DNA from: Lentzea guizhouensis
GTDB lineage: Bacteria; Actinomycetota; Actinomycetes; Mycobacteriales; Pseudonocardiaceae
NCBI RefSeq assembly: GCF_001701025.1
Contig: NZ_CP016793.1
Coordinates: 4,588,001 to 4,652,000, forward strand
DNA length: 64,000 bases
Direction of reading: 5' to 3'
A model generated the notes under the pieces. The model did no database searches, was not told the origin of the DNA, and was given only the letters and a program-made list of their open reading frames with translations. Numbering within the stretch: the stretch's first letter is position 1; every line of letters starts with the position of its first letter. The position numbers were made by a program, and so were the translations under genes. Below, in pieces: positions 1 to 64,000 of the stretch.

Positions 1-661
1 CCTCCGCGATGGCGTCCTCGGTGAGGTCGGGCGCGATCTTGACGAGCATCGGCTTGTCGGTGGCCCGCGTCAGCGCCTGCACCAGCTCGGTGAGCGCGCC
101 CTTGTCCTGCAGGCTGCGCAGGCCAGGCGTGTTCGGCGAGCTGACGTTGATCGCGTAGTAGTCGCCGTGGTCCTGCAAGGCGCTCAGCGAGTTCAGGTAG
201 TCCTCGACGGCGTGCTCGACCGGCGTGACCTTGGACTTGCCCAGGCTGATGCCCAGCGGGGCGCGCAGCGTGGTCTTGTCGAGCTTCGCCGCGAGCGCGC
301 GCGCTCCGGCGTTGTTGAAGCCCATCCGGTTGATGATCGCCTCGTCCTCGCGCAGGCGGAACAGCCGCGGCTTGGGGTTGCCCGGCTGCGCGTGCCACGT
401 GACGGTGCCGACCTCGACGAACCCGAACCCCAGCGCGGCCCACGCCGGCAGCGCGCGCCCGTCCTTGTCCAGCCCGGCGGCGAGACCGACCGGGTTGGGG
501 AAGCGGACGCCGAACACGGTGCGCGGGTTGTCCTGGCCCCGCGCGAACCTGGCCAGCGGGCTGAGCCGCGCCATGGCGTTGAGCGTGGTCTCGTGGACCC
601 GCTCCGCGTCGCCGCCGTGCATCGAGAACAACGCCTTGCGAACCACCTGCTTGTAGACCAC
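1..661 (-). CDS. pyrD: Dihydroorotate dehydrogenase (quinone), partial
   Basis: Class 2 dihydroorotate dehydrogenase, oxidising dihydroorotate to orotate in pyrimidine synthesis with quinone as acceptor at the membrane. About 220 codons are visible before the gene leaves the window at its 3' end. Visible motifs are [23 protein letters not shown] and [12 protein letters not shown], which build the FMN/substrate site of this family. The start is GTG ([17 protein letters not shown]); an in-frame TAG lies four codons upstream and no other start intervenes. There is no Shine-Dalgarno sequence. A TAGGGT hexamer ends six bases before the GTG, so a leaderless transcript is likely. The P450 gene lies 63 bases upstream on the same strand. 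Confidence 0.95.
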
Positions 662-724
662 GCGGTCACCCTATAACGGCAGCTCAGGGTGGGCGCGCGC
701 CGGTCGTCCCGGTCGAGGCGCAGC

Positions 725-2011
725 TCAGGACGGCTTGGGCACCTTCACCGTCGCCTGCTCGTCGAGCGGCACGGCCGGCTTGGCCAGGAACCGCACCGGC
801 AACGACCGCAGGCCGCGGCTGCCCAGCGACACCCGCCAGCCCAGCGGCTGCGCGGTGTCGAGCGCCAGCGTGGTGCAGCGCGAGAGCAACGTCCGGAACG
901 CCACCTCGCCCTCCAGCCTCGCCATCGGCGCGCCCAGGCAGAAGTGCATGCCGTGCCCGAACGCCAGGTGCTGCCGGTCCGCGCGTTCGATGTTGAGCTG
1001 GTCGGCGCGCGGGTACCGGCTGGTGTCGCGGTCGGCGGAGGCCAGCGACAGCAGCACGACGTCACCGGCGGGGATCTGCACGCCGCCGATCGTCAGGTCC
1101 TGGCTCGCGAACCGCAGCAGGTGCGAGGTGGGGCCGTCGAACCGCAGGAACTCCTCGATCGCGCCGGGCAGCAACGACGACGAGCGCTGCAGCAGCTCCA
1201 GCTGTTCGGGGTGGCGCAGCAACGCCAGCGTGCCGTTGCCGACCAGGTCCACCGCCGTCGTGTAGCCCGCCACGAGCAGCAGGAACGCCAGCGACGCGAG
1301 CTCGCGGTCGGTCAGCGCGGCCTCGCCCGTGGCACGGGCCAGCCCGCCGATCAGGTCGTCGTCGCCGGAGGTCCGCTTGTGCGCCACCAGGTCCTGCAGG
1401 TACCCGGACGCCTCCTCGCGGGCGGAGCCGGCGTCACCGTCGGCGAGCCCGGTGACCACGTCCGCCCAGTACCGGAAGTTCTCCTGGTCGACCGCCGGCA
1501 CGCCGAGCAGCTCCATCAGCAGGGTGATCGGCAGCGGGGCCGCGAAGTCCGCGACCAGGTCGCAGCGGCCGGCGTCGGCGAAGGAGTCCACCAGTGACGC
1601 CGCCAGCTGCTCGGCCCGCGGGCGCAGCGCGGCGATGCGGCGCGGGGTCAGCTCGCTCGACACGGCCCGGCGCAGGCGGGTGTGGTCGGGGGCATCGGCG
1701 TTCATCATGTGGTCGGACAGGTCGCCGAACCACCACGACGCGAAGTGCGGGTGGCCGCGCAGGGGTCCGGCGAGCGCGGTGCCGTGCGAGGACAGCAGCG
1801 GGTGGTCCAACGCGGCCCGCACGTCGCGGTAGCGGGTCACGAGCCACATGGGCACGCCGAAGTTCTCGACCCGGTGCACGGGACCTGCCTCACGCAGGCT
1901 CGTCAGCACCGAGTACGGGTCGTCGGTGAAGCCCGGGCGCAACGCATCCAGATTTACCGCCATGTCGAAGGACACGGCCGGGGGAGCGTCTCGGTTCAAC
2001 CGGACTGGCAT
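725..2011 (-). CDS. Cytochrome P450
   Basis: Soluble bacterial-type cytochrome P450 monooxygenase of 428 residues. The heme-binding loop FGHGMHFCLGAPMARLE is intact (axial Cys about residue 358), the K-helix ExxR is seen in EEFLRFDGP, and the I-helix carries AGYTTAVDL. The substrate is unknown; no ferredoxin or reductase gene is adjacent. The chosen ATG overlaps the end of nei by 16 bases. A second in-frame ATG at 1963 (MAVNLDALRPGF) is equally plausible and would remove the overlap; neither has a clear ribosome binding site. It lies last but one in the parA-nei-P450-pyrD run, so it may be co-transcribed with nei. Confidence 0.93.
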   Translation of the reverse strand: MPVRLNRDAPPAVSFDMAVNLDALRPGFTDDPYSVLTSLREAGPVHRVENFGVPMWLVTRYRDVRAALDHPLLSSHGTALAGPLRGHPHFASWWFGDLSDHMMNADAPDHTRLRRAVSSELTPRRIAALRPRAEQLAASLVDSFADAGRCDLVADFAAPLPITLLMELLGVPAVDQENFRYWADVVTGLADGDAGSAREEASGYLQDLVAHKRTSGDDDLIGGLARATGEAALTDRELASLAFLLLVAGYTTAVDLVGNGTLALLRHPEQLELLQRSSSLLPGAIEEFLRFDGPTSHLLRFASQDLTIGGVQIPAGDVVLLSLASADRDTSRYPRADQLNIERADRQHLAFGHGMHFCLGAPMARLEGEVAFRTLLSRCTTLALDTAQPLGWRVSLGSRGLRSLPVRFLAKPAVPLDEQATVKVPKPS

Positions 2012-2757
2012 TTAGGGCAGAAGTACACGAATCTGCCGTCGAACTCGCCCGAACGGACTCTTGTGCGGCACCGCAAACACGGCCTGCCGGTGCGTTCGAA
2101 AACGTAGTGCTGCACCCGCAGGTCGCCCGTCGTGGACTGCTCCGGCCGCCACTGGTTGGCCTGCAACAGCTTCCGCGACAGCGCAACCGCACGTCGGGGG
2201 TCCGTCGCCGACACCGGTGCCGTCGGGAGAACGCCCAGCAGGAAACACACTTCCGCGCGGTAGAGATTGCCGACACCGGCCATCACGCGCTGGTCCAACA
2301 ATGCGATCCCGACAGGCCGTTCGGGATCCGCGGTCAACCGCCGAACGGCCTCAGCGGCGTCGAAGTCGGGCGAGAGCAGATCGGGCCCGAGATGTGAGAT
2401 GAGCTCGTCTTCCCGATGTGTCGGGAGGAACTCCAGGTCGTGCAACGCGAACCCGATGGCCTGCCGGTCGTCCACCTCGAACACCGCGCGGGCCTGGTGC
2501 CCAGGACGTTTCCAGCGCTCGCCCGGCCGGTACAGGTGCCACGCGCCGTCCATCCGGAAGTGGCTGCGCAGGCTGTTGCCGTCGGAGAACCGGGTGAACA
2601 TGTGCTTGCCGTACGTGCGCACGGCGAGGACGTCCAGCCCGGCCAGGTCCAGCGCGGCGAGCTTCGGGTGGCGGAACTCGCCGCGCAGCAGCGTCTTCCC
2701 GGCCAGGGCATCGTTCATCCGATGACCGGCCAGGAAGACGGTGTCGCCTTCAGGCAT
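1996..2757 (-). CDS. nei: Fpg/Nei-family DNA glycosylase (Nei2-like)
   Basis: DNA glycosylase/AP lyase of the Fpg/Nei family (253 residues) that excises oxidised bases. It begins MPEGDTVF: Pro2 is the Schiff-base nucleophile and Glu3 the catalytic acid of this family. YGKHMF carries the conserved lysine region, RVMAGVGNLYRAEV the helix-two-turn-helix, and the C-terminus a CxxC...CxxC zinc finger (CLRC ... CPKC). The N-terminal MPEGDTV form is typical of actinobacterial Nei2 rather than MutM (MPELPE). The ATG overlaps the parA stop by eight bases, implying translational coupling. Upstream codons in the same frame are ignored because Pro2 must be exposed by methionine removal. Confidence 0.93.
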   Translation of the reverse strand: MPEGDTVFLAGHRMNDALAGKTLLRGEFRHPKLAALDLAGLDVLAVRTYGKHMFTRFSDGNSLRSHFRMDGAWHLYRPGERWKRPGHQARAVFEVDDRQAIGFALHDLEFLPTHREDELISHLGPDLLSPDFDAAEAVRRLTADPERPVGIALLDQRVMAGVGNLYRAEVCFLLGVLPTAPVSATDPRRAVALSRKLLQANQWRPEQSTTGDLRVQHYVFERTGRPCLRCRTRVRSGEFDGRFVYFCPKCQSG

Positions 2758-3595
2758 CCACCGCCTCTTGGATCTCGTCGTCGTCGAAGTCGTGGTGCAC
2801 CGCACGCCGGCGGCTGCGGGAGATGCGCTGGATGCGGGCCAGCAGCAGGTTGAACGCCAGCGCCACCTCACGCGCGCCCGGAGTACCCCACTCGTGGATC
2901 GGCATGCACGCGCCTTGGGCCTGTTGCACGGCGAGCCGGTCCGGCAACGCCACCGGCATCACCAGCGGGCCGAAGATGTCGCGCAGCTCCTCGATGCGGA
3001 ACTGGTGCTCGTGTGAGCGCGGTCGCACCCGGTTCACCACGACGCCCAGCGGCTGCAGATCGGTGTTGTTGTTCTCACGTTCGTTCTGGACCGCCTCGAA
3101 CGCGCGCTGCACACCCGCCACGGCGAACATGGTCGGCTCGGTCACCAGCAACGCGCGGTCGGCCGCGACCAGCGCGGAGCGGGTCAGCTGGCCCAGCGAG
3201 GGCGGGCAGTCGAGCAGCACGAGCTGGTAGGGGAACTCGTCGTACATGTCGCGCAACGTGCGCAGCGCGGCTTTGAGCCGGTGCAGGCGCGACTCGTTGG
3301 GGTCGGGGTGGTTGAGCAGCTCGGCGTCCTCCGACCCGGACAGCACGTCGATGCCGTCACCCCACCTGCTGGGGCGGATCGCCTGTTCCAGGTTCTCCTC
3401 CGACGGGTCCTTCAGGACGTCGTAGATGCTCGCCTTCGGATCCTCGGGCTCCAGCGTCGACGTGGCGTTGCACTGCGGATCGAGGTCGATCACCAGAGTG
3501 CGGACACCACGGCGGAGGGCGGCAGAGGCCAGGCCGAGCACCACCGTCGTCTTGCCGACGCCTCCCTTGAGGCTGAGCACGGACACCGTATGCAC
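2750..3595 (-). CDS. ParA/Soj-like ATPase
   Basis: Deviant Walker-type ParA-family ATPase, 281 residues. The Walker A motif KGGVGKTT is at residues 10-17, the A' motif is in VIDLDPQCNATST and the Walker B region in LVLLDCPPSLG. No parB is adjacent, so this is probably an orphan ParA with a role other than segregating this locus. The C-terminus is Arg- and Asp/Glu-rich. It starts with ATG and is the first gene of the minus-strand run; nei overlaps its 3' end by eight bases. It is divergent from the methyltransferase at 3629 with only 33 bases between the two starts. Confidence 0.92.
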   Translation of the reverse strand: MHTVSVLSLKGGVGKTTVVLGLASAALRRGVRTLVIDLDPQCNATSTLEPEDPKASIYDVLKDPSEENLEQAIRPSRWGDGIDVLSGSEDAELLNHPDPNESRLHRLKAALRTLRDMYDEFPYQLVLLDCPPSLGQLTRSALVAADRALLVTEPTMFAVAGVQRAFEAVQNERENNNTDLQPLGVVVNRVRPRSHEHQFRIEELRDIFGPLVMPVALPDRLAVQQAQGACMPIHEWGTPGAREVALAFNLLLARIQRISRSRRRAVHHDFDDDEIQEAVDA

Positions 3596-3628
3596 AGACC
3601 TACTCTAGGGTCTCCTACGCTGTGTGCC

Positions 3629-4348
3629 ATGCGACCGGACGCCGTACAGAGGGTGCTCGACGCCGAACTGGCCGCCGCGCGCGAGCGCAGGGGTGGCGAA
3701 CCGCCCCGCGTGCTTGACGTCGGCGGCGGCAGCGGCGTGTGGGCCGTGCCACTGGCCGCCGCGGGCTGTGCCGTCACGGTCGTGGAGCCGTCGCCGAACG
3801 CGCTGGCCACCCTGCACACGCGTGCGCGCGAGGCGGGTGTGACGATCAACGCGGTCCAGGGCGACACCGACTCGTTGGGCGTTCCCGCTGGTGAGGCCGA
3901 TCTGGTGCTCGCACACGGGGTGCTGGAGGTCGTGGACGACGCACCCGCCGCGTTGGTGGCGCTGGCCGCGGCGGTGACGCCGGGCGGGGCGGTGTCGGTG
4001 CTGGTGGCGAGCCGGTTCGCGGCGATCCTGCACCGCGCGATCGCCGGCCGGATCGTCGACGCGCGGCGGTTGCTGGACGACGACGCGGGCCAGCTGGCGG
4101 GCACGCGCGACCCGTTGCGGCGCCGGTTCGACGTGGCCGGCCTGGAGAAGCTGGTGCTCGGCGCCGGACTTTCCGTCGAGTTGCTGCAAGGCCACGGCGT
4201 GGTGTCGGACCTGGTGCCCGGCGTCGTGTTGGATGCGAATCCGGGTGCCGCCGACGCGCTGGCCGAGCTCGAGCTGGCCGCTGCCACGCGGTCTCCGCTG
4301 CGCGACGTGGCCGCCCGGCTGCACGTGCTCGCCCGCCGCACTCACTGA
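3629..4348 (+). CDS. Class I SAM-dependent methyltransferase
   Basis: Methyltransferase-fold protein of 239 residues. SAM-binding motif I is VLDVGGGSGVWAVPLA, the acidic end of strand beta2 is VTVVEPSP, and motif IV lies in ADLVLAHGVLEVV. The substrate is unknown; the overall shape suggests a small-molecule or tRNA-type methylase, which I cannot resolve. The ATG start has no Shine-Dalgarno sequence but TACGCT ends exactly seven bases before it, so the mRNA is probably leaderless. It is divergent from parA and precedes the sigma factor array by 98 bases. Confidence 0.88.
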   Translation: MRPDAVQRVLDAELAAARERRGGEPPRVLDVGGGSGVWAVPLAAAGCAVTVVEPSPNALATLHTRAREAGVTINAVQGDTDSLGVPAGEADLVLAHGVLEVVDDAPAALVALAAAVTPGGAVSVLVASRFAAILHRAIAGRIVDARRLLDDDAGQLAGTRDPLRRRFDVAGLEKLVLGAGLSVELLQGHGVVSDLVPGVVLDANPGAADALAELELAAATRSPLRDVAARLHVLARRTH

Positions 4349-4402
4349 GCCTTTGCTTTCGGGACGAATGTTGTCCCGTGGAGTGGTCCCAAACGACTTT
4401 GC

Positions 4403-4446
4403 GGCGAAAGATGTAGTCTTCGCTCGTCTACGTAGGGACCCGCGCC
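4403..4446 (+). promoter_or_regulatory. Promoter-like element shared with the sigma gene at 7049
   Basis: GGCGAA at 4403 and ACGTAGGGACCC at 4430-4441, ending five bases before the ATG. The gene at 7049 has GGCAAA and the identical 12-mer with the same 27-base offset and the same five-base gap to its ATG. The arrangement looks like the -35/-10 pair of an alternative sigma factor on a nearly leaderless transcript. That role is inferred. Confidence 0.45.
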
Positions 4447-5016
4447 ATGGAGAGTTCCGACCTGCTGGCCTCGCTGGTGAACGAGGCCGTCGCGGGTGAC
4501 CGGCCTGCCGTCGAACGGCTGCTGGCCTCCGTCCGGCCGCTCGTGACCCGGTACTGCCGGGCGCGCGTCGGGCGGGGCGAACGCGCGTACGCCTCGGCGG
4601 ACGACGTGGCCCAGGAGGTCTGCCTGGCCGTGCTCACGTCGCTGCCGACCTACCGCGAGCAGGGCAGGCCGTTCCTGGCGTTCGTCTACGGCATCGCCGC
4701 CCACAAGGTCGCCGACGCCCACCGCGCCTCCGCCCGCAACCGCTCCGAACCGGTCGCCGAGGTGCCGGACGGCCCGTCGACGACCGCGGACCCGGAGCAG
4801 AGCGCGCTGCTCGGCTCGTTGTCGGCGCGCCTGGGGCAGCTGCTGGGCTCGTTGCCGGACAAGCAGCGCGAGATCCTGGTGCTGCGCGTGGTGGTGGGGC
4901 TGACGGCGGAGGAGACGGCCGAGGCGGTCGGGTCGACGCCGGGCGCTGTGCGGGTGGCGCAGCACCGGGCACTCGCGAAGCTGCGGTCCGCGGTGGGGGT
5001 CGAGGAGCTGATTTGA
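4447..5016 (+). CDS. RNA polymerase sigma factor, SigD/ShbA-like (copy 1)
   Basis: ECF-type sigma factor of 189 residues, close to the actinobacterial SigD/ShbA group. Region 2 contains [26 protein letters not shown] and [21 protein letters not shown]. Region 4 contains [41 protein letters not shown], a complete helix-turn-helix for -35 recognition. No anti-sigma gene is adjacent. It is the first of four close paralogues in tandem. A methyltransferase starts inside its stop codon (TTGA overlap), so the two are co-translated. The ATG is supported by the shared promoter element just upstream. Confidence 0.93.
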   Translation: MESSDLLASLVNEAVAGDRPAVERLLASVRPLVTRYCRARVGRGERAYASADDVAQEVCLAVLTSLPTYREQGRPFLAFVYGIAAHKVADAHRASARNRSEPVAEVPDGPSTTADPEQSALLGSLSARLGQLLGSLPDKQREILVLRVVVGLTAEETAEAVGSTPGAVRVAQHRALAKLRSAVGVEELI

Positions 5017-5729
5017 CCGGGGCCTTCTACGACGCGCTGGCCGGGTCCTACGACCTGATGTTCCCGGACTGGGACGCGTCGATGGCCCGGCAGGCCGCGC
5101 AGCTCTCGGAGTTCGTCCCGGCTGGTGCGCGCGTTCTGGACTGTGCGTGTGGCATCGGTACCCAAGCGATCGGTCTGGCGATGCGCGGGTACTCCGTCGT
5201 CGGGGCCGACCTCTCGCCGGTGGCGGCTCGTCGGGCCGGTGTGGAGGCTTCGGCGCGAGGGGTTTCACTGCCCGTTGTCGCGGCAGACATGCGTTCGTTG
5301 CCGTTCGCTTCGGATTCTTTCGACGTCGTTGTCGCGTTGGACAATGCGATGCCACATCTGCTCACCGCGGACGACATGCTGGCCGCGTTGCGGGAGATGC
5401 GCCGGGTGCTCAGATCGGGCGGCAGGCTGATTGTCTCGATCCGCGACTACGACGAACTGCTTTTGTCGCGACCGTTGTCGACACCTCCGTCCGTGGGCCC
5501 TGGGCGGGTCGTGTGGTTCCAGCTCTGGCACTGGGACGGCGACCAGTACGAGCTGGAGATGTTCCGGCTGCACGAGGCGGAGTCGTGGCAGGTCGTGGTG
5601 GACAAGGCACGGTATTGGGCGATCAACCGTCACGAATTCACCGATTTGGCGGAACGCGCCGGTTTCGCTTCCCCGGAGTGGTTCCTCTCCGCGTTCTACC
5701 AACCGCTGATGATTGCTCCATTCGAGTGA
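5013..5729 (+). CDS. Class I SAM-dependent methyltransferase coupled to sigma copy 1
   Basis: Methyltransferase of 238 residues. Motif I is VLDCACGIGTQAIGLA, the acidic loop is VVGADLSP, and motif IV is FDVVVALDNAMPHLL, typical of the UbiE/Methyltransf_11-type fold. It starts with TTG at 5013; TTGA overlaps the sigma stop and GAGGAG lies five bases upstream, so translation is coupled to the sigma factor. The substrate is unknown. Coupling to an ECF sigma gene is unusual and may mean the methylation is part of that regulon, which is inference. The next gene starts 84 bases downstream. Confidence 0.88.
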   Translation: MTGAFYDALAGSYDLMFPDWDASMARQAAQLSEFVPAGARVLDCACGIGTQAIGLAMRGYSVVGADLSPVAARRAGVEASARGVSLPVVAADMRSLPFASDSFDVVVALDNAMPHLLTADDMLAALREMRRVLRSGGRLIVSIRDYDELLLSRPLSTPPSVGPGRVVWFQLWHWDGDQYELEMFRLHEAESWQVVVDKARYWAINRHEFTDLAERAGFASPEWFLSAFYQPLMIAPFE

Positions 5730-5813
5730 CGTTCCGAAACTTCCCCTACTTTCCGCATAAGGAGTGACGATCCACACGTCTCCTCTCCGAGGCGTTCAGG
5801 AGGGGGCACTCAC

Positions 5814-6377
5814 ATGGAAAGTTCGGCTTTGCCCGCAGAGCTGGTCAACCGCGCGGTCCACGGCGACCACAGGGCCGTTGACCAGGTGCTTCGCTACCTG
5901 CGCCCGTTGGTGGTGAAGTACTGTCGCGCGCGTGTGGGGCGTTCCGCGACGACTGCGGACGACGTCGCGCAGGACGTGTGCCTGGCCGTGCTGAGGGCTC
6001 TCCCGAACTACCGCGAGCAGGGCAGGCCCTTCCTGGCGTTCGTTTACGGCATCGCCGCCCACAAGGTCGCCGACGCCCACCGCGCGCTCGCCCGCAACCG
6101 AGCGGAGCCGACCGCGGAGGTGCCGGACCAGGTCTCGCACGGCGCCGGGCCCGAGGACTTCGCCCTGCGGGGCGAGCTGAACGGTGCCCTGGGTGAGCTG
6201 CTGCGCCGGCTGCCCGACAAACAACGCGAGATCCTCGTGCTGCGCGTGGTGGTGGGTCTGTCGGCCGAGGAGACCGCTGAGGCCGTCGGCTCGACTCCCG
6301 GCGCCGTGCGCGTGGCGCAGCACCGCGCCCTGGGCCGGCTGCGCAAGGAGATCGCCGAGGCCAGCGTCCTGATCTGA
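5814..6377 (+). CDS. RNA polymerase sigma factor, SigD/ShbA-like (copy 2)
   Basis: 187-residue paralogue of copy 1. Region 2 ([44 protein letters not shown]) and region 4 ([34 protein letters not shown]) are nearly identical to copy 1; the linker between them differs. It starts MESSALPAELVNRAV with a strong AGGAGGGGG nine bases upstream. Its stop overlaps the ATG of copy 3 (TGATG), so copies 2 and 3 form one translational unit. No anti-sigma factor is seen. Confidence 0.93.
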   Translation: MESSALPAELVNRAVHGDHRAVDQVLRYLRPLVVKYCRARVGRSATTADDVAQDVCLAVLRALPNYREQGRPFLAFVYGIAAHKVADAHRALARNRAEPTAEVPDQVSHGAGPEDFALRGELNGALGELLRRLPDKQREILVLRVVVGLSAEETAEAVGSTPGAVRVAQHRALGRLRKEIAEASVLI

Positions 6378-6931
6378 TGGGAAGCACAGAGACGGCCGAC
6401 GAGCACGTCGCCGGCGCCCTGGCCGGCGACCGCGCGGCCGTGGCCAAGCTGCTCGAAGCGATCCGCCCGGTGATCCTCCGCTACTGCCGCTCCCGAGTAG
6501 GTGCCCTCTCCTCGGCGGACGACGTCGCACAAGAGGTCTGCCTGGCCGTGCTCACCGCATTGCCCTCCTACCGCGACCAGGGACGCCCGTTCCTGGCCTT
6601 CGTCTACGGCATCGCCTCCCACAAGGTGGCCGACGCCCACCGCGCCGCCGCCCGCGACCGCTCCGACCCGACCTCCGACCTCCCCGAGTCGGCCGACCGC
6701 TCGGCGGGCCCGGAGGAACGCGCGCTCGGCAGCGACCTCTCGCGCCGCATGGCGCGGCTGCTGGAGGTGCTGCCCGAGAAGCAGCGCGAGATCGTGCGGC
6801 TGCGCGTGGTGGTGGGGATGTCGGCGGAGGAGGTGGCGGAGGCGGTCGGGTCGACGCCGGGCGCGGTGCGGGTGGCCCAGCACCGGGCGCTGGCCAGGCT
6901 GCGCAAGGAGTTCGGCTCGCTCGGTGAGTGA
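6377..6931 (+). CDS. RNA polymerase sigma factor, SigD/ShbA-like (copy 3)
   Basis: 184-residue paralogue. Region 2 is [19 protein letters not shown] followed by [18 protein letters not shown]; region 4 is [34 protein letters not shown]. It diverges most in the N-terminus (MGSTETADEHVAGALAGD) and in having IVRLR and EEVAE in place of ILVLR and EETAE, so promoter preference may differ slightly. Its start is coupled to copy 2 by a TGATG overlap. It ends with LGE; 117 bases of non-coding DNA follow before the next sigma gene. Confidence 0.92.
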   Translation: MGSTETADEHVAGALAGDRAAVAKLLEAIRPVILRYCRSRVGALSSADDVAQEVCLAVLTALPSYRDQGRPFLAFVYGIASHKVADAHRAAARDRSDPTSDLPESADRSAGPEERALGSDLSRRMARLLEVLPEKQREIVRLRVVVGMSAEEVAEAVGSTPGAVRVAQHRALARLRKEFGSLGE

Positions 6932-7004
6932 TTTGCTTTTGAAACCGTTTGGAACTGGTTGGTCCGACTGCGTGGGATGAGTGCTCCGCAACGACATCTC
7001 CATT

Positions 7005-7048
7005 GGCAAAGGCACCAACACGCCGTCGCCGACGTAGGGACCCAGTGC
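7005..7048 (+). promoter_or_regulatory. Promoter-like element shared with the sigma gene at 4447
   Basis: GGCAAA at 7005 and ACGTAGGGACCC at 7032-7043, five bases before the ATG at 7049. Sequence and spacing match the element in front of sigma copy 1. It supports ATG 7049 as the start and suggests both genes answer to the same sigma factor. Confidence 0.45.
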
Positions 7049-7789
7049 ATGGGGCAAACCCCAGAAGCAGCGCATGAGCGCGAACTGAGCGAGCCTCTGC
7101 TCACCGTGGCAGACGTGGCCCGCCACTTCAGTTCTCTCGAAGCCGACCCGCTTCGCATGGACGACCTGCTCGTCCGGCACTTCCGCGAGGCCGGCTGTGC
7201 CGGTCCGGTATGGCACGCCTACCTCGACCGGCTTCTCGGCTACGGCCTCGAGATCGTTACAAGCCTGGTCAAGTCGGGTGCGATGTTCGCCAGGTGCGAG
7301 AAGCGCGAGCGTTCCCTGGCACGCCAGGACGTCCTGCCGCACGAGGCGGAGGACCTCGCGAGCGAGACCGTGCTGGCCGGGTTCGTCCTGTTCCGCGACA
7401 AAGGCGTTCTCGGCGGTCTGTGGTCCGTCGAGAACGGACCGTTGAAGGAGTACTTCGTCAACGCTTGTGTGCTCGCCTTCCCCAATGTCTACCGCCGCTG
7501 GCGGACCAGCAGCAACGCCTGGCACGAACTGCACCTGCTGGACGCGTGGTCCCGCCTCGAACACGTCGCCGCCGACGGCGAGCCGGAGGACGCGATCCTC
7601 GCCCGCGAGGCGGTGGACGCCCTCTTCGCCGAGCTGAGCGAGGACGGCAGGACGTTGCTCTTCCTGAAGGACCAGAACTACTCGCACGCGGAGATCGCCG
7701 AGTTCATGCGGATCTCGACGCGCGCTGTCGAAGGCAAGCTCCGGCGCGCGAAAGAGGCTGCCCGCGGGGCGGCGAAGGGAGGGCGGTGA
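7049..7789 (+). CDS. Divergent sigma-70-like factor within the sigma array
   Basis: 246-residue protein with a C-terminal sigma region-4-like helix-turn-helix ([29 protein letters not shown]) and a weaker region-2-like segment ([19 protein letters not shown] ... [17 protein letters not shown]). The first ~75 residues match nothing I recognise. It is not a close paralogue of its four neighbours. The ATG at 7049 is chosen because the shared promoter element stops five bases before it; an upstream TTG is possible but would place that element inside the gene. The stop lies six bases before the ATG of copy 4, so the two are co-transcribed. Confidence 0.82.
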
Positions 7790-7794
7790 CCGCC

Positions 7795-8544
7795 ATGGAG
7801 TTCTCACCAGGACTGCACCGCAAGGTGCCGGCAGCCGCCGTGTCGATCACCTCGGTCGGTGACGCCGCGACCGAGCAGCTGGCCGGCCGGTCGCGTGGCC
7901 CGAGGCTGGACGCGTTGCTCGAACGGGCGAAGGCGGGCGGGTCGGCCGAACCGGTCGAGGCGCCGTCGCCCGGTTCGCTGGCCAGCAGGCCGGAAACCTT
8001 GGATTCGTACGTGTCCGATGCCGTTGCCGGTGATCGCCGTGCGATGCAAAAGCTGCTCTCGTCGCTACGGCCGTTGATCGTGCGGTACTGCCGCGCGCGC
8101 GTTGGCCGGTCATTCGCCACGGCGGACGACGTCGCACAGGACGTCTGCCTGGCCGTGCTTACCGCGTTGCCGTCATACCGCGACCAAGGCCGGCCGTTCC
8201 TCGCGTTCGTCTACGGCATCGCGGCGCACAAGGTCGCGGACGCTCATCGTGCCGCGGCGCGCAACCGTGCCGAGCCCGTGCCCGAGCTGCCGGAGGCGAC
8301 CGACCGCGAGGCCGGACCCGAGCAGCAGGCGCTGCAGGGCGAGCTCTCCGCGCGCATGGGTGAGCTGCTGCGGGTGCTGCCGGAGAAGCAGCGGGAGATC
8401 CTCGTGCTGCGCGTGGTCGTGGGGTTGTCGGCGGAGGAGACGGCGGAGGCGGTGGGGTCGACGCCGGGTGCGGTGCGGGTGGCCCAGCACCGTGCGCTGA
8501 GCCGGTTGCGCAAGGAGATCGCGGCTCAGGAGGTGGTCGGGTGA
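7795..8544 (+). CDS. RNA polymerase sigma factor, SigD/ShbA-like with N-terminal extension (copy 4)
   Basis: 249 residues: an extra ~65-residue N-terminal extension rich in Ala, Arg and Ser precedes the same sigma core as copies 1-3 ([67 protein letters not shown]). A GTG at 7786 would overlap the previous stop as GTGA, but the GGGAGG at 7777-7782 is better placed for ATG 7795. The extension could be a regulatory or anti-sigma contact segment. The gene converges on the glutamine-synthetase-like gene with a 24-base gap. Confidence 0.9.
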
Positions 8545-8568
8545 GCGCCGTCAGTGCTGTTGGTGCTG

Positions 8569-9879
8569 TCAGTGCCGCCAGCGCGTCACGTTCGCGATCC
8601 CCTGCGGGCTCGCGTCCTTGTACCGCTCCATCTCGCCCCGCCGCACGTCCGCGATCGTCCCGGCCAGCGCCTCGCCGAACGCCTCGGTCAGCACCACGTC
8701 CTCCTCGAACTCCTCGACGGCCTCCTTCAGCGAGGTCGGCAGCCGGGGCGTGCCGTCGAGCAGCGCGGGGTCGACGTTGAGGCCCTCCGGCAGGCTCGCG
8801 GCGGTCGCGATGCCGTCCAGACCGGCCGCGATCACGCCCGCGACGACCAGGTACGGGTTCGCGGTGAGGTCGAAGCACTTGACCTCGAGGTTGTCGCGGA
8901 TGAGCCGGAGTGCGGTCTCGCGGTTCTCCTCGCCCCACGCGACGAACGGCGCGGCCCACGTGTGCGGCACGAGCCTGAGGTAGCTCGCGAGAGAGGGACA
9001 GCCGATGGCGCACAACGCGCGGATGTGGCCGAGGACGCCCGCGGTGAACTGCTTGGCCTCGTCGGTGAAGCCGTCGAAGAGGTTCGTGCCGTCGCGCCAG
9101 ATGCTGAGGTGGAGGTGGCCGCCGTTGCCGACGCCGCCGTTGATGACCTTCGGCGAGAACGACGGGCGCATTCCGTGGCGGATCGTGACGGCGCGGACGG
9201 TCTCCTTGACGAGCACGGCGGTGTCCGCTGCCCCGACCGGGTCTTCCGGCGCGGTGGAGATCTCGAACTGGCCGGCGGCGTACTCGGGGTGGAACTGGAG
9301 GACCTCGACGTCCTGCTGGTCGAGGGCGTTGAGCAGGTCGACGCAGTAGTCGGACAGCTCGACCTGGCGGGCGTGGCCGTAGGCGGAACCGGTCGTCGCC
9401 GGGACCCAGTCGTCGGTGCCCGCCTTGCCCACGCACCACTCGATCTCGAAACCGGCCTTCGCGGTGAGGCCGTGCGCGGCGAGTTGTTGTTGTGCTTTCC
9501 GTGCCTGCAGACGCTGGTCCATCGGGTACGGGACGCCGCTTTGGTAGTGGCGGTCGACGGGCGCCCACGCCCAGCCGGGCTGGCCGGCGAGGACCGTGAG
9601 GCGGTCGAGGTCGGGGTGCAGCCGCAGGTCGCCGACCGGGCCGCCGGCGAACCGGCCCTGGATGATCCAGTCGTCGAACAGGAACACGTCGAACACCGGC
9701 GAGGCGCCGACGCCGTGTGCTGCCGCGTGCGCCAGCCTGCGCAGAGGGACGGACTTGGTGCGGGTGATGCCGCTGTTGTCCACCCAGGTGAGTGCCACGA
9801 TGCTCACGTTGCGTGCGTTGAGCCCGTCGAACAGCTCCGTCGCGCGGTCGAACCGCTGGTCCCGTTCCGCAGAGTCCAC
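8569..9879 (-). CDS. Glutamine-synthetase-family protein (FluG C-terminal/gamma-glutamyl ligase-like)
   Basis: 436-residue GS-fold ligase. The metal/ATP motifs are visible: GFEIEWCVG, FHPEYAAGQFEIS, INGGVGNGGHLHLSIW and NRETALRLIRDN. Sequence and length fit the GlnA3/GlnA4 or FluG-type branch that glutamylates amines or other small molecules, rather than assimilatory GlnA. GTG 9879 is chosen because TACGCT ends exactly seven bases upstream (leaderless pattern) and the frame upstream is unconserved. It is divergent from the amidohydrolase at 9892 with 12 bases between starts; that pairing reproduces the two domains of fungal FluG. The actual substrate is unknown. Confidence 0.88.
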   Translation of the reverse strand: MDSAERDQRFDRATELFDGLNARNVSIVALTWVDNSGITRTKSVPLRRLAHAAAHGVGASPVFDVFLFDDWIIQGRFAGGPVGDLRLHPDLDRLTVLAGQPGWAWAPVDRHYQSGVPYPMDQRLQARKAQQQLAAHGLTAKAGFEIEWCVGKAGTDDWVPATTGSAYGHARQVELSDYCVDLLNALDQQDVEVLQFHPEYAAGQFEISTAPEDPVGAADTAVLVKETVRAVTIRHGMRPSFSPKVINGGVGNGGHLHLSIWRDGTNLFDGFTDEAKQFTAGVLGHIRALCAIGCPSLASYLRLVPHTWAAPFVAWGEENRETALRLIRDNLEVKCFDLTANPYLVVAGVIAAGLDGIATAASLPEGLNVDPALLDGTPRLPTSLKEAVEEFEEDVVLTEAFGEALAGTIADVRRGEMERYKDASPQGIANVTRWRH

Positions 9880-9891
9880 GATCCTGAGCGT

Positions 9892-10986
9892 ATGGGCATT
9901 CTGCCGTTCGTCGCCGAACTCGGGCTGATAGATCACCACTGCCACGGTGTGTTGCGCGTGGACAGCACACGCGACGAGTTCGAGTCGTTGTTGTTGGAGG
10001 CTGACGGTGTCTCGCCGTTGGGTGGCACGTTCTTCGACTCGGCGGTCGGGTTCGCGGTGCGGCGGTGGTGTGCGCCGTTGCTCGACCTGCCGCGGCACGC
10101 CCGTGTGGAGGAGTACCTCGAACGGAGGAATTCGCTGCACATCACCGAGGTCTCGCGGACGTTCCTGATGGCGTCGGGGATCCACACGTTCCTGGTGGAC
10201 GGCGGGTTCCAGCCGGACCGGTTGCTGTCCGCGGAGGAGATGGCGTCGCTGGCGGGGGCGGTGTCGCACGACGTCGTGCGGCTGGAGCACCTGGCCGAGC
10301 GGGTGCGCGAGGAGGTGTCGCCGGCGGAGTTCGTGGACGCGGTGCGGGTGGCGCTGGCCGGGTCCGGTGCGGTCGCGGCGAAGTCGATCGCGGCGTATCG
10401 GACCGGACTCGGACTTCCGGCGGCGCGGCCGTCGGACGCCGAGGTGCTGCGGGCGGTGGAGGCGTGGACGGGGCGGCTGGCGGACCCGGTGGTGATCGCG
10501 TTCCTGGCGTGGGAGGCGTTGGACGCCGGGCTGCCGTTGCAGTTCCACGTCGGGTACGGCGACTCGGACGCGGATCTGTCGTTGGGTGACCCGTTGTTGT
10601 TGACGCCCTTTCTGCGCGCGACGGCATCGCTTGGGGTACCCGTGTTGTTGTTGCACAACTACCCGTTCCACCGGCATGCGGGATATCTCGCGCAGGTGTT
10701 CCCGCACGTGTTCTGCGATCTCGGGCTGGCGACGCACGGGCTGGGGCATCAGGCGCCGCGGGTGCTCGCGGAGGCGTTGGAGATCGTGCCGTACGGGAAG
10801 TTCCTGTTCTCGACGGACGCGTTCGGACTGCCGGAGTTGTACTACCTCGGTGCGTTGCTGTTCAGGCGCGCGTTGTCCGACTTCTTGGCTGATGGGTTGC
10901 GTAGGGACGCGTTCCTGGAGGAGGACGCTCACCGGATCGCGCGACTCATCGCATCGGAGAACGCTGCCCGTGTGTGCCGGCTGTAG
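9892..10986 (+). CDS. Amidohydrolase-2-like protein (FluG N-terminal domain type)
   Basis: 364-residue TIM-barrel metal-dependent hydrolase. It opens with an HxH metal site at residues 16-18 (LIDHHCHG) and later shows LQFHVGYGDSD, VLLLHNYPFHRHAGYLAQ and a C-terminal FSTDAFGLPELYYLGA with the conserved Asp. The layout matches the amidohydrolase half of FluG. The HxH motif at the extreme N-terminus forces the start to ATG 9892, which lacks an SD sequence. It is divergent from the GS-like gene; the -10-like element of that gene overlaps this ATG, so the two promoters should interfere. The role is probably a small-molecule hydrolysis paired with glutamylation. Confidence 0.85.
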   Translation: MGILPFVAELGLIDHHCHGVLRVDSTRDEFESLLLEADGVSPLGGTFFDSAVGFAVRRWCAPLLDLPRHARVEEYLERRNSLHITEVSRTFLMASGIHTFLVDGGFQPDRLLSAEEMASLAGAVSHDVVRLEHLAERVREEVSPAEFVDAVRVALAGSGAVAAKSIAAYRTGLGLPAARPSDAEVLRAVEAWTGRLADPVVIAFLAWEALDAGLPLQFHVGYGDSDADLSLGDPLLLTPFLRATASLGVPVLLLHNYPFHRHAGYLAQVFPHVFCDLGLATHGLGHQAPRVLAEALEIVPYGKFLFSTDAFGLPELYYLGALLFRRALSDFLADGLRRDAFLEEDAHRIARLIASENAARVCRL

Positions 10987-10991
10987 GATGT

Positions 10992-11007
10992 TCGAACAGG
11001 GGTTCGA
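10992..11007 (+). promoter_or_regulatory. LexA (SOS) box upstream of dinB
   Basis: TCGAAC-AGGG-GTTCGA is a perfect match to the actinobacterial LexA operator TCGAAC-N4-GTTCGA. It ends 12 bases before the dinB ATG and starts five bases after the preceding stop codon, so LexA would repress dinB directly. Confidence 0.85.
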
Positions 11008-11019
11008 GGGGAGTTCTTG

Positions 11020-12294
11020 ATGGGTCGCAGTGCGAACCTGCCACGCGGCCTGCGCGAACGCTTCCGCGCGCGTGACGGCGTCTGGCCTGATGACACAGGT
11101 TGCCGGATGCTGCACGTGGACATGGACGCCTTCTACGCGTCGGTGGAGATCCGGGAACGCCCTGAGCTCGCTTCCCAGCCTGTTGTCGTCGGTGGTGTCA
11201 GTGGACGCGGTGTCGTGTCTTCGGCCAACTACATCGCCCGCGAGCTCGGTGTGCGCTCGGCGATGCCCACCGCACACGCGCGTCGTCTGGCACCACACGC
11301 GGTGTACCTGCCGCCGCAGTTCCACCTGTACGAAGAGGTGTCGCGTGGCGTTATGGCGATCTTCCGCGACATCACGCCGTTGGTGGAGCCGCTGTCGTTG
11401 GACGAGGCGTTCCTCGACGTCGGCGGGGCGCTGCGCCGGCTCGGTCTGACGCCGGGCGGGATCGGTGAGCTGATCAGGTCGCGGGTGTTCGAGGCGCACG
11501 GCGTGACGTGTTCTGTCGGGGTGGCGCCGACGAAGTTCCTCGCGAAGCTCTCGTCGGGCATGTGCAAGCCGGACGGGATGATGGTCATCCCGGCCGGCTC
11601 GACGCTGGAGTTCCTGCACCCGTTGCCGGTCGGCGCGTTGTGGGGCGTGGGGGAGAAGACCGCCGCGCGCCTGGCGCAGCTGGGCCTGGAGACCGTCGGC
11701 GACGTCGCCGCGATGCCGCTCGCCACGTTGCGCCGCAAGATCGGGGTGGCGCTGGCGGAGCACTTGTTCGCGTTGGCGCGCGGTGTGGACGAACGCGCCG
11801 TGGTGCCGGTGTCGCGGGAGAAGTCGATCGGTGCCGAGGAGACCTTCGAGGTCGACCACCTCGACCGCGCCGTGTTGCGCCGCGAGCTGCTGCGCCTGTC
11901 CGAACGCACGGCGAGCTCGTTGCGCGCCAAGGGTCTGCACGGCCGGACGGTGTCCATCAAGGTCAGGTTCGCCGACTTCACGACGATCACCCGCTCGCGC
12001 ACTCTGTCCGTCGCGACGGACGTGACGCAGGAGATCTACCGCACCGCCGTCGACCTGCTCGACACGCAGGTGCCGCACGGCGCGGTCCGCCTCATAGGTG
12101 TCCGGATCGAGGGACTTGACAACTCCGACTCCGCTCACCAACTGATCTTCGACGCTCCCGAGAACGGCTGGCGCGAAGCCGATCAAGCCGCCGACCAGGC
12201 CCGTTCCCGCTTCGGCAAGCTCGCCGTCCGCCCGGCCTCACTGCTCGGCAAGGATCCACAGAGGACTGCCGAGTTCGAACCCAAGCCCGACTGA
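11020..12294 (+). CDS. dinB: DNA polymerase IV (Y-family)
   Basis: 424-residue translesion DNA polymerase. Catalytic acidic residues are Asp34 (LHVDMDAFYASVE) and Asp128/Glu129 (SLDEAFLD). A helix-hairpin-helix region (WGVGEKTAARLAQLGLETVGD) and the little-finger domain (SIKVRFADFTTITRSRT) follow. ATG 11020 is preferred over the adjacent TTG 11017; GAGGGGAG lies seven to fourteen bases upstream. A perfect SOS box lies directly upstream, so induction by DNA damage is likely. No obvious clamp-binding pentapeptide ends the protein. Confidence 0.95.
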   Translation: MGRSANLPRGLRERFRARDGVWPDDTGCRMLHVDMDAFYASVEIRERPELASQPVVVGGVSGRGVVSSANYIARELGVRSAMPTAHARRLAPHAVYLPPQFHLYEEVSRGVMAIFRDITPLVEPLSLDEAFLDVGGALRRLGLTPGGIGELIRSRVFEAHGVTCSVGVAPTKFLAKLSSGMCKPDGMMVIPAGSTLEFLHPLPVGALWGVGEKTAARLAQLGLETVGDVAAMPLATLRRKIGVALAEHLFALARGVDERAVVPVSREKSIGAEETFEVDHLDRAVLRRELLRLSERTASSLRAKGLHGRTVSIKVRFADFTTITRSRTLSVATDVTQEIYRTAVDLLDTQVPHGAVRLIGVRIEGLDNSDSAHQLIFDAPENGWREADQAADQARSRFGKLAVRPASLLGKDPQRTAEFEPKPD

Positions 12295-12380
12295 TCGCGA
12301 CCTGTCCACAACCCGCGAGTAATCCACAGCTTCCCGGCACCCCGGTCACCAGGGCCCTCCCCCGAGGCAACCTTGACCCC

Positions 12381-13727
12381 ATGCGCCACCCCATCGACCT
12401 GGAAGCCCTGCACATCCTGTTCCGCCACCGCATCGCCCCGGTGGCGGCCCTGATCCACATCGGACTGACCGGTCCGGTCATCGACCAGCGCTGCCGCCAC
12501 GGCACTCCCTGGCAGCGCCTCCTGCCCGGCATCCTCCTGCTCAGCGCGGGGAAACCCACCCGCGAGCAGTGGCTCCAGGCCGCCCTCCTCTACGTCGGCG
12601 ACCAGGGCATGGTCACCGGCTTCGACGCCCTGTACCTGCACGGCCTCAAGTCGACCCCGGTCCCGCCCGCCGTCCACCTGCTGACCCCACGCCACTCCCG
12701 CGCCGTCAGCTACGGCCCACTGGCCCTCATGCGCACCGACCACGTCCCCAAACCGGTCCTGCGCCGCGGCTTCCACACCGCCCCACTGGCCCGCGCCACC
12801 ATCGACGCCGTCCGCTGCACCAAGTCCATCCCCGACACCCGCGCCATCCTCGAAGAGGCCGCCCACCTCGTAGGCGTCCACGCCCTGCGCACCGAACTGG
12901 CCTTCGCCCCGCGCAAGGGCACCGCCCTGGCCCGCAAACTCCTCGGCGACTCCCCAACCCGCCAACTGGAACACGCCGTCATGACCCGCCCCTCCACCTC
13001 ACCCACCTCCCACCCCACCCTCGCTCTCACCCTCACCGCCCGGCCCTTCCACCTCTGCCGGCCCCACCGGCCCTCACCGCTCCCGCGCTACCCCGCTCCT
13101 CGACCTCCCGCGCCTCGACCTCCCGCGCCTCGACCTCCCGCGCCTCGACGGCTCCACGCCGCTTCCCCTGCCCCACGCCACAACCAACCCCACACCCAAC
13201 TCCTTGACCACTCCTGCACGACCCACCGCCCGCAGGCGCACCCCGCCCCACCTGCCGACTGCTCACCCAGCCGCCAGCCCTCACCTCAGCCCGCCACGCA
13301 GTCGCTCGCTGAGCCGCTCGCCCTCACCGTGCCGCGCGCTCACTCCACGCCCACCGAGCCCACCGACTCGCGAAAGGAGCCCGCACATCTCCTCCGAGCC
13401 GCCGCCGTCGTGCCGCCCACGCGTCCGGCACCAAGGCCGGCGAGCCGCACCCACCCCCGCGCGCTACCTCAGCCAGCCAGTCAGGGCAGGCCCTGCCGAG
13501 AGGCCGGCAACGGTCAACGCCGCCTTCACCGGCGCAGGGCACCGCCCAACCGACACCCACGCGCACCTGGAAGGAGGCCACCACACTCCGCCGCCTCAGC
13601 ATCCGCGGTTGCCCCGCGTCCACACCGCACCGCGTGCGTCTACCGCCCCACCCGAGCCGCTCGCGAAGCCCCTTTCAGGGCCTCCCCGCGCATGCTGAGG
13701 AAGGTGATCACCGGCATCTCGAAGTAG
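12381..13727 (+). CDS. AbiEi-antitoxin-like protein with degenerate C-rich tail
   Basis: The first ~195 codons look like a genuine protein: an N-terminal helix-turn-helix-like segment (HRIAPVAALIHIGLTG ... CRHGTPWQRLLPGILLL) and a region (TREQWLQAALLYVGDQG, FDALYLHGL) reminiscent of AbiEi-type antitoxin or DUF559-associated proteins of actinomycetes. After about 12985 the frame stays open only through composition: it becomes Pro/Arg/Thr-rich, includes a 15-base tandem repeat, and runs 88 bases into the 3' end of the gene on the other strand. I read this as a truncated gene whose original C-terminal domain is lost. No toxin partner is adjacent. Function uncertain. Confidence 0.5.
   Translation: MRHPIDLEALHILFRHRIAPVAALIHIGLTGPVIDQRCRHGTPWQRLLPGILLLSAGKPTREQWLQAALLYVGDQGMVTGFDALYLHGLKSTPVPPAVHLLTPRHSRAVSYGPLALMRTDHVPKPVLRRGFHTAPLARATIDAVRCTKSIPDTRAILEEAAHLVGVHALRTELAFAPRKGTALARKLLGDSPTRQLEHAVMTRPSTSPTSHPTLALTLTARPFHLCRPHRPSPLPRYPAPRPPAPRPPAPRPPAPRRLHAASPAPRHNQPHTQLLDHSCTTHRPQAHPAPPADCSPSRQPSPQPATQSLAEPLALTVPRAHSTPTEPTDSRKEPAHLLRAAAVVPPTRPAPRPASRTHPRALPQPASQGRPCREAGNGQRRLHRRRAPPNRHPRAPGRRPPHSAASASAVAPRPHRTACVYRPTRAAREAPFRASPRMLRKVITGISK
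12986..13639 (+). other. C-rich low-complexity stretch, no recognisable gene
   Basis: About 650 bases strongly biased to C on the plus strand, with short Pro/Arg-rich frames in several registers on both strands. Nothing in any frame resembles a known domain. It is the run-on part of the AbiEi-like frame and probably decayed sequence. Confidence 0.5.
13098..13149 (+). repeat. 15-base tandem repeat, 3.5 copies
   Basis: CCTCGACCTCCCGCG repeated at 13098, 13113 and 13128 with a partial fourth copy from 13143. The unit is a multiple of three, so it adds a PAPRP-type peptide repeat in the overlapping plus-strand frame and an acidic/Arg repeat on the other strand. Confidence 0.9.
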
Positions 13728-14731
13728 TTCCACGGCGCCGCATCCGCCTGCACCCCCAAAGCCCGGAACTGTGCCACAGCCTCGTCGAACCGCCGCAACC
13801 GCAACAAAGCGAGGATCGCGTACCCCCGGTCGTCCCGCACCGCGACCGTGTCCGCACCCTCGTCCGCCAACCGGTTCAGCAGAACTTCAAGCGCGCCAAC
13901 CACTTCCGGCGTGCGCCACAGAGAGGAGTCCGTGCTTTCCGCCTCCTGCGCCGCCAGCAGGGGCAACCCGGCGAACCGAACGGAGGTGTCCGCGGCTTCC
14001 AGGGCGAAGCCGAGCGCCATCTCGTTGGAACCACGCCACTTCGCGCACCAGTACTGGAGGGCCTGCAGGTGTCCGTTGTGGTGCAACGGGTCTCGCGCGA
14101 CCAGTTCGGACCACAGCGCGCGGAACGAGTCGTGGTCGAGGCCCAGGCCGCGGGCGAGGGTGACGAGGGTGTTCCACGGGGTCGGGTCGTCGGGGAGGAC
14201 GGCTGCCGCGGCGCGGGCGGCGTCGCGGGCCTCGGTGAGGATGCGGTGGAAGCCCTCGAACTGGGTGCGGGTGGTGTCGGAGGCGCTGGCGCTGCCGCGG
14301 ATGTCCCAGGCCAGGGAGACGAGGGACATGGCGTGGACGACTGACCAGTGGGGGTCGCCGGGGCGGGCGGTCTGCCAGGCGTTGAGCCAGGTGTCGTCCT
14401 TGGCGGCGAGGTCGGCGAGGGTCCAGACGACGCGTTGGCGGCGGTCCCAGGAGCCGTAGGTGGAGGCGGCGAGGTCGGCGGCGTTGTGCCAGTGGCCGGC
14501 GAGGACGTCGGCCTTCACGGCCTCCAGGGCGGGGTCTTCCACGGGCGCGACGCTGGTGATCTCGGCGGAGGGTGGCAGGCCGAAGCGTTCCGGGTGGGTC
14601 CGGGGCAGGAGGAAGGCGGCGACGACTTCGGTCGGGAGCTCGTCGACCGTCGTGCCGCGGCGTTTGGCCTCGCGCATCAGGCGGAAGACGGTGAGGGCTT
14701 CCTTGGGCTTGAACAACAGCGAGAAGACCAC
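13640..14731 (-). CDS. Conserved hypothetical protein (helical repeat-like)
   Basis: 363 residues beginning GTG (VVFSLLFKPKEALTVFRLM). It is entirely helical in character, with Ala- and Trp-rich segments spaced like tetratricopeptide or similar alpha-solenoid repeats (WLNAWQTARPGDPHWSVVHAMSLV, WNTLVTLARGLGLD, HNGHLQALQYWCAKW, AILALLRLRRFDEAVAQF). No signal peptide or catalytic motif is apparent. It starts 17 bases after the stop of the M48 homologue on the same strand, so the two are probably one operon. Its 3' end overlaps the degenerate tail of the convergent AbiEi-like frame. Function unknown. Confidence 0.8.
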   Translation of the reverse strand: MVFSLLFKPKEALTVFRLMREAKRRGTTVDELPTEVVAAFLLPRTHPERFGLPPSAEITSVAPVEDPALEAVKADVLAGHWHNAADLAASTYGSWDRRQRVVWTLADLAAKDDTWLNAWQTARPGDPHWSVVHAMSLVSLAWDIRGSASASDTTRTQFEGFHRILTEARDAARAAAAVLPDDPTPWNTLVTLARGLGLDHDSFRALWSELVARDPLHHNGHLQALQYWCAKWRGSNEMALGFALEAADTSVRFAGLPLLAAQEAESTDSSLWRTPEVVGALEVLLNRLADEGADTVAVRDDRGYAILALLRLRRFDEAVAQFRALGVQADAAPWNYFEMPVITFLSMRGEALKGASRAARVGR

Positions 14732-14748
14732 GGTGGTGCGTGCTCCCG

Positions 14749-16263
14749 TCAGCGGGTGGGGCGGTAGCCGGGGGCGACGCCGGCCATGGCCAGGGCGTTG
14801 CGCAGGCCACGGGTGTTGCCGTGGTCGGCGACGGCCTCGTCGAGGTGGTCGGCGATGTCGAGGTCGTCGGCAGAGGTGACGAACGTGGTGCGGCCGAGCC
14901 AGTCGAGCTCCCAGTGGGCGAGGCCGGCGTCGGAGAACGCGAGGGCCACCAGTGCGGCGAGCTCGGCGAGGACCTCGCCGCGGGCCATCTCGCGGCGGGC
15001 GCGAGGGCCGGCGGTGCGGTTGCCGGGGACCGAGGAGGCGGGGCCGAGGTCGCCGAGCCGGCCGGCGTCCAGGGCGTCGAGGACGGTCGTGAGCGACGGG
15101 GGCTTGGCCATGAGCTGGGCGGCGGCGTTCAGGAGGCGTTCGGTGCCGTGGACGACGCGGGAGCGGGCGCCGATGTGGTTGAGGGTGGCCCAGTCGACGC
15201 GTTCCTTCTCGGCCGCCTCGGGGGCGAGGGTGTCGAGGACGGCCGCGTCGAGCAGCGGGGTGGGGTCGTCGAGCAGGTCCAGGGCCGGGCGGTCGCCCCA
15301 GGACTCGGGTTCGGCGTCCAGGGCGTCGGCCGCGGCGATGCGGTCGGTCAACGGGGCGTGGGTGTCGTAGGGGCCGCGGTCCGGCTCGGACGGGGCGCTG
15401 CGGACCGCCTCCAGCTCCTCCTGCAGGTCGGGGGAGGTGCGCAGGCGGAAGAAGCCGTCGAAGATCGTGGCGGGCAGGTACCCGGCCTCCCACGCCGCGG
15501 TGAGGTGGCGGTGGGTGAAGAGGTCCCAGGCGGCGTCGATCACCGGGAGCTCGCGCAGGGCGCTCGACGCGGCGGAGGAGCCGGCGAGGTGTGCCGCGCG
15601 GGTGTCGGCGGCGAGCTCCTGGCGGCGGCTGACCGGGCGGGAGACGAGGAGGAACAGCTTGGCGTAGGCGCGGAACAGCTGCACGACCTGGCGCTGCAGC
15701 CAGCGGTCGGTGTCCAGGAGGGAACCGGCGCGCAGCACGGCTTCCCGGCCGGACACGACGACGGCCGCGAGGCGCGACTCCGTGTGCGAGTAGCGGCCGA
15801 GCTCGTGTGCGAGCACGGCGATGAGCTGCTTCTCGGTGAGCGAGGTGAGCAGGGGAGCGCCGACGAACATCCGGCGGCGCAGCACGCGCAGGCCGAGGAA
15901 GCGGGTGTCCTCGGCGATGCCGGCGTGCACGGTGCCGGTGATGCGGAGCTCGTCGGGTGCGCGCGTGCCGACGTCGGCGGCCAGGCGGTGGACGAGGTTC
16001 CACAGGGCCGGCTGTTCGGCGGCGGTCACGGGGACGCCGGGCAGCTCGCCGGACCGGGAACCGCGGCGCTCCAGCGTGATCACGGCCCTCGCGAGCACGT
16101 AGACGGCGGGCAGCACCAGGAACGCGAGCTTCACCCCGGTGGCCGGGCGCTCGACCAGGGCGTGCATCTCGAACGCGAGCAGCCCGCCGGCCAGGCCCGC
16201 CACGAGCAGGTGGCAGCCGGCGAGCAGCGCCGCCGCGGTGGCAGCGCGCAACGAAACAAGCAT
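14749..16263 (-). CDS. M48-family metallopeptidase homologue with altered HEXXH motif
   Basis: 504-residue membrane protein. Two N-terminal transmembrane segments (ALLAGCHLLVAGLAGGLLAF; VKLAFLVLPAVYVLA) precede a domain resembling M48 (Ste24/HtpX) peptidases. The zinc motif is HELGRYSH: His153 and Glu154 are present but the second histidine of HEXXH is Arg157 (codon CGC), with another His at 160. The third-ligand region RRQELAADTRAA is kept. It may be an inactive homologue or coordinate metal differently. The ATG start faces the subtilase across 240 bases. The downstream gene on the same strand is the helical hypothetical protein. Confidence 0.8.
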   Translation of the reverse strand: MLVSLRAATAAALLAGCHLLVAGLAGGLLAFEMHALVERPATGVKLAFLVLPAVYVLARAVITLERRGSRSGELPGVPVTAAEQPALWNLVHRLAADVGTRAPDELRITGTVHAGIAEDTRFLGLRVLRRRMFVGAPLLTSLTEKQLIAVLAHELGRYSHTESRLAAVVVSGREAVLRAGSLLDTDRWLQRQVVQLFRAYAKLFLLVSRPVSRRQELAADTRAAHLAGSSAASSALRELPVIDAAWDLFTHRHLTAAWEAGYLPATIFDGFFRLRTSPDLQEELEAVRSAPSEPDRGPYDTHAPLTDRIAAADALDAEPESWGDRPALDLLDDPTPLLDAAVLDTLAPEAAEKERVDWATLNHIGARSRVVHGTERLLNAAAQLMAKPPSLTTVLDALDAGRLGDLGPASSVPGNRTAGPRARREMARGEVLAELAALVALAFSDAGLAHWELDWLGRTTFVTSADDLDIADHLDEAVADHGNTRGLRNALAMAGVAPGYRPTR

Positions 16264-16447
16264 GAGCAGAGCGACCTTCCCCCAGATCTGCCCGCACGAG
16301 CGGCAGAAGTGCAGTGTGCAGCAAGGAAGGCGGCGAACTCAACGCCGGATCACGCAGCGTTGTGTCAACCAGCCGTTCGGCCAGTCCGTGTACCTCTGCG
16401 GGATGACATGAGTCACCGCAGCACTGGCCTTCAGGCGGAAGTCAAGT

Positions 16448-16468
16448 GACACAGAGTGTCCCTACGGT
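16448..16468 (+). promoter_or_regulatory. Palindrome and -10-like hexamer upstream of the subtilase
   Basis: GACAC-AGA-GTGTC (16448-16460) is immediately followed by TACGGT (16463-16468), about 37 bases before the GTG start. Placement suggests an operator overlapping a promoter; no regulator is linked to it. Confidence 0.35.
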
Positions 16469-16504
16469 CACTCACGCAACCTCATCGAGCACTGGAGGTA
16501 CCCA

Positions 16505-19500
16505 GTGAGAGCAGTACAGCGAGGTGCCCGTCGGGGGATCACCGCGCTCGCGTTGTCGGCCGGGCTCGTCACCACGACGATCGCCGCGACGGCCACCAGC
16601 GCGCACGCGGAGGAACCCGTTGCGCCACAGGGTGGAAAGCGCGACCACGTGATCACGCTGATCACCGGCGACCGGGTGGAGCTGGCCGGTGGGCGGGTCG
16701 TCCGGTACGTGCCGGGGCCTGGCCGCGACCGGGTGCCGGTGCGGACGTTCACCGAGAACGGGCACCGGCACGTGGTCCCGGCCGACGCGGACCTGCTGGT
16801 CCTGCGCGGAAAGCTGGACCAGCGGCTGTTCGACGTGACGTCGCTGGTGGAGTTCGGGTACGACGACGCGCGCCGCGACACGGTGCCGGTGATCGTGCGG
16901 CCGGCGGCGGGCGCGCGATCGGGCGGTGCGGCGCTGTCGGCGCTCGCCGCGCAGGAACCGGTGGCCGGTCTGGTCGCGGCGACCGCGGCGAAGTCGGGCA
17001 GTGCCTGGCAGGCGCTCAGCGGTGGCGCGGTGGACAAGGTGTGGCTCGACGGGCTGCGCAAGGTGTCGCTCGACCGCAGCACCAAGCAGATCGGCGCGCC
17101 GCAGGCGTGGCAGGCCGGCATCACCGGCAAGGGCGTGAAGGTCGCGGTGCTCGACACGGGCGTCGACGAGAAGCACCCCGACCTGCAGGGCCAGCAGCTC
17201 GCGGAGAAGAACTTCACCGACTCGCCGGACAACACCGACGAGGTCGGCCACGGCACGCACGTCGCGTCGACGATCGCGAGCAAGGGCGCGCAGCACCGCG
17301 GTGTCGCGCCGGACGCGCAGCTGCTCGACGGCAAGGTCTGCTTCCCCGGTGGCTGCCCGGACTCGGCGATCCTCGCCGGCATGCAGTGGGCGGCGGACCA
17401 GGGCGCCCAGGTCGTCAACATGAGCCTCGGCGGCTACGACACCCCGGACGTCGACCCGATCGAGGACGCGGTCAACCGGATCTCCCGCGAGACGGGGGCG
17501 CTGTTCGTGGTCGCGGCCGGCAACTCGGGGCGGCCGGAGACCATCGGCTCGCCGGGTAGCGCCGAGTCCGCGCTGACCGTGGGTGCGGTGGACCGCAACG
17601 ACGCCATCGCGCCGTTCTCCAGCCGCGGTCCGGCGGCCGACGGTGCGGTGAAGCCGGACGTCACCGCGCCCGGTGTCGGCATCACGGCGGCCGAGGCGGG
17701 CACGCAGGGCCACGTCGCGATGGACGGCACGTCGATGGCCACGCCGCACGTGGCCGGTGTCGTCGCTCTGCTCAAGCAGCAGCACCCGGACTGGTCGGGG
17801 CAGCAGCTCAAGGCGACCGTGATGGCCTCGGCGAGGGCCAACCCGGCGCTCACCCCGTTCGACCAGGGCACAGGTCGCGTGGACGTGCCGAAGATGCTGG
17901 TGCAGCAGGTGGTCTCGGAGCCGGGCAACGTCAACTTCGGCGTCCAGCAGTGGCCGCACGACGACGACCAGAAGGTCGTCCGCGAGCTCACCTACCGCAA
18001 CGCGGGTGCCGAGCCCGTGACGTTCGACCTGACCGCGGAGGTCAAGGGCCCGGACGGCAAGCCCGCTCCGGCCGGCCTGCTCACCGTGTCGCCGGGTCAG
18101 GTCACCGTCCCGGCGGGCGGCACGGCCAAGGCCACGCTGACCGCCGACACCAGGGTGAACGCGCCCGACGGTGCCTACAGCGGCGCGATCGTCACCTCGA
18201 CCGGCCTGCGCACGCTCGTCAGCGTCACCCGCGAGGTGGAGAGCTACGACGTCGACGTCGCGGTGCTCGGCACCGACGGCAACCCGGCGGCGAACGCGCG
18301 GACGACGTTCGTCAACCTCGTGACCGGCAAGGGCTATCCGGTGCTGGGCGACAACCTGCGCCTGCCCAAGGGCGAGTACCAGGTGGACAGCGCGGTGTTC
18401 ACCGCGGACGACCGGGTCGCGCTGGTCGTGGCGCCGAAGGTCCAGGTGACCGGCAAGAGCAGCATCACCGTCGACGCACGCGTGGCCAAGCCGGTGGCGC
18501 TCAAGACGCCGGACGCTGCCGCGACGGGCCTGATCGGCACGATCTCGTTCACCTCGCAGGTCGCGGGCGAGCGGAGCGGGTACGGCTGGGCTTTCTTCGG
18601 CGGTCTGGCGGGCCAGGTGCTCACCGGGAGGATCGGCGCGGACGCGCCTGGCTTCACGACGTCGATCGCCGAGCAGTTCCAAGGCACGCCGCGGGACGAG
18701 AAGACGCCCGTGAGCTACCGCCTGATGTTCACCGAGCGCGGCGTGCCGACCGGTTTCGAGCGCGCCGTGCCGGCCTCGGAGCTGGCCGAGATGACGACCG
18801 GCTTCCGTCCGGCCGGTGAGGGCGCCAAGCACTCCGTCGCCGTGATGCCGTACCCGACCGACGGCAGCGGTGGCTTCGCGGCCTTCGTCCCGGTGCCCGA
18901 GGGCGGCCGCAGCGTGGACTTCGTGAACGCCGCGGGCGGCAAGTGGAGCTGGATCTACGACCGCAGCACCGCGGACAACGACATGGAGTACTCCACGGAG
19001 TCCCCGGCGAAGTCCTACAAGGCGGGCAAGAAGTACGCGCAGACGTTCGGCATCGCGGTCTTCGGCCCGTCCGTGCCCGCCGCGCCCGGCTTCGGCCTGG
19101 CCCGCTTCGAGGACCAGATCGCCGTGCGCGTGCCGCTCTTCACTGACGGCAACGGCGGCGAGGGCCGTGCGTACAACGGCACCGCGCGAACCACGTTGTT
19201 CCACAACGGAACCAAGCTCGGCGAGTCGGACCGCCCGAGCGCGGTCTTCGACGTGCCGGCCGCCGGCGGCAGCTACCGGGCCGAGATGGAGCACAGCCGC
19301 CCCGGCGAGCTGTCGACGAAGGTGAGCGGTGCCTGGACGTTCAAGTCCCAGCACACCACCGAGATCACCACGCTCCCGCTCTCGGTCGTCCGCTTCCTGC
19401 CGAAGCTCGACGGCCAGGACACCGCACACGGCCGCGTGCTCGTCGTGCCGGTGAAGGTCGAGCAGGCGGCGGGCACGCCTCGGGTGAAGCGCCTCACCGT

Positions 19501-19675
19501 CGAGGTCTCGTTCGACGACGGCGCCACCTGGAAGCAGGTGCCGGTGGCCGGTGACCGGGCCGTCGTGCAGCACCCGAAGGGGGCGAAGACCGCCTCGTTG
19601 CGCGCCAAGACCACGGACGCGGCGGGCGGCACGGGTGAGGTGACGATCATCCGGGCCTACAAGATCGCGGCCTGA
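16505..19675 (+). CDS. Secreted S8 family serine peptidase (subtilase)
   Basis: 1056-residue extracellular subtilisin-like protease. A signal peptide of ~35 residues (ITALALSAGLVTTTIAATATSAHA) is followed by a propeptide-like segment, then the catalytic domain with Asp217 (VLDTGVDEKHP), His249 (GHGTHVAS), the oxyanion Asn in VVAAGNSG, and Ser410 (GTSMATPHVAG). About 600 further residues form beta-rich C-terminal domains. The GTG start has GGAGGT six bases upstream. It stands alone as a transcription unit, ending at an inverted-repeat element in the convergent gap before phoD. Long C-terminal extensions of this kind are common in actinomycete extracellular proteases. Confidence 0.93.
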   Translation: MRAVQRGARRGITALALSAGLVTTTIAATATSAHAEEPVAPQGGKRDHVITLITGDRVELAGGRVVRYVPGPGRDRVPVRTFTENGHRHVVPADADLLVLRGKLDQRLFDVTSLVEFGYDDARRDTVPVIVRPAAGARSGGAALSALAAQEPVAGLVAATAAKSGSAWQALSGGAVDKVWLDGLRKVSLDRSTKQIGAPQAWQAGITGKGVKVAVLDTGVDEKHPDLQGQQLAEKNFTDSPDNTDEVGHGTHVASTIASKGAQHRGVAPDAQLLDGKVCFPGGCPDSAILAGMQWAADQGAQVVNMSLGGYDTPDVDPIEDAVNRISRETGALFVVAAGNSGRPETIGSPGSAESALTVGAVDRNDAIAPFSSRGPAADGAVKPDVTAPGVGITAAEAGTQGHVAMDGTSMATPHVAGVVALLKQQHPDWSGQQLKATVMASARANPALTPFDQGTGRVDVPKMLVQQVVSEPGNVNFGVQQWPHDDDQKVVRELTYRNAGAEPVTFDLTAEVKGPDGKPAPAGLLTVSPGQVTVPAGGTAKATLTADTRVNAPDGAYSGAIVTSTGLRTLVSVTREVESYDVDVAVLGTDGNPAANARTTFVNLVTGKGYPVLGDNLRLPKGEYQVDSAVFTADDRVALVVAPKVQVTGKSSITVDARVAKPVALKTPDAAATGLIGTISFTSQVAGERSGYGWAFFGGLAGQVLTGRIGADAPGFTTSIAEQFQGTPRDEKTPVSYRLMFTERGVPTGFERAVPASELAEMTTGFRPAGEGAKHSVAVMPYPTDGSGGFAAFVPVPEGGRSVDFVNAAGGKWSWIYDRSTADNDMEYSTESPAKSYKAGKKYAQTFGIAVFGPSVPAAPGFGLARFEDQIAVRVPLFTDGNGGEGRAYNGTARTTLFHNGTKLGESDRPSAVFDVPAAGGSYRAEMEHSRPGELSTKVSGAWTFKSQHTTEITTLPLSVVRFLPKLDGQDTAHGRVLVVPVKVEQAAGTPRVKRLTVEVSFDDGATWKQVPVAGDRAVVQHPKGAKTASLRAKTTDAAGGTGEVTIIRAYKIAA

Positions 19676-19692
19676 TCGAGCCGCTCAACAAC

Positions 19693-19789
19693 GTCAGACC
19701 CGCTGAGTAGCATCGGATTCGGGGGCACCACAGCTCTGCCACGCAGGGCCTGGGAGCCCCCGAAATCCAGTCTACTCAGCGGGTCTGAC
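19693..19789 (+). repeat. 97-bp element with perfect 18-bp terminal inverted repeats
   Basis: GTCAGACCCGCTGAGTAG at 19693-19710 is the exact reverse complement of 19772-19789. Inside, GGATTCGGGGGC and GCCCCCGAAATCC also pair, giving a long hairpin. A further direct copy of CTCAGCGGGTCTGACA lies at 19805-19820. It fills the gap between two convergent genes, so it may end transcription in both directions, or be a small non-autonomous repeat. Confidence 0.85.
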
Positions 19790-19837
19790 AGTTCTCAGCG
19801 GTCGCTCAGCGGGTCTGACAATGCCCAGCGGCCGAGC

Positions 19838-21376
19838 TCAGGGCCTGCGGTACTGCGCCGGCGACCCGACCGTCCCCGGATCCTCGTAGCTCCCCGCCAC
19901 CCCGCGGTCGACGTGGAACGTCGTCAGCGTCGACACCGGCGACGCCGCGTCGCGCCGGTCCCCGATCACCCGCATGTGCGTGGAGAACCGCCGCGGGGTC
20001 ACCTCGTAGACGTCGTAGCCGTACCTGTTGCCCTCGAAGTACTTCAGGTGCGGGTTCGCGGCACCCATCACGGGGCCGTTGGTCGCGTTCCACTCCGGCG
20101 AGTACGCACCCGAGGTCACCGAGTGGGCGGTGAACTCGGTGCCGATCACCGGCGACGACACGTCGTCGAAGTCCGGCCGGATGTCGTCCACGAACGCCGA
20201 GTGCCAGTCGCCGGTCAGCACCACGAGGTCCTTCATGCCGGAGGACGCCACGTGGCCGAGCACCTCGCGACGCTCGGCCAGGAAGCCGTCCCACTGGTCG
20301 GTGAAGTAGTAGCCGCCACCGCGGCGGGCGAGCTGCGAAAGCATGATCGAGTTGATCCACACCTGCCACGTCTCGCGGGCGCCGGAAACGCCGTCCAGGA
20401 GCCATTTCTTCTGTTCGGCGCCCAGGATCGTGCCACCGGCCAGGTTCTGCGCGGACCGGTACTGCCGCAGGTCCAGCACCGTCAGGTCGAGCAGGTCGCC
20501 CCACTGCCGGCGGCGGTGGATCTGCGGTTCCAGGGCGCTGCCGGAGCGGATCGGCAGGTGCTCGTACCAGGCCTGGTAGGCGGCCGCGCGGCGCTTGACG
20601 AACGGCGCGGAGCCCTCGGAGCCGCTGTAGTCGTTCACGACCTCGTGGTCGTCCCAGGTCAGGAAGAACGGGTGCGCGGCGTGGGCGTCGCGCAGGGACG
20701 GGTCGCCCTTGTACAGCGCGTGGCGGCGGCGGTAGTCGGCCAGCGTCAGCACCGCGGGGCCCTCGTGGTCGCGCACGTGCTGGCCGCCGACCTGGCCGTG
20801 CTCGTAGATGTAGTCGCCGAGGTGCACCACGAAGTCGACGTTCTCGCGCGCGATGCCGCGGTGCGCGGCGTAGAAGCCGTCGTGGAACGCCTGGCAGTTC
20901 GCCGTGGCGAAGCGGACGCGGGAGACGTGGCCGACCGGGGCGGTGCGGGTGCGGCCCACGCGGCTGCGCTTGCCGAGGGCGCGGAACTGGTAGTGGTAGA
21001 TGTGGCCGGGGCGCAGGCCCTGCACCGGCACGTGGACGCTGTGCCCCAACAGGTTCGAGGCCGCGACGGTGCCGCGCGCCACCGGCTGGCGCATCGCCGG
21101 GTCGAGGGCGACCGTCCACTCGACCTCGACGACCTCGGGCAGCGGCTGTTCGAACGCGAGCGGCTCCGGGGCGAGGCGGGTCCACAGGACCACGCTGTCC
21201 GGCAACGGATCCCCGGAGCCGACGCCCAGGGTGAACGGGGCCGCGTCCCAGGAGGCGCCGAGCTGCTCGGCGGCCGCACGGGCCTGCGCGGGGGACAGGC
21301 CCTGGGCCAACGGCCACACGGTGCCCAGTGCGCCGGCGGCCGCGGCGGCGCGCAGGAGGTCACGCCTGTTCAGCAT
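19838..21376 (-). CDS. phoD: PhoD-like alkaline phosphatase (Tat-exported)
   Basis: 512-residue metallophosphoesterase of the PhoD family, releasing phosphate from diesters or monoesters outside the cell. The N-terminus MLNRRDLLRAAAAAGAL is a twin-arginine signal. A fibronectin-like N-terminal domain (FTLGVGSGDPLPDSVVLWTRLAP) and the catalytic core with VHLGDYIYEHG, TWDDHEVVNDYSG and LTGDWHSAFVDD are intact. The ATG overlaps the stop of the upstream small gene by one base (TGATG), so the pair is translationally coupled. Phosphate-limitation control is usual for this family; I saw no PHO box that I could defend. Confidence 0.93.
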   Translation of the reverse strand: MLNRRDLLRAAAAAGALGTVWPLAQGLSPAQARAAAEQLGASWDAAPFTLGVGSGDPLPDSVVLWTRLAPEPLAFEQPLPEVVEVEWTVALDPAMRQPVARGTVAASNLLGHSVHVPVQGLRPGHIYHYQFRALGKRSRVGRTRTAPVGHVSRVRFATANCQAFHDGFYAAHRGIARENVDFVVHLGDYIYEHGQVGGQHVRDHEGPAVLTLADYRRRHALYKGDPSLRDAHAAHPFFLTWDDHEVVNDYSGSEGSAPFVKRRAAAYQAWYEHLPIRSGSALEPQIHRRRQWGDLLDLTVLDLRQYRSAQNLAGGTILGAEQKKWLLDGVSGARETWQVWINSIMLSQLARRGGGYYFTDQWDGFLAERREVLGHVASSGMKDLVVLTGDWHSAFVDDIRPDFDDVSSPVIGTEFTAHSVTSGAYSPEWNATNGPVMGAANPHLKYFEGNRYGYDVYEVTPRRFSTHMRVIGDRRDAASPVSTLTTFHVDRGVAGSYEDPGTVGSPAQYRRP

Positions 21377-21894
21377 CAACGGGCTCCGATCGTGAACGAG
21401 ATGTTGTCCGCGTAGCCGTCGTTGGACGTGCCGCCACCGGAACGGGTCAGCTGCAGGGTGACCACGGCGGTGCGGCTGCCGGGCGGGACGGTGCCGGTGG
21501 CCGTGCGCTCGAACAGGCCGGTGCGGTTGCCGCGTTCCTCCGCGGTGACCGGGCCGAGCACCACGAGGCCGCGCGGCGTGCCCGCGGCGTCGAGGAACTC
21601 CACCGACAGGCGGGCGCCGTCCTGCTGCGATGCGTAGCCGCCGAGCCACGCCGACACCGCGAACCGAGATGAACGGCCCGCGAACTCGCGGGGCAACGTC
21701 ACCCTCTGTCGCAAGGTGCTCAGCGGCGTGTTCCCGCCGCCGAAGAACGCCGCGCCGCGCTGAGCGGGGCCTGGGTCACCGGGGCCCGGATACCCCTGCC
21801 CGGTGTCGTAGCGCAGCACCACGGGGGTGCCCGCGACGGTGAGCCAGCCGGTCAGGCCCTGCTCGGCGTCGCCGTTGACGATCAGTTCGGTCAT
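21376..21894 (-). CDS. Hypothetical beta-sandwich protein coupled to phoD
   Basis: 172 residues, no signal peptide. It starts MTELIVNGDAEQGLTGW, a pattern typical of carbohydrate-binding-like jelly-roll domains (N-G-D-x-E ... GW), and continues with beta-rich segments ending DGYADNISFTI, again a jelly-roll signature. It shares a TGATG junction with phoD. The function is unknown; it might bind a ligand or assist the phosphatase, but lacks an export signal of its own, so co-export with the Tat-targeted partner is one possibility. Confidence 0.75.
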   Translation of the reverse strand: MTELIVNGDAEQGLTGWLTVAGTPVVLRYDTGQGYPGPGDPGPAQRGAAFFGGGNTPLSTLRQRVTLPREFAGRSSRFAVSAWLGGYASQQDGARLSVEFLDAAGTPRGLVVLGPVTAEERGNRTGLFERTATGTVPPGSRTAVVTLQLTRSGGGTSNDGYADNISFTIGAR

Positions 21895-21975
21895 GGGCTC
21901 GATCCGACCAACCGGTCATGGCCCACCCGGATCATGTGGTCGAACGCGGTGTGAACGGAAGGCCACAAGGGCCCC

Positions 21976-22000
21976 GGTGAGGCCTCACGAAGGCCTCACC
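21976..22000. promoter_or_regulatory. Inverted repeat in divergent promoter region
   Basis: GGTGAGGCC and GGCCTCACC, perfect nine-base arms around TCACGAA, in the 283-base gap between the minus-strand phosphatase operon and the DUF3040 gene. Position suits an operator; the binding protein is unknown. Confidence 0.35.
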
Positions 22001-22177
22001 ACTGCCCCAGGAGGATGATGGTGACAGAACCGACCGTATGAGAAGGCCGACTGGGTAGTCGCCGGGGCGCGCGGATCGTATCCTGGAGGGTGACGTCCCC
22101 AGGGGTGGGCCGTCCGCCGGGATCGGCGGCAACCGCGAACACCCGGCGCCCGCGACCGCTGTGCCGGAGGAGGAACG

Positions 22178-22576
22178 ATGCCACTCTCCGAGCACGAGCA
22201 GCGACTGCTCGACCAGATCGAGCGCGCGCTCTACGCCGAAGACCCGAAGTTCGCATCCACCGTACGAGGCGCCAAGTTGCGGCGGCCGTCCAAGCGGCGT
22301 CGTGTACAGGGCATCGTGCTGTTCGTCGCCGGTGTTGCGGCGCTCATCGCCGGGGTGATCTTCCCGCAGCTCGCGATCGCCAGCATCCCGGTCGTGAGCG
22401 TCTTCGGCTTCCTGCTCATGTTCTTCGGCGTGCTCATCACCCTGACGACGTTGCGTCGCGGTGACCAGGTCGCCGAAGGCGCGCAGGAAGAGGGCGCAAA
22501 GCCCACGCGCAGCCGCAGCTCGTTCTCCGAACGGATGGAGGAGCGCTTCCGCCGTCGCTTCGACGAGGAGCAGTAA
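22178..22576 (+). CDS. DUF3040 domain membrane protein
   Basis: 132-residue protein with the actinobacterial DUF3040 layout: N-terminal amphipathic segment (MPLSEHEQRLLDQIERALYAEDPKFAST), two transmembrane helices (VLFVAGVAALIAGVIF; VSVFGFLLMFFGVLITLT), and a charged cytoplasmic tail. GGAGGAGG lies just upstream of the ATG. A DUF3040 gene near mraZ is also found in mycobacteria. It ends at a strong bidirectional terminator facing the transglutaminase gene. Its molecular function is not known. Confidence 0.9.
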   Translation: MPLSEHEQRLLDQIERALYAEDPKFASTVRGAKLRRPSKRRRVQGIVLFVAGVAALIAGVIFPQLAIASIPVVSVFGFLLMFFGVLITLTTLRRGDQVAEGAQEEGAKPTRSRSSFSERMEERFRRRFDEEQ

Positions 22577-22618
22577 GCGCCCACAACTCCAGCCGCAGAC
22601 CTTCAGACACAGACGTTC

Positions 22619-22670
22619 AGACGCGGATCGGGCCCGCCCCCAACCAGGGGGACGGGCCCGATCCGCGTCT
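22619..22670. terminator. Bidirectional terminator hairpin
   Basis: AGACGCGGATCGGGCCCG at 22619-22636 pairs perfectly with 22653-22670 around a short C5/G5 inner stem. It lies between the convergent DUF3040 and transglutaminase genes. Confidence 0.85.
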
Positions 22671-22677
22671 GCGGTCG

Positions 22678-25155
22678 CTACACCGGAACCGGTTCCTGGT
22701 CCGGGGTGTCGGCCAGCGGCGCCGGCGTGGGCCGCAGCACCGACTTCGGGAACAGCCTGGCCCGCAACGACAACGGCGCGTTCTGTCGCAACGACTGTCG
22801 CACCGCGGCCAGTGCGCCGGGCAACGCCGGGTCGGCCGTCGGGTTCGGGCTGTACCACGCCCGCTCGATCGCCGCGATCATCACGCGCAGCCCGTCGCGG
22901 CCTGCCTCGTCCAGGTTGTGCTCCCGCGCCAGCCTGCGCGCGGCCGTCCTGATCGTCTCGGCCGACGGCACCGGGGCGCCGCGGTCGATCGACTCCGCCA
23001 TCAGCTCCGCCCACGCCGCCGTGGCCGCGTCCGGGCCGAGCGCCGTCACGGCGTGCAGGCGGTTGTGCCGGCGCACGGCCCGCACGAGCGTCGGCGTCAT
23101 GACCGCCCCGACGACCACCAGCAGCACGGCCAGCCACCACGAGAACAACGCCGCGGCCAGCCCGACCCCGATGAGCCACAGCGCGGCCGCCGCCGGGATC
23201 AGCAGCTTGCGCGCCCACGCCGCGCCCAGCAGGCCCGCGCTGATCACGCCGAGCAGCGCCAGCACCAGGAACAGCGTCAGCAGGAACGCCAGCAGCAGCA
23301 CCACGCCCAACGCCCACAGGTGCCACGGCGGGGTGGACTGCTGGGTGGCGTCACCGGTGACACCGGCTTCCTCCTCGCCGTCGGCCGAGGTCGACGGGGC
23401 CGCGGAGTCCTGGCTGACCGGCGCGGTCGTCGACGTCTGGGTGTTCGCCGTCGGCTCCTCCTCCGCACCCGGCGCCTGTTCGCGCAGGTACGGCGGCACG
23501 ACCGCGCGGCCGTCCGTCATCGGCGTCGGGTCGAACGTCATCCAGCCGTGGTTCGGGAAGAAGATCTCGACCCACGCGTGGGCGTCGTCGGTGCTGATGG
23601 TCCGGTAGGCGTTGTCCGGCGACGGGACGCCGGCGGTGAAGCCGATCGCCACGCGCGAGGCCAGGCCGACCGTGCGGGCCATGGCGGCCATCGCGGAGGC
23701 GTACTGCTCGCAGAAGCCGGTCTTGCCCCTGGTCACGAAGTCGGTCAGCGCGTCCTTCGTGACGTCGCCCTGGGTCTTGAGCTCGTAGCGGAACCCGCTG
23801 GTCGGGCCGTTGAAGAACTCGGTGAGCGCGGCGGCCTTGTCGAAGTCGTTGGTGGCGTCCTTGGTGACGTCCCGCGCGATGTCGATCACCTCTTGCTCGA
23901 CCCCGTCGTACTTGTAGTACTCGGGGTCGACCTGGCTGCGCTGACCGGACGCCATGCGCAGCTGGTTCTTCGTCGGCGTCGACAGCACCGTCTCGAGGTC
24001 GTAGGACTCCGGCTCGCGCTCGCGCTGGGTGAAGATCACGCCCTTGCCGGGGTCGAACCGGTAGTCGTCGTCCGGGGTGTCGATCCGGCGGACCGCGCCG
24101 TAGGTCGGCAGCCAGAAGCTCGTCCAGCCCCGCGGCTCGATCTCGATCTTGGTCGACTTGCCCTCGCCGCGGTCGCCGGGCTGCAGCGGCAGCTCACCGC
24201 GCGCAGGCTGGCCGCCGGGGTCGCTGCCGCGCTCCCAGCCCTTGTTCGGCACGTACCTGGCGAGCGTGGAGGCCCGCATGTAGGTGCTCTCCGGCAGCCC
24301 GCGCACCTGGAACACCTCGGTGGTCTTGCCGCGGTTGAGCATGCCGCGCAACGACGTCATCTCGTTGAGCCCGATGCCGCCACGACCACCCGCGCCGCTG
24401 CCGCTGAGCGGCAACCGCCCGACCGTGCCGACGATCGTCACGCCCGCGCCCACGACCAGCGCGATCACCATCGCGATGCTCGCCACCGTGGTCGCCGAGC
24501 TGCCCGTCCCGCTCGCCGAGCCGGACCCCAGCCGTCCTCGCCACGCCTCGTGCCGGTGCTGGCCGTCCACCGCGAGCAGCATCGCGAACGCCGCCGCGCC
24601 CAGGATGAACGTCCAGAACGGCAGCATCTCGTCGGCCAGCGACGCCGGCACCGCGAACACGCACAGCAGCACCAGCCCGGACGCCGCCGGAGCCGCCGCG
24701 GCGACCGCCAGCGTGTCCACCAGCACCGCGACCAGGCCGATCGCCAGCACCACCAGCGCCTGGATCGCCGGCGTCGCGTGCACCGGCGGCACACCGGTCT
24801 GCACCTGCGCCACCGACTCCGCCAGCACGTTCCCGAGTTCGCCCAGGGCATCGGGACCCGGCAGGAACAGCAGGACGCCCGACCGCGTGTGCAACGCCGT
24901 GAGCAGGCACAACAGCACGAACACCTGCGCGATCGCCACCAGCGGCGGAGGCAGCCTGGTCGCCCGCAGGAACGCGCCCGTCACCGTGATCGCCACGATC
25001 ACGACGGCGATCCGCACCAGCCACAGGTCGCCCTCGATCACACCGGACAACGCCGTCGACGCGCACAGCACCGCCAGCGCCGCGATCCACGGCGTGGCGG
25101 AGCTGAACCACTCCGACGACTCACTGCCTCCCCTGGAGGCCGTTCTGCTCGCCAT
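22678..25155 (-). CDS. TgpA-like membrane transglutaminase (DUF3488)
   Basis: 825-residue polytopic protein. Several N-terminal transmembrane helices form the DUF3488 region, followed by an extracytoplasmic transglutaminase-core domain with Cys482 (GKTGFCEQYASA), His526 (DDAHAWVEIFF) and Asp542 (MTFDPTP) as the triad. A Ser/Thr/Glu-rich linker, further transmembrane helices and a cytoplasmic DUF4129-like tail follow. It is the last gene of the classic moxR-DUF58-tgpA operon, with its ATG only four bases after the DUF58 stop. Proteins of this type act in the cell envelope; the substrate is unknown. Confidence 0.93.
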   Translation of the reverse strand: MASRTASRGGSESSEWFSSATPWIAALAVLCASTALSGVIEGDLWLVRIAVVIVAITVTGAFLRATRLPPPLVAIAQVFVLLCLLTALHTRSGVLLFLPGPDALGELGNVLAESVAQVQTGVPPVHATPAIQALVVLAIGLVAVLVDTLAVAAAAPAASGLVLLCVFAVPASLADEMLPFWTFILGAAAFAMLLAVDGQHRHEAWRGRLGSGSASGTGSSATTVASIAMVIALVVGAGVTIVGTVGRLPLSGSGAGGRGGIGLNEMTSLRGMLNRGKTTEVFQVRGLPESTYMRASTLARYVPNKGWERGSDPGGQPARGELPLQPGDRGEGKSTKIEIEPRGWTSFWLPTYGAVRRIDTPDDDYRFDPGKGVIFTQREREPESYDLETVLSTPTKNQLRMASGQRSQVDPEYYKYDGVEQEVIDIARDVTKDATNDFDKAAALTEFFNGPTSGFRYELKTQGDVTKDALTDFVTRGKTGFCEQYASAMAAMARTVGLASRVAIGFTAGVPSPDNAYRTISTDDAHAWVEIFFPNHGWMTFDPTPMTDGRAVVPPYLREQAPGAEEEPTANTQTSTTAPVSQDSAAPSTSADGEEEAGVTGDATQQSTPPWHLWALGVVLLLAFLLTLFLVLALLGVISAGLLGAAWARKLLIPAAAALWLIGVGLAAALFSWWLAVLLVVVGAVMTPTLVRAVRRHNRLHAVTALGPDAATAAWAELMAESIDRGAPVPSAETIRTAARRLAREHNLDEAGRDGLRVMIAAIERAWYSPNPTADPALPGALAAVRQSLRQNAPLSLRARLFPKSVLRPTPAPLADTPDQEPVPV

Positions 25156-25159
25156 GGGG

Positions 25160-26423
25160 TCAGCCCACCTCCGAACGCACTGCCGGCCCGCGGTTGCTCG
25201 CGCTCGCGCACAGCTCCGCCCACACCTGCTGCATCGACGCCGACGGCCTGGCGATCGCCACGCCCCAGCCCGCGCCGGTCAGCAACCGCCGGGCGTCCTC
25301 GGGGTCGGGGGCCGTCGCGTCCGACCCGCCCGCCCACGCGTTGACGTCCAGCAGCACCGCGAGGCTGCGCATGCCCCGCGGCCGATACCTGATCAGCTCG
25401 TCGACCGACGCCGGCGACACCCCGCCGAGCACGGCGATGACCTCCTGGCCGGCACCGGGGTCGATGCCGGCCGCGAGCTCCTTGCGGTGCGAGGCCTGCA
25501 GCGCGGCCAGCGAGTCGAGCACCACGTGGTCGCTGTGCCCGCCGTCGGCCGCACCACCGGCGAGCACCCGGCCGTCCTCGGCGACCAGGCGCACCTGGTG
25601 GCCGAAGTGGTGCAGGTGCAGGCAGATCGACGCCACGAACGAGATCGACCACTCGAGCGACGCCGTCGGGCCGCTGCCGCGGTGCGCGTGGATGCGGTGG
25701 TCGAGCAGCACGGTCGTGCCGCCGCGCCACGGGCGTTCCTCGACGCGCACCATCAGCTCGTCGCGCCGGGCGGTCGAGCGCCAGTGCACCTTCCGCAGGT
25801 CATCGCCCTGCCGGTAGGGCCGCACCACCGCGTCGTCCTCGCCCTGGCCCGCGCAGCCGCACCGAGCCGTCGTCACCGGCGCCCATGCCGGAGCCACCGG
25901 GCAGCCCGGCGAGGCGCACCACCCGCGGCACCACGACCAGGCGGGACCGCCCGGCCAGCTCGCGGTCGAACTCGGCGAGGCCGAACGGGTCGGTGATCCG
26001 CGCCATCAGCGGGCCGACCTGCTGGATGCCGCGCATGACCGGCTTGAGCGGGTAGCGCAGCGACGTGGGCGTGTTGCGCGGCAGCCGCTCCACCAGGAAC
26101 CGCGGCCGCGCGCCCAGCGCGTAGGGGACCGTGTCCTCCAGCATCAGCCCGCCGGTGGGCAGGCGGCCGGTGCTGCGCAGGTCGAGCTTCACCTCGGACG
26201 CGGCCCCGACCGGCACCCGGCTGGGAGCGAGGAACCGCGCCGCGTGCAGACCGACGCGGGCCCGCGTGGCGAGCCACGCGGCCAGCAGCGGCAACGCGAT
26301 CACGAACGCCGCGACCCGCAGCAGGTCGCGTTCGTTGAGCACCACGGCGCACGCTCCGGCGGCGAACCCCGCGGCCAGCAAGCATCGACCGCGGGTGGTC
26401 AGGCCGGACAGTGCGGTGCGCAT
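25160..26423 (-). pseudogene. DUF58 protein, interrupted by a frameshift
   Basis: MoxR-associated DUF58 protein split between two frames. The N-terminal part (MRTALSGLTTRGRCLLAAGF, two membrane helices, beta-domain) reads to about 25850. The C-terminal part with the family signature (QGEDDAVVRPYRQGDDLRKVHW) continues in the next frame. Removing one C/G from the run at about 25846-25850 restores one frame of ~420 codons. ATG 26423 lies two bases after the moxR stop. The operon is otherwise intact, so either the gene is truly broken or the base is a consensus error in a G/C run; I favour the latter. Confidence 0.8.
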
Positions 26424-26425
26424 CG

Positions 26426-27475
<1,050 letters not shown>

Positions 27476-27489
27476 TAAACCTCCAGCAG

Positions 27490-27506
27490 CCGTGTCCGGA
27501 ACACGG
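27490..27506 (-). promoter_or_regulatory. Palindrome in moxR leader
   Basis: CCGTGT-CCGGA-ACACGG, six-base arms, lies 15 bases upstream of the moxR GTG. It could be an operator or a small leader hairpin; no known regulator is assigned. Confidence 0.3.
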
Positions 27507-27580
27507 ACGTGTGAGCGTTTCACGCAGTGTGTCAAACCACGGCTAAGTGCCCTACACCTGCGGGCCGCTTCAGGTTCGCT

Positions 27581-27731
27581 CCACCACTTTCCACCTTCCC
27601 CCACCGATGCCGCTCAACCCCAGGTTTTGGTCGAATTTTCTAGGCCGTTCGAGTGGCAAATCCGCCATGAGCCCTCACCCGCGCAGGTGGACACGGACGA
27701 TGTCCCCCACCATCCCCCCACGCCTCCCCAC
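27581..27731 (-). promoter_or_regulatory. Candidate MraZ-type boxes facing moxR
   Basis: CCAC occurs at 27581, 27591 and 27601, exactly 10 bases apart, and CCCCAC at 27705, 27716 and 27726. On the minus strand these read GTGG/GTGGGG at helical spacing, as in the mraZ operator but directed towards moxR. The interval 27476-27880 holds no gene. Confidence 0.35.
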
Positions 27732-27786
27732 TGCGTCTACCTGCGCAAATGAGTTACGAGTTGATGTGTGAGCACCTGTTTCAGCG

Positions 27787-27832
27787 TTGACTGTGGTGAA
27801 AAGTGGGGTACTGTGGCGGCCGGTGGGGCAGA
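27787..27832 (+). promoter_or_regulatory. mraZ promoter with four MraZ boxes
   Basis: TTGACT at 27787 and TACTGT at 27809 (16-base spacer) form the promoter. Overlapping it, GTGGTG, GTGGGG, GTGGCG and GTGGGG start at 27793, 27803, 27813 and 27823, an exact 10-base period. This matches the repeated TGGG boxes bound by MraZ in other dcw promoters, so autoregulation is expected. Confidence 0.8.
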
Positions 27833-27880
27833 CGGGGGCTCCACTGCCGGTCCGTCGCCCGGCGAGGGAGGTGGCTGCCG

Positions 27881-28312
27881 TTGTTCCTCGGCACTCACTA
27901 CCCGCGCCTGGACGACAAGGGTCGGTTGACACTGCCTGCGAAGTTCCGGGACGAACTGGCGGGAGGTCTCATGGTCACCAAGGGCCAGGACCACTGCCTG
28001 TACGTGTTCCCCCGGGCTGAGTTCGAGCAGATGGCGAGGAAAGTCGCCGAGGCGCCGTTCACGAACGACGCCGTACGCGCCTATCAGCGTTATCTGTTCG
28101 CTGGTACGGACGAGCAGCGTCCGGACGGTCAGGGTCGCGTACTGATCGCACCGGAACTGCGCCGGTACGCCGGGCTGACCAAGGAGTGCGTGGTCGTCGG
28201 CGCGTTCACCAGGTTGGAGATCTGGGACGCGGCGGCCTGGCAGACCTATCTCGACGAGCACGAGGACGGCTACGCCACGGCTCGCGAGGAGGTCATTCCG
28301 GGCGTCTTCTGA
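27881..28312 (+). CDS. mraZ: Transcriptional regulator MraZ
   Basis: 143-residue MraZ, the DNA-binding regulator at the head of dcw clusters. Two AbrB-like halves are seen: [25 protein letters not shown] and [22 protein letters not shown]. The start is TTG 27881, giving [15 protein letters not shown], with GGGAGGTGG 8-15 bases upstream; longer in-frame starts would add unconserved sequence. It probably represses its own promoter through the 10-bp-spaced boxes upstream. rsmH follows after 167 bases containing a perfect 8-bp hairpin. Confidence 0.95.
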
Positions 28313-28392
28313 TGGCGGTCAGCCGAGCAACAGGCCGGATGTGTGAAACGCGATTCGGGTGCCGTGAGGCCTCGGTCCGCTCGACTACCGAC

Positions 28393-28418
28393 CCTGGCGC
28401 ACCTTCCCCGGCGCCAGG
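28393..28418. other. Hairpin between mraZ and rsmH
   Basis: CCTGGCGC and GCGCCAGG pair around a ten-base loop, with no U-run after it. It may limit read-through or mark a processing site between mraZ and rsmH. Confidence 0.45.
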
Positions 28419-28479
28419 TTCGACGGGCGGGCGGGGACCTGACGTCACCCGAACGCGCATTTCGGGGAGTAGAGGGACC

Positions 28480-29433
28480 ATGGATCAGCCGCGGCACGTT
28501 CCGGTGCTGCTGGACCGCGTCCTGGAACTGCTCGCTCCGGCGCTCACCGGCAGGCCCGCCGTCCTGGTCGACACCACGCTCGGCATGGGCGGCCACTCCG
28601 ACGCGCTGCTGAGCGCTCACCCCGAGCTGACCCTGATCGGTCTGGACCGCGACCCGCAGGCGATCGAGATGGCGTCGGCCAGGCTCGCGCGCCACGGCGA
28701 CCGCGTCCACTTCGTCAACGTCACCTACGACCACATCGACGAGGCCGTGCACGACCTCGGCTTCAAAAAGGTCGACGGGGTGCTGATGGACCTCGGCGTG
28801 TCGTCGTTGCAGCTCGACGAGGAAGAACGCGGGTTCGCCTACTCCAAGGACGCGCCGCTCGACATGCGGATGTCCAAGGGCACCGGCATGACGGCGGCGG
28901 ACGTGCTCAACACGTACTCGCACGGCGACCTGGCGCGGATCCTCTCGACCTACGGCGAGGAGCGGTTCGCGGGCAAGATCGCCTCGGCGGTCCTGCGCGA
29001 GCGCGAGAAGGAGCCGTTCACGAACTCCGGGCGGCTCGTGGAGCTGCTGTACACCGTCGTCCCCGCGGCGTCGCGGCGCACCGGCGGGCATCCGGCCAAG
29101 CGCACGTTCCAGGCGTTGCGGATCGAGGTCAACGGCGAGCTGGAGTCGTTGCGGCTGGCGTTGCCGGCGGCGCTGGGCGTGCTCGGCATGGGCGGGCGGA
29201 TCGTCGTCGAGTCCTACCAGTCCCTCGAGGACCGGATGGTGAAGCAGGCATTCGCCGAGCTCGCGAAGTCGAAGACGCCACCGGGGCTGCCGGTCGAGCT
29301 GCCCGGCCACGGACCTGAGCTGAAGCTCGTCACGAAGGGCGCGGAGGTCGCGTCCGAGCAGGAGATCGAGGACAACCCGCGGGCCGCTCCGGTGCGGTTG
29401 CGGGCAGCGGAACGGATCGGAGAAGTGAGATGA
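28480..29433 (+). CDS. rsmH: 16S rRNA (cytosine(1402)-N4)-methyltransferase
   Basis: RsmH (MraW), 317 residues, methylates N4 of C1402 in 16S rRNA. It starts [17 protein letters not shown] motif [27 protein letters not shown], and the family signatures [20 protein letters not shown] and [19 protein letters not shown] are all present. The ATG has GGGAG and AGAGGGA a few bases upstream. Its stop overlaps the next gene's ATG (ATGA). It is the second gene of the dcw cluster. Confidence 0.95.
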
Positions 29434-31979
29434 CGGCACCCGCGCGGGTCGGTGGGCCGTCCCCACGCGACCGCTCCAAGGACAAGCAGGCCGACGGCGA
29501 CAAGGCCCGCCGCCGGTCGGCGGCGGCCGACCGCGCGTACGCCCGCAGGGCTCAACGCGCGCAGAACCTGCGCAGTGGCTCGCCCGCGCCGCAGCAGAAC
29601 CAGAAGCAGGCGTCCAAGGCGCCGTTCGTCGTGCTCGTGATGCTCGTGCTGGTCGCGGGCATCGCCGGGATCATGTACTTCTCCACGCAGGCCGCCGCCG
29701 ACTCCTACCGGTTGCAGGAGGCGAGGGCCGAGCAGGAGAAGCTGACGCTGCGGGTCGAGCAGCTGCGCCGGGAGGTCACGCTGCTGGAGTCGCCGACCGA
29801 CCTCGCGCGGCGGGCCACCGAGATGGGCCTGGTGCAGCCGTCGAACCCGGCGAGGCTGCGGCAGCTGCCGGACGGCACGATCGAGGAGTTCGGCAAGCCG
29901 AGCGCGCCGACGAAGTCCACGCCGCCGCCACCGCCGTCGACGACCACTCCACCGGCCGGTGAGCAGCAGCCTCCCGCCGGGACCACGCCGCCCGCGGGGG
30001 AACAGGCCGCCGGCGACGTGGCCGCGAACCCACCCGACGCCGCCGGCGGGTGGCTGATGCCGGGACCGCAGCAGAGGGGCCCGCGCCGGCCGTTGTCCGT
30101 GCGCGGTCCCGCTCCCAAGGCCCGCACCGGCGGCAACAGCAAGGTGCGCATCTCCGTCGGCCGGGTGCTGCTGATCGGCGCGCTGCTGGCCGCCGGGCTG
30201 AAGCTCGTGCAGGTGCAGGGGCTGCAGGCCGACGAGCTGTCGGCGCAGGCCCGGCTGCAGCGCACGACGTACCTGAACATCCCCGCCGAACGCGGCGCGA
30301 TCCTCGACCGCAACGGCAACCAGCTCGCGTTCTCGGTCGAGGTGCGCGCGCTCTACATCCTTCCGCAGCGTGCCAGGAAGAACTGGGACACCGAGCGCGA
30401 GAAGGAGAAGGACAAGGCGACCAAGCAGTTCCCGCAGACCTACGACGAGCACGCCCGTGACGTCGCGAAGTTCGTCTCCGCGACGCTGGGCCCGCAGGCC
30501 AACGGCGAGAAGACCGACGAGGAGTCGATCTACGAGCAGCTGGTCGCGGACATCAGCTACGAGGTGCTGGTCAGCGAGGCCGAGCCGACCAAGGCCGCCG
30601 CGGTCGTCGCCAAGTACCCGTCGGAGATCGGCTCGGAGTACCGCGCCAAGCGGATCTACCCGAACGGCCAGGTCGCCTCCAACATCATCGGCGCCGCGAA
30701 CTGGCGCCAGGACGAGAAGCCGCCGACCACCCAGGGCATCCTGGGCCTGGAGAACGCGGCGGACAACGTGCTGGCCGGTCGCATGGGACGCCGGGTCGTC
30801 GACACCATGTCGGGCAACGACACGCTCGTCATCCCGAACACCGAGCGCGAGCTGACCAAACCGCAGCCGGGCAAGTCGCTCGAGCTCACGATCGACGTCG
30901 ACACCCAGTACGCGGTCCAGCGGATGGTCACCGACTACACGCAGAAGTCGGGCGCCCGCAGCGGTTCCGCCGTCGTGCTCGACTCGCACACCGGCGAGAT
31001 CATCGCCATGGCCAACGACCAGACCTACGACCCGACCGACTTCGGCAAGGCCACCGACGCCCAGAAGCGCAACCGCGCCGTCGCCGACACCTTCGAGCCC
31101 GGCTCGGTGAACAAGATCGTCACCGCCGCGGCCGCCGTCGAGTACGGCCTGTTCAAGCCGGACGACGTGCTCCAGGTCCCCGGTTTCCTCCCGGTCGCCG
31201 ACCGGGAGATCAGGGACGCGTGGAACCACGGCACGGTGCCGATGTCGTTCACCGGCGTGTTCGCGAAGTCCTCGAACGTCGGCACTCTGCTGGCCGCGCA
31301 GGAGGTCGGCCAGGAGCGCTACGCCGAGATGCTGCAGAAGTTCGGCCTCGGCAAGCGCACCCAGTCCGGTGTGCCCGGCGAGGAGTCCGGCACGGTACCG
31401 CCGCTGAACCAGTGGTCCGGCTCGACCTTCGGCAACCTGCCGATCGGCCAGGGCCTCTCGATGAACCTGCTGCAGATGACGGCGATGTACCAGACCATCG
31501 CCAACGACGGCCTGCGCGTGCCGCCGCGGCTGGTCCGCGCCGAGATCGCCGCCGACGGCTCGCGCTCGGAGAAGCAGCGGCCGGAGGGCGTGCGGGTCGT
31601 GTCCCCGGAGACCGCGAAGACCGTCCGCGACATGTTCCGCTCCGTGACTCAGTCGAACCCGCGTGACGCCAACCAGAACGGCACCGGTGCGAAGGCGGCG
31701 CTGCCCGGTTACCAGATCGCGGGCAAGACCGGCACGGCCCAGCAGATCGACCCGACCTGCAAGTGCTACTCGCAGGTCGACCACTGGATCACCTTCGCCG
31801 GCATCCTGCCCGCGGACAACCCGCGCTACGTGGTCGGCATCATGCTCGACCGCCCGCAGGGAACGCAGTTCAGCTCGTCGGCCGCGCCGCTGTTCCACGA
31901 CATCGCCGCGTTCCTGACGCAGCGGTTCCAGGTGCCGATGTCGAACGAGCAGACCCCGTACGTCCAGTTGCAGCTCTAA
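29430..31979 (+). CDS. ftsI: FtsL-like domain fused in frame to FtsI/PBP3
   Basis: One open frame of 849 codons. Residues 1-209 are FtsL-like: basic N-terminus, one membrane helix ([21 protein letters not shown]), a coiled coil ([21 protein letters not shown]) and a Pro-rich tail. From residue 210 ([13 protein letters not shown]) a complete septal transpeptidase FtsI follows: its own membrane helix, dimerisation domain, and SxxK at 559-562 (EPGSVNKI), SxN at 614-616 (KSSN) and KTG at 766. Both units are normally separate genes. Both normally have their N-termini in the cytoplasm, so a true fusion would be topologically awkward. A TGATG in the neighbouring frame sits exactly at the boundary. 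Confidence 0.88.
30057..31979 (+). other. ftsI: FtsI unit with likely internal start
   Basis: ATG 30057 begins the expected separate FtsI of 640 residues (active-site Ser350 in this numbering). The sequence GGCTGATGCC provides the usual TGATG stop/start overlap if the preceding ftsL is read in the next frame, where it would end PAGG. Division transpeptidase activity is unaffected either way. Confidence 0.6.
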
Positions 31980-33175
31980 CAGGGCTTGCGCAGCACGGTT
32001 CCGGTCGTCCCCGGCAACGCCACGAAGCTCACCGACGCGTTCTTCTCGTTGATGTGCTTCTCCTTCAGCCGCACGGTGATCGGCGCGCTGCCGGTCCTGT
32101 TCGCGTTGACGACCACGGTGCCGCACGCGAAGTCGCGCTGGAACACGTTGGTGTCCACGGGGAAGTGGGCACCGAGCGGCTCACCGAGGTCCCAGTCGTA
32201 CTCGGCCCGCCACGGCGAAGCGTTGTCGTACCGGTCGGTCTCCGCGATCTCGGAGATCGCCGCGCGCTCCCCCTTGGCCAGCAGGTAGCTCGCGAAGGCG
32301 TAGCGGAACGGCTGCTCGGCACCGCTGTGGTGCGCCTGCACCCAGGTGATCTTGCCCTTGGCCTCGTTGGCGGTGATCTCCGCGAGCTGCCGGCCGAACC
32401 CCTGCGGGTACTCCGACAGCAGGTCCTTGTCGCCGAACGTCAGCCACCACTCGTCGAAGCCGCCGTCGAGGTGCTCGACATAGCTGTCCCAGGCACCGTC
32501 GTGCAGGCGGGCGTTGGACAGGTTGGCCACCGTCTTCAGCCCGGCGTCGACGAACTTCTGCCGGGTGTTGGCGAGCATCGAGCGGTAGGCCGCGCGCATG
32601 GCCTCGTCGGTCGGGTACGCCTTGGGACAGACACCATCGTGGTAGGTGTCGCAGGCGAACAGCGCGTTGTCCATGAACACGCCGTCGAAGACATTGCGCG
32701 ACGAGGCGATCACGTTGTCGGCCCAGGCGTTCTGGTAAGCGGCGTTACCGACGTCCATCTGCCAATGCCCGCCATATCCGTCGTACTCGAACCGCTGACC
32801 GTCCGGGCCGAGCAGGAACCACGACGGATCGGCCGCGCAGTAACCGACTCCGGTGGGCAGATCGGCGTCGTCCACTCCACCCTCGCACGCATAGCTGCGG
32901 GTCGAGGAAAGATCCTTGTAGACGAACGTCTGGATCTTGGGGTTGGCCGCCTTGAGCTGCGCGGCAAGATCGCCTTCCCACGCGTTCAGCACGACGTGCG
33001 AACGGCGCTGTGCCTCTGTTCTGATCATTTCCGGCGTGGTCGGCGTGCTGTTCATGTGCAGCCAGTACGACTCGGTCGTGCGTGTCGGTTCATCGGCCTG
33101 AGCTGCGGGGACCAGTGTCAGTGACAACGCTGAAGCCAAGATCGTGAATCGTGTGAAGCGCACGCCGAACTCCAT
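31976..33175 (-). CDS. Secreted putative glycosyl hydrolase (GHL15-like)
   Basis: 399 residues with a signal peptide (FTILASALSLTLVPAAQADE). The body resembles the hypothetical glycosyl hydrolase family 15-like TIM barrels: WQMDVGNAAYQNAWADNV, VFDGVFMDNALF, and EWWLTFGDKDLL. Carboxylates in these strands are the likely catalytic residues. Several Cys residues (SYACEGG, VGYCAAD, FACDTYHDGVCPK) suggest disulfides, fitting export. The stop overlaps the convergent ftsI stop by four bases. It begins after an AT-rich, palindrome-containing spacer. Its place inside the dcw cluster is unusual; the substrate is unknown. Confidence 0.78.
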   Translation of the reverse strand: MEFGVRFTRFTILASALSLTLVPAAQADEPTRTTESYWLHMNSTPTTPEMIRTEAQRRSHVVLNAWEGDLAAQLKAANPKIQTFVYKDLSSTRSYACEGGVDDADLPTGVGYCAADPSWFLLGPDGQRFEYDGYGGHWQMDVGNAAYQNAWADNVIASSRNVFDGVFMDNALFACDTYHDGVCPKAYPTDEAMRAAYRSMLANTRQKFVDAGLKTVANLSNARLHDGAWDSYVEHLDGGFDEWWLTFGDKDLLSEYPQGFGRQLAEITANEAKGKITWVQAHHSGAEQPFRYAFASYLLAKGERAAISEIAETDRYDNASPWRAEYDWDLGEPLGAHFPVDTNVFQRDFACGTVVVNANRTGSAPITVRLKEKHINEKNASVSFVALPGTTGTVLRKPC

Positions 33176-33194
33176 CTCGCCTTGCTCTCCGGTT

Positions 33195-33275
33195 TGGGAG
33201 TATTAGACGTGATGAAAAGCGTTTTATTAAGAGAATGCGTGACGCGGATTTTCACTGTGAAACAATAATTTTCGC
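33195..33275 (-). promoter_or_regulatory. AT-rich promoter region with palindromic operator
   Basis: An unusually AT-rich patch for this genome lies in front of the GHL15-like gene. It contains TTTCAC-T-GTGAAA at 33250-33262, a 13-base palindrome, and AT-rich -10-like words. It is a likely regulated promoter for the secreted hydrolase. Confidence 0.5.
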
Positions 33276-33346
33276 CATTGTCACGCGTAGGTGTGGCCTG
33301 GCTCACTTGCAAATTCTGGGCTTGTCGCCAAGGATGCGCGACCCAC

Positions 33347-36300
33347 TCAGGCACGGCGGGGGTGCTCACCCGTGATGCCCCACACCAGCTGCTCGAACGG
33401 ATCCGGATCCGGCATCCGCATGTCGACCGTCGACCACACCTTGGTGAACCCCTGGAGCACTTCGAGGTCGCCGTTCGTCCCGGTGAGGATCACCGGGATG
33501 ACCTTCTTGCCGGTGCGCACAGACCAGTCGTTGACCAGTTCCATCTCGGCCTGGTGCCACGGCCCGTGCCCGGACGGCCCGAGCAGCACCGCGGCTGTCT
33601 GGCTCTTCTCGATGCCCTTCGCCATCTCCTGCTGCCAGCGCGTCCCCGGCTGGATGGCGTCGACGTCGAGCCACGGCAGGATCCCGCGCGCCTCCAGCCG
33701 CCGGGCGATCTCCACCACCTGCTGCTTGTCCTTGACGTTGTGGCACAGGAACACGTCGTAGGCGCCTTCGTCCCGCTTGCCCTTCAGCTTCACCGCCGCG
33801 ACATCCTGATCGCGTTGCGCGTCGGCGTTGGTGTTCATCTCGACGACGACAGGCCGTACATCTGCGGTTTCGTGGTCCACGAGAGAGATGACCGTCGTCT
33901 CGCAGATAGGGCACTTCATCGCTGTGTGGCCGAGGTGGGCCTTACGCCTGACGATCACCTCGTCCACCACGTAATCGCATGGCTTGCACCGCCGTACCCG
34001 CCGCTGCTGCACCGTGTTGTTCACTGCACGCTGATGGAGGTGCTCGACGACATACGCCTCGAACTGCCGGCGAACGATCGGTTGCGCTTCGTCGTCGTAG
34101 TACAACACCAATTCGCCTTTGCCCTCTTCGAGCTCCCGGATCGCGATGCCGCACTCCCCACCGGCTTCGGCTTGGTAGCTCGCCGAGTTGTGCCACATCG
34201 GTCCGCGCTGGAAGAGCCTGGAGTGCGACAGCCGCACTGCCAACGTCGAGTAGATCGAGTAGAGGTTGCCGTCGAAGGTGAACACCACGTCCTGTCCCGG
34301 CACGTGCGGCGCGTCCGGCCGTTCTCTGGTGAACTGCGACGGGAAGATCAGGTCGACTTCCTTGTCGGTGATCTCCTTCAGTGCGATCTCCCTGCGCAGC
34401 AACTCCTGCACTACCGCGTTGAGCAGGACCCGCTCCTGGTGCTGGTTCGTGAGCCTCTCGGAGATCCGGAACCTGCCCTCGAGCGCGTCGTCCTCCCTGA
34501 CGAACCCCAGCCCGTCCGGCTCGTTCTTGGCCGCCTCGACCAACGACGACGCGTAGGCGTCCAGCAGCTCGGGCCTGAGCAGCACGAATCCGCCGTAGGC
34601 CATCCTGCGCACCACGCCGACGCTTTCCAGACGCCCGATGCACACGGCGAACCGCTCGACCAGGTCGTCCGGCACCTCGTCCTGCGTCCTGGCGAAGCTG
34701 CGGGCGAGGTCGTCCACCGTGGACAGGATGCCGCCCTGTTGCTTCTCCTCCAGCACGAAGTCCTTGATGGCCTCGAACAACGCGTTCGAACTCACGACCG
34801 GCAGCGCGCTCCAGTCGATGCCGTCCCTGACCTGGCGCACCAGCTCGTCAACGCCCCAGCCCTCCTTCGCGCTCGTCTCCACGTACCCGTCGAAGCCGAG
34901 CGCCTTGACCGTGGCCTCGATGCGCTCCTGGCTGACGGCCGCGGTCCCGCGATCGGCTCGTGCCGCGACGAGGTAGACGCGCAACCTCCCCGCCGCCAGC
35001 TCGTCGAGCCTGCGGGCCTGGGCCAGCGCACGCCCCCAGTACTGGACGCCGGTGAACGGGTCGGTCTCGCTGCGGGCGTCGAACACGATCAGGGCCACCG
35101 CGACCTCGTTGAGGTGCAGCTGGTGGACCATGCGGTAGCCGGGCTGGCCGGCGAGGTCCCAGAGCAGTGTCTCCCTCGTCTGGACATCTCCCGTCGACGT
35201 GGTGACGTAGGACTTCTCGAACGTCCAGATGTTGCGGCCGTGGGTGGAGTCGGTGGGGGCGAAGGGCTGCCCGCTGAGGACGAGGCCGAGGCCGGACTTG
35301 CCGACGCCGGTGTCGCCGACGAGCACGATCTTGGCGTTGACGTACTGGCGGGCGGTCTTGGCGGCGCCGACGGTGTTCAGCACGTCGTAGTCGAGGCGGA
35401 CGACGTCGACGTGGTTGCCGTCCTTCATCGCGAGCAACGGTTCGGTGGGGTGGAAGGAGAGCCCGCCCCGCAGCCCGACCTCGGTGCGCGGAACGGTGGC
35501 GACGCACTGCCAGTCCCGGCACCGCCAGATCCGCACCGTGAGGTCGGTCGACATCGTCGCGAGGAAGTCGCCGCGCGGCGAGAAGGCCGCGCAGACCAGG
35601 CCTTCGGTGTGTTCGGCCAGCAGCGCGACCGGCTTGTCGGCGACGAGGTCGTAGATCTGGACACCGGTCTCGACGAAGGGGGAGACGGCGGCGATCGCGG
35701 TCGTGGCGTCCGGTACGAAGGCGTCCAGCACCTGGCCACTGGGGTAAACCCGCCACACCCGGGTGAGGTCCGAAGCGCGGAACAGCTTCACCGAACTGCC
35801 GTGCGCGGTGAGGACGTGCGACCCGTCGGTGGTCCACCACGGCTTGGAGGCGAGGCTGACCTGCTTGCCGCCGAACCTGTGCGCCCTCAGCACGGCGCCG
35901 GTACCGGAGTCGAGGATCCTGAGGTCGTCGACGTCCACGACGGCGAGCGCCGCACCGTCGGGTGACCAGCTGATGCGCGCGTGTTGCGAGGCCGTTCCCA
36001 GGCGGCGTGCCTGTGCCGCGTCCAGGCCGGTGAGGACGATCCGGTGACTCTCGTGCGGCCGCACGATCGCGCCCTGCCTCGTCCTGCGCTGCAGCACCGC
36101 CGCGAGCTGGCGGTCCGGGTGCCACGCCATGTCGGACGCCCACCCGAACGGCTCCAGCGCCTGCGGCCCGGTCTCGGTCATCTCCCAGAACGCCAGCAGG
36201 CCCCCGGAGACGGCGGTGAGCAGCCGCCCGTCCGCCGACCAGGCGACCTCCTCGACCGCTTTGGAGCCCGAGTACAGGGCTTGGTGCACGAACTCCACCC

Positions 36301-38539
36301 CGGTCGGCGGTGACTCCGGCCCGGCCTGCACGGAGAGCGCCGTGCGCAGGTTGATGAACCCGTCGCCGATGACGACGGCGGAGTTCAGCGCTTGGCCGTC
36401 CGCAGGCCCCAACGCGCGCCAGAGGCGGAGGAGCTCGGGCTTCGGCGTGTACGCGAGGCTCTCCGGAGCAACGGACAACAGCAGCAGCATCAGGTTGGCC
36501 GAGTAGACCGCCTCGGCCTGGGCGGAGGAGCGGTCGGTGGGCCGGTAGCCGGCGTACCGGCCGACGTCACGTGGTCGCGGGCAGCGCTTCACCAACGCGT
36601 CGAGAGTGCGGAACGACCGGTTCCGATGCGACTGAGTCAGCTCACCCGACAGTTCCGTGACCATCTGCAGGACCTGCGGGCGGGTGGACAGCAGCTGATG
36701 GCACAACAGGGTGAACAGCTCGGTGTCCTCCGGCTCCCGGTCCAGCGCGGTCGCCGCCGCGAGGTCGTCCAGCGAGGCGAGGACGAACGAGGCGATCCGG
36801 TACTCGTCGAGCACCGTCTCGTGCAGCAGGACGGGGGGAAGCCGCCGGACCTGGTGACCGAGCGCGGCGAGATCGGCGTGGAACTCGCTCTCGCTCAGCC
36901 AGGTCCGGCCCCGGTTGAACATCCCCATCGCGGCGACGAGCCAGACGGAGGTGTCGGTGCCCATGCGCTGTGCGTGGCGGTCGAGCACGCGTCCGCGCAG
37001 GACCGCCTTCGACAGACCTGGGCTCGGCCGGGGCAGGTCCGGATCGGTGAGGTGTTCCGCGAGCAGGGACAGGAACAGCGGTGCCCGCGCCAGCTCGCGA
37101 TGGGGCAGCACGCTCTCCGGGGCGAGCGGACGGCGTGCGGTGTTCGCCGTGGCCGCGTTCCACTTCTCGATCCACGAACGGATCTGGTCGTCGTCGAACT
37201 CCTCCAGCCGGACAACCGGTGTGCCGTCCGGGACGAGCACGTGCTTGACCGAGTCGGTCCGCATGGTGATCACCACGGCAACCGGGCGGTCCTGCGCGGC
37301 CGAGCGCTGCTGGAACCGCACGACCTCCGCGAGGTGGTCGGCCTGCGCCAGCGGGTCCAGTCCGTCCAGGACCACGACGCGCAGGTCCCGGTCGAGCTGC
37401 TCCCACCGGACGTGGCCGTCGGTGAGGAGCTCCACCGCGTGCTCGACCTGGCCTTCGAGGGAGGAGTCGCGACCGAACACCTCCTCCGTGGTCACCCGCA
37501 CCACCGCGACGCCGCCGGACGGGGGGTGTGCTGCCAGCGCCTTCGCCAGGGTCGACTTGCCCGCACCGGAGACGCCGATGACCAGCGCGGGGAGCCGGGT
37601 CGCCGCGGCGCTGGTCAGGTGGGACTCGAGAAACCGGTCCAGGTCGTGGCGCACCGGCACCTCGGCCGTCCACCAGTCGTCGTCGGTCAACCGCGCGGAC
37701 GGACCTGCCTCAATGGCACGGAAACGGGGACTGACGTAGGTCTGGCTGAGAGGCGGCAGACTCGCGTCACCCGTCGGCGGCTCGTGGAACGCGGACAGGT
37801 TCGCCGCGAGCACGATCTCGCGCTCCCTGACGTTCGACATGGCCGCGCGGGTCTCGCTCAGCTCGTCGGAGAACAAGACGTCGAGCATCCGGGTGTAGTC
37901 GTCCTCGGGGATCGACGCCCACAGCACGAACTCGCGAATGCCCTCGGCGAGCACCAGGTACCTCCGCCGGTACCGGTCGGTGACGTCGGCCGGGAAGCCG
38001 GGAGCCAGCAGGACGTCGATCCCAGGTCCGGGACTGGACCTCCGCAACGCGCGGTGGATCCGTTCCGACCGGTCCACGACCCACCTGGTGACGTCCGCGA
38101 GGTGGTCGTCGAAGGTGCGGGAGGCCGACGGCGCGGGGACGTCGTCCGAGTACAGGTTGGAGACGAACGAGTGGTCTTCCTGGTGCCAGTCGTCGTCGGC
38201 GGGCGGCTGCAGCCCGGGTGCCCCGAGCAGCACCTCGCGGCTCGCGTCGAACAGCGAGGTCATCAGCAAGGTGGTCTGCACCGCGATGACCAGTTCGCGC
38301 CGCTCCGGCCGCTCGGCCTGGGGTATCCGCCGGGTCGCCTTGTCCAGCGCGTCTGTGACCAGTTGGGGCACAGTGCTCCGCGGCAAGATCCAGCCGTACA
38401 CGCCGAGCATCGACTTGCGCGCCCTGTTCGTGGTGAGCACGTTGCCCAGCCGCCGGTTGACCTGGTCGGTCCAGTGCGTGTCGTACTGGCCGAGCACCGC
38501 CAGGGCACCGCGGAAGTTCGTCGCTGACTCTGACGGCAT
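33347..38539 (-). CDS. STAND NTPase - WD40 - Roc GTPase - TIR multidomain protein
   Basis: 1730 residues. Order: an unassigned ~290-residue N-terminal region; a STAND/NACHT-like ATPase with Walker A VIGVSGAGKSTLAKAL (Lys328) and Walker B RVVVLDGLDPL; helical linker; WD40-type propeller at about 745-1060 (FSPRGDFLATMSTDLTVRIW); a Ras/Roc-type GTPase with KIVLVGDTGVGKSGLG (Lys1081), WDLAGQPGYR (Asp1128) and ETSAKEG; winged-helix/COR-like part; a zinc ribbon (CKPC ... CPIC) near 1515-1550; and a C-terminal TIR domain from Tyr1594 (YDVFLCHN) with candidate catalytic Glu1665 (WHQAEMEL). Sensor-switch-effector layouts of this kind occur in bacterial immunity. TAGCAT ends six bases before the ATG, so it likely has its own leaderless promoter. 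Confidence 0.88.
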   Translation of the reverse strand: MPSESATNFRGALAVLGQYDTHWTDQVNRRLGNVLTTNRARKSMLGVYGWILPRSTVPQLVTDALDKATRRIPQAERPERRELVIAVQTTLLMTSLFDASREVLLGAPGLQPPADDDWHQEDHSFVSNLYSDDVPAPSASRTFDDHLADVTRWVVDRSERIHRALRRSSPGPGIDVLLAPGFPADVTDRYRRRYLVLAEGIREFVLWASIPEDDYTRMLDVLFSDELSETRAAMSNVREREIVLAANLSAFHEPPTGDASLPPLSQTYVSPRFRAIEAGPSARLTDDDWWTAEVPVRHDLDRFLESHLTSAAATRLPALVIGVSGAGKSTLAKALAAHPPSGGVAVVRVTTEEVFGRDSSLEGQVEHAVELLTDGHVRWEQLDRDLRVVVLDGLDPLAQADHLAEVVRFQQRSAAQDRPVAVVITMRTDSVKHVLVPDGTPVVRLEEFDDDQIRSWIEKWNAATANTARRPLAPESVLPHRELARAPLFLSLLAEHLTDPDLPRPSPGLSKAVLRGRVLDRHAQRMGTDTSVWLVAAMGMFNRGRTWLSESEFHADLAALGHQVRRLPPVLLHETVLDEYRIASFVLASLDDLAAATALDREPEDTELFTLLCHQLLSTRPQVLQMVTELSGELTQSHRNRSFRTLDALVKRCPRPRDVGRYAGYRPTDRSSAQAEAVYSANLMLLLLSVAPESLAYTPKPELLRLWRALGPADGQALNSAVVIGDGFINLRTALSVQAGPESPPTGVEFVHQALYSGSKAVEEVAWSADGRLLTAVSGGLLAFWEMTETGPQALEPFGWASDMAWHPDRQLAAVLQRRTRQGAIVRPHESHRIVLTGLDAAQARRLGTASQHARISWSPDGAALAVVDVDDLRILDSGTGAVLRAHRFGGKQVSLASKPWWTTDGSHVLTAHGSSVKLFRASDLTRVWRVYPSGQVLDAFVPDATTAIAAVSPFVETGVQIYDLVADKPVALLAEHTEGLVCAAFSPRGDFLATMSTDLTVRIWRCRDWQCVATVPRTEVGLRGGLSFHPTEPLLAMKDGNHVDVVRLDYDVLNTVGAAKTARQYVNAKIVLVGDTGVGKSGLGLVLSGQPFAPTDSTHGRNIWTFEKSYVTTSTGDVQTRETLLWDLAGQPGYRMVHQLHLNEVAVALIVFDARSETDPFTGVQYWGRALAQARRLDELAAGRLRVYLVAARADRGTAAVSQERIEATVKALGFDGYVETSAKEGWGVDELVRQVRDGIDWSALPVVSSNALFEAIKDFVLEEKQQGGILSTVDDLARSFARTQDEVPDDLVERFAVCIGRLESVGVVRRMAYGGFVLLRPELLDAYASSLVEAAKNEPDGLGFVREDDALEGRFRISERLTNQHQERVLLNAVVQELLRREIALKEITDKEVDLIFPSQFTRERPDAPHVPGQDVVFTFDGNLYSIYSTLAVRLSHSRLFQRGPMWHNSASYQAEAGGECGIAIRELEEGKGELVLYYDDEAQPIVRRQFEAYVVEHLHQRAVNNTVQQRRVRRCKPCDYVVDEVIVRRKAHLGHTAMKCPICETTVISLVDHETADVRPVVVEMNTNADAQRDQDVAAVKLKGKRDEGAYDVFLCHNVKDKQQVVEIARRLEARGILPWLDVDAIQPGTRWQQEMAKGIEKSQTAAVLLGPSGHGPWHQAEMELVNDWSVRTGKKVIPVILTGTNGDLEVLQGFTKVWSTVDMRMPDPDPFEQLVWGITGEHPRRA

Positions 38540-38583
38540 CCGGCCATGCTAGAGAACGGCGTACGCCCCCGAACTAACTCCGG

Positions 38584-39399
38584 TCAGCCCTTCACCCGGT
38601 TGTCGTGCATCGGCTCCGGCCGCGCCACCAGCACCGGGCAGGACGAGTGGTAGAGCGCCGCCCGCGTGATCAACCCGACCCCGTCGTGCCGCCCACCCCG
38701 CGCGACCACCACGAGGTCCGAGTCGAGCGACGCCAACGCCTCGTGCGGGTGCCGCGACTCGACGACGACCTCGGGGGTCAGTTCGGGAGCGGTGGTGCGC
38801 AAGAACAACACGGCCTGCCTCAAAGCAGCCTCGTCCCGCGGCACGACGACACCGCCCTGCGCCGGCGGGTGCACGTGCAGCAGGCGCAACGAGGCGCGGC
38901 GGGTGCGGCAGAACTCGACGGCGCGGCGCAGGACGAGCGGGTCCTCGCAGCCGCCGACCGCCGCGGTGATCCAGCCGTGCTCGCCGCGGACGGCGGGGGG
39001 CCGGCCGCGCACGACGACGACGCCGCAGTGGGCGCGGCGCAACACCGGGAGGACGAGGGAGCCCAGACCCAGGCTGCGGTGCTGTTCGCCTTTGCACCCC
39101 AAGACCAAGGTCGCGCTGGAGTCCGACGCCCTCACCAGTGCGGCCACCGGGTCGTCGCCACTGGGGCGGAAGTGGGCGGTGAGCATCGGGAGTCGTTCGA
39201 GGACACGTTGGACGGTCGTGTCCGCCGGGTCGGCGAGGTAGACCTGGAGGTCCGTGCGCAGCGACCACGCGTGGCGCGCCGCCCACTCGAACGCGTGGTA
39301 CGCGGACTCCGAAGTGTCCACGCCGACCGTGACCGAACGACTGAAATCGGGAGCCCAGAAGGAAAACCGCCTGGGTTCCGCCGCCGTGCTGGTTTTCAT
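38584..39399 (-). CDS. Universal stress protein, tandem USP domains
   Basis: 271 residues containing two UspA-like folds. The first is SVTVGVDTSESAYHAFEWAARHA ... ATLVLGCKGEQHRSLGLGSLV; the second has WITAAVGGCEDPLVLRRAVEF ... SDLVVVARGGRHDGVGLITRAAL. Partial ATP-loop glycine patterns are kept. AGGAGG lies six bases before the ATG. The gene sits 44 bases upstream of the giant STAND-TIR gene on the same strand, so some co-transcription is possible although that gene appears to have its own promoter. The role is probably in a stress or dormancy response; no specific partner can be named. Confidence 0.88.
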   Translation of the reverse strand: MKTSTAAEPRRFSFWAPDFSRSVTVGVDTSESAYHAFEWAARHAWSLRTDLQVYLADPADTTVQRVLERLPMLTAHFRPSGDDPVAALVRASDSSATLVLGCKGEQHRSLGLGSLVLPVLRRAHCGVVVVRGRPPAVRGEHGWITAAVGGCEDPLVLRRAVEFCRTRRASLRLLHVHPPAQGGVVVPRDEAALRQAVLFLRTTAPELTPEVVVESRHPHEALASLDSDLVVVARGGRHDGVGLITRAALYHSSCPVLVARPEPMHDNRVKG

Positions 39400-39595
39400 C
39401 GCCGCCTCCTGCCCGTCCCTACCTCACCGTGCGCGCACCGCTGGTCACAGGGCCGGAAGTCACCAAGCGGGCAGGAACTTGTGCGGCCGGACGGGCTCGC
39501 TGGAGCGGAGCAGCGAAAACCGCACTCGAACGGCCTATCACTGCTGATCATCACCCGATTGCCAACGCGCCGCCCGGCCACGCTGAGTGCGCCGG

Positions 39596-39608
39596 TAGCC
39601 TCTTGCCC
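39596..39608 (+). promoter_or_regulatory. Leaderless -10 element of murE
   Basis: TAGCCT at 39596-39601 ends seven bases before the murE GTG. It gives the murE-ftsQ genes a promoter of their own after the inserted block; no convincing -35 is seen. Confidence 0.5.
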
Positions 39609-41135
39609 GTGCCTGCCAAGCTCGAGGGCAAGGTCGCGACCGCCCCGCCCCGCCCGAACCACATCCGACCTGCATCCGTGGCTGCCCTGGCCGCGGTCGC
39701 CGACGTGCACCTGACCAGGCCGGGACATGCCGACGTCCAGGTGACGGGGGTGACCCTGCGTGCGCAGCAGGTGGTCCCCGGCGACCTCTATGCCGCGCTG
39801 CCCGGTGCGCACGCGCACGGTGCCGACTTCGCCGAGGCGGCGTTGGCGAACGGTGCCGTCGCCGTGCTGACCGACGAGGCGGGTGCCGCGCGCGAGTCGC
39901 TCAGGGACGTGCCCGTGCTGGTGCACCCGCGCCCGCGTGAGGTGGTGGGGTTGCTCGCCGCCCACGTCTACGGGCGGCCGTCGACGAAGGTCCGGCTCTG
40001 GGGCGTCACCGGCACGTCCGGCAAGACGACCACCACGTACATGATCGAGTCGGTGCTCAAGGCGGCCGGCCGGCAGACCGGGCTGATCGGCACGGTCGGC
40101 ACCCGCATCGGCGACGAGCAGCTCGGCAGCTCGCACACCACGCCGGAGGCGCCGGACCTGCAGGCGTTGTTCGCGGTGATGGCCGAGCGCGGTGTCACCG
40201 ACGTGGCGATGGAGGTCTCCAGCCACGCGCTGCACATGGGCCGGGTCGCCGCCACCGAGTTCGAGGTCGGCGCGTTCACCAACCTCAGCCAGGACCACCT
40301 CGACTTCCACGCCGACATGGAGGAGTACTTCCAGGTCAAGGCGCAGCTGTTCGACGGCCGCGCGCGCCGCGAGGTCGTGTGCGTCGACGGCGAGTGGGGT
40401 CCCCGGCTGGTCAAGGACACGACGGTCACCGTCTCCACCACCGGGCCCGCCACCTGGACCGCGAGCGGTGTCGAGGTGAGTGCGACCGGTGAGCAGACGT
40501 TCACCGCGCACGGACCGGACGGCGACGTCGAGATCCACCTGCCGCTCGCCGGCAGCTTCAACGTCGCGAACGCCCTGGTCGCCATCGCGTGTCTGCACGA
40601 GGAAGGCATCGGCACCGACGCCGTCCAGGCCGGCCTGAGCACCGTCCAGGTGCCCGGCCGCATGCAGCGCGTCGACGAGGGCCAGGCCTTCACCGCCGTC
40701 GTCGACTACTCGCACAAGCCGGCCGCCGTCGCGCTCGCGCTGGACGCCGTGCGCGCCAAGACCGACGGCCGGGTGATCGTCGTGCTGGGCTGCGGTGGCG
40801 ACCGCGACCGCGCCAAGCGCCCCCTGATGGGAGAGGCCGCGGCCCAACGAGCCGACGTGGTGATCATCACCGATGACAACCCGAGGAGCGAAGACGCGTC
40901 CTCCATTCGGGCCGCCATGCTCGAAGGGGCCCTCGCCACCGCGAACCGGGGCGAGGTGCTGGAGATCGGCGACCGGAGGCTCGCGATCTTCAAGGCCGTC
41001 GAGCTCGCACATCCGGGTGACGTCGTCGTCGTGGCGGGCAAAGGACACGAGACGGGACAGGAGATCGCCGGCGTGGTCCACCCGTTCTCGGACGTGGACA
41101 CCCTGACCGCCGCGATCAGGAAGGCACACCGTTGA
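39609..41135 (+). CDS. murE: UDP-MurNAc-tripeptide synthetase (meso-DAP-adding)
   Basis: 508-residue Mur ligase adding meso-diaminopimelate to UDP-MurNAc-L-Ala-D-Glu. ATP loop GVTGTSGKTTTTYMIES, NLSQDHLDFH, and the DNPR motif (ITDDNPRSEDAS) that marks DAP-specific enzymes are present. GTG 39609 is chosen since the conserved region begins shortly after and a -10 element ends seven bases before it. The stop overlaps murF (TTGA). It restarts the dcw cluster after the 7.6-kb inserted block. Confidence 0.96.
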   Translation: MPAKLEGKVATAPPRPNHIRPASVAALAAVADVHLTRPGHADVQVTGVTLRAQQVVPGDLYAALPGAHAHGADFAEAALANGAVAVLTDEAGAARESLRDVPVLVHPRPREVVGLLAAHVYGRPSTKVRLWGVTGTSGKTTTTYMIESVLKAAGRQTGLIGTVGTRIGDEQLGSSHTTPEAPDLQALFAVMAERGVTDVAMEVSSHALHMGRVAATEFEVGAFTNLSQDHLDFHADMEEYFQVKAQLFDGRARREVVCVDGEWGPRLVKDTTVTVSTTGPATWTASGVEVSATGEQTFTAHGPDGDVEIHLPLAGSFNVANALVAIACLHEEGIGTDAVQAGLSTVQVPGRMQRVDEGQAFTAVVDYSHKPAAVALALDAVRAKTDGRVIVVLGCGGDRDRAKRPLMGEAAAQRADVVIITDDNPRSEDASSIRAAMLEGALATANRGEVLEIGDRRLAIFKAVELAHPGDVVVVAGKGHETGQEIAGVVHPFSDVDTLTAAIRKAHR

Positions 41136-42592
41136 TCGCACTCACGCTCGCCGAGATCGCAGAGATCGTCGGCGGACGGTTGCACGCAACCGACGGAAGC
41201 CCGGTGGTCACCGGCACCATCGAGTTCGACACCCGCAAGGTCACCGAGGGCGGTCTGTTCCTGGCCCTGCCCGGTGAACGGGTGGACGGCCACGACTTCG
41301 CGGCGCAGGCCGTCGCGTCCGGTGCCGCCGGGGTGCTGGCCGGCCGCGAGGTCGACGCACCCGCGGTGATCGCGCCACCGGTGCCGACCAGGCACGCGAA
41401 CGCCTACGTGCTCGCGGGCGACAAGAACGGCGAGGGCGCGGCGGTGCTCGAAGCACTCGCCAAGCTCGCCAGGCACGTCACCGACCGGCTGGAGGACCTG
41501 ACGATCATCGGGATCACCGGGTCGGCGGGCAAGACGTCCACGAAGGACCTCATCGCCCAGGTGCTGCGCCCGGTCGGTGACGTCGTGGCGCCGCCGGAGT
41601 CGTTCAACAACGAGCTCGGCCACCCGTGGACCGCGCTGCGCGCAGGCGAGGACACCAGGTTCCTCGTGCTGGAGCTGTCCGCGCGCGGGGTCGGCCACAT
41701 CGCGAACCTCTGCCAGGTCGCGCCGCCGAAGTTCGGTGCCGTACTCAACGTCGGCACCGCGCACCTCGCGGAGTTCGGCTCGCGCGAGGGCATCGCGCAG
41801 GGCAAGGGCGAGCTGGTCGAAGCGCTGCCGGAGGACGGTGTCGCGATCCTCAACGCCGACGACCCGCTGGTCGCCGGCATGGCGAGCCGCACGAAGGCCA
41901 AGGTCGTCCTGGTCGGCGAGCACCCGAACGCGGACGTCCGCGCGGTCGACGTCGAGCTCGACGAGCAGGCCAGGGCGAGCTTCACCCTGAAGACCGCCCA
42001 GGGCGACGCGCAGGTCAAGCTCGCGCTCAACGGCACCCACCAGGTCGGCAACGCACTGGTCGCCGCCGCGATCGCGCTGGAGCTGGGCGCCACCCCGGAC
42101 GAAGTGGCGCAGCGGCTCGGCAGCGCGCAGCGGGTCTCCGCGCACCGCATGGTCATCACCGACCGGCCCGACGGCGTCACGGTGATCGACGACGCCTACA
42201 ACGCCAACCCGGACTCGGTGCGGGCCGCGTTGAAGGCGCTCGCGTCGATCGCCCGTTCCACCACTCCCGCCCGCCGCAGCTGGGCCGTGCTCGGCCCGAT
42301 GGCGGAGCTGGGCGACGACGCGGTGCGCGAGCACGACGAGATCGGCCGCCTGGTGGTGCGCCTCGACATCAGCAAGCTCGTCGTCGTCGGTGACCCGGCC
42401 CGCGCGATGCACCAGGGTGCCCACCTGGAAGGATCTTGGGGAGACGAATCCGTCCTGGTGCCGGACGCGGACGCGGCCATCGCGTTGCTCTCGGGGGAAG
42501 TCCGGCCCGGTGACGTCGTGCTGGTCAAGGCATCCAACGCCTACCGCCTGTGGCGCATCGCCGAGGCCCTGCTGGAGGCAGGAACCAAGTGA
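41132..42592 (+). CDS. murF: UDP-MurNAc-tripeptide-D-Ala-D-Ala ligase
   Basis: 486-residue Mur ligase adding D-Ala-D-Ala to the UDP-MurNAc tripeptide, the last cytoplasmic step of precursor synthesis. ATP loop [30 protein letters not shown], and [18 protein letters not shown] are diagnostic. The TTG start overlaps the murE stop as TTGA, and its own stop overlaps the mraY GTG (GTGA), so translation is coupled along the operon. Confidence 0.96.
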
Positions 42593-43674
42593 AGAGCATC
42601 CTGATCGCGGCTGCGATCGCACTCGCGGTGTCGATCCTGCTGACGCCCTACCTGATCAAGATCTTCTCGCGCCAGGGCTTCGGCCAGGAGATCCGCGAGG
42701 ACGGCCCGCAGCACCACAAGACCAAGCGCGGCACGCCGACCATGGGTGGTCTCGCCATCCTGGTCGCGATGTGGGCCGGTTACCTCGGCACGCACCTGGT
42801 GAACTCGATGTCGGCGTCCGCGTCGGGGCAGACCCCGACCGCGTCCGGCCTGCTGGTGCTGATGCTGACGACGTCGCTGGGGCTCGTCGGCTTCCTCGAC
42901 GACTTCATCAAGATCCGCAAGGCGCGCAACCTCGGTCTGAACAAGACCGCGAAGCTCGTCGGCCAGTTCATCGCGACGATCACGTTCGCGATCCTCGTGC
43001 TGCAGTTCCCGAACAAGGAAGGCCTGACGCCCGCGTCGGTCAATTTGTCGTTCGTCCGCGACATCACCGTGGTCTCGTTCGGCACCATCGGGTTCATCGT
43101 CTTCTGCTACGGCATGGTGGCGGCCTGGTCGAACGCCGTGAACCTGACCGACGGCCTCGACGGTCTCGCCGGTGGCTCGTCGGCGATGGTGTTCGGCACC
43201 TACGTCGTGATCTCGTTCTGGCAGTTCCGCTACAACTGCACCAGCTACGCGGTGGTCGGCTGCTACGACGTGCGCGACCCGCTGGACCTCGCGGTGATCG
43301 CCGCGGCCGCGATGGCGGGCTGCATCGGCTTCCTCTGGTGGAACGCCGCCCCGGCCAAGATCTTCATGGGTGACACCGGTTCGCTCGCGCTCGGCGGCCT
43401 GGTCGCCGGTCTCGCGATCGCGACCCGCACCGAGCTGCTGATGATCGTCATCGGTGGTCTGTTCGTGGTCGAGGCGCTGTCGGTGGCCATGCAGGTCGCC
43501 GTCTTCCGCACCTCACGACGGCGCCTGTTCCGCATGGCGCCGTTCCACCACCACTTCGAGCTGGCCGGGTGGGCGGAAACCACGGTCATCATCCGGTTCT
43601 GGTTGATGGCCGGTATCTGCTGCATGTTCGGCCTGGGCGTCTTCTACAGCGAGTGGTTGACGGGCGGGTTCTGA
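42589..43674 (+). CDS. mraY: Phospho-MurNAc-pentapeptide transferase
   Basis: 361-residue polytopic enzyme that makes lipid I at the membrane. The MraY motifs are complete: [30 protein letters not shown] (DDxxK), [13 protein letters not shown], and [20 protein letters not shown] 42589 ([14 protein letters not shown]) overlaps the murF stop; a longer frame upstream lies inside murF and is rejected. The stop and the murD ATG overlap (TGATG). Confidence 0.96.
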
Positions 43675-45038
43675 TGACGAAGCTGGCCGGTTCACGCGTA
43701 CTGGTCGCCGGTGCCGGTGTGACCGGCCGGTCGGCAGCGGAGGCGTTGCTCGCGGCGGGCGCCGAGGTCGTGGTGACGGACTCGTCGCCGGAGCGGCTGA
43801 TGGCGCTGGAGTCGTTGCTGGAGAGCGTCGAGCTGGTGCCGGGCCTGACCGAGCCGCCGGCCGGGACGTCGCTGGTGGTCACGAGCCCCGGCTGGCAGCC
43901 GTCGAGCCCGTTGCTGGCGGCGTCGGCGTCGGCGGGCATCGAGGTGATCGGCGAGGTCGAGCTGGCCTGGCGGATGGCGGCCGAGCTGGCCGACCCGCCG
44001 GTGTGGCTCGCGGTGACCGGCACGAACGGCAAGACCACCACCGTCGGCATGCTGGAGTCGATCCTGCAGGCCGCCGGTGCGGACGCGGTGGCGTGCGGCA
44101 ACGTCGGCCTGCCCGTCGTGGACGCGCTGCTGGCCGGTCGCCGGGTGCTCGCGGTGGAGCTGTCGAGCTTCCAGCTGCACTGGGCGCCGTCGGTGCGGCC
44201 GCAGGCGGGCGCGCTGCTCAACCTCGCGGAGGACCACCTCGACTGGCACGGCGGCATGGGGCCGTACGCGCGGGCCAAGGCGCGGGTCCTCACCGGTGAG
44301 GTCGCGATCGGCTGGCTGGAGGACGAGCTCGTCGTCGACCTGCTGCAGGACGCGCCGGCCCGCGACAAGGTCGGGTTCACGCTGGAGGAGCCCGCGGCGG
44401 GCCAGCTCGGCGTGCGCGACGGCTGGCTGGTCGACCGGGCGTTCGCCGACGACGAGCCGCTGGTCGAGGTGGCGAAGATCCGCCCGGCCGGTCCGCCCGG
44501 CATCGCGGACGCCCTCGCCGCCACGGCGCTCGCACGCGCCTACGGCGTGCCGTCGGAGGCCGTGCGGGAGGGTTTGGAGTCGTTCGAACCGGCGGCTCAC
44601 CGGGCTGTGCTCGTCGGGACCGCCGACGACATCCGGTACGTCAACGACTCGAAGGCGACGAACCCGCACGCGGCGGTGGCGTCGCTGCGGGCGTTCGACA
44701 GCGTCGTGTGGATCGCGGGTGGTCTGCTGAAGGGCGCGTCGGTCGAGGAGATGGTCCGGTCGGAGGCACACCGGTTGCGCGCGGCGGTGCTGATCGGCCA
44801 GGACCGGCAGGTCGTCGCGGACGCACTGGCGCGACACGCGCCCGATGTCCCCGTCCGGGTCCTCGACCCAGGGGACGATGAGCCCATGACCGTCGCCGTT
44901 CGTGCTGCCCGGGAACTGGCGAGGCCGGGTGACACCGTGCTGCTCGCACCCGCGGCGGCCTCCATGGACATGTTCACCGACTACGCCCACCGCGGGCAGG
45001 CCTTCACGGCCGCCGTGCAGGAGCTCATCGGCCGATGA
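43674..45038 (+). CDS. murD: UDP-MurNAc-L-alanine:D-glutamate ligase
   Basis: 454 residues. The N-terminal Rossmann-like domain [20 protein letters not shown] loop [32 protein letters not shown] and the C-terminal [18 protein letters not shown] are typical. It adds D-Glu to UDP-MurNAc-L-Ala. ATG 43674 starts inside the mraY stop, and the stop overlaps the ftsW ATG. Confidence 0.96.
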
Positions 45039-46504
45039 GCGTCGTCGCGGAGAAGACGAGGGCGAAGCGCAAGGTGCGTCCGGCCGGGCGCGTCGCGTCG
45101 GTGCGCAGCGGTCTGACCGCGTGGCTGAGCCGGCCGCTCGCCGACTTCCACCTGCTGCTCGCCGTCTTCGGCATGCTGACCGTGCTCGGCCTGGTGATGG
45201 TGCTGTCGGCGTCGGCACCGGGGCAGGTCGCCTCCGGTGTGTCGGCCTACAGCGTGTTCCAGAAGCAGCTGATCTACGTCTGCGTGGGCGCGGTGCTGTT
45301 CTGGATCGTGCTGCGGTTCCCGTTGCGCCGGCTGCGGCACCTGTCGACCGCCGCGATGGGCATCGGTGTGGTGCTGCTGGCGCTGGTGCTGACGCCGCTG
45401 GGCGACGTCCGCGGTGGCGCCAAGTCGTGGTTCACGCTCGGCCCGATCTCGTTCCAGCCGATCGAGGCGGTCAAGCTCGCGCTGGCGTTGTGGGGCGCGC
45501 ACGTGCTGGTCACCAAGCGGGCGCTGCTGTCGCAGTACCGGCACCTGCTGGTGCCCGTCGTGCCGGTGGCGATGCTGGTGTTCGCGCTGGTCATGCTGCA
45601 GCCCGACCTCGGCGGCACGATCACGCTCGGCGTGGTGCTGATCAGCCTGCTGTGGTTCGTGGGCGCGCCGATGCGGTTGTTCGGCGTGATCGCCGCCGGT
45701 GCGGTCGCCGGTGCCGTCGTGCTCGCGATCGGCGCCACCTACCGGCTGCAGCGCGTGACGTCGTTCCTCAACCCGGAGGCCGACCCGGACGGTGCCGGTC
45801 ACCAGGCGCGGCAGGCGATGTTCGCGCTCGCCGAGGGCGGCCTGTTCGGCAAGGGGCTCGCCAGGGGCAGCTCGCAGTGGCGGTACCTGCCCAACGTCGA
45901 GTCGGACTTCATCTTCGCCGTCATCGGCGAGGAGCTCGGGTTCGTCGGGTGCGCGCTGGTGCTCGCGCTGTTCGGCACGCTCGCGTGGGTCGGCCTGCGG
46001 GTCGCCTCGCGCAACACCGACCCGTGGATCCGGATCGTGGCCGCGACGCTGACGGTGTGGCTGGTCGCGCAGGCCGCGATCAACATCGGGTACGTCGTGA
46101 AGCTGCTGCCGGTCACGGGCCTCACGCTGCCGATGATCTCCTCCGGCGGGACCTCGATCGTGATCACCATGATCGTGTTCGGCATCCTCGCGAACTGCGC
46201 CCGGCACGAGCCGGAAGCCGTGGCCGCCCTGCGGTCGCTGGGCCCCGGCCGGGTCGGTGGCCTGCTGAAGCTGCCCGCTCCCGAGGCCTACAAGCCGGCC
46301 CCCAAGCGCAAGCCCGTCCGCCCGTCCACGCCGCCGCGCGCACCGGGCCGCAACCGCACCGCGCAACTTCCGGTGATGGACGAACGTCGTATGGCTGGGC
46401 GGTCCGCACCGCCCTCGGAGTACCGTCGCCGCGAAACCCGGCGGGTGAACCAGAGCCGGGCGGAGCTCGGCCGATCGACCCGCGGTCGCGGGCGGTACAA
46501 CTGA
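45035..46504 (+). CDS. ftsW: Septal peptidoglycan polymerase FtsW (SEDS family)
   Basis: 489 residues, about ten transmembrane helices, glycosyltransferase of the division machinery acting with FtsI. Key SEDS motifs: [48 protein letters not shown] (the essential Asp region) and [14 protein letters not shown] long basic, Pro-rich cytoplasmic C-terminal tail follows, as usual for actinobacteria. ATG overlaps the murD stop (ATGA); murG starts 29 bases after the stop. Confidence 0.95.
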
Positions 46505-46533
46505 TTCGCAGCGAACCAACACCGGAGGAAGTC

Positions 46534-47637
46534 TTGACCGGGCACCCTGCCCCCAGTGGTCCGTGCGTCGTGGTCGCGGGTGGTGGCACCGCGGGACACA
46601 TCGAGCCGGCACTGGCGCTGGCCGACGCGGTCATGCGACTGCGACCGGACGCACGCGTCGTCGCCCTCGGCACCGAGCGCGGCCTGGAGACCAAGATCGT
46701 GCCGGCCCGCGGCTACCCGCTGGAGCTGATCCCGCCGGTGCCGATGCCGCGCAAGCCCACGCTGGACCTGCTGAAGCTGCCGCTGAACGTGCGCGGTGCG
46801 GTGAAGCAGACGCGTGAGGTGCTGGAGCGCGTCGGCGCGGACGTCGTCGTCGGCTTCGGCGGGTACGTGGCCCTGCCCGCGTACCTGGCCGCGCGCGGCC
46901 GCGTGCCGATCGTGGTGCACGAGGCGAACGCGAAGGCCGGTCTGGCCAACAAGGTCGGTGCCAAGTTCGCCGCGCACGTGGCGGCGGCGGTGCCGGACTC
47001 GGGCCTGGCGGACGCGGAGGTCATCGGCATCCCGCTGCGGCACTCGATCACGACGCTGGACCGCGCCGCGTTGCGCGCGGAGGCCCGCCGGTTCTTCGGC
47101 CTCGACCCGAACGCCCCCACGCTGCTGGTCTTCGGCGGCTCGCAGGGCGCGCGGTCGATCAACGAGGCCGTCGCGCCCGTGGCCGCCGAGTTCGCCCGTG
47201 CCGGCGTCGGCGTGCTGCACGCGTACGGCCCGAAGAACACCGTTGCGGTGCAGCAGGTTCCCGGCGCGCCCGCGTACGTGCCGGTGCCCTACCTGGAGCG
47301 GATGGACCTCGCGTACGCCGCCGCGGACGCGGTGCTGTGCCGGTCCGGTGCGATGACCGTCGCCGAGGTCTCGGCCGTCGGCCTGCCCGCGGTGTTCGTG
47401 CCGCTGCCGCACGGCAACGGTGAGCAGGCGCTGAACGCCGGTCCGGTCGTGTCCGCCGGTGGTGGCCTGCTGGTGCCGGACGAGGAGCTGACGCCGCAGA
47501 AGGTGGCGTCGCTGGTCGTGCCGCTGATGGCCGACCGCGGCCGGTTGGCGCAGATGTCGGCGGCGACGCTGGGCACCGGTCGCCGGGAGGCGGACGAGAT
47601 CCTGGCCCGCTCGGTGCTGGAGGTGATCAAGAAGTGA
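46534..47637 (+). CDS. murG: UDP-GlcNAc:lipid I N-acetylglucosaminyltransferase
   Basis: 367 residues, GT28 family, converts lipid I to lipid II. N-terminal [51 protein letters not shown] and the UDP-GlcNAc site [18 protein letters not shown] are present. TTG 46534 is preceded by GGAGGA with suitable spacing. The stop overlaps the murC GTG (GTGA). Confidence 0.95.
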
Positions 47638-49016
47638 GCCTCGAACGCGTTCACCTCGTCGGCATCGGTGGTGCCGGTATGAGTGGCATCGCCCGGATCC
47701 TGCTGGCACGTGGCGCGCAGGTCTCCGGTTCGGACGCCAAGGACTCACGGACCGTGCTGGCGTTGCGCGCGCAAGGTGCGCGGATCGCCGTCGGGCACGA
47801 CGCGGCAAACCTGGGCCAGCTCGTCGGTGGCCCGACCGCGGTGGTCGTGTCGACCGCCATCAAGGAGACGAACCCGGAGTACGCGGCGGCGCGCGAGCGT
47901 GGCATCACGGTGCTGCGTCGTGCCGAGGCGTTGGCCGCTCTCATGGAAGACCACCGGGTCGTGTGTGTGGCGGGCACGCACGGCAAGACGTCGACCACGT
48001 CGATGCTGACCGTTGCGTTGCAGCACTGCCGTGTCGACCCGTCGTTCGCCATCGGTGGTGACCTGAACGAGTCCGGTGCGAACGCGCACCAGGGCACGGG
48101 CGGGGTGTTCGTCGCCGAGGCCGACGAGTCCGACGGCTCGTTCCTGTTCTTCTCGCCGTCGGTCGCCGTCGTGACGAACGTCGAGGCCGACCACCTCGAC
48201 CACCACGGCACGGTCGAGGCGTACACGGCGGTGTTCGACTCGTTCCTGGAGCGGATCGCACCGGACGGCGTGCTGGTGTCCTGTGTGGACGATCCGGGTG
48301 CGGCCCGGCTGGTCGCCGAGGCGCGGGCGCGCGGGATCCGGGTGCGCGAGTACGGGCGCACGGCCACCGACGCGCGGATCGTCGACTACAAGCCGGCCGA
48401 GAGCGGTGGCCTGGCGTCGGTCGAGATCGGCGGCGTCGCGGTCGAGGTGCGGGTCGCCGTGCCGGGCGAGCACATGGCGTTGAACGCGGTCGCGGCCCTG
48501 CTGGCCGGGCTGGAGCTGGGCGCGGACCAGGCCGGGCTGCTCGAAGGCCTGGCGGCGTTCGGTGGCGTGCGGCGCCGGTTCGAGTTCAAGGGCCGTGCCG
48601 GCGGTGTGTCGGTCTACGACGACTACGCGCACCATCCGACCGAGGTCGACGCACAGCTGCGCGCGGCACGTCCGGTCGCCGGGGCAGGCCGTGTGGTCGT
48701 GGTGTTCCAGCCACACCTGTACTCGCGCACCAAGACGTTCGCGACGGAGTTCGCCGCGGCGCTGTCGTTGGCCGACGAGGTCGTCGTGCTGGACGTGTAC
48801 GGCGCGCGCGAGGAGCCGCAACCGGGCGTCACGGGCGGTCTGATCGCCGACCAGGTCACGGCGTCGGTGCACTACGAGCCGTCGTTCGACCGGGTGCCCG
48901 CACTGGTCGCGTCGCTGGTCCGCGAAGGCGACCTGGTCGTCACCATGGGGGCCGGTGACGTCACGATGCTCGGCCCCGAGATCGTCAGCGCGCTGTCAGG
49001 CGAAGCGCGGTCATGA
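47634..49016 (+). CDS. murC: UDP-MurNAc:L-alanine ligase
   Basis: 460 residues, first amino-acid-adding Mur ligase. N-terminal [22 protein letters not shown] loop [43 protein letters not shown] and the C-terminal [18 protein letters not shown] are all present. The start is GTG overlapping the murG stop; the stop overlaps the ftsQ ATG. Confidence 0.96.
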
Positions 49017-49762
49017 GCGCCCCGGTTCGCGGCAGGTCCCAGCGCGCTCGCCCCGCGAACCGGCGCGCACGGAGCCCCGAGTACCGGGCGCGGCGCAGGA
49101 TCATCCTGCGCCGCCGCCTGGTCGCCCTGGGCACCGTGCTGGCTGTCATCGGTTTGACCTACGGCGTGTTCTTCACGCCGTTGCTCGGCGTCCGCAACGT
49201 GGACGTGCATGGCGCCGTGGTGCTCACCGACGCCGAAGTGCGCGCTGCGGCCGCCATCGAGTCCGGCTCTCCGTTGGTGCGCCTCGACCTGCAGGGCATC
49301 CGCGAGAGAGTGGCCGCCGTCCCGCGCATCGCCGCCATCGAGGTCGAACGCCAGCTACCAGGTACGGTCCGCCTGCTCATCACCGAACGCGTCCCCGTCG
49401 GCTCGGTGAAGCTCGACGACGGCTACCACCTCGTCGACTCGACCGGCAAGGACTACGCGACCCTGCCGGCCCCCGCACCCGGCGTGCCGGACCTGGTGCT
49501 CGCCACCCCGTCCACCGCCGACCCGGCCACCCGCGCCGTGGTGGGCGTCCTGAACGAGCTGCCGGAACGCCTGCGCGCCGACCTCGTGCAGGTCTCCGCG
49601 ACCACGGGCGCCGACATGAAGCTGGTGCTGACCGGCGACCGGGTCGTGAAGTGGGGCGGCTCGGAGGACACGCCGCGCAAGGCGGCCGTGCTGCTGGTCC
49701 TGTTGAGCCGCAAGGGACTGGCGTTCGACGTGACGGCGCCGGACCTGGCCACCGTCTCCTGA
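49013..49762 (+). CDS. ftsQ: Cell division protein FtsQ
   Basis: 249-residue bitopic division protein. A basic cytoplasmic N-terminus with many Arg precedes one membrane helix ([19 protein letters not shown]) and a POTRA domain ([25 protein letters not shown]), then the beta domain with [20 protein letters not shown]. It links the FtsW/FtsI pair with other divisome proteins. Last gene of the tightly overlapping murE-ftsQ series; an inverted-repeat element starts six bases after its stop. Confidence 0.93.
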
Positions 49763-49767
49763 CCGCA

Positions 49768-49888
49768 TCTGCAAGTACCACCAACTCTTGATCGAACGCC
49801 GCTGGCTACCACCAACTCTTCCGCTCGCTGACGAACAACTTGGTGGTGGTCGGCGGCGGTTTCGGGCTCGGTTGGTGGTACTTGCAGA
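49768..49888 (+). repeat. 121-bp element with perfect 18-bp terminal inverted repeats, after ftsQ
   Basis: TCTGCAAGTACCACCAAC at 49768-49785 is the exact reverse complement of 49871-49888. Internally TACCACCAACTCTT is repeated at 49776 and 49807 and answered by TTGGTGGT words on the other side, giving a nested hairpin. It separates ftsQ from the ftsZ promoter region and may be the dcw terminator or a small repeat element. Confidence 0.8.
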
Positions 49889-50001
49889 CGTCGTCAGGGG
49901 CGCGGAGTGCGCGGGCGGGACGGCGCCGGGACCCGGCGGGTGCGGCGGTGGGTGCGGGGAAGTGGCTGGGAGCACACGGGGATCTCTCCTGCGGGTCCGG
50001 G

Positions 50002-50115
50002 TCAGGCGTTCGACTTCAGCAACCGCACGACCAGGCCGCCGAGCCTGCTCGTGACGAGCTCCAACACGATCGCCTCGATGACGAGCGAACGCACGGATGC
50101 GGGTGCGGGTGCCAA
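50002..50115 (-). CDS. Possible 37-residue small protein, antisense in ftsZ upstream region
   Basis: TTG-started frame with GAGGAGG at ideal spacing (five bases). It encodes a short Ala/Pro N-terminus and an amphipathic, Leu/Val-rich helix (LVIEAIVLELVTSRLGGLVV) ending in a basic tail. Third codon positions are nearly all G/C, like real genes here. No family is recognised. It could be a membrane-active peptide or chance; placement between ftsQ and ftsZ makes a check worthwhile. Confidence 0.35.
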   Translation of the reverse strand: MAPAPASVRSLVIEAIVLELVTSRLGGLVVRLLKSNA

Positions 50116-50386
50116 GACGGGCCTCCTCGTGGGTGAACGACTACGGTGCTCATCGGACTGGTCGTCTCGGTATTAGCCGCATCGGTCGTTCTCACCCGAA
50201 GGAAGTACTCAAGGCCCCGGTGGGACCTGCGCCGGTCGTACCGCCCGTTGTCGCAGGCGACCGCGTGCCGAAAGTGGGAGATCATCCGCAAAAGGCGCGG
50301 AAGCGGAGAACAGTGGGGGAGACGATCTCCAGATCCGGGGCACGACTACGCTTGTGGTGCGCAGTGCTCAGCATCGTGCGGACTGC

Positions 50387-50521
50387 TTGACGGCACGACC
50401 GGGGAGTAGTAGCGCACAGTGTTGGGAATCTGCGGCGTGGCTGCTGGACCGACGCACCGCCGGTGCTTACCGTCCAGCAGGAACATATGGGGTTGACATA
50501 ACTCTGAGCCTCGATGAGAGG
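50387..50521 (+). promoter_or_regulatory. ftsZ promoter region
   Basis: TTGACG at 50387 with TAGCGC 17 bases later is one candidate promoter. A perfect TTGACA lies at 50493, followed by an imperfect inverted repeat (AGCCTC/GAGGTT), about 95 bases before ftsZ. No convincing -10 is seen for the second. Confidence 0.45.
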
Positions 50522-50592
50522 TTGGGAGGTTCAATCCGGGTGCATCACCACCCAGCACCACAGCACGGACCACGATCAGGAAGGCGGATCCG

Positions 50593-51899
50593 ATGACGCC
50601 CCCGCACAACTACCTCGCGGTGATCAAGGTCGTCGGCATCGGTGGTGGCGGCGTCAACGCCGTCAACCGCATGATCGAGGTCGGGCTCAAGGGCGTCGAG
50701 TTCATCGCGGTGAACACCGACGCACAGGCCTTGCTGATGTCCGATGCCGACGTGAAGCTCGACATCGGCCGCGAGCTGACCCGCGGCCTCGGCGCCGGAG
50801 CGAACCCCGAGGTCGGCCACAAGGCCGCGGAAGACCACCGCGAGGAGATCGAGGAGGTCCTCAAGGGGGCCGACATGGTCTTCGTGACCGCGGGTGAGGG
50901 CGGTGGCACCGGTACCGGTGGCGCCCCCGTGGTGGCCTCGATCGCCCGCAAGCTCGGCGCGCTGACCATCGGTGTCGTGACGCGCCCGTTCTCGTTCGAG
51001 GGCAAGCGGCGGGCCAAGCAGGCCGAGGACGGCATCCAGGCGCTGCGCAACGAGTGCGACACGCTGATCGTCATCCCCAACGACCGGTTGCTCCAGCTGG
51101 GTGACATCGGTGTCAGCCTGATGGACGCGTTCCGCTCGGCCGACGAGGTCCTCCTCTCCGGTGTCCAGGGCATCACCGACCTCATCACCACCCCCGGTCT
51201 GATCAACCTGGACTTCGCGGACGTCAAGTCCGTCATGTCCGGTGCCGGCTCGGCGTTGATGGGCATCGGCTCGGCGCGCGGTGAGGGAAGAGCGGTCCAG
51301 GCCGCGCAGAAGGCGATCAACTCGCCGCTGCTGGAGGCCTCGATGGAGGGTGCGCACGGCGTGCTGCTGTCCATCGCGGGTGGCTCCGACCTGGGCCTCT
51401 TCGAGATCAACGAGTCCGCGTCGCTGGTCCAGGAGGCCGCGCACCCGGACGCGAACATCATCTTCGGCACGGTCATCGACGACTCGCTCGGCGACGAGGT
51501 CAGGGTCACGGTGATCGCCGCCGGGTTCGACAGCGGTGGCCCCACCCACAAGAAGCTGGAGCCGACGGCGCTGTCGTCGGCGCCGCGCACCGCGACGGGC
51601 CCGATCGCCGCGGCCACGGCGGCACCGACACCGCCGGCCCCGCAGCCGGCCCGCAGCCGGTGGCCCAGACGCCGCCGGTGGTGCAGGCCCCGCCGGTGCC
51701 GCAGCCGGAGGTGCGCCCCGGCCCGCCGGTGCAGCCGCCGACGACGGTGCCGCCGCAGCCCTCGCCCGTCCAGGGCAACGGCTACGTGCCGTCCGTGCCG
51801 CGGTCGCTGTCGCAGAACGGCTCGCTGCCCTCGCGGCCGGTCCCGGTCACCGAGGACCCGGATGACGAGGTGGACGTGCCGCCGTTCATGCGGCGCTGA
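50593..51899 (+). CDS. ftsZ: Cell division protein FtsZ, frame interrupted in the linker
   Basis: Tubulin-like GTPase forming the division ring. The GTPase domain is complete: [17 protein letters not shown], the tubulin signature [25 protein letters not shown] and the T7 region [11 protein letters not shown]. In the disordered linker the frame shifts: at 51637-51659 a 12-base repeat GCCCCGCAGCCG is followed by a copy lacking one C. With that C the linker reads [14 protein letters not shown] and continues to the expected tail [14 protein letters not shown] at 51899 (about 435 residues). As read, the protein instead enters an Arg-rich frame ending at 52062. FtsZ is needed for division, so a consensus error is the likeliest explanation. 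AGGAAGG precedes the ATG. Confidence 0.93.
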
Positions 51900-51917
51900 T
51901 CACCGGATGATCTTGTC

Positions 51918-51957
51918 GGACCCCCTGAGTACCGTTCACGGTGCTCAGGGGGTTCTG
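51918..51957 (+). terminator. Terminator hairpin after ftsZ
   Basis: CCCCCTGAGTACC pairs with GGTGCTCAGGGGG around a TTCAC-type loop, followed by TTCTGCTTT. It lies just after the ftsZ stop and just before the pgeF promoter. Its left arm shares the GTCRGACCC word with the 19693 element. Confidence 0.75.
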
Positions 51958-51979
51958 CTTTGTGGCCGCGAATTAGGGT

Positions 51980-52690
51980 GTGAGCGTGCGTATTCGTCGT
52001 GTTGTCACCACTCGTTCCGGTGGTGTGTCCAAGGCCCCGTACGACTCGTTCAACCTCGGTGACCACGTGGGGGACGCCGAGCGGGCCGTCGAGGCGAACC
52101 GGGCCAGGCTCGCCGAGGGCATCGGGCTGACCCCGGACCGCCTGGTCTGGATGGAGCAGGTCCACGGCCGCACGGTGCAGGTGGTCGACGGGCCGCGGGC
52201 CGAACCGCTGGAGGCCACCGACGCGGTCGTGACGAAAGAGCCCGGCCTGGCGCTCGCGGTGCTCACCGCGGACTGCGTGCCGGTGCTGCTCGGCGACCAG
52301 GAGGGCGGGGTCGTCGCCGCGGTGCACGCCGGCCGGGTCGGCGCGCGGGTCGGCGTCGTGGTCGAGACGCTCAAGGCGATGATGGCGCAGGGCGCCGAGC
52401 TGGAGCGGATCGAGGTCCTGCTCGGGCCGAGCGTCTGCGGCGAGTGCTACGAGGTGCCCGCGGAGATGCAGCGGGACGTCGAGAAGCACCTGCCGGGCAG
52501 CGCGTCGAAGTCGCGCAAGGGCAAGCCCGCGCTCGACCTGCGGGCCGGGCTGTGGAACCAGCTGGCGAGCGCCGGGGTCGGCAAGATCGGGGTCGACCCG
52601 CGGTGCACGTTCGAGGAGAAGGACCTGTTCAGCCACCGCCGGGAGAACCCGACCGGGAGGCTCGCCTCGGTCATCTGGATCGAACCGTGA
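51980..52690 (+). CDS. pgeF: Polyphenol oxidase family protein PgeF (YfiH/laccase domain)
   Basis: 236 residues. The Cys/His metal site motifs are [30 protein letters not shown] and [11 protein letters not shown]. In E. coli the homologue hydrolyses mis-incorporated UDP-MurNAc-L-Ser, which fits the cell-wall context. The frame opens at GTG 51980, but TAGGGT ends at 51979, so a leaderless start at GTG 51986 (VRIRRVVTT) is more likely. The stop overlaps the yggS GTG (GTGA). Confidence 0.93.
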
Positions 52691-53385
52691 ACCGGCGCGA
52701 CGAGCTGGCGGCGAACCTCGCCGAAGTTCGCGAACGCATCGGGAAGGCGTGTGCGGCGGCCCGGCGGGACCCGAGCGAAGTGATGTTGCTCGCGGTGACG
52801 AAAACCTGGCCGGCGAGCGATGTCGAAATCCTCTACGAGCTCGGTTTGCGCGACTTCGCCGAAAACCGCGATCAAGAGGCGAGTGCGAAAGCCGGCCAGT
52901 TGAGACATCTCGCGCAAGCGCGGTGGCACATGGTCGGGCGGCTGCAGCGGAACAAGGCGAAGTCGGTCGTCGAATGGGCGGACCGGGTCGACTCGGTGGA
53001 CTCCGTGCGGCTGGCGGAGGCGCTCGCGAAAGCGGCGCACGCGGCAGGAAGAAAACTCGACGTGTTGTTGCAGGTCAGCATCGACGGCGACACGTCACGC
53101 GGTGGGGTTGCTGTTGCGGATGTGGCGGAACTGGCTGGCGTGATCACACGTTCGGGTGATCTTATTCTCCGAGGTGCGATGACCGTCGCGCCTCTGACGA
53201 TGGAACCGGTGCAGGCGTTTGAGGCGTTGGAATCGGTGGTATCAGGCCTACGTGATGATCATCCCACTGCTGTCGAGCTGTCAGCGGGGATGAGCAGCGA
53301 CCTGGAAGATGCCATCTCGCACGGATCGACCTGTGTGCGTGTCGGAACGGCGTTGCTCGGCAGCCGGCGACTAACCTCGCCTTAG
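52687..53385 (+). CDS. yggS: YggS/PLPBP family pyridoxal-phosphate protein
   Basis: 232-residue PLP-binding protein of the YggS/PROSC family, which maintains PLP balance. Lys39 in LLAVTKTWPA is the PLP lysine; FAENRDQEA, WHMVGRLQRNKAK, LLQVSIDGDTSRGG and LSAGMSSDLEDAISHGST are family signatures (usually FGENRVQE and SMGMSxDxxxAI). It begins with GTG overlapping pgeF, and sepF begins 67 bases after the stop. Its place between ftsZ and sepF is standard for this cluster. Confidence 0.95.
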   Translation: MNRRDELAANLAEVRERIGKACAAARRDPSEVMLLAVTKTWPASDVEILYELGLRDFAENRDQEASAKAGQLRHLAQARWHMVGRLQRNKAKSVVEWADRVDSVDSVRLAEALAKAAHAAGRKLDVLLQVSIDGDTSRGGVAVADVAELAGVITRSGDLILRGAMTVAPLTMEPVQAFEALESVVSGLRDDHPTAVELSAGMSSDLEDAISHGSTCVRVGTALLGSRRLTSP

Positions 53386-53452
53386 GTTGTCGGGAACCTC
53401 GGGACCGTCCGCGCCGTCCCTAAGAGTGGGGAACCGCCGAGGAGGGGCTGGA

Positions 53453-54106
53453 ATGAGCGCTTTGCACAAGCTGAAGGCCTACTTCGGGATGGTCCCCGCC
53501 GAGTACGCAGACGACCCCGGCTACGACGACGACCGCGGCCGCTACGGCGACTACCGGTCCGAGTACGCGGCCGAGGCCGACGACTACGACTACCCGCGGC
53601 GCGGCCGCGCGTTCACGGCGGGCCGGTCGGAGCTCCAGGGCTCCGGGTACCGGGCCGACCTCGACGAGACGGACGACTACGAGCCGGAGTCGCGGCGCGG
53701 GGCCGCCGCCCCTGCGAGCACGCGGCGCTGGAGTGCCGACGCACCGGTCCACGGTGCGCTGGCGGTCGATCCGCAGCGCGAGCCCGTGAGCAGGCTGCGT
53801 CCTGTCGCCGAGCCCGCGGGCAACCCGCTGGCGCGCATCACCACGCTGCATCCCCGCAGCTACAGCGAGGCGCGCACGATCGGGGAGCACTACCGCGACG
53901 GCACTCCGGTGATCCTGAACCTGACCGACATGGACGACGCGGACGCCAAGCGCCTCGTCGACTTCTCGGCCGGACTCGCGTTCGCTCTGCGCGGGTCCAT
54001 GGACAAGATCACCAGCAGGGTGTTCCTTCTCTCACCGCCCAACGTTGACGTGACGGCGGAGGACCGGAGGAAGCTGGCGGAAGGTGGCTTCGGGAACCGC
54101 GGTTAG
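53453..54106 (+). CDS. sepF: Cell division protein SepF
   Basis: 217 residues. An N-terminal membrane-targeting amphipathic helix (MSALHKLKAYFGM) is followed by a long acidic Asp/Tyr/Arg-rich linker and the C-terminal SepF core (HPRSYSEARTIGEHYRDGTPVILNLTDM ... RLVDFSAGLAFALRGSMDKI ... VFLLSPPNVDV). It anchors FtsZ to the membrane in actinobacteria by binding the FtsZ C-terminal tail. GGAGGGG lies eight bases before the ATG. The TAG stop is part of the -10 hexamer of yggT. Confidence 0.95.
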   Translation: MSALHKLKAYFGMVPAEYADDPGYDDDRGRYGDYRSEYAAEADDYDYPRRGRAFTAGRSELQGSGYRADLDETDDYEPESRRGAAAPASTRRWSADAPVHGALAVDPQREPVSRLRPVAEPAGNPLARITTLHPRSYSEARTIGEHYRDGTPVILNLTDMDDADAKRLVDFSAGLAFALRGSMDKITSRVFLLSPPNVDVTAEDRRKLAEGGFGNRG

Positions 54107-54116
54107 AGTTGACGCC
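54104..54116 (+). promoter_or_regulatory. Leaderless -10 of yggT overlapping the sepF stop
   Basis: TAGAGT (54104-54109) contains the sepF TAG stop and ends seven bases before the yggT GTG. It would drive yggT-wag31 independently of sepF. Confidence 0.5.
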
Positions 54117-54401
54117 GTGGACCCGATCCGTCTCGTCATCTACTACGTCCTCTTCGCGTTCTCCCTGTTCCTGACCGCGCGCGTCGTGGTCGAGCTGGTG
54201 CGGACGTTCGCGAGGGAGTGGCGTCCGGCGGGCGGCGTAGCCGTAACGCTGGAAACCGTGTACACGGTCACCGACCCACCGGTCCGGACACTGCGTCGGT
54301 TCATCCCGACTGTGCGGATCGGGGGCGTCGGGCTGGACCTATCGATTATTGTGCTGTGGCTGCTCGTTATCATTTTGATGCAAGTTGCAGATCCCAGGTG
54401 A
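54117..54401 (+). CDS. YggT family membrane protein
   Basis: 94 residues with two membrane helices (LVIYYVLFAFSLFLTARVVVELV; LSIIVLWLLVIILMQV) joined by a short conserved loop (DPPVRTLRRFIPTVRIGGVGLDLS), the YggT pattern. The chosen GTG (VDPIRLVIYY) matches the family start and lies seven bases after TAGAGT. The homologue between sepF and wag31 in mycobacteria has the same position. Its role is unclear but presumably in the divisome or membrane organisation. Confidence 0.9.
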   Translation: MDPIRLVIYYVLFAFSLFLTARVVVELVRTFAREWRPAGGVAVTLETVYTVTDPPVRTLRRFIPTVRIGGVGLDLSIIVLWLLVIILMQVADPR

Positions 54402-54449
54402 CGGGGAACCGTGGGATGACCGCAGCCCAGGAGTGCGAGAGGTGATCCG

Positions 54450-55268
54450 ATGCCGTTGACCCCCGCTGACGTGCACAACGTCGCGTTCAGCAAGCCGCCG
54501 ATTGGCAAGCGGGGCTACAACGAGGACGAGGTGGACGCGTTCCTCGACCTGGTTGAGGGCGAGCTGGCCCGCTTGATCGAGGAGAACAACGACCTCCGTC
54601 AGCAGGTCGAGCAGCTCGACCAGCAGCTCGAGACCACGCGTGCCGACCTCGACGACGCGCGTGCGAAGGCTTCTTCCGGCCCCGTGACGAGCCGTATGCC
54701 GGTCGAGGAGCCGCCGCGCCGCCTGGCGCCGGTCCCGCCGCCCTCGGTGATGGAGCAGACGTCCCCTGGCGGGGGCGGAGACCACCACGTGCAGGCCGCG
54801 AAGGTCCTCGGGCTCGCCCAGGAGATGGCGGACCGGCTGACCGGCGAGGCCAAGGCCGAGGCGGACGGCATGCTGTCCGAGGCGCGCACGAAGTCCGAGC
54901 AGTTGCTGTCCGAGGCCCGTGTGAAGGCCGACACGATGGTCAACGAGGCACGCACGCGTGCCGAGACCATGCTGAACGACGCGCGCACGCGTTCCGAGAC
55001 GCTCGAGCGGCAGGCCCGTGAGAAGGCCACCGCGCTCGACCGCGACGCGCAGCGCAAGCACGCCGAGGTGATGGGCAACATCACCCAGGAGAAGAACACG
55101 CTCGAAAAGCAGATCGACAAGCTGCAGACGTTCGAGCGCGAGTACCGCACGCGACTGAAGACCATGCTCGAGGCGCAGCTGCGCGACCTGCAGGACCGCG
55201 GCCCCGCCGCTCCGTCCGAGGGCCGTTCGCAGGGCTACTCCTTCGGCGCACGCGCCGAAGCGGGCTGA
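54450..55268 (+). CDS. wag31: DivIVA family polar growth protein Wag31
   Basis: 272 residues. The N-terminal DivIVA domain ([34 protein letters not shown]) binds curved membrane at the poles. A first coiled coil ([21 protein letters not shown]), a Pro/Ser/Thr-rich linker and a long Glu/Arg/Ala coiled coil ([19 protein letters not shown]) follow. It directs apical cell wall growth in actinobacteria. Start ATG with AGAGGTG nearby. The last core gene of the dcw cluster. Confidence 0.96.
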
Positions 55269-55283
55269 ACTACTGTTCGCTAG

Positions 55284-55772
55284 GTGCTCTTCGTAGTTCT
55301 GCTTCTGGTGCTGGCTGCCCTCGGGCTGCTCGTTCCCGCACTGACCACGTCCGACACGATCTGGGCGTGGTCCTCCGTGGGTGCGAGTGTGCTCGCCGCC
55401 CTGGTCCTCGTATGGGACTGGTGGCGGCGACGTCCGGGGGACCCCGCAGCCGTCGCCCAGAGTGTAGATCAACATGCTGTAGCCGATGATCAACAGGTGG
55501 TCGTTCCGGCGCCCGCCGACACGCCGCCTGCTGATCAGGAACCACCGGAAGAGGACACCGACGCGGCGGACCTGCTCGTCGTGGCCGATCTGGTGGACGA
55601 GGTGCGGGTGCTGGACGAGCGGCCCCGGTACCACCTGAGCTCGTGTTCCTGGCTCGCCGGGAGGCCCGCGCTGGGCCTCCCGGTGCAGGAAGCACGCCAG
55701 CTCGGCTTCACACCGTGCGGCGTGTGCACCCCGGACGGCGTGCTCGTGCGCAAGAGCCGTTCCGCTCCCTGA
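55284..55772 (+). CDS. Small membrane protein with C-terminal Cys/His motif
   Basis: 162 residues. Two N-terminal membrane helices (LFVVLLLVLAALGLLVPAL; VGASVLAALVLVWDWW) precede an acidic Pro-rich linker and a compact C-terminal motif YHLSSCSWLAGRPALGLP ... GFTPCGVCTPD. The His/Cys pattern resembles small metal-binding motifs seen in actinobacterial membrane proteins next to wag31. TACTGT ends seven bases before the GTG, supporting a leaderless start. Function unknown. Confidence 0.82.
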   Translation: MLFVVLLLVLAALGLLVPALTTSDTIWAWSSVGASVLAALVLVWDWWRRRPGDPAAVAQSVDQHAVADDQQVVVPAPADTPPADQEPPEEDTDAADLLVVADLVDEVRVLDERPRYHLSSCSWLAGRPALGLPVQEARQLGFTPCGVCTPDGVLVRKSRSAP

Positions 55773-55857
55773 CGGGACGGATCGGGCCGTTCCCCGGACG
55801 AGCGCCGCCTCGGCGCGCTGTGAATCCCCCCATGCCACTGAGATCAGTGCTGGGGCA

Positions 55858-56100
55858 GTGGTCGTCGGCGCGTTCGTGCTGCTCCACGCGGCACCGGCGA
55901 TCGCCCAGCCCAAGACCGAGCCGCACCACTGCGTGCCCGCGGACCTCCGCGAGGACGCGATCACCTTCCGGGCCGACGACGGCGTCGAGCTGCCCGGCCT
56001 GGTGTTCGGCAGCGGCTCCAGCGGCGTTCTCCTCGCGCCGAACGGGTGGTCCGGCTCGTCCCCCGCGGTGGTGCCCGGCGGCACCGGTGTCAACGGGTGA
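55858..56100 (+). pseudogene. N-terminal remnant of a secreted alpha/beta hydrolase
   Basis: 80 codons from GTG: a signal-peptide-like segment (VVVGAFVLLHAAPAIAQP), then a segment (REDAITFRADDGVELPGLVFG, then LLAPN) typical of the beginning of dienelactone-hydrolase-like alpha/beta hydrolases. It then stops. The catalytic Ser, Asp and His regions are absent, so it is a truncated gene. It meets the remnant of another gene on the opposite strand at the same point. Confidence 0.55.
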
Positions 56101-56395
56101 AGTCGACTCGCGCGCGGAACGCGTTGAAGGGCTGGTCACCGCAGGTGTGCGTGATCCTCGCGCCGAACACGTCGGTCCACCCGTCAGCGTTGTACTCGAC
56201 GCGGTCGACGGTGAAGTCGGACGTGTCGTCGCGGCAGCCGAAGCCGCGGGCGACGACCTTGACCGTCTCGTCGTGGTACGAGCCGGCCGTGATCAGCTGT
56301 CCGTCGTGCCGCGACAGCTCGACCAGGACGTACTCGGCCTGGCCGTGCTCGGCGTGGATCCTGAGGGTGCCGAGATCGGCGCGCGATGAGTGGTT
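56090..56395 (-). pseudogene. C-terminal remnant of a secreted hypothetical protein
   Basis: About 100 codons resembling the C-terminal half of an actinomycete secreted beta-rich protein (GFGCRDDTSDFTVDRVEY ... DVFGARITHTCGDQPFNAF), including its conserved Cys pair. No start codon or N-terminus with signal peptide is present upstream; the reading frame there runs into sequence antisense to the DoxX-like gene. I consider it 5'-truncated. Confidence 0.5.
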
Positions 56396-56430
56396 CTGCT
56401 CAGCCGACCGGCGACCGCGGCGGTGGAACC

Positions 56431-56775
56431 TCAGCGGTCGAGGAACAGCAGCGTGATCAGCAACCCGAGCAGCACCAGGTCGAGCACCACGCCGGTCTGC
56501 TTCGAGTCGTACCGCAGCCGGGTGATCGTCGCGCCGACCATCAGCAGCCCCAGGCCCACCGTCGCCGCGTGCGCCACCCACTCCCAGGTGAACGAACCGA
56601 TGACCAGGCCGGCCGCACCCGCCCACTCCAGCGCGCCGATGGTGCGCCAGAGCGTCGCGCTCATCCGGAAGTGGTCGCGGACCTCGATCGACTTCCGCGC
56701 GCCCACGAGCTTGCCGGCACCGGTCGCGACGAACAGGACGGCCAGCACGAGCGACAGCGCGGTGGTCAACGTCAT
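56431..56775 (-). CDS. DoxX-like membrane protein
   Basis: 114 residues with four membrane helices (LSLVLAVLFVATGAGKLVG; TIGALEWAGAAGLVIGSF; AATVGLGLLMVGATITRL; LDLVLLGLLITLLFL), the DoxX/DoxX-like layout. ATG 56775 (MTLTTALSLVLAV) is selected: TATGCT ends six bases upstream, indicating a leaderless transcript, and longer frames would run into the ileS T-box. It is divergent from ileS. Function in the envelope or redox balance is presumed for the family. Confidence 0.85.
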   Translation of the reverse strand: MTLTTALSLVLAVLFVATGAGKLVGARKSIEVRDHFRMSATLWRTIGALEWAGAAGLVIGSFTWEWVAHAATVGLGLLMVGATITRLRYDSKQTGVVLDLVLLGLLITLLFLDR

Positions 56776-56821
56776 CGCGCGAGCATACGGTTTGCGCCCA
56801 CCCGTTACCCTGTAACCACAG

Positions 56822-57020
56822 GCACCGATCCGGCCATCACCGGGGAGCCTCCGGAAGAACAGGTCCTGCGGGATCCCAGTAGAACCGGACGGGACCGGCC
56901 CGTCACAGCCGAAGAACGAGCGGCTCGCCGTCACAGGCGGGCAAGCGGGGTGGTACCGCGGCTCGCCGAGCCACATCGGCGTGTCGTCCTCGCGTGTGTC
57001 GCATCTGACCGCGAGGAGCA
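56822..57020 (+). ncRNA. T-box riboswitch controlling ileS (translational type)
   Basis: Leader with an ultrashort stem I typical of actinobacterial ileS T-boxes. The specifier loop carries ATC at 56836-56838 (Ile) between CCGG arms, and the T-box core is GGGTGGTACCGCGG at 56948-56961, whose TGGT pairs with the tRNA ACCA end. Downstream, CCTCGCG (56988) pairs perfectly with CGCGAGG (57010-57016), hiding the GAGGAG ribosome binding site. Uncharged tRNA-Ile should open it, raising IleS synthesis. Confidence 0.9.
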
Positions 57021-57026
57021 GTGGAG

Positions 57027-60122
<3,096 letters not shown>

Positions 60123-60135
60123 TGTCGTGGTAGCG

Positions 60136-60172
60136 GGGGCCGTTTTCGGAGATCTCACCCGGAAACGGCCCC
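60136..60172 (+). terminator. Terminator hairpin after ileS
   Basis: GGGGCCGTTTTCGG pairs with CCGGAAACGGCCCC (one G-U), 14 bases after the ileS stop. Confidence 0.75.
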
Positions 60173-60249
60173 TCGTCGCGTCCGAGGCAGAAAATTGTCA
60201 GACCCCCTCGCTACGGTCGAACCAGACCAAACGAGCGAAGGGATCGACC

Positions 60250-61185
60250 ATGGTCAAGTCTGGGGGATGGCGCGTTCTGGTGGGCGCCTTGGTGGGCGCT
60301 GTGGTGCTGTCGGCGGTGGCACCTGTTGCGGCGCATGCCGAACCGGCCGCGTGCGAGCGGTGGGAGGAGTCGGCGCTGCCGGTACCGGACGCGGTGCGCG
60401 GCGTCGGCGTGGTGGGCGCCGCGGGTGCGTTCGCGGTGGGCAACGGCGGGTTCAAGGACATCGACGGCACCGTGGTCCTGATCTGGAAGGCGGGCCAGCT
60501 CTTCGACCAGTTGTCGTTCTCCCGCAACCCGGTCTCCGCGGCCGACGTGAACTCGTCCGGCGCGGTGATCCTGACGTCGTACCTGTTCCCGGCGGCGGCG
60601 CGGTACGAGGACGGCCGGTACACGACGCTGACCGGCCACCAGGGCGAGACGAGAGTGGAGGCGCTCGACCTGAACGAGCGCGGCGACGTGCTCGGCCGCT
60701 CCGAGGGCAAGCCGGTCGTCTGGCCGGCCGGCTCCGGCGAAGCGCAACCGGTACCGGGCACCGACGCGTCCTGGACCCCGATCGGCATCACCGACGACGG
60801 CACCGTCCTGGCCTCCTCCGCCTCGGGCACCTTCTGGTTCGGCGCAGCCGGCCCGGTCCGCCTGGCCGAAGCGGACGAGGTGACGGCGGTCCGCGGCTCG
60901 CACGCCGTGGGCAGGTCGGGCGCGAAGATCTCGCGCTGGGACTCCTCCGGCCAGCCGAGCGCCTCCTACGCCGACGCCGAAGAGGCCCTGGACGTGAACT
61001 CGCACGGCCACCTGCTGGGCACGGTCCGCGGCAGCACCGCGGTCTGGTCCGACCCGGACCGCTACGCACCTCTCAACACCAGCGCCCGCTTCGGCTCGCT
61101 GACCGACGACGGCGACGCGTACGGCACGGTCGTGCTCGACTCGTGGAACTCGTACCCGGTGGTGCTGCGGTGCGCGGCGGGGTGA
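60250..61185 (+). CDS. Secreted hypothetical protein, beta-propeller-like (paralogue 1)
   Basis: 311 residues with a signal peptide (VLVGALVGAVVLSAVAPVAAHA). The mature part has repeated short segments ending in patterns such as ALDLNERGDVLGRSEG, IGITDDGTVLASS, ALDVNSHGHLLGTVRGSTAVW and LTDDGDAYGTVV. These resemble the 'hypothetical extracellular repeat' of propeller-like proteins, where each blade has N-x-x-G-x-V/L-x-G. Two Cys residues near the ends could form a disulfide. AAGGGA precedes the ATG. A TTGTCAGACCCCCT word lies 55 bases upstream. Its paralogue lies downstream. Confidence 0.8.
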   Translation: MVKSGGWRVLVGALVGAVVLSAVAPVAAHAEPAACERWEESALPVPDAVRGVGVVGAAGAFAVGNGGFKDIDGTVVLIWKAGQLFDQLSFSRNPVSAADVNSSGAVILTSYLFPAAARYEDGRYTTLTGHQGETRVEALDLNERGDVLGRSEGKPVVWPAGSGEAQPVPGTDASWTPIGITDDGTVLASSASGTFWFGAAGPVRLAEADEVTAVRGSHAVGRSGAKISRWDSSGQPSASYADAEEALDVNSHGHLLGTVRGSTAVWSDPDRYAPLNTSARFGSLTDDGDAYGTVVLDSWNSYPVVLRCAAG

Positions 61186-61746
61186 ACGCGCACGGCTGAC
61201 CGCGGCGCCGGCCGCCGCTTTGGCGCGCCGGGCTCGTAGCCGCGGCTGTTCGGTGTGGTTCGGAGGCGGGCGAGGCCATCGGCTCGGGGGTGACGGTGGC
61301 CCGGCCCGGCCGGGCCTGCTGGCCCGCCTGCCTGCACAGCACGGCGATGCGATGCGATGCGATGCGTTGTACGGCACCGCATCGCGCGGTACGGCACGGC
61401 TCGGCGTTGCACGGCACCGGACGAGATCGCGCTGCATCCGCACCGCACCGCGTCATGCCGCCGCGGCTCTGCTGGTTCTCGTCGGTCATGCCGAGCGACG
61501 TGAACTCCTCCGCACCCGCGCGTCCCGTCACCAACGCGTCCACCGGCGAGTTGCTCGCCGTCGGTGGCGTCCGCCGATGCCATTCGCCGACGCCAGCAGC
61601 CGCCAAGCACCCGCGCCCGCCGAAGTCCCACCCACCAGCGTGCTCGCTGCCACTGGCGAGCCATCACCGGCGCCCGACCACGGCGCCACACCCGGTCCGC
61701 GCGCAGTGCGCATGACCGGTCCGACACACAACTCTGGGGAACATCG
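61186..61746 (+). other. Gap between the two secreted paralogues
   Basis: 561 bases. It contains a pentamer microsatellite at 61344-61368, the surrounding ACGGCAC repeats, and short open stretches on both strands without domain resemblance. Possibly it contains decayed coding sequence; I cannot name any. Confidence 0.5.
61344..61368 (+). repeat. GCGAT pentamer tandem repeat
   Basis: Four GCGAT units followed by GCGTT. Non-coding microsatellite; slippage could vary its length. Confidence 0.85.
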
Positions 61747-62676
61747 ATGAAATCACTGCTGATCACGTCGTTGACCGCGCTCAGCCTGCTGACCCCCGCC
61801 ACCGCCCAGGCCGCCACCTGCACCTGGTCGACGACCGACCTCCCGCTACCCGCCGACACCCGCCTCTCGCTGATCACGGGCGGCGCCGACGACGGCAGCT
61901 GGGTGCTGGGCTGGGGTGACTCCGCGGAGAAGGGGAACGTCCTGCTGCTGTGGCACCACGGCGAGGTGCTGGCCGAGCGGATCGGCGTCGGCGAGGTGCC
62001 GCACGACGTCGACGTCACCCGGACCGTCATCACCTCGGGCTCCGACGGCAGGGCGTGGCGGGGCAGCATGGGGCTGAACCCGTTGCCCGGAGCCAACTGG
62101 GCGTCGGCGGCCGCGATCAACCACTACGGCAGGATCGCCGGTCGGTCCGGTGGGTCGGTGGTGGTCTGGGGTGCGTCGGCCGATCCGCAGGCGATCGCGG
62201 GCACCGATGACGGTGGGACGTACCAGGTCGAGGACATCGACGACGAGGGGCGTGTCGGGGCGGCGCGGTACGGGGCGCAAGGGGAGGCGGTCCAGTCCTA
62301 CCTCTGGGACGCGGCCGGTACACGGAGCACCCTGCAGGCGCCGGAGGGGTACCGGCACACCGTGGTTCGCGCGGTGCGCAACGGGCAGGCGGTCGGGTTC
62401 GCCGCGAAGGACGGCTGGGCCGACCAGGTGGGTGTCGTGTGGGACGCGCAGGGTGTTGTCCGCGTGCTGCCCGGTGCTGCGGAGGCGGTGGACGTCAACG
62501 CCAAGGGGGATGTGGTGGGGACGACGACCAGCGGCTCGTCCGCGGTGTGGCGGCACAGCGGTCAGGTTGAGCCGTTGCCCGCAGGCATCTACGAGAAGTT
62601 CGCCGACACGGGTGCGTTGTACGGCCGCGTCTACCGTGACGGCACCTTCACGCCGTTCGAGGCGTACTGCGGCTGA
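61747..62676 (+). CDS. Secreted hypothetical protein, beta-propeller-like (paralogue 2)
   Basis: 309 residues. Signal peptide MKSLLITSLTALSLLTPATA, then a Cys (TCTWSTTDLPLP) and repeats like paralogue 1: AAAINHYGRIAGRSGG, EDIDDEGRVGAARYG, VRAVRNGQAVGFAAKDG, AVDVNAKGDVVGTTTSGSSAVW. It ends in EAYCG, a Cys near the C-terminus as in paralogue 1 (LRCAAG). A hairpin follows in the convergent gap. Function unknown; the two are tandem duplicates. Confidence 0.8.
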   Translation: MKSLLITSLTALSLLTPATAQAATCTWSTTDLPLPADTRLSLITGGADDGSWVLGWGDSAEKGNVLLLWHHGEVLAERIGVGEVPHDVDVTRTVITSGSDGRAWRGSMGLNPLPGANWASAAAINHYGRIAGRSGGSVVVWGASADPQAIAGTDDGGTYQVEDIDDEGRVGAARYGAQGEAVQSYLWDAAGTRSTLQAPEGYRHTVVRAVRNGQAVGFAAKDGWADQVGVVWDAQGVVRVLPGAAEAVDVNAKGDVVGTTTSGSSAVWRHSGQVEPLPAGIYEKFADTGALYGRVYRDGTFTPFEAYCG

Positions 62677-62681
62677 ACCAA

Positions 62682-62707
62682 GTGCCCCGCACCCCGTGCC
62701 GGGGCAC
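62682..62707. terminator. Bidirectional terminator hairpin
   Basis: GTGCCCCG and CGGGGCAC pair perfectly around a ten-base loop between the convergent genes ending at 62676 and 62718. Confidence 0.75.
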
Positions 62708-62717
62708 CTGCGCGTGA

Positions 62718-63176
62718 TCAGGCGCGCTGCCGTTGCCGCATGAGCAGTCCGAACGCCCGTCGCACCAGCCGCACCCACGGTGACCACCTGGCCGGTGCGG
62801 CGGGCTCCCGGCCCGCGGCTCGTTCGCAGCCGTCGAGGAAGTCCTCCAGGCACGCGTCGTGCAGCCAGCGGATCACCAACGCCCACTGCAGCCGTCTCGC
62901 GAGGGCGAAGCGGCCGATCAGCTCGTGGGTCAGCACGGTGCCCGACGCGGACAGGGTGTGCGTGCCGTCGCGGTCGCTGAACTCGAACGTGATCGACGAA
63001 CCCGGCACGTACTCCGTGCAGTGGTAGCGGATCGGACCGTGGCCGCCGTCCGCGCCGACGCCGAGCGGGCGGTCGAACTCCTGCCTGCCCCAGGCGGGCG
63101 GCCAGAGCTCCTGGATGCGGTCGACGAACGGGCCGGCCGGCACGCCGAGGTCGCGCGAGTGCACGTTCCTGATCAT
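62718..63176 (-). CDS. SRPBCC-fold protein
   Basis: 152 residues of the START/SRPBCC-like type: MIRNVHSRDLGVPAGPFVDRIQEL opens like polyketide-cyclase/dehydrase-type proteins, with beta strands IRYHCTEYVPGSSITFEF and HTLSASGTVLTHEL. ATG 63176 follows GGAGGGG at good spacing; an ATG 15 bases further up is possible. It is divergent from a TetR gene, with a palindrome between, so it is probably the regulator's main target. Ligand unknown. Confidence 0.82.
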   Translation of the reverse strand: MIRNVHSRDLGVPAGPFVDRIQELWPPAWGRQEFDRPLGVGADGGHGPIRYHCTEYVPGSSITFEFSDRDGTHTLSASGTVLTHELIGRFALARRLQWALVIRWLHDACLEDFLDGCERAAGREPAAPARWSPWVRLVRRAFGLLMRQRQRA

Positions 63177-63213
63177 GGTGAGCCCCTCCATGCGGTGCCG
63201 TGTGTTCTCGGAA

Positions 63214-63229
63214 CATACGGTAGCGTATG
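63214..63229. promoter_or_regulatory. TetR-type operator palindrome
   Basis: CATACG-GTAG-CGTATG lies between the divergent SRPBCC and TetR genes, six bases before the TetR start. It overlaps -10-like TACGGT and TAGCGT words. Confidence 0.6.
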
Positions 63230-63234
63230 GAACT

Positions 63235-63774
63235 GTGGTGCGGAGGACTCGTGACGACTGGACTGAGAAAGCGCTGAGAGCGTTGGCGGAAGGCGGGTTG
63301 AGCGCCGTCGCGATCGAGCCGCTCGCGGCGCGGGAGGGTGCCACCAAGGGCAGCGTCTACCACCACTTCAAGAGCCAGAAGGACTTGCTCAAGGCCACCG
63401 TCGAGCGGTGGGAGCGGGAGCACACCGAGAAGGTCATCGAGCTGGTCGAGGCGGAGCTGACGCCGGAGGCCAAGCTCAGGACGTTGTTCGCGACCGTGCT
63501 CGACCGCACGCGCAAGGGGTCGGTCGAGATGGCGTTGCAGGCCGGTGCCGACGACGAGGTGATCGCGCCGGTTCTGCTGCGCGTCACCAAGAAGCGGCTC
63601 GCCTACCTCGCCGTGTTGTTCGAGCAGCTCGGGTTCGACGCGGAGCACGCCAGGAAACGGGCGTTGATCGCGTTCAGCCTCTACCTCGGCCAGGCGCAGA
63701 TGTGGCAGACGCTGCCCGGCCTCGTCGAACCGGTGCTCGACGAGGCGGTCGAGGTGCTCGTGCGGCGGGACTAG
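63235..63774 (+). CDS. TetR/AcrR family transcriptional regulator
   Basis: 179 residues. The N-terminal helix-turn-helix is TEKALRALAEGGLSAVAIEPLAAREGATKGSVYHHFKSQKDLLKA, a full TetR HTH ending in the usual YHHFxSKxxL pattern. A helical ligand domain follows. GTG 63235 (VVRRTRDDW) is chosen; GTG 63238 is also possible. Neither has an SD sequence. It likely represses itself and the divergent SRPBCC gene through the palindrome. Its stop overlaps the convergent gene's stop by four bases. Confidence 0.9.
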   Translation: MVRRTRDDWTEKALRALAEGGLSAVAIEPLAAREGATKGSVYHHFKSQKDLLKATVERWEREHTEKVIELVEAELTPEAKLRTLFATVLDRTRKGSVEMALQAGADDEVIAPVLLRVTKKRLAYLAVLFEQLGFDAEHARKRALIAFSLYLGQAQMWQTLPGLVEPVLDEAVEVLVRRD

Positions 63775-64000
63775 GGCAGCTGGATGTGCCGGACGACGAG
63801 GGCGCCGAACGTCAGCGGCTGCCAGGTCGGCGGCCGGAAGATCCGACACACCAACGAGAACGCGGCGGCGAACGCGGGCAGCGTGCGGCCGTACTGCACG
63901 AACGCGCGCACCTCCGGCGGTGCGGAGAAGCGGTCGGAGACCAGCGGGATCGGGGCGAGGCCGTCCCGCACGGGGTCGGCGCCGGGTAGCGCAACAACGA
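63771..64000 (-). CDS. Unidentified protein, C-terminal part only
   Basis: About 75 codons before the stop, cut by the window edge. The sequence includes LPGADPVRDGLAPIPLVSDRF and ends in TFGALVVRHIQLP, consistent with a soluble protein C-terminus. Too little is visible to assign a family. Its stop overlaps the TetR stop. Confidence 0.55.
   Translation of the reverse strand, partial: VVALPGADPVRDGLAPIPLVSDRFSAPPEVRAFVQYGRTLPAFAAAFSLVCRIFRPPTWQPLTFGALVVRHIQLP

Follow-up and report, generated by a model that had tools for sequence, protein, structure and literature searches.

The window, the whole stretch of 64,000 nucleotides analysed here, is a portion of a single 10.0 Mb contig of Lentzea guizhouensis and contains, at positions 33347..38539 of the minus strand, a giant gene encoding a protein of 1730 aa with the domain order NNH7, NACHT, WD40, Ras/Roc GTPase, COR-like region, zinc ribbon and TIR. 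The gene is a single open frame of 1730 codons (ATG at 38539, stop at 33347-33349), its GC content by codon position is 0.70/0.46/0.92, and its coding score is the top one among the gene calls made in the window; a plus-strand reading of 33347-38539 is ruled out by stops. The frame and the coding signal bear out the single 1730-residue chain proposed in a preliminary description, which had overlooked the minus strand and the NNH7 domain. The gene order by Pfam is mraW, ftsI, GHL15, the giant gene, Usp, murE, murF, mraY, murD and ftsW. One border of the site is the gene of a universal stress protein (Usp; 38584..39321, minus strand) and the other is a glycosyl-hydrolase-like gene, GHL15 (31976..32992, minus strand), inverted here. 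The giant gene follows Usp on the same strand after 44 nt, and in the leader between the Usp stop and the giant ATG (38540..38583, minus strand) a TAGCAT ends 6 nt before the ATG. The arrangement TAGNNT-N6-ATG is found in all seven Lentzea carriers examined (the eighth, G002, is not among them), and its retention six bases ahead of the ATG suggests that the gene has its own leaderless promoter, with TAGNNT as a possible -10 element.

Residues 5-210 (37910..38527, minus strand) match NNH7, the NACHT N-terminal helical domain 7 (Pfam PF22738, 1.6e-32), and are helical in the predicted structure, with 10-residue blocks mostly at pLDDT 80-97. Behind them lies a NACHT module that includes NLR-like helical domains (residues 231-733; 36341..37849, minus strand), for which the predicted-structure test gave an NLR-type fold of nucleotide-binding and helical/winged domains. 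The NACHT NTPase feature is present, as the Walker A GVSGAGKS (residues 322-329, including Lys328; 37553..37576, minus strand), conserved in homologues, and a DGLD-type Walker B in the form LDGLD; G322, G327 and D392 are identical in 28/28 full-length homologues, and K328 in 27/28. The Pfam NACHT model was absent from the best 25 of the 44 families matching the giant protein, and residues 296-465 gave weak AAA_22, AAA_16 and nSTAND1 matches under their cut-offs. The STAND-like part reported earlier is confirmed and refined, by its predicted fold, to an NLR-type NACHT behind NNH7. The reported WD40 sensor (beta-propeller, residues 745-1056; 35372..36307, minus strand) is likewise supported by the fold test and by Pfam WD40-type propeller matches spanning residues 759-1040. 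Structure searches with the C-terminal model gave beta-propellers alone among the 50 matches listed, so that they leave the GTPase, the COR-like region and the TIR untouched.

The Ras/Roc-type GTPase (residues 1062-1245; 34805..35356, minus strand), defined by Pfam and by the family alignment, matches Ras at 1070-1237 (3.9e-16) and Roc at 1070-1175 (6.8e-14; 52.6 bits against a cut-off of 27), the Ras profile scoring above Roc, and both profiles match 32/32 family members. Its motifs are K1081 (G1), Q1132 in DLAGQPG (G3) and R1194-x-D1196 at G4, a motif that in Ras proteins is NKxD; K1081, D1128, G1131, Q1132, R1194 and D1196 are invariant in the 32 alignment rows. The Ras/Roc-like switch described at Lys1081 has the support of these matches, and both P-loops, with Lys328 in GVSGAGKS and Lys1081 in GDTGVGKS, are conserved in the full-length homologues (K1081 identical in 28/28). 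The giant protein would be a dual-switch receptor, with NACHT (ATP) and Ras/Roc (GTP) in series before the TIR. The region after the GTPase (residues 1251-1505; 34025..34789, minus strand) is conserved within the family and is called COR-like by position and secondary structure alone, which resemble those of COR. Searched by itself it gave no Pfam family at E <= 10; COR was absent from the best 25 of the 45 Pfam families for 32 family members; and a profile of 29 COR-like regions found no Roco structure in the PDB at E <= 10. The best PDB match to that profile, JetB (E 0.028), was treated as chance. A COR domain behind Roc is not confirmed by these searches.

The zinc ribbon of the preliminary description (33860..34024, minus strand) is borne out by its four cysteines (Cys 1518, 1521, 1543 and 1546), which are invariant in 28/28 full-length homologues and in 37/37 rows including shorter relatives. 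The C-terminal TIR domain (residues 1591-1730; 33350..33769, minus strand) matches Pfam TIR_2 at 1596-1719 (6.4e-20, 72.3 bits against a cut-off of 28), so that the TIR and the Roc readings made earlier from motifs both have profile support. A PDB phmmer search related it to 9mud (Cat1, 2.9e-6), 3h16 (1.5e-4), 7uwg (5.1e-4) and 8g83 (AbTIR, 1.1e-3). The proposed candidate NADase catalytic residue, Glu1665 (codon 33545..33547, minus strand), is aligned with the W-x3-E glutamate, catalytic in solved TIR proteins, in the three solved bacterial TIR proteins whose alignments were examined. W1661 and E1665 are identical in 28/28 full-length homologues, and E1665 in 37/37 rows comprising the window protein and 36 of 90 shorter relatives. 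Thirteen PADLOC families matched at E <= 1, 11 of them over the TIR region and two as weak P-loop matches; the best match was PDC-S66 (5.2e-10), and ThsB reached 4.5e-5. No Avs model matched and, the two weak P-loop matches aside, PADLOC gave no Avs/AVAST or Thoeris match past the TIR domain.

The homologue set consists of the best 120 of 401 matches to the giant protein, and 29 of them, the window protein included, carry NNH7; those of the 29 with a named organism are from Lentzea, Saccharothrix or Actinosynnema. The full-length set (n = 28) leaves out P0024 (shorter, without NNH7) and P0028 (without a visible TIR); the Saccharothrix and Actinosynnema copies P0029 and P0030 have a shorter front and keep Walker A and B. 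The 90 proteins P0031-P0120, nearly all of about 950-1030 aa, have no NNH7 in their Pfam lists (some of them partial) and are, as far as listed, WD40-Roc-TIR proteins, with the TIR glutamate present in the 36 aligned. The NCBI or UniRef names of several homologues already refer to NNH7 or TIR. Mean pairwise identity in the full-length set is 0.45 for NNH7, 0.41 for the next linker, 0.49 for NACHT, 0.38 for the helical region and 0.45 for WD40, compared with 0.81 for the GTPase, 0.78 for the COR-like region, 0.55 for the zinc ribbon and 0.74 for the TIR. Divergence is much more rapid in the receptor half (0.38-0.49) than in the switch and effector domains, and may come from relaxed constraint.

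A profile search with the N-terminal half found stand-alone NNH7-NACHT proteins (P0121-P0131, 841-1101 aa) in hosts including Lentzea flava (42% identity), Actinokineospora, Actinoplanes and Planobispora; at E <= 1e-5, neither P0121 nor P0127 matched WD40, Roc or TIR. Among 297 genomes of the family Pseudonocardiaceae, 76 contain NNH7 (73 above the cut-off), and the GTPase-to-TIR part matches 12 of 297 genomes drawn likewise, eight of the same genus and four of another genus at 33-35%. By domain content, the giant protein joins two separately existing types, NNH7-NACHT and WD40-Ras/Roc-TIR, and because the stand-alone types are spread wider, it probably arose by fusion and not they by fission. 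P0132, considered as a second STAND-Roc-TIR fusion, has domain positions that give Roc, TIR and then an AAA_21-type ATPase, and was not counted. The same genome has a second NNH7 gene (G000:C1:7665303-7665923; L022 9300-12242) in a 980-aa frame, nearer to the Pfam NNH7 model than the giant protein (213.7 against 120.2 bits). Two other NNH7 matches (G076:C1:6302669-6303301 and G138:C30:81824-82465) lie in frames of 1595 and 1517 codons, exceeding the usual 950-1150, and are possible other NNH7 fusions.

At least 109 relatives were confirmed in other genomes, and 80 loci were kept (78 non-Lentzea), from Cyanobacteria, Chloroflexi, Planctomycetes, Actinobacteria, Acidobacteria, Methanosarcina and others. 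By family profiles, the TIR lies behind the GTPase in 42 loci and ahead of it in four, 32 have none and two are fragments. Ten C-terminal pieces of the 32 gave three TIR (two also SEFIR), two guanylate cyclase, four DUF4365 and one nothing; further effectors are a cyclase in L130 and DUF4365 in the second gene of L127. Effectors are thus exchanged on one WD40-Roc core: TIR, SEFIR/TIR, guanylate cyclase and DUF4365. The proteins with a guanylate-cyclase-type domain at the C end of this core (L107, L110 and L130, from Algicola, Methanosarcina and Acidobacteria) are possibly a nucleotide-signal version of it. Locus ORFs were taken from stop to stop, so the long N-terminal parts of L127, L128 and L130 are perhaps untranslated, and no fusion is claimed for them. 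On a Calothrix plasmid (L082 12630-15809) two ORFs, each matching TIR twice, come after the WD40-Roc-TIR gene, with one further TIR ORF on the opposite strand, and Paractinoplanes toevensis has two tandem WD40-Roc-TIR genes (L128 9569-15567).

A NACHT gene is divergent to the WD40-Roc-TIR gene in five of the 12 cyanobacterial loci (L088, L089, L092, L105 and L132), some of the 12 having incomplete flanks (374 bases upstream in L122); these are five of the 78 non-Lentzea loci, all Nostocales, many of the 78 having short flanks. The paired NACHT product is of about 800 aa, and the three products examined contain both NACHT and NCH2. Likeness among the paired proteins is 56-97%, and their outer flanks form three contexts (L088 and L105; L092 and L132; L089); a profile of the five NACHT proteins found no further case among the 80 loci. 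Downstream of the NACHT gene there is a related gene in four of the five pairs, with many hydrophobic segments in the three copies tested, and a gene related to a Nuc_deoxyri_tr2 protein (one copy tested) is present in three of the five. The hydrophobic-segment protein (L088 5752-6813, L092 4554-5603, L089 4941-6035) has about 350 aa, and no Pfam family was found for it. In the acidobacterial L136, whose gene starts at a contig edge, DUF4365 and a weak TPR are followed by an NB-ARC/AAA_14-like ATPase at the C end (weak matches: AAA_14 3.2e-7, NB-ARC 3.7e-5). We tentatively propose that bacteria have a recurrent, undescribed partnership between STAND ATPases and WD40-Ras/Roc proteins, existing as divergent genes in Nostocales, as a single chain in Lentzea and related genera and as the NB-ARC-like acidobacterial fusion. 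The Lentzea protein would then be a one-chain coincidence detector whose TIR acts when the ATP switch and the GTP switch have both fired, and the dcw cluster would contain a site of gain, loss and perhaps interspecies exchange of such receptors.

Several known systems resemble parts of the giant protein. What LRRK2 and CtRoco have in common with it is a Roc-type GTPase and, behind this, a region like COR in position and secondary structure; unlike them, the giant protein has a Ras profile above Roc, no COR match, a TIR in place of the kinase and the NACHT fusion. Plant TIR-NLRs have a TIR, a STAND ATPase and a repeat sensor in one chain; here the TIR is at the C end, NACHT replaces NB-ARC and there is an extra GTPase, so this is likeness and not membership. 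To our knowledge, known NLR receptors have one nucleotide switch per chain. Cat1 and AbTIR, which their available entries list as NAD+ degrading or as NAD(+) hydrolase, belong to the same TIR sequence family, with the Glu aligned in Cat1; Cat1 is activated through CARF, whereas the giant protein would instead be controlled by two NTPase switches in cis. The bNACHT family, which gives phage defence, has the order N-terminal effector, central NACHT, C-terminal sensor in the available part of its description (PMC12169576), and resembles the giant protein in the NACHT module with predicted NLR fold, the Walker A/B and the variable sensor; that order is not found here, since the giant protein opens with NNH7, has WD40 centrally and closes with the TIR, which comes after the GTPase as a second switch. 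AP-GTPase (Roc)-COR proteins, predicted conflict systems with LRR ahead and at least 24 C-terminal domains including TIR in the available part of Kaur et al. 2021 (PMC8195603), share the Ras-like GTPase switch, the repeat domain before it and the interchangeable C-terminal effectors; the giant protein differs in having WD40 for LRR, COR not confirmed and an NNH7-NACHT receptor fused in front. No NACHT/STAND, Roc/Ras and TIR in one chain was found in the open-access literature, although the Figure 6 source data of PMC8195603 may list such proteins, and the available parts of PMC7159879, PMC10907252 and PMC4316618 describe no NACHT and Roc in one chain. This agrees with the earlier view that the architecture lies outside the standard described ones: the parts are known already, and the two-switch combination is new. 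Bacterial relatives of NLR, of LRRK2/DAPK-type GTPases and of SARM1-type TIR are united in one molecule which, together with the gene pairs of cyanobacteria, makes a possible cooperation between NLR and Roco-type switches directly testable.

The site was compared in 24 Lentzea genomes by means of a murE anchor and tblastn of each domain. The giant gene is present in eight (P0001 query, E <= 1e-100), including the window's genome, G000, and lies between ftsI and murE in all of them; in the seven others it is flanked by Usp and GHL15 and has an unchanged orientation relative to Usp/murE (across a contig break in G002). None of the 16 non-carriers has it at the site, whereas Usp is kept in 16/16 and GHL15 in 15/16. 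The Usp and GHL15 stop codons overlap by 4 bp in ten of the 16 empty sites; G012 is similar with a TGA stop, and G022 has 46 bp of other sequence between the two genes. Deletion scars in G006 and G014 retain the giant gene's leader and last codons, and G013 has a possible scar. On the murE tree, which is weak in parts, the sister genomes are G016 for G000, with a clean site, and G014 for G009, with a scar; presence requires five changes, at least three forced by well-supported branches, and clustering of the carriers does not exceed chance (35 of 500 shuffles gave a value as low). Besides G000, whole open frames, measured stop to stop, are found in G001 (1682 codons), G002 (1669) and G010 (1629). 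Frames are split in G003, G009, G011 and G020, with the end of WD40 and most of the GTPase, P-loop included, missing in G009; the relatives are all drafts, so some split frames may be assembly errors. No strong inverted repeats were found at the site borders. From these comparisons the giant gene is accessory, being present, absent, deleted or split at one Lentzea site. Confinement of homologues to housekeeping loci, a concern raised beforehand, holds for the eight Lentzea carriers, which have the gene only in dcw, but as an accessory gene lacking from 16 of 24 genomes; it does not hold in other phyla, where relatives lie elsewhere, cyanobacterial plasmids included.

Taken together, the gain, loss and decay at a constant site, the fast receptor half, the invariant catalytic residues, the NLR fold, the interchangeable effectors and the recurrent pairing with STAND ATPases make us lean towards an NLR-like immune receptor, accessory and dual-switch, whose TIR would cleave NAD and which would probably act in abortive antiphage defence. 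Its fast-diverging part (NNH7, NACHT, helical region and WD40) would sense a signal that either derives from an invader or is a perturbed one of the host; the NACHT, whose fold is predicted, would be driven to oligomerise by nucleotide exchange, as in NLRs; the Ras/Roc GTPase, whose motifs are present, would then be switched, possibly as a threshold or timer via GTP hydrolysis; and GTPase and zinc ribbon would gather the TIR domains, which may cleave NAD+ via the conserved Glu1665, halting growth or killing the infected compartment. Against defence, dcw genes flank the gene and the locus is no defence island. The giant protein had no match in 50,697 phage records and no confirmed relative on viral contigs, and three of 72,556 plasmid records match, one by the TIR part only.

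The TIR could instead be a scaffold or make a signalling nucleotide (e.g. a cADPR isomer) for a separate effector, like ThsB, with no NAD+ depletion. The weak ThsB matches over the TIR region are consistent with this, as are the possible partners in the cyanobacterial pairs, i.e. the hydrophobic-segment and Nuc_deoxyri_tr2-related proteins, but scans of ten neighbouring genes in the window, and of the interval from Usp to GHL15 in carriers, found no effector-like partner, and we consider this alternative unlikely. A sentinel of cell wall or stress, acting on the dcw/peptidoglycan pathway or with Usp, whose TIR would trigger programmed death or development on wall damage, would fit the constant position between ftsI and murE and the short distance from Usp; this dcw housekeeping explanation is made improbable by the 16 genomes that lack the gene yet have Usp and, in 15, GHL15, and it is further opposed by the promoter-like leader in the seven carriers examined and by the different contexts of relatives in other phyla. 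Still less probable is a decaying selfish or neutral passenger of little present function, maintained through recombination in a tolerant stretch between genes, as the split frames, the GTPase loss in G009 and the scars could suggest, since K1081, E1665 and the zinc cysteines would not have stayed identical in 28/28 homologues under neutral decay, half of the carriers keep one open frame and draft assemblies may account for some splits.

Two other features of the site concern its borders. In G019, the most diverged member of the genus, GHL15 was not found, and about 3 kb of extra sequence lies between murE and Usp (L067 2590-5637). In the window, GHL15 and its upstream region (31976-33340) are inverted, facing ftsI, whereas GHL15 is on the ftsI strand in the 22 relatives that have it.
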